Source: Procambarus clarkii
Lineage: Eukaryota; Arthropoda; Malacostraca; Decapoda; Cambaridae
DNA length: 64,000 bases
NCBI RefSeq assembly: GCF_040958095.1
Contig: NC_091237.1
Coordinates: 11,397,058-11,461,057, forward strand
Direction of reading: 5' to 3'
This document shows, one piece after another, positions 1-64,000 of the stretch. The position numbers and the translations under genes are program-made. The notes beneath the pieces were generated by a model. It did no database searches. It saw only the letters and a list, made by a program, of their open reading frames with translations, and was not told the DNA's origin. Every line of letters begins with the position of its first letter. The stretch's first letter is position 1.

Positions 1-118
1 CACATGTGTCAGCTCTCTCCCACTGACGACCACATGTGTCAGCTCTCTCCCACTGACGACCACATGTGTCAGCTCTCTCCCACTGACGACCACATGTGTC
101 AGCTCTCTCCCACTGACA
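1..118. repeat. 30-bp tandem repeat, about 4 copies
   Basis: Four near-identical 30-bp units, each beginning with the palindrome CACATGTG, run from the first base, so the array is cut by the window edge. The fourth unit is altered at its end. No coding meaning. Confidence 0.95.
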
Positions 119-238
119 ATCAAGTCACCTGACAAGTGATACACTCTACACGTTCATCCTATAATAAGAAAGGGGTCATGTTCGTACTACAAATATAAAA
201 ATATTAACAAGTGGCTTTGAGAGTCATTTGTTTTTCTG

Positions 239-3152
239 CCCTCTTTATAACCCGGCTCTTTATAACCCGGCTCTTTATAACCCGGCTCTTTATAACCCGG
301 CTCTTTATAACCCGGGCTCTTTATAACCCGGCTCTTTATAACCCGGCTCTTTATAACCCGGCTCTTTATAACCCGGCTCTTTATAACCCGGGCTCTTTAT
401 AACCCGGCTCTTTATAACCCGGCTCTTTATAACCCGGGCTCTTTATAACCCGGCTCTTTATAACCCGGCTCTTTATAACCCGGCTCTTTATAACCCGGCT
501 TTTTATAACCCGGGCTCTTTATAACCCGGCTCTTTATAACCCGGCTCTTTATAACCCGGCTCTTTATAACCCGGCTCTTTGTAACCCGGGCTCTTTATAA
601 CCCGGCTCTTTATAACCCGGCTCTTTATAACCCGGGCTCTTTATAACCCGGCTCTTTATAACCCGGCTCTTTATAACCCGGGCTCTTTATAACCCGGGCT
701 CTTTATAACCCGGCTCTTTATAACCCGGCTCTTTATAACCCGGGCTCTTTATAACCCGGGCTCTTTATAACCCGGCTCTTTATAACCCGGCTCTTTATAA
801 CCCGGGCTCTTTATAACCCGGCTCTTTATAACCCGGCTCTTTATAACCCGGCTCTTTATAACCCGGCTCTTTATAACCCGGGCTCTTTATAACCCGGCTC
901 TTTATAACCCGGCTCTTTATAACCCGGGCTCTTTATAACCCGGCTCTTTATAACCCGGCTCTTTATAACCCGGCTCTTTATAACCCGGCTTTTTATAACC
1001 CGGGCTCTTTATAACCCGGCTCTTTATAACCCGGCTCTTTATAACCCGGGCTCTTTATAACCCGGGCTCTTTATAACCCGGCTCTTTATAACCCGGCTCT
1101 TTATAACCCGGGCTCTTTATAACCCGGGCTCTTTATAACCCGGCTCTTTATAACCCGGCTCTTTATAACCCGGGCTCTTTATAACCCGGCTCTTTATAAC
1201 CCGGCTCTTTATAACCCGGCTCTTTATAACCCGGCTCTTTATAACCCGGGCTCTTTATAACCCGGCTCTTTATAACCCGGCTCTTTATAACCCGGGCTCT
1301 TTATAACCCGGCTCTTTATAACCCGGCTCTTTATAACCCGGCTCTTTATAACCCGGCTTTTTATAACCCGGGCTCTTTATAACCCGGCTCTTTATAACCC
1401 GGCTCTTTATAACCCGGCTCTTTATAACCCGGCTCTTTGTAACCCGGGCTCTTTATAACCCGGCTCTTTATAACCCGGCTCTTTATAACCCGGGCTCTTT
1501 ATAACCCGGCTCTTTATAACCCGGCTCTTTATAACCCGGGCTCTTTATAACCCGGGCTCTTTATAACCCGGCTCTTTATAACCCGGCTCTTTATAACCCG
1601 GGCTCTTTATAACCCGGGCTCTTTATAACCCGGCTCTTTATAACCCGGCTCTTTATAACCCGGGCTCTTTATAACCCGGCTCTTTATAACCCGGCTCTTT
1701 ATAACCCGGCTCTTTATAACCCGGCTTTTTATAACCCGGGCTCTTTATAACCCGGCTCTTTATAACCCGGCTCTTTATAACCCGGCTCTTTATAACCCGG
1801 CTCTTTGTAACCCGGGCTCTTTATAACCCGGCTCTTTATAACCCGGCTCTTTATAACCCGGGCTCTTTATAACCCGGCTCTTTATAACCCGGCTCTTTAT
1901 AACCCGGGCTCTTTATAACCCGGGCTCTTTATAACCCGGGCTCTTTATAACCCGGGCTCTTTATAACCCGGGCTCTTTATAACCCGGGCTCTTTATAACC
2001 CGGCTCTTTATAACCCGGGCTCTTTATAACCCGGCTCTTTATAACCCGGCTCTTTATAACCCAGCTCTTTATAACCCGGGCTCTTTATAACCCGGGCTCT
2101 TTATAACCCGGGCTCTTTATAACCCGGGCTCTTTATAACCCGGGCTCTTTATAACCCGGGCTCTTTATAACCCGGCTCTTTATAACCCGGGCTCTTTATA
2201 ACCCGGGCTCTTTATAACCCGGCTCTTTATAACCCGGCTCTTTATAACCCGGGCTCTTTATAACCCGGCTCTTTATAACCCGGCTCTTTATAACCCGGCT
2301 CTTTATAACCCGGCTCTTTATAACCCGGGCTCTTTATAACCCGGCTCTTTATAACCCGGCTCTTTATAACCCGGGCTCTTTATAACCCGGCTCTTTATAA
2401 CCCGGCTCTTTATAACCCGGCTCTTTATAACCCGGCTTTTTATAACCCGGGCTCTTTATAACCCGGCTCTTTATAACCCGGCTCTTTATAACCCGGGCTC
2501 TTTATAACCCGGGCTCTTTATAACCCGGCTCTTTATAACCCGGCTCTTTATAACCCGGGCTCTTTATAACCCGGCTCTTTATAACCCGGGCTCTTTATAA
2601 CCCGGGCTCTTTATAACCCGGGCTCTTTATAACCCGGGCTCTTTATAACCCGGCTCTTTATAACCCGGCTCTTTATAACCCGGGCTCTTTATAACCCGGC
2701 TCTTTATAACCCGGCTCTTTATAACCCGGGCTCTTTATAACCCGGCTCTTTATAACCCGGCTCTTTATAACCCGGCTCTTTATAACCCGGGCTCTTTATA
2801 ACCCGGCTCTTTATAACCCGGGCTCTTTATAACCCGGCTCTTTATAACCCGGCTCTTTATAACCCGGCTCTTTATAACCCGGCTCTTTATAACCCGGGCT
2901 CTTTATAACCCGGCTCTTTATAACCCGGGCTCTTTATAACCCGGCTCTTTATAACCCGGCTCTTTATAACCCGGCTCTTTATAACCCGGCTCTTTATAAC
3001 CCGGCTCTTTATAACCCGGCTCTTTATAACCCGGCTCTTTATAACCCGGCTCTTTATAACCCGGCTCTTTATAACCCGGCTCTTTATAACCCGGGCTCTT
3101 TATAACCCGGGCTCTTTATAACCCGGGCTCTTTATAACCCGGCTCTTTATAA
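239..3152. repeat. 2.9 kb minisatellite of 15/16-bp units
   Basis: Roughly 190 copies of GCTCTTTATAACCCG, in 15-bp and 16-bp versions. The 16-bp version carries an extra G that creates CCCGGG. Two rare variants, a C-to-T change giving GGCTTTTTAT and an A-to-G change giving CTTTGTAAC, recur at fixed spacing and reveal a higher-order repeat. The array breaks down into CT-rich sequence after about 3,152. The open frames inside it come only from a 15-bp unit without stop codons. Confidence 0.97.
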
Positions 3153-3353
3153 CCCTTCTCCCTCTCACATAACCCATTATCTTCCCTCTCCGTCTCTCTT
3201 TATAATCCTTCTCTTTTCTTCTACGCTCTCTCTAGGCTCTATCCTCTTCCTTTGCCGTGTATTTAATCCTTCCTTTCTTTTTTGTCTGTTAATTCCCTTC
3301 TCCCTTTACTCCTATGACTGGTTATGTCACTGGGCTGAAGAGCGAATTTCTCT

Positions 3354-3455
3354 GCGTCCATGCGTCAGTCCATGCGCCAGACCATGGCGTCAGTCCATGC
3401 GTCAGTCCATGCGTCAGTCCATGCATCAGTCCATTCTCAGCGTCAGTCCATGTGG
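3354..3455. repeat. 12-bp tandem repeat (CATGCGTCAGTC type)
   Basis: A degenerate run of about eight copies of a 12-bp unit built on CATGCGTCAGTC. Some copies have an ATGCAT or ATGGCG variant. Confidence 0.85.
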
Positions 3456-3739
3456 TTAGTGGAGCGCATGGGTCTGGCTAGCAAGTGGACGGGTGTTCCC
3501 ACTGCCTTGCCATTGGCCAGGGTAGACCCTGACTAGCCAATTACTGGTCCCCACATTGCTAATGACTCGTTATTGTCTGACTTGAACTCCGTATATGGTT
3601 CTATACCGTTAGTGGAATGTTCAATGATGTTCACTCGCATGTCCTTGTAAAGAGTATCGTTCGTTCAAAACTGTTCACTCAACGGTCGTTGATACAGGGA
3701 ATCGTGGCTCGAATGTTTTTTTGACCTCGAGTTAAACAT

Positions 3740-3850
3740 TTGAACAACGTGGCCTTGACAACGTCACTTTTGAACAACGTGGCCTTGACAAGGTCACTTT
3801 TGAACATCGTGGCCTTGACAAGGTCACTTTTGAACAACGTTATCTTTTCT
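3740..3850. repeat. 30-bp tandem repeat, 3.7 copies
   Basis: Units begin TTGAACAACGTGGCCTTGAC and repeat with an exact 30-bp period at 3,740, 3,770, 3,800 and 3,830. Each carries the half-site AAGGTCA or its neighbour. Divergence between copies is one to two bases. Confidence 0.93.
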
Positions 3851-3970
3851 GGCTGCACAATAATTTGGGAGCCCCACACAGTTTGAACATTCTTCAAGTA
3901 TCATGTAATTAAGGACCTTGCGCCTTTTCATTTTAGTAATTCACATCAAGTTGGACATAAATAATGGATG

Positions 3971-4078
3971 TTGGGGGTGGTGGGGTGGGGTGAGTGGGGG
4001 AGGAGGGAGGGGGGGGGTCGAGTGAGGGGGGGGGGGTCGAGTGAGGGGGGGGGGTGAGTGTGAGAGTGTGAGGGTGGT
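3971..4078 (+). repeat. G-rich tract with quadruplex potential
   Basis: About 108 bases dominated by G runs of 4 to 12 on the plus strand, broken by TGAGTG or TCGAGTGA. Many runs of four or more G with short loops satisfy the usual G-quadruplex pattern. Two TCGAGTGA-bearing units give an irregular tandem structure. Confidence 0.85.
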
Positions 4079-4407
4079 GAAGGGTATCAGTCAAGTACCG
4101 TGCAGGGTACACACCGGACACAATGGCTCCCCTTGCTGCTGACGGGCGGAGTGTGGGGTACACGGTGGTGCAGTGGACGAGCGTCGGTGCGCAGGTACGC
4201 TGATGGCTACAGTGGTGGAGCGGTACAGTGGTATAGTACTCAGGAGGTACAGTGATGGATCGGTACTGGCACGGAATGATGCAACTATGGAGCAGTTGAC
4301 AGCTGAGGAACGGGGCTGATGCGAAGCGGTACAGTTGTGAAGGGTTAGAGAGGTGGAACGGTACAGCTGAGGAGCGTGCACCTGCACACCTACGGAACAG
4401 TTGCTCT
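4079..4407. other. Degenerate GTACAGTGG-rich spacer
   Basis: No gene is visible. The stretch carries scattered GTACAGTGGT or CGGTACAG motifs related to those at 5,640-6,120 and looks like a decayed tandem array. Minus-strand open frames here have no recognisable domain. Confidence 0.5.
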
Positions 4408-4777
4408 GACGTCACGCCACCACGTGTTGTATGTAAACACCGTTGACGTCACGCGACCACGTGTTGTATGTAAACACCGTTGACGTCACGCGACCACGTG
4501 TTGTATGTAAACACCGTTGACGTCACGCGACCACGTGTTGTATGTAAACACCGTTGACGTCATGCGACCACGTGTTGTATGTAAACACCGTTGACGTCAC
4601 GCGACCACGTGTTGTATGTAAACACCGTTGACGTCACGCGACCACGTGTTGTATGTAAACACCGTTGACGTCACGCGACCACGTGTTGTATGTAAACACC
4701 GTTGACGTCACGCGACCACGTGTTGTATGTAAACACCGTTGACGTCACGCGACCACGTGTTGTATGTAAACACCGCT
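4408..4777. repeat. 37-bp satellite, 10 copies, with CRE, E-box and forkhead-like sites
   Basis: Ten contiguous copies start at 4,408 and then every 37 bases to 4,741. Nearly every unit contains GACGTCA preceded by T (the CRE palindrome TGACGTCA), CCACGTGT (an E-box) and TGTAAACA (a forkhead-type site). Copies differ at only one or two positions, which implies recent amplification or homogenisation. There are no spacers between units, so it is not a CRISPR array. Confidence 0.95.
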
Positions 4778-4789
4778 GACATGTTGGTC

Positions 4790-4985
4790 CCCTCATTCAC
4801 AGGAACCCTTCATTCCCATGAACACCTCATTCCTACGAACGTTTCATTCACACGAACCTTTCATTCACACGAACCTTTCATTCACACGAACCTTTCATTC
4901 ACACGAACCTTTCATTCACACGAACCTTTCATTCACACGAACCCTTCATTCACACGAACCCTTCATTCACACGAACTCTTCATTA
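4790..4985. repeat. 17-bp tandem repeat (TTTCATTCACACGAACC)
   Basis: About eleven copies of a 17-bp unit, cleanest between 4,842 and 4,975 and decayed at both ends. The open frames here are repeat artefacts. Confidence 0.93.
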
Positions 4986-5080
4986 ATCATATTAATCGTT
5001 CAATACCAACATTATTCACCTCTGGCGTTGATGAGTAGTTGAGAGAGCGGCTAGTTGCCCCGATGGTGCCCCGCGCTGAC

Positions 5081-5625
5081 GTCTGTGGGTACTGCACCCT
5101 TGCCCTGGGGTACTGTACCCCTGCCCTGGGGTACTGTACCCCCTGACCTGGGGTACTGTACCCCTGCCCTGGGGTACTGTACCCCTGCCCTGGGGTACTA
5201 TACCCCTGCCCTGGGGTACTGTGACCTGGGGTACTGTACCCCTGCCCTGGGGTACTGTACCCCTGCCCTGGGGTACTATACCCCTGCCCTGGGGTACTGT
5301 ACCCTCTGCCCTGGGGTACTGTACCCCCTGACCTGGGGTACTGTACCCCTGCCCTGGGGTACTGTACCCCTGCCCTGGGGTACTGTACCCCCTGCCCTGG
5401 GGTACAGTACCCCTGCCTTGGGGTACAATACCCCTGCCCTGGGGTACAGTACCCCTGCCTTGGGGTACAGTACCCCTGCCTTGGGGTACAGTACCCCTGC
5501 CTTGGGGTACAGTACCCCTGCCCTAGGGTACTGTACCCCTGCCCTGGGGTACTGTACCCCTGCCCTGGGGTACTGTACCCCTGCCCTGGGGTACTGTACT
5601 CCTGCCCTGGGGTACTGTAATCGTC
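5081..5625. repeat. 21-bp near-palindromic minisatellite
   Basis: About 26 copies of a 21-bp unit whose core GGGGTAC-T-GTACCCC is a perfect palindrome around one central base. The centre is T from 5,081 to about 5,400, mostly A from about 5,400 to 5,530, then T again. Two units are shortened, at about 5,221 and 5,331. Both strands stay open through the array because 21 is divisible by three and the unit lacks stops. Confidence 0.96.
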
Positions 5626-5639
5626 GAGGGGTACATAGG

Positions 5640-6120
5640 TGAAGCTTCTGGTGTACAGGTAGAAGTACAGTGATGGTACAATTTGGTGGAGGTACATTTG
5701 CGCGGTGAAAGAATGGTACAATGGGGTAGTTAGTGATTAGTAGAGTTGTAAAGTAGTACAGTGATTTATTAGTCCAGTGGTACAGTGGAAGAATAATTTA
5801 TTAGTAGTGGTACAGTAAAATAGTAATTGATTAGTACCGTGGTTCAGTGGTACTGTGATTTATTTGTACAAGTGTACTGTGGAATAGTAATTTATTGGTA
5901 CCCTAGTGCAATAGTACAGTAATTTATTACTACAGTGGTAGAATGGAACAATAAGTTATTATACAGTGGAACACCAATTTATTAATACAGTGCAACAGTA
6001 ATTTTTAGTACAGTGCAACAGTAATTTTTAGTACAGTGCAACAGTAATTTATTTGTACACTGGAACAGTAATTAGTACCACGAAACAATGGTGCCGCAAA
6101 ACATTGACAAAGTGTGTGAG
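5640..6120. repeat. Degenerate 20-30 bp repeats (GTACAGTGG / AGTAATTTATT)
   Basis: AT-rich sequence with recurring GTACAGTGGAACAGTAATTT modules at irregular spacing, for example three near-identical blocks at about 5,985-6,050. This is an ageing tandem array without any gene. Confidence 0.75.
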
Positions 6121-6146
6121 CCTTGGTAGAGGCTCTCTACATAAAT

Positions 6147-6206
6147 ACAAACATACATACATACATACATACATACATACATACATACATACATACATAC
6201 ATACAT
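6147..6206. repeat. (CATA)n microsatellite
   Basis: Fifteen uninterrupted CATA units. A few more CATA copies occur at about 6,287-6,297, after the neighbouring 76-bp repeat, which may have inserted into the microsatellite. Confidence 0.97.
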
Positions 6207-6207
6207 G

Positions 6208-6288
6208 AATGGTCCAGGTCCAGAATGGTCCAGGACGGACCGAAACGTCGTCGTCTCTTCACTTTCTAGTGTGTTGTTTGGTCAACAT
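6208..6288 (+). mobile_element. 76-bp dispersed repeat, hammerhead-like core
   Basis: This copy contains GGTCCAGGACGGACC followed by GAAACGTCGTCG and ends with a diverged TAGTGTGTGG-like segment and GGTCAAC. The same element recurs at 19,024, 29,299 and 37,325. It is flanked by CATA repeats on both sides, which fits insertion into the microsatellite. Confidence 0.75.
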
Positions 6289-6299
6289 ACATACATGCT

Positions 6300-7740
6300 C
6301 ACTGGGAATGAGTGACCACAGTGTATTGACATATGAGTATCTGGCACAGGTAGGGATGACTTATCCAAGGATGGGATTGGAAGGGAAAAGACTAAATTAC
6401 CGAGGAGGAAAATATGACGAGATGAGAAACTTCCTAATGGGAATACCACGGGAAACTCAGAGAGAAGACTGTACAGGATATGATGGATTATGTCACCCAG
6501 AAGTGCCAGGAAGCTGCAGACAGGTTTATCCCGGCCCAAAAGGAGAAAAAATAAAAGCAACAGAAGAAACATGGTTCAATCAGGAATGTAAGGTAGCGAA
6601 GCAATTGATTATAAGAACATGGAGAAACTACAGGAATGACAGAACACCAGAGAGCAGGGAGAGATACCAGAGGGCCAGAAATGAGTACCTCAGAGTGAGG
6701 AGAGAAGCAGAGAGACAGTATGGAAATGACATCGCGAATAAAGCAAAGACCCAACCAAAACTTCTTCACAGCCACATCAGGAGGAAAACATCAGTGAAGG
6801 AACAGGTGATGAAACTGAGAAAAGGGGAGAACAGATACACAGAGAATGACAAGATGTATGTGAAGAACTCAACAAGAGATTCCAGGAGGTCTTCACAATA
6901 GAACAAGGAGAAGCCCCTGCACTAAATGAGGAGGCGGCAAACAAAACAACCTTGGAGGAATTTGACCTCACCAGTGATGAGGTCAAATGGAATCTGTTGG
7001 AGCTGAATGTGACAAAGGCTGTTGGGCCTGACAGAATCTCACCGTGGATATTAAGAGAAGGTGCAGAAACACTAAGTGTGCCACTCTCTATGATGTATAA
7101 CAGGTCACTGGAAACAGGAGACCTACCGGAAAGCTGGAAGACAGCTAATGTAGTCCCAATATACAAAAAGGGTGACAGGCAAGAGGCACTGAACTACAGG
7201 CCAGTTCCCCTAACTTGTATACCATGCAAGATGGAGAAGATCGTGAGGAAAAGGCTCGTAGAGCATCTGGGGGGGAAATAACTTTGTAACTCACCACCAA
7301 CATGGGTTCAGGGATGGCAGATCGTGCCTCACAGGTTTAATAGAATTCTATGACCAGGCAACACAAATTAGGCAAGAAAGAGAAGTTGGAGCAACAGGCA
7401 GGAGTAAAAGGAAAGGTGCTCCAGTGGATAAGGGAGTATCTAAGTAACAGGAAACAGCGAGTAACTGTGATGGGAGAAACAACAGAGGCGAGATGTCATC
7501 AGCGGAGTCCCACAGGGCTCAGTACTTGGACCCATCCTGTTTCTAATATATGTAAATGATCTTCCAAAGGGTATAGACTCATTCCTCTCAATGTTTGCTT
7601 GGGATGCAAAAATTATGAGAAGAATCAAGACAGATGAAGCTAGACAGAGACTACAAGACGACCTGGACAAACTGGAGAAATGATCTAGAAAATGGCTGCT
7701 GAAGTTCATCTCAGAAAAGTGTAAAGAGAGATAAGAGTAC
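6300..7740 (+). pseudogene. LINE family A remnant (CR1/Jockey-type), 5'-truncated
   Basis: The fragment starts at the last endonuclease motif (GMSDHSVL, about 6,308). It continues through the basic endonuclease-RT linker, then an RT start with KAVGPDRISPW, VVPIYKKGD and NYRP (about 7,012-7,205). Frames break at about 6,900, 7,280 and 7,560. Catalytic motif A (YLD.KKAFD in sister copies) is missing near 7,375. Motif B ([10 protein letters not shown]) is present at about 7,504. Motif C reads FAWD rather than FADD, so a catalytic aspartate is lost. The clade assignment is from motif style only and could be another Jockey-superfamily branch. Confidence 0.88.
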
Positions 7741-7925
7741 CGTGTCAGTGTAGGGATAGCGAGCACACTGGGAGCAGCGTCGCGGGCGCTCTGAAGGCGG
7801 GGTCACCCGCTGGTCTATATAATACAGTTGACAACATTTAGGTGTTTTACGGGCTATTCATGCCCGTGCCACCTCTTGGGTGGCTTAATCTTTATAAATC
7901 AATCATTTAGGAGTCACTGGTCCAA
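7741..7925. repeat. Dispersed hairpin repeat (CGGGC...GCCCG and GCCAC...GTGGC)
   Basis: Contains two short stems, CGGGCTATTCATGCCCG and GCCACCTCTTGGGTGGC, followed by TTAATC and AATCAATC. A diverged second copy lies at 13,300-13,360. This suggests a structured short interspersed element or a LINE 3' end; the class is not resolved. Confidence 0.6.
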
Positions 7926-8104
7926 AAATAGTCCCCGGGAGCTTTAGCTCGGTAGCTAAAAATGCATAAAATTATATAATACTTCCATAAAACATGTATA
8001 TACTAATTTACTCAACATAAATACCAAATGCCAAGCGTCAGGACAGCGTCATGATTTTGTTCTTGTCTCGATAAACATACTTGGACTCTGATCAAATGGT
8101 AGAG

Positions 8105-8250
8105 TGTGTTTCTAAACTTAAGAACATAAGAACAAAGTTAACTGCAGAAGGCCTATTGGCCCATACGAGGCAGCTCCTATCTATAACCCCCCAATCCCTC
8201 TCATATACATGTCCAACCAACGAACATAAGAACATAAGATTTCTAATTTG
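8105..8250. repeat. Dispersed repeat with AAGAACATAAGAACA
   Basis: The text AAGAACATAAGAACAAAG followed by GGCCTATTGGCCCATACGAG is a type I associate with decapod genomes, where it lies next to LINE 3' ends. Here it directly precedes a minus-strand LINE C-terminal piece. Confidence 0.5.
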
Positions 8251-8259
8251 GGGAATTAA

Positions 8260-8380
8260 CTAAGTCATCCCACGCTGGACACGTTGAAGTGAATTTATAT
8301 CCATTCTATAGTACGGCGACCAAAACTGAACTGCATAATCTAAATGGGGCCTAACCAGAGCAAGATATAGCTGTAGAAAC
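8260..8380 (-). pseudogene. LINE RT C-terminal fragment
   Basis: The minus strand encodes LVRPHLDYAVQFWSPYYRMD followed by VQRG. This is the conserved block after the RT domain of Jockey/CR1-type elements. Only about 40 codons remain. Confidence 0.8.
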
Positions 8381-8426
8381 ACACTCACACAACTTGTGTG
8401 TGTTTCTAAACTTGTGTGAGTGTAGA

Positions 8427-8544
8427 GTTGCTCCGGAGGTGGTGGAGGCAGCATCTCAGGGGTGTGGAGTAGCCCTCAGTGCTCTAAAGTCTGCAGAGTC
8501 AAGTATACAATATACTTCAGAGTTCCTTTCATGGCTGAGGGAAG
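8427..8544 (+). CDS. Candidate single exon, unassigned
   Basis: A 118-bp stretch is bounded by GAGTGTAG and by GGAAGGTAAGT, so it has an acceptor-like and a strong donor-like edge. One frame stays open and reads APEVVEAASQ..., later EFLSWLREG. Its base composition is less AT-rich than the flanks. I recognise no family and found no partner exon. It cannot be joined to the aquaporin gene, whose N-terminus is complete without it. It could equally be a fossil of a transposon gene. Confidence 0.25.
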
Positions 8545-8629
8545 GTAAGTCTCACTTTCTCTTGAAGTTAATATATTGCTACTCCAGACACCGAATTTCT
8601 CTCACTACTAGCAGGTTGACACTTCTGAT

Positions 8630-8800
8630 ATGAGTGGCTGTGTTGTGTATAGCTGTGTTGTGAGTGGCTGGGTTGTGTAAAGCTATGTTGTGAGTGGCTG
8701 CGTTGTGAGTGGCTGTGTTGTGTATAGCTGTGTTGTGTGTGGCTGCGTTGTAACTGGGTTGTGAGTGCCTGTGTTGTGAGGGGCTGGGTTGTGAGTTCAC
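8630..8800. repeat. 15-bp degenerate minisatellite (GGCTGTGTTGTGAGT)
   Basis: About eleven imperfect copies alternating TTGTGAGTGGCTG and TTGTGTATAGCTG. No coding content. Confidence 0.85.
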
Positions 8801-10100
8801 AATGTGATTGAGGTGCATTTACAAAGTCATTATAATTCTAACTAACATAACTATATCTTTTCGATTATCCTACTTTTTTTTAGTGAAATAGATCTGGTAT
8901 ATATTGTGTTACTGAGTTCTCAACCGCAGGCGATTAAAGTACTTTTGCAAGTTCAAGTTGTAATTGCATCACACATATTACCCAACTGGCGGATTACACA
9001 GTAAATTTTGGGTACAGGTCCTGATTATCATCGAGTGTTCCAGTATTAAGATAGTATTTACAGAGTTCAGCATATCTTGACCCAAGGCGTCGGAAGTCAG
9101 TCAGCATGAGATATTCTACAATATAATATTCAAGTGAATGCATGATTTCTCTTAAATGTGTGAGTAATGAGCGGGTAACCCGTCCTCCTAATAGAGCGTC
9201 GCATTTTGACGTATACTTTACCTATAGCCAAAAAATCGTCTTTCTACAAAATGTTAGCGGCTCGCGAAATTGACATACTGTCTCTTTTTTCTGTTTTGGG
9301 GACTTGGTTAGGATAGGGGACTTTAGTACGACAGTTTCTTGACGTAGGGAAATCTTAGGAGGGCGGGTTGTTGAGTAAGAAGTGGGAGTAGTTGAGGCTA
9401 CCTCCATACATATAGTTTCAAGAGCGCGTATGATAGGAATCATGAGGGTCGGGGATTATTACAATAGACAACTGGCGACTGAACTCTGAGGCCCAGGAGC
9501 TGATGCTCAACCTGCAAGCGTATATAGGTGAGCATGCACTTTCGCAGACTTGAAAAAATGCTTTCAGGAACTGAGAGACACAGTTGAAAAGTCGGGGCCC
9601 AAGAGCAGACGCTCGGTCATACAGACACAATTAAGTGAATACACATAACGTTATCCTACATGCACAGATACGCAAACAAACAATGCCTGCATTAATTACA
9701 TATTTGTCTTACCGTCAACGCCTGACGACCGGTGAAAGCCCGCAAGCAACAGCGTTAGGAGACACTAGCGTCATGCAGGTGAGTGAGTGACCAATCAGAG
9801 TACTAGCACCATAATGTTCACGGAGCCCTGCCCAGCATCACAAGCATCCTCGTACCAGGTACTCCACCGGACAGAATAAATACCTACAGGGAGAGAAAGA
9901 GACTGACTGATAAATCTAAAAGTCTTCCAATTATATATTTCTTTATTCATGTTTTGTGTTAATAATATGAATACTAACACCAACGTCTCTGTTGAACGCT
10001 AGTGTTCGTTTGTTTTGCGTTTTGGACCATGAAGTCCGCCATCAACGATACGAAAAATAACAACATATTGCTAAAGCTATGACCTAATAATCATGCTTAC
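8801..10100. other. No gene recognised; old LINE tail near 9,480-9,640
   Basis: Mostly unique AT-rich sequence. Around 9,590-9,640 a decayed form of the family A LINE 3' tail is readable on the plus strand, ending near AATTAAGTGAATAC. The short open frames on the minus strand at 9,222-9,983 carry no known motif. Confidence 0.4.
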
Positions 10101-10114
10101 AAATTTGTATTAAT

Positions 10115-10205
10115 ATACGAGCGTAGTGATTAGTGCAGATGACTGCAACCGATTGATCATGAGTTCGATTCCCTGGCAAGGGCGAGAAGTTTTGGTAAGT
10201 TTCCT
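10115..10205 (+). repeat. tRNA-like SINE head, degenerate
   Basis: GAGTTCGATTCCC at 10,161-10,173 is a good pol III B-box, preceded about 40 bases upstream by an A-box-like GCGTAGTGATTAGTGC. The flanks do not fold as a clean tRNA, so this is a SINE remnant rather than a tRNA gene. Confidence 0.5.
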
Positions 10206-10431
10206 TACACACGACTGTCTCCTTTTGACTAGCTGAAAATATAGGTATCCTGGAATTAGGCAACTGTTATGGGTCGCATCTTGGAGAAAGTCAGTCCTTA
10301 TAGCCTAGGACGCGCTCGCCAAGCCAATAGGCTTCCTCTCCACGACAACGCGAAACTGAACATTAAATACGGTAGCTAAAAGTCAAATCATACATGCATG
10401 ATGTATGGAAAAACTAAATAAAAAAACAGAC

Positions 10432-10432
<1 letters not shown>

Positions 10433-10490
<58 letters not shown>

Positions 10491-10491
10491 G
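10433..10491. repeat. (AAT)n microsatellite
   Basis: About 19 AAT units ending in AAGTAAAC. A shorter ATTT microsatellite follows at 10,997-11,022. The 10,492-11,100 stretch around them holds no recognisable gene. Confidence 0.95.
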
Positions 10492-11120
10492 TAAACTTTT
10501 ATAACAATAGTGCGTGAAGAATTAAATTCAATTTCTTTATCATGCACCCCATATCCATCCTGTGGGCGGCGGTGGAAAGGTTAAAGAGGCACATAATGGG
10601 TTCAGGAACTGAACCCCCATAGTTCGTTTAGCTAAGCACGTGACAATCGTTTGAAGCTAGTTACACAAATGTTAATGTTACATACACATGTACATATATA
10701 AAAATTCATTTACACAAATCATATCAATAATGTTTTATATCATAAATGATTCAACAAGAGCCTCACAACAGTCGCTATACAAGGCACTTTACATCTATGG
10801 TGAGTCACACAGTTACTAGTCTTGCTCCACGTCCACCCAACTGGGTTTTACAGTCATGAGCAGTTGCACCTACAATAAGCAAATTTTGGATACTTCGCTA
10901 AGATTCCTGGCAGCACATCATTATGAATGAAGTACTTACACATTTCTTGGACTCCATTGATGGTGTTATCTCTGAATTCCGCGATTTTTTCACATTATTT
11001 ATTTATTTATTTATTTATTTATGCATATACAAGAATGTACATTGTGAATGTGAGGATACATAATATGGTAATTACAGTCTTGTAAAGCCACTAGTACGCG
11101 CAGCGTTTCGGGCAGAAACG

Positions 11121-11548
11121 TTACATTATATAATGACGCAAAGTATCCGAATAGTTCTGCTGACAGAGTTTACATTTAGTCAAGTCTACATCAGCACATG
11201 TTACAAACTGCCAGAGGTACTTGTAGCCGAACCTAAGCCTAGCGGTGGTAACATCTAGAAATCTGCTAACCTTATTGGATGACCCATAGACATGCGGTTC
11301 TTCCTGCATAATAGAATGATGATAGATGGAGTAACTGGTGTTACTTTGTTTCACTTTGCCTCAAGTCTACGAGATTTTGTTGATGTTCCCAGAATATTAC
11401 TGCCTTCAGACTGCTCAAAGGCAGTCCAAGATGGTAATCAGTTCCCTCTTTACGGGTAAAGATTTTGGTTAACTCATCAGTTCTATCATGCATTCGGAGA
11501 CCAGTATGGGATGGAATCCACAGGAGACAAAATCTGACTCCATCGTTG
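11121..11548 (-). pseudogene. LINE fragment with RNase H domain and Cys-rich C-terminus
   Basis: On the minus strand the text reads FCLLWIPSHTGLRMHDRTDEL, matching the RNase H motif (W.PSH.G..G...AD..A) found in I-clade and related LINEs. It is followed by TARLRFGYKYLWQF and CKLCQQ..SDTLRHYI, the typical C-terminal zinc-knuckle-like segment. A frame break separates the two parts near 11,345. The fragment joins an opposite-strand LINE tail at about 11,548. Confidence 0.8.
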
Positions 11549-11775
11549 ATGGATGTCAGGGGCATAACTGACAATCCCCTCACAGTGTTCAAGAGAGAAC
11601 TGGATAAGCACCTCCAAAGGATACCTGATCAACCAGGCTGTGACTCATACGTCAGGCTGCGAGCAGCCGCGTCCAACAGCCTGGTTGATCAGTCCAGCAA
11701 CCAGGAGGCCTGGTCGACGACCGGGCCGCGGGGACGCTAAGCCCCGGAAGCACCTCAAGGTAACCTCAAGGTAAG
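11549..11775 (+). pseudogene. LINE family B C-terminus and 3' end
   Basis: The frame reads NPLTVFKRELDKHLQRIPDQ, then AAASNSLVDQ, and stops shortly after. It continues into GGCCTGGTCGACGACCGGGC and a tail with repeated AACCTCAAGGTA. The same C-terminus occurs on the minus strand at about 39,290. Only the 3' end is present. Confidence 0.8.
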
Positions 11776-11935
11776 GTTGATTATTTAATTATATCTGTGT
11801 CTAACTTCAGATACAGGCACATCAGAGTTATACCTTGGAGAGCTGAGGACAGTCAAGTATGACAAGGAGTCACTTACAATTAGCGTGACATCTTTGGATT
11901 TATATACGCGCTCGAGTGCAAGGATTATGGACGCA

Positions 11936-12345
11936 ACCCGTCCTCAGACCAAGTCCATTCTATCCAGTCAACCCGTCCTCGACTCAAGTCCATTACATCC
12001 AGCGGTCGACCCCACAGACGCATTCATAAATTTTAACATGCTGTTCATTCAAAACGAGAATTTTCTCAAGTATAAATTAATATTATAATATATTAACATA
12101 TTGTGTATATATAGGCATAGGATAGGTTAGGTTAGGTGTTTAGGTACTGTTGGCGATTATTTGTATTTGTAGTACGTGGGTGAAGCATTTATAGCGTTGT
12201 GATTCGAACAAAATTCGTCAGTGAAGCACTTGTTCCGGATATGTTCGAACGTCAGCAGTTGTGAGTCGTGTGTAAACCAGTTTTCATTCATAAACAGGGG
12301 GTTTGGTGGGTGCATGGAATCACTTTTGGGTCTTTGTTTGGAGGA
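11936..12345 (-). mobile_element. MITE family D, copy 1, minus orientation
   Basis: Near-complete copy of the roughly 380-bp MITE defined at 17,542-17,920. It starts with CAACCCGTCCTCGACTC (11,970) preceded by a duplicated partial start, and ends with GGGTCTTTGTTTGGAGGAC. It contains GGTTAGGTTAGG near 12,127. Confidence 0.8.
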
Positions 12346-12555
12346 CAAATATATTATAATATTAATATATTATAATATTAATTATAATTATATTAATAAT
12401 TAATATTAATTAATATATTATAATACTAATATTTATAATATTAATTTATATTTGAAAAAAATCCTGTTTTGAATGAACAGCATGTTAAAATTTATGAATG
12501 CGTCTGTGGGGTCGACCGCTGGATGGAATGGACTTGAGTCGAGGACGGGCTGTGA
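12346..12555 (+). mobile_element. MITE family D, half copy in opposite orientation
   Basis: An AT-rich bridge (ATATTATAATATTAAT) is followed by the family D 3' half, from GAATGAACAGCATGTTAAAA to GAGTCGAGGACGGGCTG. With the minus-strand copy just before it, this forms an inverted pair able to fold back. Confidence 0.8.
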
Positions 12556-12559
12556 ACTG

Positions 12560-13043
12560 AGGTGTGGAGTTGATGAGTCGAGGCCTCATGTTACCTGTGT
12601 ACGAAGATTATTCTAAGTAGATTAGGTCGAGTCTGCATTTGGTTGTCAAGACTGGATGCATTGAGGTTTCCCAACGTCAAGAAAACGGTAAATATAAAGT
12701 GTCCTCTCCTAACCTACCAGAGGACCCGCCACTACTTGTTGACACACTGTTGGTCGCTTACAGCCTGCAGTACAACGCCACATGGTCCTGCGCATTCTAC
12801 CCACCGAACACAAACCGGGCACTGTTTACCTCTTATCGTGATGGCCGTCTGTAAATTTTCTGTTTTGAGGTGGGTTGGAGCGGCTTTAACGAACTAAAAT
12901 ATTACTTGTCACCCCTCCCCTTTTCCGGTAATTTGACCCCAATGCTTCCATGTAGACTGTAAACCTAAACACCTAACCTAACCTACGCCTAATTACACAT
13001 ATATAATATATGTGAGAAAGCTGCATGAACGCGCAAGCCATAG
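12560..13043. other. No gene assigned
   Basis: Contains a moderately GC-rich 12,600-12,860 stretch with short open frames in two plus-strand phases, neither showing a known motif or a convincing splice site. A CCTAACCTAACC motif occurs at about 12,972. Confidence 0.3.
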
Positions 13044-13158
13044 ATCACTAAGAACTCTATGATCCGGCCAGGATTCGAACCCATGCCGTCCAGGATCACC
13101 CCTAAACGTACACAGTACCGTGACCACCGCACCAACGGGTCAAAGAGTTCTTAGTGAT
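13044..13158 (-). repeat. tRNA-like SINE flanked by perfect 15-bp inverted repeats
   Basis: The minus strand reads GGTGCGGTGGTCACGG..., then GGGTTCGAATCC, giving A-box and B-box elements like a tRNA. It is bracketed by ATCACTAAGAACTCT (13,044-13,058) and its exact reverse complement (13,144-13,158). Confidence 0.65.
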
Positions 13159-13199
13159 ATTAATATATAAATGAGAACAAATCTATTGTTAACACACCT

Positions 13200-13375
13200 G
13201 CTCCTGTGCCAGGTAAGTCCACTACGGGCTCACCATAGCCCGTGCTACTTGGAACTTTTTGTTCAGAGTACCTGAATCTAAAACAACTATTGTTTATAGA
13301 TCTTTTACGGGCTATTCATGCCCATGCCATTTCTTGCGTGGCTTAATCTTCATCAATCAATCTATAGTTAATACA
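13200..13375. repeat. Dispersed hairpin repeats ACGGGCTCACCATAGCCCGT and CGGGCTATTCATGCCC
   Basis: Two neighbouring structured repeats, each with a short GGGC/GCCC stem. The first recurs at 19,565-19,625 and the second at 7,830-7,910. They are probably parts of non-autonomous elements. Confidence 0.55.
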
Positions 13376-13459
13376 CAATACGTTAAAATTGACTAATACG
13401 TCTTAGGAACGGCCGCAGCTTTAACGAGCCTGGCTTGAGTACGGGTTGCTTATTTGTAT

Positions 13460-13960
13460 CATATCTGACCTTTTAAAGTGGTCATATGTAGTTTGCAGTG
13501 TTGTTAGCCTTTGGCCCTCAACCGTTCCTTAGTTCTGGAATAATTTTTGTCGCCTGATGTTAAACTTTCTTCAAAGCGAGTCTTTCTAAAGACCCATGCT
13601 TAGATATATTGATTGAACTGGGAGCGCACCAGAGGTTTATACAGTTGAATAACTACCTTCTTTTCCTTTAAGTCAAATGCTCGTTTGCCTGTTCTTACGG
13701 TTTGGTTGGATTTTTTACTGCAGCTCCCACTTGATGTGCAATTTTCGGTGACTGGTGGATTCTGACTCCAAGGACCATTTCTGCATCAATCTACTGCACG
13801 GTAATATTGTTAATATCGTAGTTGTGATGTGTATTGTCATACCCCAACATGCATGGACATACCCCAAGTTGCATGGACATACCCCAACATTTTTCGATAT
13901 TAAAAAACATTTGCCAGTCTTCCGACTATTTGTGTAATTCATGTAGCCCTCTTTGTAAAG
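13460..13960 (-). pseudogene. LINE RT C-terminal fragment
   Basis: On the minus strand the segment has SEDWQMFFNIEKC-like text, then MVLGVRIHQSP and VGAAVKNPTKP. This is the block downstream of the RT catalytic site in CR1/Jockey-type LINEs. Stops and frame shifts interrupt it. A 20-bp triplication lies within. Confidence 0.7.
13838..13892. repeat. 20-bp tandem triplication
   Basis: The block CATACCCCAA plus about ten bases (CATGCATGGA) is repeated three times inside the LINE fragment, presumably by slippage. Confidence 0.85.
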
Positions 13961-13964
13961 CCTA

Positions 13965-14430
13965 AATATGCACAATATATGCTAATGTAATATATTAATT
14001 TATATTTGAGAACATTACTATTTTGAAAGAATAGCCATGTTAAACTTGATGAGGGCGTCTTTGGTGTCGGCTGCTAGATGGAATGAACATTGCCTGAACA
14101 TTGCATCGATAGCAATTTTAACAAAACTATTATGCAAACGTTCAAGGCTGTGGTGTTCTGTGTTGCTGTGGAAGTCTTGGATGTGGGGTTGATATAAAGC
14201 CATTGCTTGGTTACTGACTTTAATACTTACATTGGTACATCTTCTTCTTGTTGATAGTAGGTGCAGTTTGCATGAAGGGTTTACCCTTCCGATGACTGCA
14301 CCAGGGTACATTGCTACATGAATAGCAGCGTCCAAGCGTGGCGGGCGACCTGCACGCTCCCTGTTGTTTACATACTGCTGGCGTATGAAACGCAGCGCAT
14401 ACAAACGGATGCTGCCGTTTGCTGAGAACA
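13965..14430. other. Diverged MITE D tail and unassigned open frame
   Basis: From 13,965 to about 14,095 the plus strand is a worn family D 3' half. The following 330 bp is GC-richer. A minus-strand open frame of 137 codons spans both parts (14,018-14,431), so it is at least partly transposon sequence. I see no known domain in it. Confidence 0.4.
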
Positions 14431-14572
14431 TGACAAGGCCATATGCAATAATAATTTGTATTTGATATTACTATTTTTTAAATAGGATTTCTTATAAACA
14501 TATACACCATTATGTACGGCTGCTGGACTGAAGACGATATCTAATTGATTGATTTAATACCATCACCTACAG

Positions 14573-14741
14573 GACATGTCGATACTTGTGTCGTCTGCTA
14601 CTATACTGACGCAGATGGTCGTGTCGCACATCGTCCGAGGCCGCTTGAGTGAAATAGTACGGAGCCAGCTGGCGAAGAGCTGCCTTCTGGAGCTGGTCGC
14701 TGCAGCGGAGATGTGTGCCACCTCTACGGAACTGTCCAGAG
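14573..14741 (+). CDS. AQP12-like exon 1 (coding from 14,576)
   Basis: Encodes the N-terminus, first span and part of the second, including the LLELVAAAEMC segment that aligns with the AQP11/12 second helix. The donor is AGAG|GTGAGT. One base of codon 56 is left over. Confidence 0.88.
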
Positions 14742-17048
14742 GTGAGTGCCTGTGGTGTCGCTTCCTTCTGAAGTCGCTGCTTGGGAGGGTTATGGGACTG
14801 CAACGTAAGGACATAAGGACACTGTGGTTGAATGGGATGGTCATAACATCGAAACTAGCCTTAAGGTTGGGTAATGGCCTAGAGGATACAACAGAATGCA
14901 ATTGTAATTTGACACAAAAATCGGAAGAACAGATGGAAAAACTCACAACAGGATACAAAAATTTGCATGTGTAAAAGATGGAGGACAAACAAAAATGTAC
15001 TCAATAGAAAATTGAATGATCTAACCTGTATTGCTATTCCCTCGCTGTTCCTTCTAGTGGCTCGGAATTGTGGGATGCCGGCATACAGTGTCTATCTATT
15101 CCTGATCATCTTGTGCCGAGACAGGACCTGGGGTAGCAGCGTCACCGCCTGCCCCTACAGCCTGCTGGAGGAGTACGTGGAGGTCGGTGCCAACCCCCTC
15201 CATGTTGCACTCAAAGTTGTTGCTCAGCTTGCTGGCGGACTCGCGTCCATCAAGTGAGTGAAAATGGTGATATATTTAACAATGTCTTAACTTTAAAACA
15301 AATATTATATTTACTAGAGTAAAAAGATTAATGCTCATCAGCTATCAATAAGAATGATAATAATAATAATTGTTAATAATAATAATAATAATACACCGTC
15401 ACATTTTTCATCACGTTTTAATTTTCGTGATTTACACAAATAATAATAATGTTTATTTGGGGAAGTGCATGTATATAAAATGAGTTACAAGAAGAATGTT
15501 TAATTTCTAGATAGAGAATCGTTGTGTAAATAATGAAATTATTTAATAGTTGCAGCTTGTCCTCATAAACAAAGACCCAAAGTACATTCCATGCAGCCGC
15601 CAAACCCGCTGTTTATGATTGAAAAACGGTTTACACACGACTCACAACTGATGACGTTCGAACACTTCCAGGACAAGTGTTTCACTGACGAATTGTGTTC
15701 GAACCACAACGCTGTAAATGCTTCACCCACGTACTACAAACACAAATAATCGCCAACAGAACCTAAACATCTAACCTAACCTATGCCTATGTATGCACAA
15801 TATGATAATTTGTAAAATTAATTTATATTTGATAAAATTCCCGTTTTGAATGAACAGCATGTAAAAATTTATGAATGCGTCTGTGGGGTCGACCACTGGA
15901 TGTTTTTGGACTTGAGTCGAGGACGGGTTGGCCTGAACACCTAACCTAACCCTATATATGAAAATCTAACACCTAACTTAAATATGAAAATATATAATAA
16001 TATTATTTTATATTTGAGAAAATTTCTATTTCAAATGACCAGCATGTTAAAATTGATGAATGTGTATTTGAGGGTCCGGTCGGCCAATGGATGAAATGAA
16101 CATAGCCCGTGGACGGAATGTGAGATGTTTAGCCAGTAATATTCTTGTGTATGTATTATAACGCTGGCACCTATCCCGCAGGTGGGCAAAACATTTATGG
16201 ATGACAGAGGTGGCAGAAGCACAGGGAAGCCTTAGGGTTGATGACTGTCTGGCCGCACTTCAGGTACCTGTTGCTGTTGGCTTCCTGTTGGAGAGTCTCC
16301 TGACTTGCTCTTGTCGCCTCTTCTCGAGAGCCCTGGGCGAGGTAAAGCCAAAGTTTGCCTCTGCTATCGACTCCTTCTTTGCCACCTGTATGGTTCTAGT
16401 AGGTGAGTAGAGAGTAGCCTTTGTAATTCAATCTGATCTAATTCATCTGTGCACAATACCACAATGAAGCTTTTATGAAACTTTCTCTAGGTAGTGTTCA
16501 TAATTTTATGCGGGTACAACTCAACACAGCAATAAATTATGTAATACACGTAATCCATAAAATAATTTGGTATTTATCTCAAAGCAGCTTTTATAATTGT
16601 TGACAAAAGATCGTCTAATTACTGTTGTGCAGCTCTGTACCAGCACACACTAAAATCTTTATATAGCTCGACCCTCACCTTCAGACTTAAGTGGCGATTT
16701 ATTTCTCACTGAAAATAACTTTTGTTATCTGTAAATTATAAAGCACATAACTATGAAACTTTAAGACAAAATTTTCCCGCAGCTTTTAACTACTCCGGCG
16801 GATACTTCAACCCGGTGTTGGCAACAAGCATGAAGTGGAGTTGCCGCGGTCACACCAACACAGAGCACATCATAGTGTACTGGGCAGGCTCCACCATGGG
16901 CGCCATGCTCTCGGTCAGGCTCTGGAGCCTGGTCACCGTCAAGAGGGCTCTCGTTGGCCCCTTCACCTCTAAGGATAAGAGAGTAACATTCCAGAAACTA
17001 TCCACTGCTATCTATCCTAATGGAAGAATACTTGCGAAGAATTATTGA
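14576..17048 (+). CDS. AQP12-like unorthodox aquaporin, complete, 4 coding exons
   Basis: Exons are 14,576-14,741, 15,058-15,253, 16,182-16,402 and 16,783-17,048. Every intron starts GTGAGT and ends TAG or CAG, with phases 1, 2 and 1. The joined frame is 282 residues, close to vertebrate AQP12 (about 295). The first pore motif is CPY (residues 87-89). The second is NPV (204-206) inside SGGYFNPVLATS. A cysteine lies 11 residues after that Asn (C215), as in AQP11. The stretch GHTNTEHIIVYWAG is AQP12-like. Six membrane spans are expected. The family is known to act in intracellular membranes; substrate selectivity of this one is not readable. The start is the first ATG, three bases after an acceptor-like CTACAG at 14,572, so an upstream 5' UTR exon is likely. 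It is a host gene with no frame damage. Confidence 0.92.
15058..15253 (+). CDS. AQP12-like exon 2, carrying the CPY pore motif
   Basis: Acceptor CCTTCTAG, donor CAA|GTGAGT. It encodes ACPYSLLEEY and ALKVVAQLAGG. The CPY aligns without gaps with NPT of mammalian AQP12, using the shared K-VVAQ region as anchor. Confidence 0.92.
15355..15395. repeat. AAT-rich microsatellite in aquaporin intron 2
   Basis: About twelve AAT units interrupted once by TGTT. Confidence 0.85.
15553..15930 (+). mobile_element. MITE family D, copy 2, in aquaporin intron 2
   Basis: Runs from CAGCTTGTCCTC to GAGTCGAGGACGGGTTG and contains the AACAAAGACCC, CCTAACCTAACC and GAATGAACAGCATG landmarks of the family. It lies wholly within the intron, away from both splice sites. 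Confidence 0.85.
15936..16112 (+). mobile_element. MITE family D, diverged 3' half, adjacent to copy 2
   Basis: Begins with CCTAACCTAACCC and proceeds through TTATATTTGAGAAAATT and GACCAGCATGTTAAAATT. It is more diverged than copy 2, so the two may be separate insertions. It ends about 70 bp before the exon 3 acceptor. Confidence 0.7.
16182..16402 (+). CDS. AQP12-like exon 3
   Basis: Acceptor TATCCCGCAG, donor GTAG|GTGAGT. It encodes the cytosolic or luminal loop and two hydrophobic helices (PVAVGFLLESLL; SFFATCMVLV). No frame damage. Confidence 0.9.
16783..17048 (+). CDS. AQP12-like exon 4, NPV motif and C-terminus
   Basis: Acceptor TTCCCGCAG. It encodes the NPV half-helix, the final span and a basic C-terminal tail ending RILAKNY before TGA at 17,046-17,048. 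No AATAAA is visible within the next 150 bases. Confidence 0.93.
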
Positions 17049-17202
17049 CTATCAATATATCCATGGACAGCTTGCTTTAGAGTAAGGTGATCCAAGAAAA
17101 GTATCAGAGGCTTATACTTATAATATATACTACTATTTTTCATATGAGAAGTATCGCTATTACCATAACCACATTTATCTTTCTCCAATGTACGCATGAG
17201 TG

Positions 17203-17455
17203 GTTATCTTGAGAAGATTTCGGGGCTTAGCATCCCCGCGGCCCAGTCCTCGACCAGGCCTCCTTTTTGTTACACATCCCCCAAGAAGCAGCCCGTAGCA
17301 GCTGTCTAACTCCCAGGTACCTATTTACTGCTAGGTGAACAGGGGCATCAGAGTAAAAGAAACGGCCCATTTGTTTCCGCTTCCACCGGGAATCGAACCC
17401 GGAACCTCAGGACTACGAATCCGAAGCGCTGTCCACTCGGCTGTCAGGCCCCTCC
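17203..17455 (-). repeat. tRNA-derived SINE, full-length-like, minus
   Basis: On the minus strand the head reads GCCTGACAGCCGAGTGG (A-box region) and later GGGTTCGATTCCC (B-box, plus coordinates 17,388-17,400). Next come the conserved body with TAAATAGGTACCTGGGAGTT, the CCTGGTCGAGGACTGGGCC palindrome and the GATAACC tail. It lies 155 bp beyond the aquaporin stop and may be in its 3' UTR. Confidence 0.9.
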
Positions 17456-17541
17456 GGTCTGATGTACAGACCTCTGGGATAATGGTGCTCGTGCTCATGG
17501 CACACCTGATACTTCCCTTTACCGGGGGATAACTTCTACTG

Positions 17542-17920
17542 CAGCCCGTCCACCAAACAAAGACCCAAAAGTGATTCCATGCACCCGCCAAACCCGCTGT
17601 TAATGAATGAAAAACGGTTTACACACGACTCACAACTGCTGACGTTCGAACACTTCCGGAACAAGTGCTTCACTGACGAATTTTGCTCGAACCACAACGC
17701 TGTAAATGCTTCACCCACGTACTACAAATACAAATAATCGCCAACAGAACCTAAACACCTAACCTAACCTATGCTTATATATGCACAATATGCTAATTTA
17801 TTATAATATTAATTTATATTTGAGAAAATTCCTGTTTTGAATGAACAGCATGTTAAAATTTATGACTGCGTCTGTGGGGTTGACCGCTGGATGTAATGGA
17901 CTTGAGTGAAGGACGGGTTG
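17542..17920 (+). mobile_element. MITE family D, copy 3, complete with target duplication
   Basis: Element of 379 bp with ends CAGCCCGTCC and GGACGGGTTG, which are imperfect terminal inverted repeats. It is flanked by the direct repeat TCTACTG at 17,535-17,541 and 17,921-17,927. It has no coding capacity, AT-rich internal sequence and a CCTAACCTAACC motif. The 7-bp duplication does not match a standard superfamily; an 8-bp hAT-type duplication with one change is possible. Confidence 0.85.
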
Positions 17921-17927
17921 TCTACTG

Positions 17928-18655
17928 GCACAAACAAACCCAATTACTCTTTATCCTACCATTGGGAGGTGCTCGACAAGTGACTTGTGTTGCATAGCTT
18001 GCCTGTCCAGCTGTTATTGTGGTTATCGGGTGGTTTTAGTTTTACAAAAGTCCTGTAACAGGTCTTTACTATATTACTAAGGTGTGTAGCCTAGTTGTAG
18101 AATACATCGTGGATTTATAAACATGAATACTAAATTTGTATAAAAAAATAGGCAAGACTTATTCTAGTTTTTTAAATTTAACATAAATGATAAAAAACTG
18201 GCCACAGTACAAAATGTATACGTAAGCATACAATTATCGAATCTACATGTTTTTTCATCAATAAACAGTACCACTGAAAACCTTTATGAATTGTCTTGTC
18301 ACACCATGCTTAATATGTTTATTTTGATTCGTTTATAGCCTCGACAAAAGGCAGCAATTTCATTTAAATTTGTGATTCTCAAATATTCAGACCTCTCGTG
18401 ATATTTGTTACAAACAGTGAACGTTGCATAAAAGTATGACAAGCCACCAGCTTCCTGTCCCCGTTGAGGCCACTAGATAGATGGTGGTCCTCGAGTAAAT
18501 TCAGGTGAAATCCTTCTACTTGCAGTATGGTTGAGAGAATTTCACGTTCACGTCGATAAGAAACTACTCCCATCAGGGACTGGAGAGGTGATGGGATCTG
18601 GGGCAATGGCGGGAACGGACAGACGAGAACACGCCCAAAGCTCTCTGGCTATGAG
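17928..18655. other. No gene recognised
   Basis: AT-rich up to about 18,350. The 18,380-18,620 part is more complex and may be an old repeat. Its minus-strand open frame (75 codons) has no motif I recognise. Confidence 0.35.
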
Positions 18656-18659
18656 AGTC

Positions 18660-19008
18660 AGCTGCCGGCTCTTTTTTTTTATTGATAAAAAATACAATAA
18701 GAACGGCAATCGCCTGAACATACATTAACAGGGATACAAACAGACATAAACAGGAAACACATATACAAGGGCGTGATAACACGCACGTATACAACACAAA
18801 CAAAATTAAAAATGAATTCGAGTACAGAAACAAGAAACATAAACATGTAACAAACAAAATAAGGCCTGAAAGGCCACGCGACACAGAGAAGCCAGACAAT
18901 ACACACAGAGGACAAACACCGGAACACAAAGGAACCGGGGAAACACACTACACAGTGCCCAAAGCAAACAACCAAACACAAAACTCAGGCATTCCACTAC
19001 GACATATA
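18660..19008 (-). repeat. Retroposon 3' tail, minus orientation
   Basis: Read on the minus strand, this GT-rich sequence ends with AATAAAAAAAAA at about 18,670, so it is a polyadenylated 3' end of a retroelement. The open frames here are low-complexity. It is split from its continuation at 19,200 by the foldback element. Confidence 0.55.
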
Positions 19009-19023
19009 CATGCCAACGGTAAG

Positions 19024-19184
19024 TTGACCAGACCACACACTAGAAATTGAAGGAACGACGACGTTTCGACTTGAGAATCGACTTGAGAATGGTCCAGGAC
19101 GGACCGAAACGTCGTCGTTCCTTCAATTTCTAGTGTGTGGTCTGGTCAACATACTTCAGCCACGTTATTGTGACTCATCGCCTG
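19024..19184 (+). mobile_element. 161-bp foldback element with 15-bp target duplication
   Basis: The arms at 19,024-19,068 and 19,105-19,149 are exact 45-bp inverted repeats, and a 36-bp loop holds the GGTCCAGGACGGAC core. The element continues for 35 bp past the right arm. It is flanked by CATGCCAACGGTAAG at 19,009-19,023 and again at 19,185-19,199. A duplication of that length fits target-primed retrotransposition rather than cut-and-paste. Confidence 0.9.
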
Positions 19185-19559
19185 CATGCCAACGGTAAGC
19201 TACATAAATACAAGGAAATAAGGCAACGAAGTGCCCCACAACACAAAACACAACCACCACCGACACAAGCACACCACAACCCGTTCTCGCAAATTCGTAT
19301 AGTCAATATTGACTTATTAACTACATGCATAGGTGATATACTAACCATAATAGATACCCTTAAAAAGCTTCATAGAAAACACCGACCTTACCTAACCTTG
19401 TTAGTATGTTAAGATAAGCGTCTTATTGCTTCGTAATTACAATTGTTACTTAACCTATTACACCACACACCTAGAACAGCCACTCCCGCACACACACACA
19501 CGGGAACCAGCATAACCACACCGAACCTCAATGGATATAACCAAAATACTTCTCCGGAA

Positions 19560-20465
19560 AACCTGTTACGGGCTCACCATAGCCCGTGCTACATGGACAC
19601 TTCGTCCTGAGTAGCTAAATCTTTAACAACAACATCCGGAAACCGTTCATGTGGATACTTCAGTTTGTAGGTGTGCTATATAGTCGTAATGGCGCTTTCC
19701 CCTGATAATTCCCTTCCCCTTCAGTTTGTAGGTTTCTCACACAACCCACTGTTCGGCCGACGGGGAGACACCATCACTTGAGGTACTCGTGCGAAACATA
19801 CGGTTCGGGATCTCCCCTTTGAGACCCCCCCCCCCCATCACGGGTGGCGGCAGGGTAGATGACTGATTGACGGGACTGAAGCACGGGGGTTGGGGGGGGG
19901 GCGGTGCACAGGGGGCAAGAGCACTGGCGGCCGCAGCACAGAGGAATGGGGAAACGGAAGGCGGCAGGGACGGAGTCCGCAACATAGGGTGCGGCTTCCC
20001 TAGAGGCAGCTGCACAGGGGGCATCAGCACAGGGGGCATCAGCACAGGAGGCGACAGCACAGGGCCGGGGCGGCGGCACTGGGGCCGACTGCACAGGGGG
20101 TGAGAGCACAGAGAACAGCTGCACATCGGACAGCAGGACAGGGGGTAAGGGCACAGAGGCCACACGCTGAACGTCCTTTTCAGTATAACGAGCAGGTCAC
20201 GGGCCTCACCAACGTCCACATCAGAGGGCACAATCCCCTGCGCCGGAGAACCCGACGACGCAGGCGAGGAAGAAGCAGGAACCAAGGGGCCCCCGCACCA
20301 GCCACCAACACCACCTTGCCACGCGCCAGCACCACACCAGCTCCCTGCACACCATCATCACAATCCACAGAAGAGCTCCCAGTCCCCCCATAGTCCTGCG
20401 AGTCGGCCCAGGCCACACCACGAGGGAAAGACCCACTCGGCACCATTCCCGCGAGCATATGAAAT
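19560..20465. other. GC-rich transposon sequence, unassigned
   Basis: Starts with the ACGGGCTCACCATAGCCCGT hairpin repeat. The 19,900-20,100 part has imperfect tandem AGCACAGGGGGC units. Overlapping open frames exist on both strands but are low-complexity Pro/Ser/Cys-rich or Gly-rich and show no domain. It precedes a LINE C-terminus at 20,470 and is probably the body of that element. Confidence 0.4.
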
Positions 20466-20469
20466 ATTA

Positions 20470-20690
20470 CCGGAACAACCGTGGACATCTTCAAGAGGAA
20501 ACTAGATTTATTCCTCCAAGGAGTGCCGGACCAACCGGGCTGTGGTGGGTATGTGGGCCTGCGGGCCGCTCCAAGCAACAGCCTGGTGGACCAAACTCTC
20601 ACAAGTCAAGCCTGGCCTCGGGCCGGGCTTGGGGAGTAGAACTCCCAGAAACCCATCAACCAGGTATCAACCCGCCACTAACGCCTGGAG
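20470..20690 (+). pseudogene. LINE family B' C-terminus
   Basis: The frame reads TVDIFKRKLDLFLQGVPDQP, then AAPSNSLVDQ, matching family B at 11,549 with divergence. An inverted copy lies at 22,420-22,600. Confidence 0.75.
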
Positions 20691-20849
20691 ACAGGGCGTT
20701 GGTCGTCAGAGTTATCACATCTCCCAGGAGGCACCGCAGCAGAGCCCCCGAGTGGACACGCAACACCACGCATAGCTCGATCCCGCACTACTGCAGTCCC
20801 GACGACCGGGGGAACCAGACCACACACCACCGAAGACCGCACCGAAAAC

Positions 20850-22420
20850 TAACTTCTGAAGCATATGAAGTCTGTCTGAAACATGTGCCTTTGAGGAAAG
20901 CCAGAAAGAGGTCCAACGTAGAAAGAGAACGCAGACGACACTACAAAAGAAGGAAAAATAACGGAAATTATTAAACAGACACGACTTTCCATACAAAGAA
21001 GGAATAATTTAAACAGGGAAATTGAAGAAATCGGACAGACTGAAGCATTCGTATCAGACTGAAGAAAGGGAACTACAACAGAAAGCAATTCAAGAAATAA
21101 AGAAAAATCAAAAATATTTCTTCACATATGCGAAATAAAAAGCAAAAACACTTTCAGTATTGGACCTATTCGTACAAGTGAAGGTTCATACACGGAGGAT
21201 GACAAAGAAAATAGTGAAATCCTAAAAGAGTAGTATGAGGACATGTTTAGCACTCCAAAAAACAGCATGAAAGTGGAAGATCCGGACAACTTCTTTATGC
21301 GTGATATCAAACCCCTGTAAATATAACTAATATCAACACGAGCGTAGCAGATTTTGAAAGGGAAATTGACAACATGTCCATACATTCAGCCCCGGGGCCA
21401 TACTCATGGAATTCAATTTTTATAAAGAAATGCAAGGTGCCAGTAGCACAGGCACTCAGTATAATGTAGAGGAAGAGCTTGGACACGGGGTAGATACCAA
21501 GACGCTTAAATCAGCAGACATAGCCCCTCTACACAAGGGAGGGAGCAAAGCATTGGCAAAGAATTATATACCAGTTGCACTAACGTCCCACATAATAAAA
21601 GTATTTGAGAGTGATCAGGAGTCAGGTCACTAGTTTCATGGAAACCAATGACCTCCACAACCCAGGCCAAAATGGATTTAGAGTAGGAAGATCATGCCTC
21701 TCACAGCTACTTAATCATTACAACAAAATCACTGAGGCATTAGAAGAAAAACAGAATGCAGATGTGGTATACATGGACTTTGCAAAGGCATTCGATAAAT
21801 GTGACCATGGAGTGATAGCATACAAAATGATAGCAATGGGAATAACTGGTAAAGTAGGACGCTGGATACTCAGTTTTCTGTCGAGCATAACACAAAGGGT
21901 AACAGTCAATAATAGAAAATCGAGTCCAAGCACAGTTAAAAACTCTGTACCTCAAGGTACAGTCCTTGCACTACTGCTCTTCCTTATACCCATATCGGAT
22001 AGACTCAAATACAAGTCACAGCTTCGTATCATCCTTTGCAGACGACACAAAAATCAGCATGAAAATTAATTCTGTTGAAGACATTGAAAAACTACAAGCA
22101 GATATTAATAAAGTTTTTGACTGGGCAGCACACAATAAATAACATGATGTTTAACAGTGATAAATTCAAGGTACTCAGGTACGGTAAAAATGAGGACCTT
22201 AAACATAAAACAGTACACAAACACAATCAAATCTGCCCATAGTAGGAAAACAGCATGTAAAGGATTTGGGAATAATGATGTCTGACGACCTAACGTTTAG
22301 GGAGCATAACCAAGCAAACATTGCATCGCCAGAAAAATGATAGGATGGATTACAAGAACTTTCAAATCCAGAGACCCCACCACAATGGTTGTACTCTTCA
22401 AATCACTTGTGCTGGTTGAT
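20850..22420 (+). pseudogene. LINE family C remnant (RT)
   Basis: Begins in the basic linker (RRRHYKRRKN at about 20,930). RT text follows: KSADIAPLHKGGS and NYIPVAL (about 21,510-21,580), then FRVGRSCLSQLL, motif A YMDFAKAFDK (about 21,767) and motif B VPQGT (about 21,945). A frameshift near 22,010 moves motif C out of frame; FADDTKISM is readable at about 22,035-22,060 in another phase. A stop follows at about 22,139. The C-terminal block TRTFKSRDPT is at about 22,350. It is inactive but retains all three catalytic motifs across frames. Confidence 0.85.
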
Positions 22421-22610
22421 ACCCGATTGATGGGGTTTTGGGAGTAGTTCTACTCCCCAAGCCCGGCCCGAGGCCAAGCTTGACTTGTGAGAGTTTGATC
22501 CACTAGGCTGTTGCTTGGAGCGGCCCGTAGGCCCACATACCCACCACAGCTTGGTTAGTCCGGCACTCCTTGGAGGAAAGCTGTCCCGGCTTGAGTACTG
22601 CTACTGGAGA
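22420..22610 (-). pseudogene. LINE family B' C-terminus, inverted copy
   Basis: The reverse complement closely matches 20,505-20,670. This places the family C RT between inverted copies of one LINE tail. Confidence 0.75.
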
Positions 22611-22984
22611 CGGAGCAGGCAAGGGCGACTGAGGGGGATCCGGCAGTGGGGACAGGACCACACAAACCACCACCTCAACATCCACACACTCATCCCGGCG
22701 GGCTGCAGAAACCGACACCACCACCACCGGGTCACCAGACAGCTGGGAAGCATCACTCACTTCAGCACATGGAGACAGGTCTGGGGTCGCTTACAGGGAA
22801 AAATCCTCCTCCCTGAAGAGGTTCACAGGGCTACCTCGGCACGCATCTCAACTAGCAGCCTAGTGCCCCGAGTCTGCACTGGAAATAAGTCCAGGGCTGG
22901 CCCGCATGGACAGAATAACCTATTGGCATTATCGACGACAGAATATGGCTAGTCGCATGGGCCAAAGTGCTGGTCCCACTCGGG
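22611..22984. other. GC-rich unassigned sequence, likely transposon body
   Basis: Similar in composition to 20,690-20,850, with ACACCACCACC stretches. An open frame on plus (22,515-22,952) begins within the inverted LINE tail, so it is not a gene. Confidence 0.35.
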
Positions 22985-25900
22985 ACACCTTTCCACCTCC
23001 CAGCGACTACATTCAATCATTCTTTTAATTGACAAATAAGGCAAGAATTTACTTATATTACTGTAATGAGAATGATTAAATATGACCTTTAATGAGTGCA
23101 GCTTGTCCAGTTTACATGCTATGTGACATCACAGGATGAGCCTTCATCAATGCATTTGTTTAATTCCCTCAACAAGAACTGGCTATAACAAATACTTTGT
23201 TCATCATAAAGGAAAATTTATATGCTATTGTATTTTTAATGTGCAAAACTTTGAACTATTTAACATAACCCATTTCATTCAAATATATATGATATACATT
23301 TTACAAAGTTAAAACCAAGTATTCCTGACAAACCACAATCTTGAAATAAGTACGTTTAATTGGAATAATATCCCGGATAAATGAAAGTCGTGTCTGGAGC
23401 TCAGCTTTATTTAACCTTTCTGAGAAGGAATGATATTTACAAAATTAGGCTAATTGGCCTAAAGCAAGTGTTGTAAAAGGGGAGACCAACACAAATGGTG
23501 AATCTGTGTCCTGTAAACATCCGATTCTCTAGGTCCACTAAGTCAGCTTGGTCACCAGCTGGGCAACGAACAGACACCACTGTCATCACAGCCAAGCTGG
23601 AGGCCATTCAGCACATCAAATTATTTAAATAAATATGTCCTATAATGGTTCTCTCGTGTTTCAAACATGAGCCTTTAAATATTTCACTTTTCAAGTTGGA
23701 ACTTATCCCATAACATTTTAATATTGCTATCAAAGATGTGAATTAAGTTTTTGAGTGTGTACAAATGAACTAAGTTTTGATATACAAAAATTATCAGATA
23801 AAATATAACAAGTTTTCTAGAGTGATGTGGTGGTGAACACAATAGGCAACAATGGGTCACACAGTTCAACAGGGCCACGGGTATAAAGAACAGAAATATC
23901 CCTACAATTTATCACAATGTTAGCCCCCTTTCTTTTGTACAAAACCTATGTATGCTGAGTACATCTATGTTAGCATATATTATGTACAAGCATGAGAATA
24001 ATGGCCAACTAGGGTGACCACTCCAGTTTTACTTTATATAAATAATCCGTAGCCTCTTGTTAACTCGGCCATAAGCCGTGTGTGTGTGTGTGTCCCAGCC
24101 TGCCCAAGTTTGGTGCAGGAGACCTAGGAATAGCCAACAGGTTTTAAAATCTTCAACTTATTTCATCTTCCAGTGTAAATTGAAAAAGGAAACTATGCTG
24201 AAGTCCAAACCTGTTAGGCATGCCATTACACCGGACTGCAGCAAATGGGAAGGGGACAAAAATATTACAAGTAAAGATCTGGAATTACAGAACCAAGCAA
24301 AAATTGGTTATAACTCAGCAGAGGACCCAATAGAACTGGGCATGAATTGACACATGAGGTATAAAGGAGGTTTCAACAAGGAACATCAAGAAAAAACATG
24401 TCTAAATTTACCTGCTGAGAACAAAAGAATCAACTGCGTGAGCATAATAGAGAATCACAGGAACTTGTATGCCAACAAGAGATCAATACTGAACAGTGTG
24501 GGTTAAAAATAAACATATCCCAATTCCTCTTCATTTTACTATTTTGTAAGAAAACATATAGGATGACAAGAAATGATACACAGGGCATAACAAATGAAAG
24601 GCATACTTGGCAAGTCTGAGAAAGTAGAAACATTAAGGAAGCAACACCGAAGTTTAATGTAGTAAATATAATCGCGATGTTCGAAAGATTCATATAGAAA
24701 ATGGAATGCAATAATATTAGTGTTATATTATCCATATTGTGATAGCTGCTGTTTTTTTTTCTGGTCACTAACAAATACTCGTTCAAATAAATTTTGAGAC
24801 AATGCAAATTAAATATTTTTGAGCTGAGCTTGGCAGTTATAACACATGTACATAAAAACAAAAGAAAACTGCTCACTTTAAGAAAAAACCTGCCAATAAT
24901 TTCATTCTTGAAAATTTGCTATTATTGAGCAAACAATTAAATAACTACAGTATTTCCTGATTTGGCCAGGCACAGATCAAAAATTTGCCCACTACTGTAC
25001 ACAGCAATGCACTTACAGGACACACAAGTACATGAATGCACACAAGATGAATTAACAACAGAGCTTTCTTTGGCACCAAGTGGTGTGAACATTTCTAGCA
25101 AGATCAAGTTCACAGGTCGCGCACTTTTTACACAATTTAACTGTGCCACTTCTTTTACATTTATAATTTACCCATTATGCATCAATGTACTTTACAGCAT
25201 CTTGTGCCTGCAAGGCTGTTGTATATAATGGCAAAACAAAGATTCAAACTCTTAATATATTTTTCAGACTAGATCTTTTTTTTTTTTACCAAAACACAAG
25301 AAAACATAGATACGAGACTACAAACTTTTACCCTGAAATTGCTCACTACATCACAGCGTTCACTGAACACACCCAAAAACCATCATAATTTAGCACCATT
25401 ACAAACTCGGTAACCTACCGATGGTGACTGGGAGTTTTTTGTTCAACCGGAAATTTTGCTAACCAACTGAAAGTCCCTTTTCCCGTTTTGCTTATTTTTT
25501 TGTATACACTTGGCCTATGATCACATTAAGGTCTTTCATCAATACCTCCAACCTCTCATCAACTGAATCAAGCACACTACAAGTCACATCTAAAAACCTT
25601 CAAAGGCAGCCACAAAACTTTGAAACTTGTGTACTTCAAATACAAAATGTGGACAATACAATTACTCCCATGTTTAAAAAAAACTTTGGCCCTTAGTTTT
25701 TGAGGTTTATACTTTTTGAGGAACAACTGAGGTGGCTGAAGCCTCCCAAGAGACCGACCATTGCGTCCAACGCCAATCATATTTCTCACAAGCTCAAGAG
25801 AAATACATTTTGATAATTACAAGATGAATACATAACTGTTACATCAAATTAATAAGTTATTGATTCCACTATAATCATGTAATCATAAACTGCATGATGA

Positions 25901-27242
25901 GACTGACTATCAGGATATCCTATCTAATGATAGTCAATTGTCTTTAAAAGGTATGCCAAAATTAAAACAAAGAACTTAAAGACCTGATCGCAGGAAGTAT
26001 GTGAAGGGGTACAATAAAATAATAAAATAAAGGAGAAAGAGCTGTTGTTTTCTGTCATTGTAAGGTGACCTCCAAATCCATAACATGACCAAGACCTCTC
26101 AACTAAATGCTCATTAACCTGTTTCATCTCAAATTCTGAATTTTAACACATCATTCCTGAAGCAGAAATGTCAACAATTGGTTAAGAACATGACAAACTT
26201 TTCACAGCCCAGTTGGAACTATAATGACTGAGATGCAGATTGGCCAGCAAAACAATAAATTAAATAACATTAATTTTTAGCATCGAAATGCCTGAGACAC
26301 TGCCTCAAATCCAACCCTGGGGACCTAATGACAGTCACCAAGAACACAAAACACACATTCACAGGACTTACACTTGGATAACTGATTATGGAAAGCAGTA
26401 AAGAAATTCAACTATGCTCTCCAGGATCTACTGATAGCAAATAGGCAATGAAATGTGTACCACAACTACAGAACTAGAATCATCAATGAAAACTCAACTT
26501 ATTTCCATAACAGGGAAATAAAGATTGCAGTATTAATTGACGGCTTCCTTCCAGTAGTAACAAGCTGGTAAGAATAGTGGTTCACAAGTGTACCGTTGTG
26601 AAATGTGTAAAGCAATAAATACAACAATTTTTTTTTCAAACCTAATGGGCTGGAGAGCTCTGCCAAGACTTCCAGGTATCCATGTGGGCTTGACGAGTCA
26701 GCCAGCAGAGAAGGAACACAGTGTGACGAAGGGAACAGGAGACAGATGTTGCTCAAAGGGGTGAACCTCAAGACCCCAGGGAGTGTGATACAGCGCCAGC
26801 CTCTGGCATAGCAGGTATTACATTGTGACATGGCAGAGCTGTTCAGTAAAGGCTCAGCCTTTTGGAGGTGTCTAGTTGTGTCATTCATCACAGAGAAACA
26901 TAGATGACATTGGGGACATCGGTGGAGGGTAGCCAAGGATAGGCCGGTCCAGACACAGGACGGCAGGTAGCAGGTGAATCCTGTGTGGACCCAGCAGTCA
27001 CCGAGGCATGTGGCAGTGCACATACTGCACCTCTTGTCGTGGTCATGGCAGTGGTGGAAGTTGGCCACAGCCAGTAAGACCCAGAAATGGGGTCTGGCCA
27101 CACTGCCACACCCAACACTTTGGACTTGACCAATGTTCACACATCCAGAACATGATTAAGAAAATATAACACTTTATAAATATTCCCAGGCATGTCTATG
27201 TCCAGACAACTGTCCCAGGCAGCTATCACAGGCAGGCCAACA
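22985..27242 (-). other. Repeat-poor 4.2 kb, possible long WAC 3' UTR
   Basis: This stretch directly follows the WAC stop codon on the minus strand and has none of the SINE, LINE or MITE families that fill the rest of the window. A minus-strand AATAAA is at 23,406-23,411. There is no coding evidence; open frames such as the 213-codon one at 26,499-27,140 lack known motifs and overlap others. Plus-strand interpretation as ordinary intergenic DNA remains possible. Confidence 0.4.
23406..23411 (-). terminator. Candidate polyadenylation signal for WAC
   Basis: AATAAA on the minus strand (plus TTTATT), about 3.8 kb past the WAC stop. Chosen only because it is near the far end of the repeat-poor block; other weaker signals exist nearer. 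Confidence 0.25.
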
Positions 27243-27318
27243 CTATGTGTCACTCATGAAGGAATTCTGTGCCTTCATTTCTTCCAGTTCTCTTTTCTGA
27301 GCTCGTAGAAAAAGTATC
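27243..27318 (-). CDS. WAC: WAC last exon and stop
   Basis: Acceptor TTCACATTTCAG. The first base completes the Arg codon. The text [20 protein letters not shown] is followed by MSDT and TAG. Vertebrate WAC ends at NSFMV, so this protein has a slightly different short tail. Confidence 0.92.
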
Positions 27319-30300
27319 CTGAAATGTGAAAGTAAATATGTCATGAAGGTTCTAGGAAAATTTACAATTCCCTAACATCTCATTATCCATCCACTTTTTT
27401 TAATCATGATCTATGGTCAGATTACAAACAATATAAAAAGATTTGAAAGGGTGTGATTATTATTACCTCATGCCTCTCTTTCTACCTTTCATGGGGTGTA
27501 AAGGAATTAGCCCAAATAGACAAACAGGAAAAAAGAGGATTAAAAAGATATTCAAAGTGACAGTCACTGACAAATTTCCTCACATTATAAAAATACAGAA
27601 AAGCAGTGCTATCATTCACATCAGTATATCAACTGCTTTATAGACAAAATCCAACTTGCACGTCAAACTAAACAGTCAAAATCTTCCCTCGATCATATCA
27701 ATGCTTCCACCTGGCCTTATTCACTACTGTGTCTTCCTGTTCTGTTCACTCTCAATCTAGCCTTCCTCAACTAAGCCATCTGTATCATTGATGGCAGAAT
27801 GGGCACCATGACTCTGCCATACTGGCAACATAATACTTAAGCAAACAATTTCCCCTGGTTTTACTACTGACATCTTTCCATGACTGTCATTTCATATTTA
27901 ATCACCACATGCCACAAGTATTTCATGTGTTGACAAGCACTGGTATAAGCACTCCTTCATTCACACCAAGTCTCATCCTATCTTACTTTGTTCTCTTAAC
28001 CAGGGCTTTCATTACACTAGACAGTTGTTACAAACAGGTTCACTAACTTCAGCTGCACAAATTCAACTTTCCTCAAACAAAAGCCTCATGCATACTGTAT
28101 TATTGCATCAACTCCATTCACACAAGATTCCTTCAGTCCCTTTGATTTGTAGGCCACAACAAAATTAATTCATCAAAGTACAAGTGTGATGGGAGTTATT
28201 TTACACAATAATTGATAGTTAAGTGGCAAGGTCCAAGAGCTAGACCTCACTCCCTGCACACACAAATACCTTTGTTCATGGAGTGTGGCCTGTATCTCTG
28301 CCAGACGTACAAGGGAACGTGCCATCTTGAGCTCGGCAGATACCCGTGTCATCACTAAACTCCCAACAGAATGAGCTTCTTCAGACAGTCTCTGTGCCTG
28401 AAAGTTTAAAATTAACCAGAATAAAGGGGAATTCTTGTTTAAGTCTCAAATGTATATCCTCCTAGGCCAAAAGATTCACTACTGAGGTTGTATCTATGTA
28501 CTGATCACATTGGCAAAGATGACAAATACAATTAATACCAGGAAATCAAAATACCTATACACAAATACACAAAAGCCAGAGACAAAATTTGTACAGAGAA
28601 CTTTGACATTAAGTGGTATTTAGGTAGTTTCACCTCCAGGAGCACCACCAGCTGAAATGAATTTAATGTATTTCTTTGAATGTTGAAGTATATATATTTA
28701 CAATTGTTTTCAAAATGTATTTGTAGTAATTTGATTTACCTATAAATTATCTTTTGTCTATCTTTCGTTGGTTGTGGGAATCAATGTCCCACAGCACAGT
28801 CTCTGACCATGCTTCTTGGTTGGTGGTCCCATCAACCAGGCTGTAAGATGCTGCTGCTCACAACCTCATGTATGAATCACAGCCTGGAATTTTTTTGGGG
28901 CATATATCTATTCTCTTTTTTAACACCACCAGAAGTCGGCTAGTTATGTCCATTGTGCGTTTTTCAACGGGGTTATTTTGCACTTCCTGCCATACCTTCT
29001 GGTCTCGTGTTATTTCCACGTTCATATTTTTAATCAGTCCTCTTCAGGTTTTTTAAGTGTAAATTGTGTAAATTATTATGTATCTCTCAGGCTTACACTA
29101 AGAGAATAGAGTTCAAGAAATTTTAAACATTCCCAATAGTTCAAATAGTTTATTGAATGGATTCATGCAGTAAAAGATCTCTCTGCACTTCCTCCAGATT
29201 CAGGTAGAGCTATTAGTGTGCAACAATATTCTACCCGCTTGAGTTGATTTCGGGGCTTTTTAGTGTCCCCGCGGCCCAGTCCTCGACCAGGCCTCCACGA
29301 ATCGACTTGAGAATGGTCCAGGACGGACTGAAACGTCGTCGTCCCTTCACCTTCTAGTGTGTGGTCTGGTCAACAGGCCTCCACCCCCAAGCAGCAGCCT
29401 GTGACAACTGACTAACTACCAGGTAACATCAGGGTGAAAGAAACTCTGCCCATCGTTTCCCAGGATCGAACCCGGGACCACAGGATCACGTGTCCAGCGT
29501 GCTATCCGCTCGGCCAGCTGGCCCCTGGAGAGAACTAATATCTTAAAAGTACCATTATTAGTTTGGCATCTCTTGTTTGAGATTATCCAGGAAGACATTT
29601 CTCTTGCAGTTGTAGCAGCTACTTTATCATCTTAAAAGTTAAGGTATTCTGAAACAACTGTTCCCAAATCTTTTATATTGCATTTTCTTTCTATAGTGGG
29701 ATTTGAATGCATTTTATGTGTGATTTCTGTTTTCATAGTTTCATTTTTACTGTGGTGGAGTAGCTGAAACTTATCTTCATAAATAATGATGTTTTCTGGA
29801 AGGTATGCTAACCACGAAACTGATTTACATCAGTTTGGAGGTTCAGTGTGTCTTCTATATTGCATACTCTCATAAAAATTCTTGTGTCTTTCAGCATCAA
29901 ATACAGTTTTAGCAAATACATTACATTTTAATCACCATGCCCTCACAATTTCATGCCACAGAGAAATATCAGCACTGAGAAAAATATTCTAGTAATCCAG
30001 CAAAATATTAGTTTCTTAAATAGTACTAAACATTAAAAAACCCAGCATTGAATGTAATGAAACACCAATTTCTGAGTGAGCCCAGGTGGTTCCCTGAGGA
30101 TACTATATACTGATATGATACCATCACTAGGTCATATCAGCCGTGAAGTTTTATAGGCCTATCGGGGACCAGTGCCAAAAACCTGGCGCACTCAAAGATG
30201 TGCAGAGAGTGGTGACATTTATTTTTGCCACCTCACTGAGGAAGGCAACCAGAAAGTCAGTCAAAACAAACCAAGCTGGCTTCAAGAGAGGCTAAAGCCA

Positions 30301-33145
30301 CAAAACCTGCAGTAAGAGCTTCCCCCAATTATGTAAACTATCAAATTTTCCTTGAAATAGCATGAGTGTTTGCCCCACCTTCCCCACTTACTTGGGGGGG
30401 GGGGGGGAGGTAGCTCACCACCAGCCAGCATCTCAGCCCTCAATTCTAGGGCAGATGTAGGCATCTACCTGACAACCTGAGAGGAAGGGAGTAAACCAGG
30501 GAGCCACCAGGGCTCACCCATTAATTTGATTTTCATTACATTTAATGCTGGTTTTCTGGGTCAAGCCACTTGTGGCTTCCTGATGTTAACTACCCATTGA
30601 TAAGGAACACACATGGTAACCCACCAGACAGGATGAAGCATTGCAGGACTCAAAATGACAATGAGACGCTACCAAGACATGACCCATAGCAACACAACCT
30701 GCCAAGGTTCAGGAACATTGACAAGATACAGGGCTGCCAGGACCCTGTTCAACCCACAAAACCTTTGTTTGAGGATAACAGCCCAAGACATGGCTGCAAA
30801 CACTGCGAACAGAACTGCTTTTTTTCCCAGGGATATCCCTGCACGGGCCCTAAGCCTCTGGCTGGCTCACTAAGTGTTACTTGTTTCTGTTTTACTTAGG
30901 CAGCCCGAGAATTCGGCAGAAGAGCCACACGAAGTGACCAGCCCCGAAGCGCCAAGGACTGTACAGATCCGCCACGGGTGAGACAAAGAACCACAGGGAT
31001 GCAATCCGAACAGAGCTGGATCAGAAGTCTCGAGGAAGTAGAATCCGCCGCAATGCCAGCCACACAACAGCAAAGAGCTGTGAGCCCGATGGAAGAACGG
31101 AGCCCAATGACCCTGGCCGATCTGGTAAGCGCTGGTCATAAAGCCCCAGCCGAGAGATGAGGCATCCGTGAACCATTGAGCGTGGAACGGGAAAGGCATC
31201 ATGGCACCGAAACCCGAAAACCCTTAGAGGAAGCCAGTGACTTAGTAACAGACACCGGGGTGTGAACCCAGCGGCCACAAGGGGCGAAATGGGCTACCCT
31301 GAAGATACCAGAACAGCAACCAAAACCAAACCCTGCCCAGTGGGTAAACCAGAACAACAAATTCCAGTCTTCCACACAACAGCTCGAGCAACCTGGTTCC
31401 CCCCAGGACAGCTGGAGGCAGGATTGCAACCATACCAATGCCGCAGAAGGGAGAGAGAGACAGAACCAGTCTGCAAATCCCACATAAGTCCCAGGTCCGA
31501 ACCTGAGAAAGAACCAGCCAAGGAAGAAATTCCGCCACTTCACCAGGAACCCAAATCCGGCAAGCTGGGAAAAAACAGACCCCTAGCTAGCAGACACCCA
31601 CCAGCCAACAAAAAAGGCTGCCAGCCAGGTAGGCACCAAAACCTTGAACAGCCCCAAATCCAGGAAAAAGGAACCGAAAACTGGAACCAACACAGGCGAA
31701 ACTGGGTGTTACCGGAGATCCAGTTTCTGACCGTGGGTCTCACTGGCTCATTTGAGTACCACAAATACTGTAAGTTTACCATAAGTTTCCACCTGTGTCC
31801 CCTTGTTTGTGTTCCACCAGTGCTAAAGTGTTTGTCTTTGTCTACCCTGTCAATTCCCCGGAGAATTTTGTAGGTTGTCATCATGTCTCCCCGTACTCTT
31901 CTGTTTTCCAGGGAAGTGAGGTTCAGCTCCCTTAGCCTATCCTCATAGCTCATACCTTTCAGTTCCGGGACGAGTCCGGTGGCATACTTCTAAATCTTCT
32001 CTAGTTTTGTCTTGTACTCACCTAATTGTGTTTGCGGGGGTTGAGCTCTGGCTCTTTGATCTTTGTGTTTAACTAGGTAAGGACTCTAGGCTGGAGCTGC
32101 ATATTCCAGGATTGGACTGACATTTGTGTTATACAAGATGCTAAACGATTCCTTACACAAGTTTCTAAAGGCAGTTCTTATGTTAGCCAATCTAGCATAT
32201 GATGATATCCTTTTGATCCTTTTTATCACTGATGATATCCTTTTGATCTGGGCCTCTGGGGACAGGTTCGGTGTGATATCAACACCCATCTGTCAGACAG
32301 ATGACAGATCTTCATGTCTTGATTCTTCTCATAATTTTTGCATTATCAGCAAACATTAAGAGGAATGAGACTATACCCTCTGGAACATCGTTTACACATA
32401 TTAGAAACAGGATGGGTCCAAGTACAGAGCCCTGTGGGACTCCGCTGGTGACATCTTGCCACTCTGATGTGTCTCCCCTCACCGTTACTCGCTGTTTCCT
32501 GTTGCTTAGTTACTTCATTATCCACTGGAGCACCTACCTTTTACTCCTGTCTGTTGCTCCAGCTTTCATAACAGCCTTTTATGGGGTACTGGGTCTTTAT
32601 GGGGAACTGCATCAAAGCTTTCCTGACAGTCCAAGAAAATGTGTGTGTTTATATTTTATAATTTTTACCTGTGTGTTGGTTGCCAGGGGCCTTACGATTC
32701 TTATGATTTAAATGAAGTCTTCCATGCAAATAATTAGTTTCAACCCCCATATACTGTACAGTACTTCGTTTGACTGAATTCACACTATGTATTTCCTTTC
32801 AAACACTATTAGTGCTGACTCTTTTAGTTATTCTCTTCAGTGCTTCACACATTTTTAGAGTTGTTTTCAAATTACTGTAACACCAATCTCTAAACACTGA
32901 ACATTTTAAAACTTATTCAACTTGCAATTTACAGAGAGAAGAAAAGATAATCCTAAAATTATTACTTACCGGCTTTTCTAGGGCCTCAGCTGGCCAATTT
33001 TGTACGTGTGTAATGAGGTTTTCATTATAATAATTAGCGAGGCTAGGGGTGAGGGCAGGTACCAACGGCCGTAGCCCTGCTAGTGATCCTCCTGCTGTCT
33101 GTGTCAACGACTGCAAGGAGTTAATACTGCTGTTTGGGCTACCCA
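27243..33145 (-). CDS. WAC: WAC, WW-domain adaptor with coiled coil: last three coding exons
   Basis: Minus-strand exons are 33,145-32,970, 28,397-28,270 and 27,318-27,243, all with GT-AG introns and agreeing phases. They encode about 126 C-terminal residues, from [10 protein letters not shown] through [20 protein letters not shown] to AQNSFMSDT and a TAG stop. The segments [23 protein letters not shown] and RILFLR match the conserved C-terminal coiled coil of animal WAC. That protein acts in RNF20/40-dependent H2B ubiquitination, and in autophagy and mTORC1 control with the TTT and RUVBL proteins. The WW domain and the N-terminus are not in view and lie upstream, either missed between 33 and 64 kb or outside the window. 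The 4.6 kb intron between the first two exons is filled with transposons. The frame is undamaged, so a working gene is likely. Confidence 0.9.
28270..28397 (-). CDS. WAC: WAC penultimate exon, coiled coil
   Basis: Acceptor AAACTTTCAG, donor CAAAG|GTATTT. It has 42 codons plus two bases and encodes [14 protein letters not shown] and [20 protein letters not shown], the heptad-rich part of WAC. Confidence 0.93.
29238..29527 (-). repeat. tRNA-derived SINE inside the LINE, itself interrupted
   Basis: Minus-oriented SINE with B-box complement GGATCGAACCC at 29,463-29,473 and the GGCCTGGTCGAGGACTGGGCC block at its far end. A 76-bp insertion with duplicated target lies at 29,299-29,374. Confidence 0.9.
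29299..29374 (+). mobile_element. 76-bp element nested in SINE, 10-bp target duplication
   Basis: Runs from GAATCGACTTGAGAATGG to GTGTGGTCTGGTCAAC. The SINE word AGGCCTCCAC is present on both sides, at 29,289-29,298 and 29,375-29,384, marking a target-site duplication. Confidence 0.92.
30060..31720 (-). pseudogene. DIRS-like tyrosine-recombinase retrotransposon fragment
   Basis: The minus strand at 30,880-31,200 reads [15 protein letters not shown], then GHWAPFF and further hydrophobic text. This matches the DIRS/Ngaro-type RNase H motif TDAS..GWG followed by G.W. The flanking 31,200-31,720 keeps similar GC-rich composition, but its reading frames are broken. The recombinase itself was not identified. 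A G12 run interrupts the region at 30,397-30,408. Confidence 0.55.
31760..32700 (-). pseudogene. LINE family A remnant, RT to C-terminus, minus
   Basis: Minus-strand text in order: [20 protein letters not shown] (about 32,440), [13 protein letters not shown] (about 32,350), [18 protein letters not shown] (about 32,090), then [20 protein letters not shown] (about 31,900). Motif C is FADN, not FADD. Stops and shifts separate the blocks. It lies in the same WAC intron as the DIRS fragment. Confidence 0.85.
32970..33145 (-). CDS. WAC: WAC exon with the LTPSLANYY segment
   Basis: Acceptor CTTGCTTTCAG, donor AAGCCG|GTAAGT. It starts with two bases completing a split codon and ends in phase 0, giving 58 full codons. 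It encodes the start of the conserved C-terminal block, including [19 protein letters not shown]. Confidence 0.92.
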
Positions 33146-33388
33146 CTGAAAGCAAGAGAAAAATGTATTATTAAATGAAATTACTATCATAATGGATTTA
33201 TTACCTAGATTGTTATTTTTGTAACAGACTGTGTCCATGTCAACCTATGCCACTGCAACTCATCCTGTATCACCGCCGTAATACAATATCTCAGACAAAC
33301 AATTGTCAATACTGTACAGGAAATTACTTTCCCTTGGTGAAAACCAAATGCAAAGTGTTCTGAACCCTTAAAGGGTGCAAAATAAATA

Positions 33389-33512
<124 letters not shown>

Positions 33513-33559
33513 TTTATTTATTTTGCTGGGGTGAGTAACTATTACGGGACGGTGCACCA

Positions 33560-34290
33560 CAGCTATGAATGGTTGGGAGTACCACGTAAGATTTAAAAGT
33601 CCCGCAACTTCACTAGGTTTACATCAGCTTCCTCAGTGCTCGTCAACACACGCCATTTTTTTAATAAATTGTGGGCAACATTCCCTAGTGTGAGAACCTC
33701 AGTACTGAGTGAGCAACCAAGGCATCGCCTAAAAATGTCAAAATACGTATGTAACTGGTATCACTTAGCCATGATAGAATTACAGAAAAGCCTGACTGTG
33801 TTTACTAGTTGTGTTTTTGCGGGGGTTGAGCTTTGCTCTTTCGGCCCGCCTCTCAACTGTCAACTGTTTACTATTTTTTTTTTTCCCCCACACCACACAC
33901 ACACACACACACCCCAGGAAGCAGCCCGTGACAGCTGACTAACTCCCAGGTACCTATTTACTGCTAGGTAACAGGGGCACTTAGGGTGAAAGAAACTTTG
34001 CTCATTTGTTTCTGCCTCGTGCGGGAATCGAACCCGCGCCACAGAATTACGAGTCCTGCGCGCTATCCACCAGGCTACGAGGCCCCTCCCCTGTGATAAA
34101 GACTGTGTACAATGTTCAGATCTCAGTGAACATAATGCTGTTCAAGATGTTCACAATGCTAGCCACAGCACATAGCCATTGTTTCGTCCATCTAAGAATC
34201 TTCAAAACTTTTGTGTTTCTTTACAAAATAAACGTGTGGAAAATTATTCATTTACAGGATTTAGTGACCAGGATTCTGACGATAGCAGGA
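33560..34290 (+). repeat. Dispersed repeat family F, copy 1
   Basis: Shares ordered blocks with 48,545-49,660: AAGATTTAAAAGTCCCG, CTTCCTCAG, GAGTGAGCAACCAAGG, GCCTGACTGTG, AAAGACTGTGTACAATGTTC and TTTACAAAATAAAC. A SINE sits in this copy. It lacks the Tigger element present in copy 2 and so shows the empty site near 33,744. Confidence 0.8.
33800..34088 (-). repeat. tRNA-derived SINE in family F repeat
   Basis: B-box complement GGGAATCGAACCC at 34,023-34,035 and the body word CAGGTACCTATTTACTGC. The left part includes CA and T runs. Flanking CTGTG words on the two sides match one CTGTG in the unoccupied family F copy, indicating a short target duplication. Confidence 0.85.
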
Positions 34291-34309
34291 TAGTGGTGAG
34301 AATTAGTGA

Positions 34310-34855
34310 TGTGCATAGTATGGTAGGAGGAGTAATCTTGGTGAGAAGGGAGGGAGAGGTAGCGCCATCTGCTGACTGTGTGGCAACCTGTTATTGTCTG
34401 GACTCACCATATCAGCTTAGTGGTTCGCTACAGTGAACACAGATGTACAGTAGATACTTATGTATAACGTGTGTATAGAGTGTAATAACAGCAAAAAGAG
34501 TATGTTGGGAGGAGCCATTTTGGTGAGGGAGGGAGTGAGGCTGTCATCTGCTGGCTCCTGTGTCACTTATCATGCAGTTTTTGTGGCCACTATGTTGTTT
34601 GGACACCATACCAGGTTAGTTGTAGTTATGGTGAACAAAACATGTAAATACTTACATATAACATGTGTATTAGTGTAATAAAACCACAAACAATATTGTG
34701 GGAGGAATGTTGGCGAATAAGGTGTTGAAGAGGGAGGGAGGGCTGGCTGGGTGTGGCAGCCCACTCTTGTTGTTGGACTCACCATACCAACTTGGTAGTT
34801 TGCTATGAACAAAACATGCAGATACTTATATTTACATAATAAAGTGTGTGAACTG
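34310..34855. repeat. About 185-bp unit in three diverged tandem copies
   Basis: Each unit has GGAGGA near its start, then GAGGGAGGGAG, GGACTCACCATA or GGACACCATACC, GTGAACAAAACATG or equivalent, and a TGTGTATA or TAATAAA end. Units start at about 34,325, 34,510 and 34,700. Confidence 0.8.
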
Positions 34856-35099
34856 TATCACACTACACACTATTGAACATTATTATTAGAAAAAAATAAA
34901 AATAAATAATCAATTAATCAGACACATTGAAATAATTAAGTAACAATATCTTTGTGACAACTCCCGCCTGACAGCGCGGGTAGAGGAGACCAGTGCAGGG
35001 CGCTTAATGTGCCAGCGTCTCAATTTTGCCAGACTTCCTCGCCCTATTGCGGCCAAAATATGTCACCTACGATTTTTTTTATTATATTTCCCATGATCA

Positions 35100-35185
35100 G
35101 ATAACACATTTTAACAATCTTAGAAGAAAAAAAATGTAATTTTTTTTACTTGTAAAAAAAAATGTAATTTTTTTTACTTGTGCCT
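35100..35185. repeat. Tandem duplication of a 27-bp A-run/T-run block
   Basis: AAAAAAAATGTAATTTTTTT followed by ACTTG occurs twice in a row. It is a slippage-prone, partly palindromic block. Confidence 0.85.
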
Positions 35186-35473
35186 GGGCATGTTGCAGGC
35201 TATAATCAGAAGTGCTTCCCAGAGATTAAAAAAAAAAAAAAAAAGAAGAATATGGTAGGATGCTTTGAAAATTGAAAAATATGCACTCCAGATTACCTAC
35301 ATTATTGGATGTGGCAACACACAGGTTAGTGAAATAGAAATACACAAAGTAAATTTTTGTCAAAATTATTTTTCATAAGAATCTTTATGCCTTGCCTTCT
35401 AGCTTTAAGTAATGGCATTTATTAACATTCAGTTTGTGTTATACAAAGAAATCACACTAATGCGATATATATC

Positions 35474-35549
35474 AATGAGAAAATCAATTGGAGCTTTAAG
35501 GCGACTCACAGGTTCGAGTCACCTAAGAGTTCCAGTTGATTTTCTCATT
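35474..35549. other. 22-bp inverted repeat with 32-bp loop
   Basis: The arm AATGAGAAAATCAATTGGAG at 35,474 pairs with 35,528-35,549 with two mismatches. The loop holds CACAGGTTCGAGTCACC, which resembles a tRNA T-arm. No wider tRNA fold was found. Confidence 0.75.
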
Positions 35550-35559
35550 CAAGTTGTGT

Positions 35560-36410
35560 CATATTTGATTTTGACGTTGTGAAAAGAAGTGTCTTCAATG
35601 ACTTCTACTTTCAATGCATTCCACCTGCTGATGACCCGTACAGAACAAAGACAATTTCCTCATTTCTACAACTCGATTGCATTTTTAGCTTCCACTGACA
35701 TTCTCTTTTCTCTCAATTTAATAACTGTCTTGTTCACCTTGTTTACTCCATTCAGTATCTTGTATGAGGTGGAGGTTGTGGTTGTAGTTAAAGTTATACC
35801 ACTGGTTGTGCTTGGTGATTGTAGCAATTATATCTTTTTCCATAAAGGGATATAGGCCTTATGCCTAGTATTAGGAACAGGTTTATTTTCCACCTTGTTT
35901 TTCCAAGAATATCATATACCAGTAATTTTACAGTGCTACCCAATCATCATGATGTGCCTAGGATGTGAAAGTGAGTGTGCTAACCACTACAACCCAGGGT
36001 GCTCAAGGTTGGTAGTTATAGTGAGGTAGTTCACCTTGTCTGTAGCTATAATTATAGTGGATTTTGTAGTGGTTGCTGTTGTAATGACTGCTAACCTATC
36101 AGTGACTATTAAGAGAGCAAGATTTAGCTCTATCTCCCACCTCCTAGCCATTTATACCTGGCACATACTACTTACCTCTCAACAGTGACATTTTTGTCAT
36201 ATTTCTTTTTAAAGTTGTGGATGGAACTGCCTCCAATGTATTCCATTTGTCGACTGCCCATACAGAGAACAAGAACTTCCTATCTTTCTGACTTAATTTA
36301 AAGTCTAGCTTCTACCAATGTCCCCTCATCCTACCTCTTTTTAATTAAATAGGCTTCCTTTATCCACTTTATCTATTGCCCCTCAAGATCTTTACATAGT
36401 TGTTACATCT
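35560..36410 (-). pseudogene. Two worn LINE family A 3' segments, minus
   Basis: The blocks at 35,590-35,790 and 36,190-36,410 share the order of words seen at 61,240-61,420 (for example CATTCCA then a CTTCCA-rich part). They correspond to the region just after the RT C-terminus. Highly decayed. Confidence 0.5.
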
Positions 36411-36429
36411 CTGCTGTAGGGGGGGGGGG

Positions 36430-36600
36430 ATGGGGGGGATAGATTTGTGAATAAAGTAATAAAATATGCAGAAAAAGCATGACTAATGATACTTGGAGAC
36501 TTTAATATGAAAAATAATAGACTGAGAGGCCTATGACACAAGGACAGAAAAGCTTTGTAATAAACCTCTTCCTGACAGCATTCATGTATCAGTATTTATC
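36430..36600 (+). pseudogene. LINE endonuclease fragment (GDFN motif)
   Basis: Plus-strand text LMILGDFNMKNNRL parallels LVLGDFNLKTINWE at 51,685-51,730. GDFN is a conserved motif of the apurinic-type endonuclease of LINEs. Confidence 0.7.
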
Positions 36601-37089
36601 TTATTGCAAACCTCGGAACTTTCTCAAGTTTCTGTTTATGCTTCATAAGGTAAAAGTTTCATGTTCGAGTTGCATACTAAAGTAATGGTCTCACATAGGA
36701 AGAGACTTGAAAGCCTCAGTGTTTAGATTCTTAAATGTGGGAGGGGGTGTACATTGGTTTGAAGAAATTATAAGGTAATGTTGAAACCAACTTGAAATTA
36801 GCAAATATTGAGAGCAAAAACTACTCCCTCTTTTGGTCATCTGTAGGCCTAGTTACCAACTCTTAGTAAGTACAGTACATAATTAGCAAGTAACCAAAGT
36901 TAAGTTAAATGTCTTGGTCAAATTTACCAGATAGATGTCAAACACCTGCCAATGCCAAGGTGGAGGTCAAGTCTAACCCCCAATAACCCACCACCACCCT
37001 AACCCAACATTGCCTTGCCTTCATATAAAAATTCTCTCTACAATACATATACAAAGTCAGCATGTCCTCTCATAACTGAACTCCCTAAA

Positions 37090-38030
37090 AACCCACTGGT
37101 CAATATGTATCAGTGTAACTTCATTTAACTTTGCCAACATAGAGGGACTAAAAATGAAGGCAAAATACACAATACTGATCATTAATGGCCTCACAAGCCA
37201 AATGCAGTATTTGGAGCTTCCGCAGAAACCCATGCAGAAATTCGTCTGGATACCCAATATAATCTATAGATGTGATAAAGTAAATAGGTCCACTATCTAC
37301 AATCAGACACTCACACAATATTTACAATAGACAATAGACTTGATAATGGTCCAGGACAGACCGAAACGTTGTCGTCTCTTAATCCTCTGGTGTGTGATTT
37401 GGTCGTCATATCTTCAGCTATGTTATTGTGACTCATTGTCTGCATAACAGAGCCAACAAGGGCTGAAAATATTCTAGATCTGATCTTCACAAACAATGAA
37501 GAAATAATCAAGAGCATTGCAATCTCAGATACCATATACTCAGATCACAAGCCCATGAAGTACAAACTACGTACCATCAATACCAGTAATATATCTATAA
37601 AAAAAAAAATGATCAAGCAAGTTCTCTTAGAAAGAGAATGCAGACTGCACTACAGAAGGAAAAAATAATGGAAATGTTTAACAGCATTTTGATAGCCTAA
37701 GCAACCTCCGACAGAATTGGATCTATGCTTACAAGTGAAGGGTTACACAGAGGATGACAAAGAAATTAGTGAAATCCTAAAAAAGCAGTATGAGGACATG
37801 TTTAGCACCCCCAATAAACAGCTTCTTTATGGATGATATCCAAACCCCTAAAAATATAACTGATAACACAAACTCTGCAAATTTTTAAAGAGAAATCAAC
37901 AGCATGCCCATGCACAGCCCCAGGACAGAGTGCATGGAGTCCTGGAATTCAAGATTTGTAAAGAAATGCAAAGTGCCAGTTGCACAAGCACTGAGAGAAA
38001 GTTTGGACACTGGTGAGATACCAGAAGAGC
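37090..38030 (+). pseudogene. LINE family C, endonuclease to RT start, internally deleted
   Basis: Text at 37,140-37,260 suggests an early endonuclease piece. After an inserted 76-bp-type element come AENILDLIFTNNEEI and SDTIYSDHKPMKY, the end of the endonuclease with its SDH motif (about 37,440-37,560). A linker and an RT start follow, VAQALRESLDTGEIPEEL (about 37,985), with most of the connecting region shortened. It stops at the TTAA where a piggyBac-type element has inserted (38,031). Confidence 0.8.
37325..37450 (+). mobile_element. 76-bp-type element inside LINE endonuclease
   Basis: Contains GACTTGATAATGGTCCAGGA, then GACCGAAACGTTGTCGTC, and a 3' extension with TATGTTATTGTGACTCAT that is also present in the 19,024-19,184 element. 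It interrupts the LINE family C coding text. Confidence 0.8.
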
Positions 38031-38970
38031 TTAACCACTTAACTGCGCCAACCGAGTATTCTCGGTCGGCGGGAAACTGCGCCAACCGAGAAAACTCTTA
38101 TTTTATCCGTACCCATTCTAAATCTGAGAGAGATTGGTTGTGTACGAAATGGACTCTTAGGACCTCCAGTGAGAGGCAGCCATCTTGGAAAAAATTCCCA
38201 GAATGCCCTAGGGCTGCTGACTGGGTTAGTACGGAGTGAGCAACCATGGGTGGCGCATGCGCCTCTGGCTCCCAAACACCTGTCTAACACGGTGTTGAAA
38301 GATCGCACTCTGTCGGTGAAATTCAAACCTTATTGTTTGAAGAACATAAGGGTCATAATATTGGTGAAGCTAGGCGCAATAAGGACCTAACACAAAGGTC
38401 AGATGCAAGTGATACAGCACCTATGAGGATGATACAGCGAGTGTATCCAGTTATAGCTCTGAGCACCACCCTTGCCCACCTATGCTATCTCCTATTTATA
38501 TAGATGATACATAGATGAATCGTTTTCTGCATTCAGTGATGATGCATCTGATACAAGTAGCATAGATGAAGTGTTAGTGGCTTCCATGGTGGTGTTTTCC
38601 ATAGATATTTTCAAGAATAGCTGAATCTCTTCCAGACTGACGGACACTCGTTGAGGCTAGCTGAATCTCTTCCTAACTGACGAACACTCTTTGAGGCTAG
38701 CTGAATCTCTTCCTGTGTGGTACCTTACAAAGCAAACTTTTCAAGACTACCTTACAAATTTATCTTTTCCTATAATCTTTTCAATACTACCTAATGATTT
38801 ACAAGCTTGGCTACATACAACCTACAAGTACTAAAGCCAAGGGTGTATGTGAGTACATTATTTGTAAGCACACAGAACGAAGAAACAGGAAGCGAAAATC
38901 TATCTGTACCTGGTGCAACGAGAGCGAAGTCGCGCTGTGCACCATGAACTACAATACTTCGTTGATTAAA
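38031..38970 (+). mobile_element. piggyBac-type deletion derivative, copy 1
   Basis: Begins at TTAA with CCACTTAACTGCGCC and an imperfect inner hairpin (CCAACCGAGTATTCTCGGTC). The frame at about 38,515-38,570 gives IDESFSAFSDDASDTSSIDE, an acidic N-terminal piece like those of piggyBac transposases. At 38,815-38,945 a C-terminal cysteine-rich stretch reads CKHTERRNRKRKSICTWC. The catalytic DDD region between them is absent. A 48-bp block is tandemly repeated at 38,622-38,716. The 3' end is cut off by another transposon end at 38,971. Confidence 0.8.
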
Positions 38971-39282
38971 GTGGGTCATTCCATGTGAATTCACCAAAGG
39001 CCTCCCACTCGACCCTTTCTAAATCTAATGAAATTTTGTAATAAAGTAGCCCTAGACCCCAAATGAAATTGTGCAAAATATTAGAGCTCAATCTGCTTTG
39101 GTTCTTAAATAATAGGTCCATGTTCAATGGGCTCTCATCCCGTTACTGCGTACATATCGTAAAAAGGGCCAACTTTGACCCTTTATCAAATCACGTCTAG
39201 TGCCCAGAGAGGTGCGAAATATGGCATACCAGGACAACTTTTGGTGTGAAATACAGCAGTGTAATAAAAAAAAGTAGGACCA
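38971..39282 (+). mobile_element. Solo end of long-arm transposon N1
   Basis: Matches 56,278-56,545 closely, starting TGGGTCATTCCATGTGAATT and running to GTGTAAT before an A-rich run. It keeps about 41 bp after CAAATCACGTCT that the other copy lacks. It abuts a minus-strand LINE tail at 39,285. Confidence 0.8.
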
Positions 39283-39284
39283 TC

Positions 39285-40380
39285 AACCAGGCCTCCTGGT
39301 TGATGGTCTGGTCAACCAGGCTGTTGGATGCGGCTGCTTGCAGCCTGACGTATGAATCACAGCCTGGTTGATCAAGTATCCTTTGTAAGTGTTTATCACA
39401 TTCTCTCTTGAACACTGTGAGGGGTTGGCCAGTTATGCCCCTTATGTGCAGTGGAAGTGTGTTGAACAGTTTCGGGTATCTGACATTGAAAGAGTTCTCT
39501 CTCCGAGTACCTATTGCACCTCTGCTATTCAATGGGGTTATTCTGCACATCCTGCCATGCCTCCTGGTCTCATATGATGTTATTTCTGTGTGCAGATTTT
39601 AACCCAACCCCCTCTAATATTTTCCTTGTGTAAATTATGTATTTCTCCCACCTGTGCTCTAGAGAACACAGATTTAGGCATGTTTGTTGGTCCCAATAAT
39701 TTAGATGGTTTATTGAGTGGATTTTTAGAAGTTAAGGATCCAGTGCACTAGTGTCTTAACAATTATCATTAGTACAGCATCTCGTTTGAAGGTTTTCCTA
39801 TCCAACCTGTCATTTTTCTTGAAGTTGTGACGGCTACCTTATAAGGATGTCAAAGTTAAAGTCTTTAACATGATTACACATAAAATCTTTACATTGCCTT
39901 TATGTTCATTAGACTGCATTTTGTACGTGGTTTCCATTTATATATTTTAAATTTTTTCCAAAGCACAGGAGCTGGAACTTATCTTCATTAAATACCATAC
40001 TGTATTATTTTCTACGGCCCACTGAAAGACCTGATTTACATCAGTTTGGAGGTTTGCTGTTTATGGTTGATGGTTCAAATTTTACTTTTGTTGACTATTA
40101 TACAATGGGTTACATACTTTGCTTTAGTTATTATTAAAATTAAATTTGCTGAATTCTCCTCCTCTAGAATTTGGGATTGGCTGCACAGGTATATTGACCA
40201 TGCTTGTCTGAATCTTCCATTGTTATCTAAGTAACAGATATTTGTAATCATTATGTTCCTGATCAATTCGTTGATATTTGTGAAAATAAGGTCTAGTGTG
40301 TTGTCTTTTCTAGTTGGATCTACAATTTGGATACTAAAATTACTGTAATGTACAAAACAGTATTTAAATTTTTATAAAGT
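39285..40380 (-). pseudogene. LINE family B C-terminus and 3' region, minus
   Basis: The minus strand encodes NVRYPKLFNTLPLHIRGITG, then PLTVFKREC, AAASNSLVDQ and NQEAW. Further along, 39,560-40,380 is upstream RT-proximal sequence with decayed frames that parallels 29,000-29,900. Confidence 0.75.
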
Positions 40381-40384
40381 TTTA

Positions 40385-42650
40385 ACAGGTGTTCAAAAAA
40401 AATTTGGAATTTAAGAAGATTTGAGGAATAGAAGACATTACAGGTATTAAAATAGATGAGACACGTATGAAAGAAAATGCCAAACTAGTAATCCAAGGAA
40501 GTTGCCAGCAAGGAGTCACTAGTACGATCCTGCAATGATCAATATTGGCCCAAAACATGTTTCTGATGTATATTACCGTGCCCGAGAGCATGGAAAATTA
40601 CACGAATATACTGTGTATTTGAAGGTGTGAGTGAAGCAAGTAATCAGAATGTAGAGAAATGACAAGTTAAGAGTAGACTTTATTGATGATTTATCTGTAA
40701 AGGTATTATCAAATCTGTTAACTTGATGCCTTTACAAGCAATACATTTTCTTATAGTCTACTTTCAACTTGATTCTCCATGTCTATATCACTATATTTAC
40801 TTTTTTAAACAAGATATTGTACAAGGAAACATATAAGGAACCTTTTGTAAATAGAAATAAGCAGAACTAATTGCAAACAGAAGAAATGCTATAGAAAGAC
40901 TAACAGGAAGTTATGTACCATGTACTAGGTTCTGAAGTCATTTATGACATATAATGTACAAGTTAGACAACACACCACAAGTCTCTACCTGAAATGATGA
41001 ACAAGTAACTACATATGTTTCAAGGGATGTATCCCTGGTGTTTTGGACAAACTTGCCTCACAGTACAAACACTATTAAGATTTGTTTTTCCTTTAAGAAT
41101 GCCTCTAAGTAAACATACATATAAAACCCCAGATATGAGGAGGTAGTGAGCATGGGTCATGGGGTGAGCAGGTGGGTAGAGAGGAAAGGTGTGGATAAGG
41201 TGGACTTTGTTAGTTAGGATGAGGTTTTGGGGATATTGTCTTCAGTTTGGTATGGGTGGGATGAAATGCCACCCCTGCAAATTCATATTTGTGTTTATCT
41301 TTGAACCAAATAAATACAGGCAATTACGCACTTTCCAGACACGAACTACGATCATCCAAAAGGTTGATTTTTCGTTAAATTTTCAGTAAAGATGGCACTA
41401 ACAAACTTAAATTGTACTCACCAGAGTCTTCTTACGAAGTTAAAAGACAACTGTTTATAGTGTATAGTAGTCTAGATGGTTTGTGACGCTATTGTTGGAG
41501 TCGACTGGTATTCAAACACTGCTCAGTGACATTTACAGACTTGTGAAATTTTCTTACTTTCTCCACGAGTAGCCATCCTGCCACTGTGTTTCCCCCCAAC
41601 TTCTGCCATTCCCACATTGCATCATCAACACTTTTCACCATGGCTTTACTCACTGCCTTTATACTGCATATTGCTTTATCACTTTCACTTTGAGAAAAAT
41701 TATCAGAATGTAGATTTATCCTTATTAATATTCAAGATCCGTCTGGCTCATTTCGTAATCAGCACACACACACACACACACCAATCCCAAGGATGTCACT
41801 TTCAAATCTTCTTTTATTAATTATTTTCTTCCAAATGTCATCACAGACGGGTTTCTCTTGGATTTCTTGTTAGTAGAATGAAGCCTTGATCCTGCACAAA
41901 CTGCCTTCTGACCCGACAGGGTGCAAAATGTTTTGAAATTCCAGTGATAAATCCAAGGATGAAAGTATAATAAATGCTTCAGTGTTGGTCCACACACCAA
42001 AACAAAGCACTCATGTGGTTCCTAGGGTAGCCAGGGAGCAAACTAAGACACTCGCACCTCGAGTCCCGCTTTCACAACTTTATTCGGATAAACCATAAAC
42101 GATAAACTTGTTAATCCGAGAAACCTGTGCCTGAAAAGCGCGTGGTTGCCTGTAATATAAAAACAACAGTTGCCAATGGGCTATACTGCCCAATACTGTA
42201 TTGAGAAAAACTGTCATTATCATGCAATTTTTGTTAAAATCAAACTGAGGCTTTCTCCAAATAAAAAGAAAACAAATATTAAAACAGACCAGTTACTATT
42301 GAAGTTCACTAAAAAAAAAAAAAACTTAGTTTTATGATTATATGTAAGCATTGTAGGGTTTTAGTAAATATGATTGAGCTTTCTCAAAGTAACATGGAAA
42401 ATTATATATAAAAAGGTTAAGCACCTTAGGTTGCATGTAAATTACAATGAGGCATTCAAAATTTTGTACAAAAGCAAGTCGTGAAAAACCTACCATCTAC
42501 AACCCCCCCACCCCACTAAAACAAAAAAATAATAAATCAAAACAGTTTATACCTGCACACTTAACATATTTAACCTGTAAATAAGGCAAATTTACAGGTG
42601 GCAAGTGTTGGCAGTGAGTACATTATTTCTGAAACCTGACATAGTAAGGG
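40385..42650. other. No gene recognised
   Basis: AT-rich, largely unique. A donor-like GGTGAGT occurs on the minus strand at about 41,417-41,423, just after a stop-containing stretch. It could close a non-coding exon but nothing supports that further. A CA microsatellite is at 41,763-41,781 and an A13 run at about 42,312. Confidence 0.3.
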
Positions 42651-42652
42651 CA

Positions 42653-43850
42653 TTAACCACTGGACTGTGCCGGCCGAGAAAACTCGGTCGGTGGGAAACT
42701 GCGCAAGCCGAGAAAACACCCTATAATATTTCGTACCCCATTCAAAATGGGAGCAAGGTAGCATGTGTACAAAATGAACTTTTGGGACCTCCAGTGAGAG
42801 GCAGCCATCTTGGAAAAAATCCCAGAATGTCCTAGGGCTGCTTGCTGGCTCAGATCCGAGTGAGCAACTATGGGTGGTGCATGTGCCTCTGGCTGTCGAA
42901 CACCTGTCCAATGTGGTGTTGTGATCGCTCGCTGTTGGTGAAATTCAGACCTTATTGTTTGAAGAACATAAGGGTCATGATATTGATGAAGCTAGGTACA
43001 ATAAGGACCTACCACAAGGGTCGGATGCAAGTGTTACAGCACTTATGAGGACGATAGAGTGAGTATATCCAGTTGTAGCCGAGTGCCACGCACGCTCACC
43101 TGTGTTATCTCCAATTTTTATAGATGATACATAGATGAATCGTTTTCTGGGTTCAGTGATAATGTATCTGGTACAAGTAGCATACATGAACAGTGTTAGC
43201 GGCTTCCATGGTGGTGGTGTTTTTCATAGATATTTTCAAGAATACTGTAGCTGAATCTCTTCCAGAATACTGTACCTTACAAAGCAATCTTTTTAAGACT
43301 ACCTTACAAATTGATCTTTTCCTATAATCTTTTCAAGACTACCTTACACTTCACAGGCTTGGCTACATAATACCTACAGGTACTAAAGCCACGGGTGTAC
43401 GTGAGTTCGTTATTTGCAAGCACACAGACCAAAGAAACAGGAAGCGAAAATCTGTTTTTACCAGGTGCATCAAGAATGAAGTCGTGCTGTGTATCACGGA
43501 CTCCTCCTTTGATTATCACTCTTCTGAAGTACTGAGTGTGTAATACAGTGTGTAACTGTATAAATACTGTAGTGTGTGAAGCTGTACATACAATATTGTA
43601 ATTTTAGTGAATTTTGAACAATATAACAACAATAAACATTTATTGTGGACACATTACTGACACGTATGTATCAGTCCTATGGAACATTACAAACGTTCTA
43701 CTGTATAAATATTGTGAAGGACACATATGCATCAGATACGATGCAACAAATTATAAAGCATTGAAAATACATAGAAATATTATTTGTAAAGGCTTGAACG
43801 GCCAGCACGACCGCATCTGGGAGCTTCATGCACAGGCGACCAGCCCGTGA
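42653..43850 (+). mobile_element. piggyBac-type deletion derivative, copy 2
   Basis: TTAA at 42,653-42,656 is followed by CCACTGGACTGTGCCGGCCGAG. The body is colinear with copies at 38,031 and 62,713. The C-terminal domain at about 43,385-43,525 has lost two cysteines (EFVICKHTDQRNRKRKSVFT), so it could not chelate metal normally. An AATAAACATTTATTG word at about 43,630 may be the polyadenylation region of the parent gene. The right end was not pinned. Confidence 0.78.
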
Positions 43851-44469
43851 TGATGTACGCATGACTTTGTCTATGTCCCCACAGCCAAAATAAGTCTAAT
43901 TTTATTTATATACATTTTTTTTACATGTACATGTTCTTTACATGTACATGTTCAGGGAAGGGAATTTATTGTTGGAAATTTCCAACACTAATACAATACT
44001 ATTGTATTATAAACTAGTATTAAAATATACTAATTACTGTAGTTACTAAAATTTACTAACAGTAATGTTCACATGAACTAACTATTATATCTGTATATGG
44101 ATACTGGAATTCTTACGAAAGCAAGCACCAGTATTGCGTCAGATTATACCTAGTTAAACACATTTATATCCAGTGTGTTAGAGAATTGAATGTGATTCTC
44201 TAAAATCATCAGCATTCCGTGTGATAATTATTTATGGGTAACATAAGTCCCAAATAATTCCAAATCGAGAGTTTTTAGTTACAATTGTTATCAAGTAATA
44301 ATTTTACCTTCACGCATGAATGCCATGGAGAAAACTAAAATCTTCTCCATTTCTTGTTTACTACCATAAGACGAGAAAGTAATAATATTTAACTCCCTAG
44401 AATTACAACCCAGTCTTTATTAAAGTATTTCAGCCACAATTGCGTGAAATAATATTATTCGTGATAAAT
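43851..44469. other. No gene recognised
   Basis: Very AT-rich sequence with short direct repeats such as TTTACATGTACATGTTC at about 43,920-43,950. Confidence 0.35.
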
Positions 44470-44640
44470 AATTTCTGTGGCGAATGCGGGACGCGGGTTG
44501 GAGAGGAGGGAGAAGCCATTGTGGATCGAGACGCCATGGTGTGTGGCGTGGAAGTCTCGTGTTGCGGAATTGAGCAACAAGGTCGTGGCGTCAGTCTGAG
44601 ACACGTGACGAGGTTATCAGCAAGAATTACCCTGGTACTC
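44470..44640. promoter_or_regulatory. CpG-rich island, possible promoter
   Basis: About thirteen CpG within 140 bp, in a region otherwise poor in CpG. On the minus strand there is CACCATGGCGTCTCG and then ACAATGGCTTC, resembling YY1-type start-site contexts, with an open frame MASRSTMASPSSPTRVPHSP. It lies upstream of the visible WAC exons on the same strand, but no splice donor joins it to them. Direction and ownership are unknown. Confidence 0.3.
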
Positions 44641-45710
44641 AACACAGAATGAGTTAATATTGTTCTATGTGATCTGCAGTGACCGGCCAACTAATAACGC
44701 GTCGATATTCAAGCCAAGCTATCAACCACGTGTACGACATTGCGGGAGTTTGAGCTTGAGACGCGGTATCGGCAAGCTTCAACATACAGTAATTTGTACC
44801 CTTAGCTAAGTATATAATTCCCTTTTGATGCATATGTCGGGGCAGCTTGTCGTTATATCGAGCGACCATAACAAATCCAACGTTAGTACCATATCAAATT
44901 TATTTTCCATTTTCATGAATATAGATATTTCAGTAGCCTAGTTCAATGCTACGTAATATCCCTTAAATTACAGCTCGCATGTGAGGAGTCAACGAGCTGT
45001 TACCTAACTTCGTGTTATTCACCAAGTGTTTCTACGAGGAATTCCGGAGATCACGAGGATGAGGCGTGAATGATGTCATTGAAATCGTCTTAAAGCTAAG
45101 ACTTTTTTGTACTCATTTATTTACTCTAAAATTCATTATTTCTACATTATTTTATCTAATTGGATACTAATCATGTACACTGGAGATAATCTGTGTTTAT
45201 TTGAATGATTAATTTCTGATGCTAATGATCCTTATAATTACTGGTGATAATCTTCCATAGATTTCTTTAATTTGGTCATAAGATTAGTTATTACACAATA
45301 AACTGGTGCACGAACCACACTAGTTCCTAGACGTATATGAAGTTCTAGCAATAACCCCCCAATGTAGGTGTTTGAGGCTTTGATTTAAGTTAATTATCTA
45401 TACAGCCCATTAATTATTTAAGTGATTATGCTTCCTAATATTTAGCCATAGACACTGGTTCTTCCTTGTGTTTCTAATGATCACTTTTTATTAGTTTCCC
45501 TCTTTTCTTAAAAGTGGGTGGTCCTTCGTAATTGATTTCATTAATTTAATAATTAAATAAATTGAGTCAAGCCCCAAATATCCCACATTTATCATTTTAC
45601 AAAGTTTTTTTTTTTTTTTTTTTTTTTGCGAACACTTGATTTTCGGCACACGGGGAACTTTCCAATAAACCCAGCATCACAAAGGTTAAAGGAATGCCAA
45701 CAATTGCAAT
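44641..45710. other. No gene recognised
   Basis: Unique AT-rich sequence with a T-run at about 45,606-45,627. The part near 44,990-45,070 is again moderately CpG-rich but has no coding signal. Confidence 0.3.
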
Positions 45711-46182
45711 TTAAACCTTGGACAGCAGCTATGGAGAAATGGTCATACTCGCCTATGTGCAAAAAAATACAAAAAAATCACACCCAAATACGTTCTTTAT
45801 AGTATTAATATTTTGTTTGCAAAATGTAAGAAAAACACAAAAATATGAATATTTATCCTTTCACTGGGTGGAGGCATTCTGTAAGGCTACATCCGGCACA
45901 ACCTAATGCTAGCCTTTGCTAAAGCTTCCAGTTTTATCCTTGAATAGTTCACCGAGTGATGTTCTATCACTTGTTTTTCTTTATTTACATCCACATAGCT
46001 ATTATATCCATATCTGCATCATACGAGTAACACCCAGACAATAAATATTTAAATCATATGATGATGACCGCATTCCCCTAGTAACATTCATGACAATAAC
46101 AGCATTAGTAACCATGAAATGGTAGCAGAATTGTTTTAATGGGTTTGTTTAATTTAATGGGTAATGCCACCTAAGGGTTAAA
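45711..46182 (+). mobile_element. TTAA-type MITE family E, copy 1
   Basis: Starts at TTAAACCTTGGACAGC and ends at CACCTAAGGGTTAA, giving short inverted ends next to TTAA. It is colinear with 60,247-60,615, sharing GCTATGGA, GCAAAATGTAAGAAAAAC and GTGGAGGCATTCTG. No coding capacity. Confidence 0.7.
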
Positions 46183-48528
46183 CACTTTGCTTCAATGTCC
46201 CCCAAGTCTCTGGTACAGTATTACGAACATGTACTCTTTTTTTTTTTTTAAGGTATTTCCCATTGGAAGTGGCCAGGTGACACACTTTTGGAGACCTAGG
46301 CAGCCAGAGGATGTTGTATATTAGAGGCTTTTCAAAAAAATTCCTTTACTACTACTATGGTTGAATTTGCAAAGATATGCTTCATTTGGTTTAAACTACA
46401 AATTATGTTGATCATTCTCCAACATTATAAATATTAGTAGATGATTAATGTTTTGATAATACTTTGGTATTTACTGTTTGGGTGAAAGAAGGAATCAGTA
46501 ATATGTTTGTTTACACGTAATGCAACAAGAAACAATAGTCCAAATATTGTATACAGTACCGACTCCTCAAGTGATAAACAGTAATTTTCTTAGCCAAAAT
46601 CTGTGAATTCTGGTCACTAATCTAACCAATCAAATAAAAGTAAACATCACCTAAGGAAAATGCCACACTGAAAATTTAAAGTTATCACCAAATCTATTAA
46701 ACATGAAACAATATTATGTTTTTAAATGCATCTAGGAATTTGACTAACAACATTACAGTAATATGGTATAAATATAAATGCTTTGCGTATCTTAGCAGTG
46801 CAATTGTTTAAGACATTCACATTAACCAAATGTTTGTTTGAACGCCTTTGAGCATAGTTTGAATGAATGGCTTGAATATAAATTATGCCTCTAAAATAAA
46901 CTCTCATGGCTGCTTTGAGAAGGTCATATGAATTCTTCTGAAACCCTTAAACTGCCAGTTATTATAAAATGCATACAGTATTTACAACCTTTGAATGCAG
47001 CCTAGTTTCCAGCAAAATACAATACCCAAATTAGATTAACGAAACACTAAATAATGGGTTGCAAAAACTGACATCAAGCCATGACAGTGATACTGCAAAG
47101 AAAGATGCCAACATGGTACCAAGAAGCCCACCACCCAGTACGCAAGGCATAAAAAAAACAAGACCTCACTCTCCATCGACAATGCTAGGTAAGTATCCAA
47201 TTACAATATAAAGGAGTTATGGGACAAAGCCATATAGATACCCTTAAAATATTTGAGGCTAGGTATACTGCCAAACTCTGGGAAGAGGCAGAGCCCCCCC
47301 CCCCCCTTTAAAGGAAATGGCTTTGGACAGCAGAAGAAAACTAAATTGAACTGAATCAAACCCTCTCACTGTAGGAGGCACTGGAACAACCAGGGTACTA
47401 GACCAAATCCTTACCGTAGCCAGATATGTTAAAGTATCGAAGAAATTGCTACAAAATCTCACTGTAGCGAGCGGTCACCACAGGAGGAGACGCCAATTAA
47501 GGAAAGAGGGTAATGAAACTACGAATAGTCCAAGTACCAAAAAAGTGGTGGCCATAAACCGTAACCCCAAAGAGACAGAATCCACCTTGGGCACATCACC
47601 CCAAACCAATCTGAGGCCCAGAAGGTACTCCATTGCACTGGCACCATGAATGAGAGCACTTGGTAACAACCCAGCCAAAAACCACACACAAGATTACAAA
47701 CCCTGAACATTCAGCAAGGTAAGGAACAAGCAGACAAGGACCAAAACAACTCCTAACACACACTGGAGCAGGGATAGCACAATAGACAGGATTTGAACGT
47801 GCACAAGCACGCAGTCTGAATGTGTCTCAAAGCCAGCACCACTTAGCTGAATAGCAAAGACGCAGGTGATGAGCCCAATAGGGATTACAGGTGCTGGGCT
47901 GATGACAACAGGCAGAAGAATGAAGGGGGCAGACTGGCCGAGAACAGGACCTCAGGTTACATGGGCAGCCATCTGATGGTGGTCAGGCACACTTTAGTCA
48001 GGGAATTTACTAGGCTGTTTATCTTGAGGATACCTAATTTCCTCCAAGCAGCTACTTGTTTTGTTGGGACCATGTTTTCTGGTGTACTTTTCCAAGTTCT
48101 ATAACTGATCACTGATTTCCTGCTCACCTCGCCCTGTAAGCGAGTTATTCTGGTCCTAGTTCTAAGTAAGTGACAGTTGAGTCACAGTTATTGAAGGTTG
48201 AGCTAAGACTTGGTGGTACAAGTTAAGCTCACCGAGCCACAAAGGAGGTCCCACTTCACAAAAATTAACTAAAGTTGGGAAAATTTCTCCCTTTGAACTT
48301 AAAAGTTTTTTCAAATAAAATGCTTGAATGAAAAACAAGACACTACACAATCTTTTTCTTAGGAACTATCATTACTACACACTGTCCCTTGTCAACTTAC
48401 TTCCAACTGAAGCTGTTTATGGGGTGATGGTTGACATAGGTGTTAACGTCACTTCGTTTGTATGCCGAATGACTAACCCTTGAACGGAGATAATTGTACA
48501 CATACGATTTTGGTATGACATCATGCAT
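46183..48528. other. No host gene recognised; decayed transposon text at 47.4-48.0 kb
   Basis: 46,183-47,100 is unique AT-rich DNA. A C-run lies at 47,296-47,306. The 47,300-48,000 part is GC-richer with minus-strand open frames of unknown identity and resembles the DIRS region at 31 kb in composition. A tRNA-like B-box (GTTCAAATCC, minus) is near 47,790. Confidence 0.3.
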
Positions 48529-48529
48529 A

Positions 48530-49665
48530 GTGCACATTTTATATATACTTTTTGAAGTACTGTACCACATAAGATTTAAAAGTCCCGAGGCTACAAGGGG
48601 TTCATATCAGTTTCCTCAGGGCTCCAGTAAACCGACGCCATTTAAACAAAAAATTGTGGGTACCATTCCCGGGTGTGAAGGTCTGGGTATTGAGTGAGCA
48701 ACCAAGGTTGGCGTATGCAGCATGAACTAAAAGCACTGCTGTTCAGTTTGTGACCACAGCATCGCTTAAAAATTTCAAAATACAGAGGAACTTCGGATGA
48801 CAAGCATCGCCCATCAACGAGCAATTTCAGGTAACGAGCGAGCCACTCGCGGGAAATTTGTCTCGACTGACGAGCATCTGCTTGGTTAACGAGAAAAGTG
48901 CTTCCTAGCGTTCCCGCTGGTTCTCGCAAATTCTCGGATGCCTCTGATGACAGTGTTGTTGTCTTATCGCGCAGGATAAGCATCCCTCTGCATTTATTTG
49001 TGCATTTTTTTTTTTTTTTTTTTTTTGTGGTTTTGTGACTACAATTTGTAACCCACAATGTCGCTAAAGAAGCTGCTTGCAAAAGACATTGCTGTCAAGA
49101 GGAAGAAAGTCACAATTACTGTAGATTTGAAAAAGGAAATCATAGCAAAGAACGAGGTGGGTTCTTCCACACCGTAAACCCTCTCCTCCTCCCCACCTCC
49201 CCAATGTCTCCCTCAAACCAGCAACGACTCTTCATAAGGTAAAGTACAATTGGAAACAGTAAAACAAAACATTTATAATAATTACAAGTACAGTATTATA
49301 ATTACAATATAAAATGTCATATTGATGTTTTTCGGGGGTGGAACAGATTAATTGTACTTCCATTATTTTAAATGGGGAAATTAGTTTCGCAAGACGAGCT
49401 CAGTGCCGGAACAGATTAAATTCGTTAACCGAGGCTGCTCTGTACTGTATATATGTAACTGCTATTATTTAGCAATGATAGTATTACAGAAGAGCCTGAC
49501 TGTGACAAAGACTGTGTACAATGTTCAGATATCAGTGAACACAATGATGTTCAAGATGTTCATAGCACTGGGCAGGTAGCCACAGCACACTGCCATTGTT
49601 TGGTCCTTCTAAGAATCTTGAAACAACTTCTCATGTTCCTTTACAAAATAAACTTGTGGAATATT
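48530..49665 (+). repeat. Dispersed repeat family F, copy 2, interrupted by Tigger MITE
   Basis: Colinear with 33,560-34,290 before 48,780 and after 49,446. It contains AAGATTTAAAAGTCCCG, GAGTGAGCAACCAAGG, GCCTGACTGTG and TTTACAAAATAAAC. Confidence 0.82.
48783..49442 (+). mobile_element. Tigger/pogo-derived miniature element
   Basis: Flanked by TA at 48,781 and 49,443. Ends CAGAGGAACTTCGGATGAC and GTTAACCGAGGCTGCTCTG are imperfect inverted repeats. At 49,058-49,162 a short frame reads MSLKKLLAKDIAVKRKKVTI, then KKEIIAKNEVG, the start of a CENP-B/pogo-type DNA-binding domain. The rest of the transposase is deleted. Confidence 0.85.
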
Positions 49666-49689
49666 GAATCTGTAATAGAGCCACAGACA

Positions 49690-49850
49690 ATCTACAAGGA
49701 AAGAGACTGCTGGGTTGATTTTATCTGTACCTAAAAAGGCATTTGACAGAGTTCCACACAAGAGGTTGTTTTGGAAACATAATGGAGGGGGTGATGGAGA
49801 CTTCTGACATGGATGAAAAACTTAAAACTCCCATTTGCTCCTTCAGGCCT
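49690..49850 (+). pseudogene. LINE family A scrap, RT motif A region
   Basis: Matches 52,505-52,660: a CTGGGTTGA-type word followed by AAAAGGCATTTGACAGAGTT (KAFDRV), then GAAACATAATGGAGG and ACATGGATGAAAAACTT. Only this 160-bp block is present. Confidence 0.75.
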
Positions 49851-50383
49851 CCCGTAACCACTTCCATTTTAAAAAATAATCCAGAGTCCCTCTCTTTCTA
49901 GGGCCTTAGTACGACAACGAGGACCATGTCTGGCACATCACCACCCATTGTCTGAACGTCCTGGCTGGCCATACCAGGAGCCATTGAACTTTTAACAGCA
50001 GCAGGTGAGTGATTACCATGTACATATTTACAGGCAAACTGTGTGATATGTGCAGTTATAAGATTTAGCCTCAAATATTGATATATATTAGCATGAATAA
50101 ATACATGTTGTGCATATATTTATACACATATATAAGTAAATATTTATACTGTACAGTATTTTCAGTTATATATAATGACCACCACCACTGACACATCACT
50201 ACAACTTGTTAGATGAAAAAGTAAATAGAGTGAGAAAGAATGAAAATAAATCAACAAATTTATTCCTATGCAGCACCTCACCTAATTTGTACTTAAAAAA
50301 TGCAATTTCTCTAGGCCACCACAGCTAAACCACAAGAGATAGACTCTCTACTTGGATTTTGTGCCTTCCAGATACTAAATAAC

Positions 50384-50386
<3 letters not shown>
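49851..50386. other. No gene recognised
   Basis: AT-rich with one less AT-rich stretch at 49,900-50,000. No frame or splice signal of note. Confidence 0.3.

Positions 50387-50466
<80 letters not shown>
50387..50466. repeat. (TA)n microsatellite, about 40 units
   Basis: Uninterrupted TA repeats, self-complementary. No gene is visible from here to 51,100. Confidence 0.97.
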
Positions 50467-50472
<6 letters not shown>

Positions 50473-51099
50473 CTAAAGTGCATGTCGAGAGGGGCTGGTG
50501 TAAGAGGTGCGCAGTGCAGGGGGTCCAAACTCTACCATCAACTCGGTCAATTGCTAGGCAGGACACAAACTGCGTGGTACCCCTACCAGAACCACAGATA
50601 TTAAACACAAAGCAAAATGCTCAGCATTTCCACAAATACTATAACATCGTTCGTTTTTGCTAACATGCAAGGTATCAAGGTATATGAAAGTCAAAACCAT
50701 TAATAACCAACAAAAAGCCAAAATTAGACAAGCAATTAGAAATGAACTGGTTACCAATAGTAAATTAGTACAAAAAACTGCAGATCCATAATACACTGTA
50801 AGTCCATAATCATTTTTGGGTCTTTAGAAAAGGAAGGGTGGAATGAGCAGCAGAAGAGAGAAAAATCATTGAGAAAATAGTAGGTTATAAATAAGGCCTC
50901 AATTCAAAGGAAAATATCAGTGATTTTAGGATAGGAAAATACAAGACAAAAATTGCCCATTAAGGGTGACATTAAATAGAATGAAACAAATGACAGAAGT
51001 GCTTAGAAATGTCAGGAAATTGCATTAATGAGGATGGCAAACTTTGGTAAATAAAACAAGACCTGTCCAGGTAAGACAGAAAAGCTGCAAACCTTGATG

Positions 51100-53638
51100 A
51101 AGTGAAACGTCTAAATGGGAATAGAAATGAAGAAAAATTATTTTTTCTACAAAGTATTAGGGACTGGAATGCTTGTGAAATGGTACATTAAAAACAAAGC
51201 ATCAAAATTATTAGAGGAAGGGGAAGTAAATGACAAATGGAAAGGGGTACAAGTTCCTGAAAATTGTAAATACCAGTACAGATGGAGTGAGATAAAATAT
51301 ACTTGAGCTAAACTATATAATTCTGCTTAAGGTCCCAGATATTGTCGCACTAACAGAAGAAACTTGAAAATACTTGAAATGAAGTTGTATTCCCAAGGGG
51401 CTACTCAGTTTGGAGACATGACAGGAAAACTAGGAAGGGGAAAGGAGTGGCTGTGCTTGTGAAAGAACACCTGAAAGTAAGAGTGTTAATAATCAAAAAC
51501 CCTCGAGGAGTTAATATAATGGCATTGCAGGTCTGGAATCAGGGATGATACACTGATAATCTTAAATGCCTACAGCCCACCATCAAACAACACATGGACA
51601 AAGGAGGAACTAGATGATAAACAAGAGGGCCTCATAATGGTCATGAGAGAGATTATAGTAAAAGCAGATAAAGATAAATCATGATTGTTGGTACTGGGGG
51701 ATTTTAACTTGAAAACAATAAATTGGGAGGCCAATGAAGCAAGAACGGAGGATATTTGGACAGGCAGATTTGTAAACTTCATTCTGAAGACATTCACATA
51801 TCAACACGTCAAGCAGGCCACAACTACGAGAAACAACTACACAGCAGTGAGGAAAGAGGCAGAAAGAAATTTTGAAAAAGGGATTGCGGACAAATGTAAA
51901 ACAGAACCAGGTCTATTCTATAAATTCATAAACAACAAATTGCAGGTAAAGGATAATATTCAGAGGTTGAAAATGGGAAATAGATTCACGGAAAATGAAA
52001 AAGGAAATGTGTGAAACATTAAACGAAAAGTTCCAAAGTGTGTTTGTACAAAATGAAATCTTCAGGGAACCAGGCATAATAAGAATTCCAGAGAACAACA
52101 TAGAGCACATAGAGGTGTCTAGAGATGAAATGGAAAAAATGCTCAAGGAGCTAAGTAAGAACAAAGCAGTTGGTCCAGATGGAGTTTCACCATGGGTTCT
52201 GAGAGAATGTGCACCTGAGCTCAGCATTCCACTTCAGCTGATTTTTCAGGCATCCCTGTGTACAGGAGTTGTAGCTGATGTGTGGAAAAAGGCTAACAGT
52301 TCCAATCTATAAAAGTGGCAGCAGGGAAGACCCCTCTATTATAGACCTGTATCATTGACAAGTGTAATAGTCCAAATACTGGAACGAATAATTAAAGCTA
52401 AATGGGTAGAACACCCGGAGAAAAACTATATATCAGACAGACAGTATGGTTTTCGATCTGGAAGACCCTGTGTAAGGAATGTACTCAGTTTCTATGATTG
52501 AGCCACAGAAATTTTACAGGAGAGAGATGGTTGGGTTGACTGCATCTATCTGGACCTAAAAAAAGGCTTTTGACAGAGTTCCACATAAGAAGTTGTTCTG
52601 GAAACTGAAACATATTGGAGGGGTGACAGGTAAGCTTCTAACATGAATGAAAAATTTCCTAACTGATAGAAAAATGAGGGCCGTAATCAGAGGCAATGTA
52701 TCATATTGGAGGAATGTCAAAAGTGGAGTACCACAGGGTTCAGTTCTTGTACCGGTAATGTTCATTGTCTACATAAACTATCTACCAGATGGAATACAGA
52801 ATTATATGAACACGTTTGCTGATGATGCTAAGATAATAGGGAAGATCCTAGATGATTGTCATTTCCTTCAAGAAGACCTGGACAAAATAAGTAAATGGAG
52901 CACCACTTGGCAAATGGAATTTAATGTGAATAAATGCCATTTTATGGATGTGAAATTGGAGAACATAGACCCCACACAATCTATAAATTATGTGAGGAAT
53001 CTTTAAAGAATTCTGACAAAGAAAGGGATCATGATTCTAGATAGAAAACTGTCACCTGAGAACCACATTAAGAACATTGTGCGAGGAGCCTATGCTACAC
53101 TTTCCAACTTTAGAATTGCTTTTAAATACATGGATGGAGAAATACTAAAGAAATTGTTCATGACTTTTGTTAGACCAAAGCTGGAATATGCAGTGGTTGC
53201 ATGGTGCCCATATCTTAAGAAGCACATCAACAAACTGGAAAAGGTGCAAAGACATGTCACTAAATGGCTACCAGAACCGAAAGACAAGAGCTACGAGGAG
53301 AGGTTAAAGGCATTAAACATGCAAAAACTAGAAGATAGAAAAAGATGCGATATGATCACAACATACAAAATAGTAACAATAAAATTGATAGGGAAGAATT
53401 CCCGAGACCAGGAACTTCAAGAACAAGAGGTCATAGATTTAAACTAACGAAACAAAGCTGCTTGACAAAGAAAATTCACTTTTGTAAACAGAGTGGCAGA
53501 TGGTTGGAACAAGTTAGGTGAGAAGGTGGGAGGCCAAAACCGTCAGTAATTTCAAAGCATTATATGACAGTGCTGGGGAGACGGGACACAGCGAGGGTAG
53601 CCCTCATCCTGTAACTACACTTAGGTAATTACAAGATT
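51100..53638 (+). pseudogene. LINE family A, longest copy, internally deleted
   Basis: Endonuclease text VPDIVALTEET (about 51,330), GKGVAVLVKEHLKV (about 51,440) and LVLGDFNLKTINWE (about 51,690). Near 51,835 the text jumps to the linker AVRKEAERNFEKGI, so the endonuclease end with SDH is deleted. RT follows: KAVGPDGVSPWVL (about 52,165), FGFRSG-like text, DLKKAFDRVPH split by a +1 shift at about 52,560, GVPQGSVL (about 52,727) and an intact FADDAKIIGK (about 52,815). The C-terminus with FVRPKLEYAVVAW and KLEDRKRCDMITTYK ends near 53,445. All RT catalytic motifs survive, though several stops and shifts make it inactive. Confidence 0.9.
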
Positions 53639-53852
53639 GAGGAATGTGGGATGTTCCGTCAATACCGGATCTAGTATTCACCAGGAAAGAAGAGATATTT
53701 GCCATCTAGTACCTTCCTCCCTTTGGAAAGTGATCATGTCCTGTTGGAAATTAAATATGCTTTGCTATATAATCTAGAAGAGAAAGGGGACATTGAAACA
53801 GTTTATAAACTTGATTTCAAGAGAGGACACTATGGGGTACTTGGCAAATTCT

Positions 53853-55104
53853 TTAACCATTAACTGCGCATGGCATACATATATGACAGGACCTGATGGT
53901 ACCATAAGTTCAATTTCTCAAACTTCCTCAAACACTTTCCAATTTTTTGTGCATAATCTACTAGCAAATCCTACAACTTTGTCTAAATGAGCACAAACGT
54001 AACTTGAAAAATAAGAAAATAAAAAATAATTATAAAGTAGAATGATAAAAACTTCAGATTTTCAAATCAGCTGCAAAAATATTTCACCAACTATTCATTT
54101 GGTATTATGCTCTCACAATAACATATGATCTTCATTTTCATAGATTTAGAATATAAGTTTTTAGTTTAGTTTACAGAGGCACCTCGACATACGATTGCCC
54201 CGACTTACGATAACTTCGTGTTACGATATAAATTTGATCGGAAAATGTGACTCGACTTACGACAGTGTCGTCGACTAACGATATTTGTTGATACACGTTC
54301 GGGTCAACCGAGCGCATGGTTCCTGGTGGCACAGGCCAACCTGCCTCAGTTTACCAGAGTCGCCCGCTTAGTGACAATCACGCTCAAAAGAAATTCTAAT
54401 TTTTTTTTTTTTGTGATTTTTGCTTTTTGAACATAAAACTGATTATTATGTATCATGTCATGGGTCCCAAGAAAGTCAGTGGTAAGATTCAACATATGAA
54501 AACATATGTAAGTATGACCATAGAGCAAAAACAAGAGATCATTCGTAAACATGAAGATGGTGCGTGGGTTGCTGAACTAGTTAGGCAGTACAACAAATCT
54601 CAGTCAACAATATCCACCACACTTCCTAAGAAAAAAAGACATTATGAGTGCTAAAGTGGCAAAAGGCATATCAATAATCATGAAACATTGAACACAAAGA
54701 ATTGAAGATGTTGAACAGTTATTATTAATTTGGATATACAATAAGGAGTTAGCAGGTGATAGAGTTTCAGAGACCATCATTTGTGAAAAAGCAAGGAAAT
54801 TGCATGAAAACCTTTTAAAGAAAACCCCTGGAACGAGTGATGCAAATGCGAGAGAGTTTAAGGCGAGCAGGGGATGGTTTGAGAAATTTAGAAAAAAAGT
54901 GGCATTCATAGTGTTGTGTGCTGCGAGCTGGTGTAGGAACACAGCGAAGAACTGACCACCAAAGAACATCACAAGGAGCAGCAATAAGTTGCAGATTTGT
55001 TTAACATTTAATATTAATTTTCCACGTGTAATTCAAATATTTTTTTTGCCCAGCCCCAGCTTATACCCCATTTACAGCCCAGGCTGTAGCAGCGTAAGGA
55101 TTAA
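53853..55104 (+). mobile_element. TTAA-flanked element inserted in LINE, hosting a Tigger
   Basis: TTAA occurs at 53,853-53,856 and 55,101-55,104. The left end is CCATTAACTGCGCA, close to the left end of the piggyBac derivative at 38,035, and the right end is GTAGCAGCGTAAGGA. It has no transposase of its own in view. A Tigger remnant occupies 54,174 to about 54,990. Confidence 0.82.
54174..54990 (+). pseudogene. Tigger/jerky-type transposase remnant
   Basis: The left end CAGAGGCACCTCGACATACG follows a TA. The coding text starts at about 54,466 with MGPKKVSGKIQ and continues SMTIEQKQEIIRKHEDGAWV and YNKSQSTIST (a CENP-B N-terminal helix-turn-helix). After a shift near 54,635 come EQLLLIWIYNKELAGDRVSE, CEKARKLHE and ASRGWFEKFRKK (CENP-B/HTH second domain). 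The DDE catalytic domain is absent, so it is a 5' fragment. The right inverted repeat was not found. Confidence 0.85.
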
Positions 55105-56031
55105 TGATTTTAACTGGATGGACTTGTTGCTGGCAAGGCAGTAAATGAGATGAATGCCAATTTTTTTGAAATATACGATAAAGGCTCACAAAAATTCATT
55201 CCAAAACAGATGCAGAACCAGAAAACAGGATTGGTTCAACAGAAATTGTAAGAGGGCCAGAAGAAGAAAAGACAAGAAAATGGGTTCAATATAGGAAGAG
55301 GCCTAACCCTCAAACATACCAGCACTACAAGCAAGAAACAAATACACAATAGTGGGGAGAGGCAGAAAAGAACTTTGAGAAAGGCGGGTAGCAGACAGCA
55401 GACAAATGTAAACAGATCCAAGCCTTTTCTATAAACTCATTAAAAGCAAGCTGCACGTAAAAGATAAAATCCAGACATTGTGAACAGGGAACAGGTTTAC
55501 TAAGAATGAAAATGAAATGTGTGAAACACTAAATAATTAGTTCCAAAGTACGTTTGTACAAAATTAGGATTTCATAGAGCTGGAGTCAATGCCAATTCCA
55601 GAGCACAGAATACATGGAGGTATCTCAAAATGAAGTAGAAAAATTACTCAAGGGCTAGGAAGAACTAAAGGAGTTGGACCAGATGAGTTTCACTTTAATG
55701 TGCAACCGAGCTGAGCATTCCACTCCAATTAATCTTCCAGACATCCTTGTGCACAGGAGTCTTGACAGATATATGGAAAATGGCAAACATATTTCCAGTC
55801 TATAAAAATGGTAGCCGAGAAAACCCTCAAAATTATAGAAACGTAACATTAACAAGCGTGGTAGTAGATAAAACCAAATGGGTAGAACACCTTGAGAGTA
55901 ATAACAAACTGTTGATAGTGGACACAGTATGATTTTCAAACAAGAGGTTCCTATGTAACAAATCTACTTAGTTTTTATGACAGAGCCACAGAGATTCTAC
56001 AGGAAAGAGATGTTGGGTTGACTGTATTTGG

Positions 56032-56069
<38 letters not shown>
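56032..56069. repeat. A38 run inside LINE coding sequence
   Basis: In sister copies this place reads GACCTAAAAAAAGGCTTTTG. Here the natural A7 has grown to A38 and replaced the neighbouring codons. Confidence 0.9.
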
Positions 56070-56071
<2 letters not shown>

Positions 56072-56637
56072 ATTGACTGAGTTCCAAACAAGAGGTGGTT
56101 TTAGCAACAAACATGCTGGAGGGGTGACAGGGAGACTTCTGACATGGATGAAAAATATTCTAACTGACAGATGAGGGCAGTAATCAGAGGTAATGTATCT
56201 GACTCAAGGAGTTTTACAAGTAGAGTAAGTACCACAGTGTTGCACTAGTAATGTTCATCGTCTACATAAACGATCTGGGTCATTCCATGTGAATTAACCA
56301 AAGGCCTCCCACTCGACACTTTCTAAATCTAATGAAATTTTGTAATAAAGTAGCCCTAGACCCCAAATGAAATTGTGTAAAATATTAGAGCTCAATCTGC
56401 TTTGGTTCTTAAATAATAGGTCCATGTTCAATGGGCTCTCATCCCATTGATGCGTACATATTGTAAAAAGGGCCAACTGTGATCCTTTATCAAATCACGT
56501 CTTTGGTGCGGAATACAGCGGTGTAATCAAAAAAGTAGTTTGGGTAGCCATTCAGCTACCAATCCATGCTAAAATCACTGCCAAATTTTGTTGTGAGGAA
56601 TTTGGACCCCAATTTGGAGACCACTTACTCATCACCA

Positions 56638-56997
56638 AAAGGTCTAAATGCCATGATCTTTTGCAACGATGTATAACAAGCACAATATTATGCAGTGATG
56701 CAATAGCATCTCTGTTGTATCCATATGTCCAGAGGTGGCCCACTTGAAAGTTGGCCAGAAAATTTTTTATGTGCAAAACTATCCAACTTTCAAGACAAAA
56801 TATCTCAATATGCATCATTCCCAATTTGATTTTGAATGACGCCATTGGATAGAGCAGATTTTTCTGTACAAGAGTAACTTTTATTTAGGTTGGGATCTGA
56901 ATTCCTAGTTCAGCCAGAGGACTCTGAAAATGACATACCTTGGTGCGATATAGAAAAAATCAAATTATGATTCTCCATCTTTGTGCAGTGATCATGA
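56638..56997 (+). repeat. Left inverted arm of transposon N1
   Basis: From AAAGGTCTAAATGCCATG to ATTCTCCATCTTTGTGCA. It pairs with 58,254-58,607. Confidence 0.9.
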
Positions 56998-58253
56998 CTG
57001 CTAGCAAATTGATATCCAAACTGATTGGAAAAATTTTAAGCTTCATTGGGTAGAACATTTTTGGATGGGATTCAGAATTATTATTACACAATCAGTGCTA
57101 TTTTAGGTTCCTGTTCTATATTTATCTTTACATCTTTGTAGTATCGTGTCAGCAGGCCAAACATTGCTGTTTACTTATTTGTGTATTTACTTGCAATAAA
57201 TACACAAATAAGTAAAAAGCAATATTAATATTAATGTATTACAGGCCTCATTTGAAATTACTGTATTCAGTTAGTTAACTAATTTGATTTGAATTTGATT
57301 ACAGATACGTCATGAATCAGGATTCCACTGGTTTATTGCCATGTGCTATTGCTAGCCATGAGCTTGGCTCTTCTGAATGTCACTTGACAACCTACACTCT
57401 CAACAAAGGCTTGACGTTTCTAAAACAGTATAGTGCAGAAGATCAAAAACGGATAGCAAAGTGAAGTGAACTGAACTTGGATAGAGTATCTCAAGTATGC
57501 CTCCATCATGAAGCTTTGCTGTTGGCAAAATATGAATTTTTGCAAAAAACTTGCTGCAATCTCTTCAAGAAGAAATGCCATGTAAAGTGAAAGATTTGCG
57601 ACCAATCACAGTAGCTACTGCAGAGAAAATGTCAGATATGCTGAAAGTCAGTATCAAGCCTGGCCAAAAGTTGTGCACATCATGCTGAAAGGAATTCGAC
57701 AGAAAGCAGGTGAGCGAGTCCAGCTCTACTGAATCTGATGGCCCTGCTGATATGGAAATCTGTGAAAGTGTAAACACAAGTTTATTAGTATTAGGCATCT
57801 CACCTATTAAATATCAACGAGTTAGTGGAAGGGATAAGCATGGTTAGGCAAAGCGCAAGATTAGCCAAGCACAGGAAATAAATGCCGAGCAGATAAAGCA
57901 GATACCAAGCTCTAGCTAACAGTGCACAAATTGCCAAGACTTCAATAAACTCATTGAAGAAATGAAACTAAAATTCCATGTAGCAAAGCGCCAAGAAAAA
58001 ATACAAATCCTAACCCTTGTGCCACAAAGCTGGTCTATCAAAAAGACAATGGAGCAATTCAAAGTTTTAGAATATATGGTTCACGAAGCTAGGAAGCTGA
58101 AAGAAAAACAGGGAATACAGTACTAGCAATTCCTAAGAAAATGCAGGGCAAATCAGTTCCTGAGGAAATGAAGGAAAGGATAGTACAGTTTTGAGAGTGA
58201 AGAATTTAGTCGAATATGTCCCGGAAAGAATGGAAAGAAAAAAAGTCATAATC

Positions 58254-58607
58254 AGTGCACAAAGAAGATGGAGAATCATAATTTCATTTTTTCGATATCG
58301 CACTAAGGTATGTCATTTTCAGAGTCCTCTGGCTGAACTAGGAATGCAGATCCCAACCTAAATAAAAATTACTCTTGTACAGAAAAATCTGTTCTATCCA
58401 ATGGTGTCATTCAAAACCAAATTAGGAATCACGCATATTGAGATATTTTGCCTTGAAAGTTGGCTAGTTTTGCACATAATTTTTTGGGGGCCAACTTTCA
58501 AGTGGGCCACCTCTGAACATATGGATACAACAGAGTTGCTATTGCATCACTGCATAATATTGTGCTTGTTATACATCGTTGCAAAAGATCATGGCATTTA
58601 GACCTTT
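58254..58607 (-). repeat. Right inverted arm of transposon N1
   Basis: From TGCACAAAGAAGATGGAGAA to ATGGCATTTAGACCTTT. Differences from the left arm are scattered substitutions and small indels. Confidence 0.9.
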
Positions 58608-58619
58608 CTATTTAGACCA

Positions 58620-59510
58620 ATAAAAAATATTGTTTTTTTCCTCCTGGCGGTCTACGTAACGTGCTATAGCTGCCCCAAGTGGACCCGTCCAACACTGGTC
58701 AACCCATGTGCTCATGTCCCTCGTGTTATACTACAGTGCTGCGCCATTAGTGAAATATTATTTTAAATAACTTTTTTATTTTCATAGTAACTTTAAACAT
58801 TTTTGGCCAAGACTATGTTTGGTAGCAGCATCAATCGTTCTGGAGGTGTTAAGAGGAAGAAGGTTGTCCTAGCAATTAAAGATAAGTTACGTTTTGTTCA
58901 ACCAGTGAGGCGTCACAGGCAGCCAAATGCCTTCAACAAGTGAGGCACAAGCAAGCGCCTTCAACAAGTGAGGCGTCACAGGCAAGCCAAGCGCCTTCAA
59001 GTGAGGCTTCACAGGCAAGCCAAGCGCCTTCAACAAGTGAGGTGTCACAGGCAAGCCAAGCACCTTCAACTAGTGATGCGTCACAGGTAAGCCAAGCGCC
59101 TTCAACAAGTGAGGCCTCACAGGCAACCCAAGTGCCTTCAACCAGTGAGGCTTCAGCAGCTGGCAGTCAAAACTAACTTTGCTTAATGAACTGTACAGTA
59201 ATTTTAAGTGTTAATTTTAGTGTTGTGTTAATATAGGTTACGTAAATTGTTAAGAATTCTTAACTTCAAGATGTGTGGCATCAATCAAGAAGACGAACAC
59301 CAACAAGGTAAGTTGAGGTTTCTAGATGAATATTTAATAATTATATGTGGCAAGGCAATTCAAATTATGTTGTTTGTAGTATAAAAATAGTTGGAAATGG
59401 TCACTTTTGGACTCGTAGGTGAAAAAGTACCATTATCCGAAAAATGTGATAATCCAGCTGGGGGTCCTTCCCATATACAGTAGTCCGGATGATCGAGTGG
59501 AGACAGTATT
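58620..59510 (+). pseudogene. Tigger-type remnant with an internal minisatellite
   Basis: At 58,815-58,905 the frame reads MFGSSINRSGGVKRKKVVLA, then IKDKLRF, a pogo/Tigger N-terminus. It then runs into a 12-residue repeat at 58,918-59,158. The element appears to end near 59,508 with CCGGATGATCGAGTGG and GAGACAGTA, a Tigger-like end. The catalytic domain is missing. Confidence 0.65.
58918..59158. repeat. 36-bp minisatellite encoding (APSTSEASQASQ)n
   Basis: About seven copies, in frame on the plus strand with substitutions such as EVSQ and DASQVSQ. One unit is three bases short (PSSEA), keeping frame. Purely three-base indels suggest amplification while the frame still mattered, or chance. 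Confidence 0.9.
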
Positions 59511-59718
59511 TAGTACGGGTCTTTCTTCTTTTATGAGTATAACTTCTAGGATTGCAGTCTTTTCTGATCAATGATGGATGCCAGGATTGTTGAATTTTCT
59601 ACTAGCATGTTCCTAGTGAGTGTTGTGTTATGAACACTTTGTATATGGTTTCTAGGGGCACCAGCTTGTAGATGGCAGGTCTTCTCAAAGCTTCTTGTAA
59701 GATCTACATATATATTTT

Positions 59719-60110
59719 ATGGCCACCACAAACCTTTCAAGAAGATTGACTCGGCATCTACAAGGTGGCATCACCAGCCACCATATGCAAAGTAAACATA
59801 ACACGACACTCGCTATAAACAAGCTAGTAGATAAAACAAAAATCTTTGAATCTATTACTGCCAAGAGAAGACTGCAAACCCTGGAAGCTATACCGAGGAA
59901 AAAAAAAAAAAGACCCACCTTATAAATACAGAATAACGACTTCGCTTTCTTGTCAACACTCAAGTCCCAGATCTCGCCAAACATCGCTGTATAATGATGC
60001 CACTACTGAGGGCTCCCCCCACACCCCGAGATTACAAGAGTTTTACCCAATGCCTTTAGAGTGCTCTCATCACCTCACCTCATAATCCTTCAACTCATTC
60101 ACATGTGTAG
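59719..60110 (+). pseudogene. Penelope-like element, GIY-YIG C-terminal fragment
   Basis: Text LSRRLTRHLQGGITSHHMQS, then HNTTLAINKLVDKTKIFESI and AKRRLQTLEAI. This order is typical of the second half of the Penelope GIY-YIG endonuclease. An A13 run at about 59,899 shifts the frame before the last block. The RT and the GIY-YIG start are absent. Confidence 0.72.
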
Positions 60111-60147
60111 TTAACCAAAAATTGTACCTTATGTATTCATTCTTTAC

Positions 60148-60175
60148 CTGAAGATGTTCCAGAGGAACAAAAATG
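60148..60175 (+). ncRNA. Possible decayed hammerhead core after Penelope tail
   Basis: CTGAAGA (fits CUGANGA) is followed by the perfect stem TGTTCC-AGA-GGAACA and then AAAAT, where an active ribozyme has GAAA. The position downstream of a Penelope C-terminus fits the known presence of hammerheads in these elements. Not active as read. Confidence 0.3.
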
Positions 60176-60246
60176 TTGTAGAAAATAAACATTTAAATAA
60201 TTATTAGAGTATCTATAACATGAATTTGGTAACTTGATTGCTCTTC

Positions 60247-60615
60247 TTAACCTTTGGGCAGTGGCTATGGAAAAATAGTTATACTGCCTATGCTCAAAAA
60301 AATATAAAAAACCCAAATAATAATCTTTCATTGTAGAATTATTAATTTGTATGCAAAATGTAAGAAAAACATGAAAATAAGTGAATAATTAGAATTTCAG
60401 AAGGTGGAGGCATTCTGAAAGTTTGGTGGGTGGCTGTGCCAAGCCCCCTGGCACCATATGGGCGAGAGTACAGACTGAAACAAATGCGTAAGCCACCAAT
60501 GTGTACCCACAGATGATATTCATCATATGACAATAATCGTGTTCACCTAGTAACTAATGAGTAACAATTTACAAGTGACGAATGAGAGCAGGAGTTATTC
60601 AAGGGTGAAGGTTAA
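60247..60615 (+). mobile_element. TTAA-type MITE family E, copy 2
   Basis: Starts TTAACCTTTGGGCAGTGG and ends GGTGAAGGTTAA. Colinear with 45,711-46,182. Another piece of the family appears at about 60,955-61,019, after the SINE. Confidence 0.68.
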
Positions 60616-60622
60616 TTCCATT

Positions 60623-60885
60623 GGAGCCGGTCGGCCGAGCGGACAGCACGCTGGACTGTGATCCTGTGGTCCCGGGTTCAATCCCGGGCGCCGGCGAGAA
60701 ACAATGGGCAGAGTTTCTTTCACCCTATGCCCCTGTTACCTAGCAGTAAATAGGTACTTGGGTGTTAGTCAGCTGTCACGGGCTGTTTCCTGGGGGTGGA
60801 GGCCTGGTCGAGGACCGGGCCGCGGGGACACTAAAAAAAAAGCCCCGAAATCATCTCAAGATAACCTCAAGAAGATAACCATTAC
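60623..60885 (+). repeat. tRNA-derived SINE, plus orientation
   Basis: The head GGAGCCGGTCGGCCGAGCGG holds an A-box-like region. The B-box is GGGTTCAATCCC at 60,674-60,685. The body has TAGCAGTAAATAGGTACTTG. The GGCCTGGTCGAGGACCGGGC block follows, then GATAACCTCAAG at the end. This is the best-preserved copy in the window. Confidence 0.93.
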
Positions 60886-61099
60886 ATCACATACACCAAT
60901 TATATTCTTTATGCATCATACATGTAAAACCTGTACAATAATGGTTAAAACCAACTTATGACAATAACCGCAATACCCCAGGAATTATCACATGACGATG
61001 ACTGCTGTCTAAAGGTTAATACTAAAAATAAGTTAGAAGCATAGAAAGCTGACAATATAAGATTAACAGCTCCAGTAATGCAGACATATTTAACCAATT

Positions 61100-62690
61100 T
61101 CGTGTGTGTACACTCACCTAATTGTGCTTGTGGGAGTTGAGCTTCTGCTCTTTGGTCCCGCCTTTCAACCATCAATCAACTAGTGTACAGATTCCCGAAT
61201 CTATTAGGCTTTATCATATCTATACATGAAATTGTCTATGAAGTCTGCATTTATCACATCACTATCTACTGCATTCCATCTCTTAACAACCGAGACTGAA
61301 AATGTTCTTTCCAACATCTCTATGGCTCACCTGGGTACTCATCACTTGTGTTAAACTACAGTATCCACCATATCAAGTCCTCTTAAAAATCTTTTGTGAT
61401 CATGTCTCCCCTAATTCTTCTTTTTTCCAGTGACACAAGGTTCAGTTCCCGTACCCTCTCCTCATAACTAATACTCCACAGCTTGGGTACTAGTCTGTTG
61501 GTATACCTTTGAACCTTTTCATATTTCGTCTTCTGCTTGACTAGATATGAACTCCATGCTGGAGCCGCACACTCCAGGATTGCTTTGACATGTGGTACAC
61601 AAGGGTTCAAATGAGTCCTTGCACAAGTTTTAAAAGGCTATTCTTATGTTTGCCAACCTAGCATATGATGCTGATGTGGGCTTCAGTGAAAAGTCTGGCA
61701 TTATATCAGCTTGCAGTTCTCTCTCTCCCTGATTCTTGAAGGATTTCATCTCCCAAAGGATACCTTATATCTGGTTTCCTGCTCCCTACACTTACCTTCA
61801 TTACTTTATATTTGCTTGGGTTAAACTCTAATAACCAATTGTTGAACCATTCACTCAGTTTGTTCAGGTCATCTTGTAGCCTCAAGCTGTCCTCCTCTGC
61901 TTTAATCCTCCTCATATTTTTAGCATTATCAGCAAACATTGACAGGGATGAGTTTATATCCTCTGAAAAATCATTTACATATATTAAAAACAGGATAGGT
62001 CTGAGTACAGAACCCTGTGGGACTGCTAGTGACATCATGCCATTTGGAGGCCTCACCCCTCACAGTAACTCTGCTTCCTATTGTATAGGTACCACCTCAT
62101 CCACTGGAGTACCCTGCCCTTTATGCCTGCCTGTTTCTCCAACTTTTGGACCAGCCTCTTAGGTGTTACTGTGTCAAAGGCTTTTCGACAGTCCCAGAAA
62201 ATAGACTGCCCACTGTTCTCTTTTTTACCATATCTTTGTCAAGTGGTCAAATTTGCATTAAATTTGCAAGGCAAGATTTGCCATCCCTGAACCCATGTTG
62301 TTGTTGTTGAGCCACAAAGCCCTTCTCTCCAGATGTGTTGCCAAGTTTTTTGTCATGATCTCCATCACCTTGCATGGTATACAAGTTAGGAACACTGGGC
62401 TGTAGTTCAGTACCTCTTCCCTTTGTATACTGGGACTAAATTAGCTGTCTTTCCTACTTGTTGTAGGTCTCTTGTTTTCAGTGACTCATTACATCTCTTG
62501 GCTTCTGCACACTTTTAGTATCCATAAGAGATTCCATCAGGTCCAACAGCCATTCTCACGTCCAGATCCTACAGATACCCTTAACTTCGTCTCTGGTAAT
62601 TTTGAACCCTTCCAAAGCTGCCTGGTTTATTACCACCTCTCTTAGCTCAGGGATCTTTCCCTGTTCTACTGTGAAGACCTGGAATCTATT
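61100..62690 (-). pseudogene. LINE family A remnant, RT to 3' end, minus
   Basis: Minus-strand text in order: [20 protein letters not shown] (about 62,030), FADNAKNMRRIKAEE (about 61,930), LEFNPSKYKVMKVSVG (about 61,830), then ILECAAPAWSSYLVKQ (about 61,570) and RVRELNLVSLEKRRIRGDMI (about 61,440). Upstream RT text with decayed frames extends to about 62,690. Motif C is FADN. The 3' tail includes the TAATTGTGCTTGTGGGAGTT word. Confidence 0.87.
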
Positions 62691-62712
62691 GTCGATTCTT
62701 CACATCAACGAT

Positions 62713-63999
62713 AGGAAACTACGTGAGCCGAGAAAACAGTTTTAATATTTCTTACCCATTCAAAATCCGAGCGTGGTAGGTTGTGTACGAAATGGACTCT
62801 TGGGACCTCCAGTGAGAGGCAGACATCTTGGAAAAAATTCCCAGAATGTCCTAGAGCTGCTTGCTGGCTCAGATCCGACTAAGCAACGATGGGTGGTGCA
62901 TGCACCTCTGGTTCCTAAACACCCGTCCAGTGCAGTGTTGAAAGATTGCTCTTGGTTGATGAAATTCAGACCTTATTGTTTGAGGAACGTAAGGCGCCTG
63001 ACAGCTGGGTGGATAGCGCTTCGGATTCGTAGTCCTGAGGTTCCGGGTTCGATCCCCGGTGAAGGCGGACACAAATGGGCAAAATGTTTCTTTCACCCTG
63101 ATGCCTTCTGTTACCCAGAAATAAATAGGTATCTGGGAGTTAGACAGCTGCTAGGTGCTGCTTCCTGGGGGAATGTGTAACAAAAAGGAGGCTTGGTCGA
63201 GGACCAGGCCGCGGGGACGCTAAACCCTGAAATTATCTCAAGATAACCTCACGATATTGATGAAGCTAGACACAATAAGGATCTAACACATGGGTCTGAT
63301 GCAAATGATACAGCACTGATGAGGACAATACAGTGAGTGTATCCAGGTGTAGCTAAGCGCCACTCACGTTCACTTGTGTTATCTCCAATTTTTATACATA
63401 TATGAATCGTTTTTTGGGTTCAGGGATGATGCATCTGATACAAGTAGAATAGATGAACAGTGTTAGCGGCTTCCATGGTGGTGTTTCTATAGATATTTTC
63501 AGGAATAGCTGAATCACTTCCAGAATGACCAAATCTCTTCCAGAATACCTTACAAAGCAATCTTTTCAAAACTACAGTACCTTACAAATTTATCTTTTCC
63601 TATAATCTTTAATGGTTACCTTACACTTCACAAGCTTGGCTACATAACACCTACAGGTACTAAAGCCAAGGGTGTACGTGAGTGCGTTACTTGCAAGCAC
63701 ACAGAACAAAGAAACAGGAAGCGAAAATCTGTTTGTACCCGGTGCATCGAGAACAAAGTCGTGCTGTGTATCATGGACTGTGTATCTTTGATTATCACAC
63801 TTCTGAAGTACTGAGTGTGTAATACAGTGTGTAACTGTATAAATAATGTAGTGTGTGAAGCTGTACATATTGTAACTTCAGTGAATTTTGAACAAGTAAT
63901 ATTGCAACAGAAAACATTTATTGTGAACACATTACTGACTATCACAGTCCCATGGAACAATATGAATGTTCTAATGTATAAATATTGTAAAGGACATAT
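62713..63999 (+). mobile_element. piggyBac-type deletion derivative, copy 3, cut by window end
   Basis: Lacks the TTAA start and begins within GGGAAACT-like text. It has the best C-terminal domain of the three copies, at about 63,655-63,790: ECVTCKHTEQRNRKRKSVCT, then RC, VVLC and MDC. The Cys spacing (CxxC, CxxC, LCxxxC) fits the piggyBac C-terminal zinc domain. A SINE sits at 62,994-63,251. Sequence continues colinear with copy 2 to the last base. Confidence 0.82.
62994..63251 (+). repeat. tRNA-derived SINE inserted in the piggyBac derivative
   Basis: Head GCGCCTGACAGCTGGGTGG, B-box GGGTTCGATCCCC at 63,045-63,057, the GGCTTGGTCGAGGACCAGGC block and a GATAACCTCA tail. Its two flanks join to give the uninterrupted sequence of copies 1 and 2 (AACATAAGG, then GATATTGATGAAGCTAG). 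Confidence 0.93.
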
Positions 64000-64000
64000 A

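Follow-up and report, generated by a model that had tools for sequence, protein, structure and literature searches.

What kind of mobile element lies at 56277-58607 of the 64,000-nucleotide stretch of Procambarus clarkii DNA analysed here (the window, contig NC_091237.1; positions are those of the whole stretch), and by what means could it have spread? A first-pass annotation, made from the sequence alone, had described a DNA transposon with long inverted arms, thought to represent a new or poorly described group and to be present as an internally shortened copy. Here we delimit the element, compare it with its relatives in the same genome and weigh the superfamilies to which it could belong.

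Ends, arms and gene fragment of the window copy

The left end of the element is fixed by the reverse-transcriptase relic that hosts the insertion (56073..56276, plus strand). This relic is 75% identical to 52570-52783, and because the alignment runs to 56276 and then stops, the insertion junction lies at 56277 and not, as annotated before, at 56278. The other copy of the interrupted relic, in the 52570-52783 region, matches Pfam RVT_1. Reverse-transcriptase fragments matching this model were found in three of the six ORFs tested in the window (21599-22066 and 52647-53003 on the plus strand and 61709-62059 on the minus strand), the second of which is that other copy. Elsewhere in the window, 4987-5797 is repetitive and open in several frames on both strands, and the sole tRNA call, a tRNA-Thr (CGT) at 34013-34083 on the minus strand, could represent either a gene or a repeat of tRNA origin.

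The inverted arms noticed in the first pass are real (56638-56999 and 58244-58607, 92.4% identity over 368 aligned columns, E=5e-153; without gaps, segments of 215 nt (94%) and 119 nt (98%)), but they are only the inner halves of longer ones. Query positions 1-723 match the opposite strand at the far end of many copies, so the full arms have roughly twice the length of those paired in the window, and two-ended copies carry arms of some 700-800 bp. The left (5') terminal inverted repeat thus covers about 723 bp (56277..56999, plus strand), and its right counterpart survives as the inner half only (58244..58607, minus strand). The outer 361 bp of the left arm, from the terminus to the paired arm, lack a partner on the right of the window copy, where the outer part of the right arm (about 360 bp), present in other copies, is missing at 58607. 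The terminus GGGTCATTCCATG is indeed present, at 56277, but it lies 361 bp outside the paired arms.

With zero mismatches, this terminus occurs at exactly two sites in the window, 56277 and 38973; with up to two mismatches there are seven matches versus 1.65 expected, the remaining five lying inside a tandem repeat at 3362-3452. The site at 38973 begins another left end of this family, cut short at about 39277 (plus strand), so the solo end that had been placed at 38,971 exists, but it starts slightly further on and consists of one piece of 227 bp (96%) followed by one of 38 bp (87%). At the damaged end of the window copy the sequence changes abruptly beyond 58607 into repeats of ATTTAGACC, a pattern compatible with a repair junction. 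Just to the right, 58889-59100 holds diverged direct repeats with mostly 33-36 bp spacing, a sequence that we take to be Tigger/pogo-like.

Inside the element we found a 67-bp hairpin (57160..57226, unstranded, with 30-nt arms at 93%; query 884-950 matches the opposite strand), which is kept in many copies in the genome, and a broken gene of which the 5' part is present (57312..58270, plus strand), interrupted by frame changes and stops, which enters the right arm at about 58244-58265. The fragment runs from a stretch with CxxC motifs over SWSIKKTMEQF (from 58028) and SRICPG (from 58208) into the right arm. The first of these two motifs was found as annotated, and of the second, given as SRICPGKK, the first six residues hold, but the full stretch reads SRICPGKNGKKK. 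The fragment holds a weak helix-turn-helix-like stretch, for which Pfam HTH_23 gave only E=0.16, below the cut-off. No Pfam model scored above the cut-off with the window fragments (besides HTH_23, SAMP at E=0.12 for an ORF in the arm) or with a read-through piece, P0001 (Peptidase_C71 at E=0.12, zf-RRPl_C4 at E=0.47), which also had zero matches to PDB sequences and an AlphaFold mean pLDDT of 32.8. Patterns from the window protein matched eight times in viral contigs and 20 times in genome contigs, and none of these matches was confirmed by tblastn; the 14 hits to the terminus pattern in viral contigs reached at best E=0.074 in blastn and were attributed to chance.

A dispersed family with a 4-bp target-site duplication

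When the crayfish's own genome (4.03 Gb) was searched at the DNA level with 56277-58607, a first look returned 326 candidates; 40 of these were scored and yielded 179 matches. Among the matches listed, at least 39 rows besides the window's own had E=0 and 86-94% identity, at least seven other copies cover query 1-2331 and at least one covers 9-2331. Since these seven copies span the whole window element with the same structure (40 of the 326 candidates scored), the shortened form itself has multiplied, which bears out the earlier description as an internally shortened copy. From 38 loci fetched with their flanks (L052-L089), both ends were found in 13 by a pattern allowing three substitutions, the other 25 being left uncounted. 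Eleven of the 13 share the structure of the window element, and the other two (L073 and L074) belong to a second subfamily.

The two-ended copies are mostly about 2.8 kb long (2679-3373 bp for the 11 of window type), and their terminal inverted repeats start GGGTCATTCC. A single continuous alignment of the arms was obtained in six of the 11 (702-807 columns, 79.7-88.5%); the arms of the other five align in pieces. The outer part of the arms, about 225 bp, differs more than the inner part, as query 226-726 matches at 87-90% (L063, L070-type) versus 77-85% over 1-723. When oriented by the gene, ten of the 11 copies start with an end of the ...GTGAATTCACC type and finish with one of the ...CTCAAATCACC type, with substitutions. 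L068 (585-3957) carries the two end types in the opposite order with respect to the gene fragment, and of the 11 this copy is the most diverged from the majority sequence (10.6%), to be compared with 3.0-5.4% in the ten others and 3.6% in the window copy. Judged by this divergence, the repeat family would be fairly young.

Target duplications were determined, as had been proposed. In the 13 two-ended copies the mean identity of the flanks was 0.87 at 4 bp versus 0.23-0.42 at 2, 3 and 5-9 bp; the 4-bp duplication was exact in eight copies (CAGT, TTTA, TTAT, AAGG, TTAT, TATA, TATA and AGTG) and matched at three or more of the four positions in 12, and control pairs made by swapping flanks were exact at 4 bp in seven of 156 cases, with an identity of 0.30. 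The exception is L055, with one of four positions at 4 bp and five of five at 5 bp. The large number of two-ended copies, together with the 4-bp duplication, supports the reading as a DNA transposon. Inverted repeats also arise by rearrangement, but the dispersal over many contigs with fixed ends, and the target-site duplication, speak strongly against a repeat made by chance or in that way, a probability that is practically negligible. We conclude that 56277-58607 (plus strand) very probably belongs to a family of non-autonomous cut-and-paste DNA transposons, as a damaged copy that lacks its right end.

The length of the duplication also bears on the choice between superfamilies. Kolobok elements target TTAA. 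The same target is given for piggyBac in PMC7351741, and membership in either group would account for a duplication of 4 bp, but TTAA was found in none of the eight exact duplications, which makes both very improbable. The arms lead to another comparison. Very long inverted repeats are typical of Mutator-like elements, and in this respect the family is alike. A Mutator-like (MuDR) element would also agree with the 4-10 bp that PMC10045372 gives for IS256 and MuDR together; plant Mutator duplications, however, measure 7-12 bp as described in PMC10741241, whereas 12 of the 13 copies fit 4 bp and a signal was seen only at 4 among the lengths 2-9, so that we regard this assignment as improbable.

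Superfamily assignment and the presumed catalytic half

A new or poorly described group, as the first-pass annotation suggested, is not the best reading, since a 4-bp duplication together with long arms are published features of Sola (PMC10741241). That description gives Sola a DDD transposase, 4-bp duplications, a length of mostly 2-9 kb and inverted repeats of 11-1124 bp, and the 702-807 columns of the arms lie within this range, which is a permissive criterion. In addition, PMC3627910 attributes AT-rich 4-bp duplications to Sola2, and five of the eight exact duplications here are all A/T; one Sola cluster also appears in a survey of crayfish repeats (PMC7859515). A catalytic domain linked to these ends, such as that of the DDD transposase of Sola, was not found in the copies examined. 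From the duplication, the length of the arms and presumed family motifs of the protein, membership in Sola specifically, a narrower claim than that of a non-autonomous family, appears to us only slightly better than an even chance, since the arm length is permissive.

Another described superfamily with duplications of 4 bp or similar length would be a second option, namely Ginger1 or Ginger2, a PHIS relative or Academ. Ginger1 ends are TGT, against the GGG with which the ends here start, and Academ duplications measure 3-4 bp. Ginger1 elements combine their 4-bp duplication with an integrase-like transposase. According to PMC10045372 the duplication measures 4 bp in Ginger1, 4-5 bp in Ginger2 and at most 4 bp in PHIS, which agrees with the family. 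An integrase-like or PHIS-like Pfam match was absent from the fragments, which weighs little because the fragments are the 5' part of the gene, and we consider these superfamilies possible but doubtful. IS481EU was set aside, as the definition in PMC10045372 has TGT...ACA termini, in place of the GGG starts here, and reports the group only from parabasalids.

The search for the catalytic half was made with motifs and with protein comparisons. Two motifs expected of the catalytic protein were absent from 46 loci of the same genome (some of them overlapping and one being the window copy), and neither a copy with a catalytic domain nor an autonomous copy was found among the loci examined. A presumed catalytic motif had one match with three mismatches in the window, as chance expects, and 0, 0 and 7 matches in viral contigs, the seven lacking a match to P0002, the protein of the contig L027 described below. 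Of its 22 matches in genome contigs, a single one (L027) lies in a long ORF of the expected kind. Judging by their translations the remaining 21 are chance matches; among them, L021 gives an alignment of 35 aa with P0002 (E=0.028) in the region of the motif itself.

The ORF on L027 (990-3107, minus strand) encodes a transposase-like protein of 705 aa; the contig comes from a bacterial MAG (isolate Cli_8) and is probably eukaryotic contamination. It carries VDFSEN, SDGPSSQFK and HGKGxxDGxGG, which we take to be family motifs, as well as D..D..D-like motifs, and the latter, in a putative relative, would favour Sola. P0002 had only a chance match (E=5.4) among the 46 loci and zero matches in a first-look search of the whole crayfish genome, an empty answer that is uninformative without a known positive. 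It had no match among plasmids and E=0.2 against phages, no Pfam model above the cut-off (GST_C_7 at E=0.041, DUF5018-rel at E=0.13), and among PDB sequences matched only basic regions of C/EBP beta and a ribosomal protein (E of 1.1-6.3); its mean pLDDT was 37.5. The window element and L027 are alike in a short resemblance around the PG motif, but the alignment scores with the window fragments were reached by 577 of 2000 and 1273 of 2000 shuffles and are not significant, which also takes weight from the assignment to Sola. Around the ORF no 20-nt inverted pair at 17/20 was found, only short ones such as one of 18 nt at 89%. Because of the shuffle-level alignment and the zero matches in the crayfish's own genome, L027 is a lead on the missing half and not evidence for it. 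If the gene fragment belonged to a widespread transposase family that no Pfam model matches above its cut-off, with the L027 motifs VDFSEN, SDGPSSQ and HGKGxxDGxGG, then the ends, the 4-bp duplication and the unequal arms of about 700-800 bp could define a superfamily separate from Sola, which we hold to be rather unlikely.

Two shortened subfamilies and their probable mobility

Another result concerns the second subfamily (L072-L077), which has the same ends and the same first exon as the main one and different internal DNA. Majority sequences of a 377-base stretch of the first exon were made for the main subfamily, with the window copy and 29 of 32 loci, and for the second, with all six loci. 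In both subfamilies alike the majority frame stays open over about 100 codons before it meets a stop, which favours non-autonomy. L072 reads on in a single frame beyond this stop, so not every copy is broken there. That the extra DNA of the second subfamily could be the catalytic half was rejected on account of zero matches to P0002 and a tandem repeat in L072. This repeat (L072:1616-2203) has a 32-bp spacing, lies between the inverted arms and has its unit matched in L073 and L076.

For the non-autonomous family as a whole we propose that an ancestor lost the rest of its gene, presumably including the catalytic domain, and that the shortened form, whose structure is common to the copies, then multiplied. 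As the gene remnant comprises only the 5' part, movement would have needed a transposase in trans, which a longer relative would supply and which would bind the shared ends, cut them, excise the element and insert it at a staggered 4-bp cut of the target; the window copy would later have lost its right end. Against this proposal stand the absence of an autonomous copy from the loci examined, the continuing frame of L072, the fit of L055 to 5 bp and the greater difference between the outer parts of the arms.

With its ends, size and target duplication given, the family can now be annotated in this 4-Gb animal genome instead of being left as an unclassified repeat. The analysis leaves the general picture of transposon biology unchanged; what it does show is a pair of internally shortened derivatives that have long arms and a broken gene in common.
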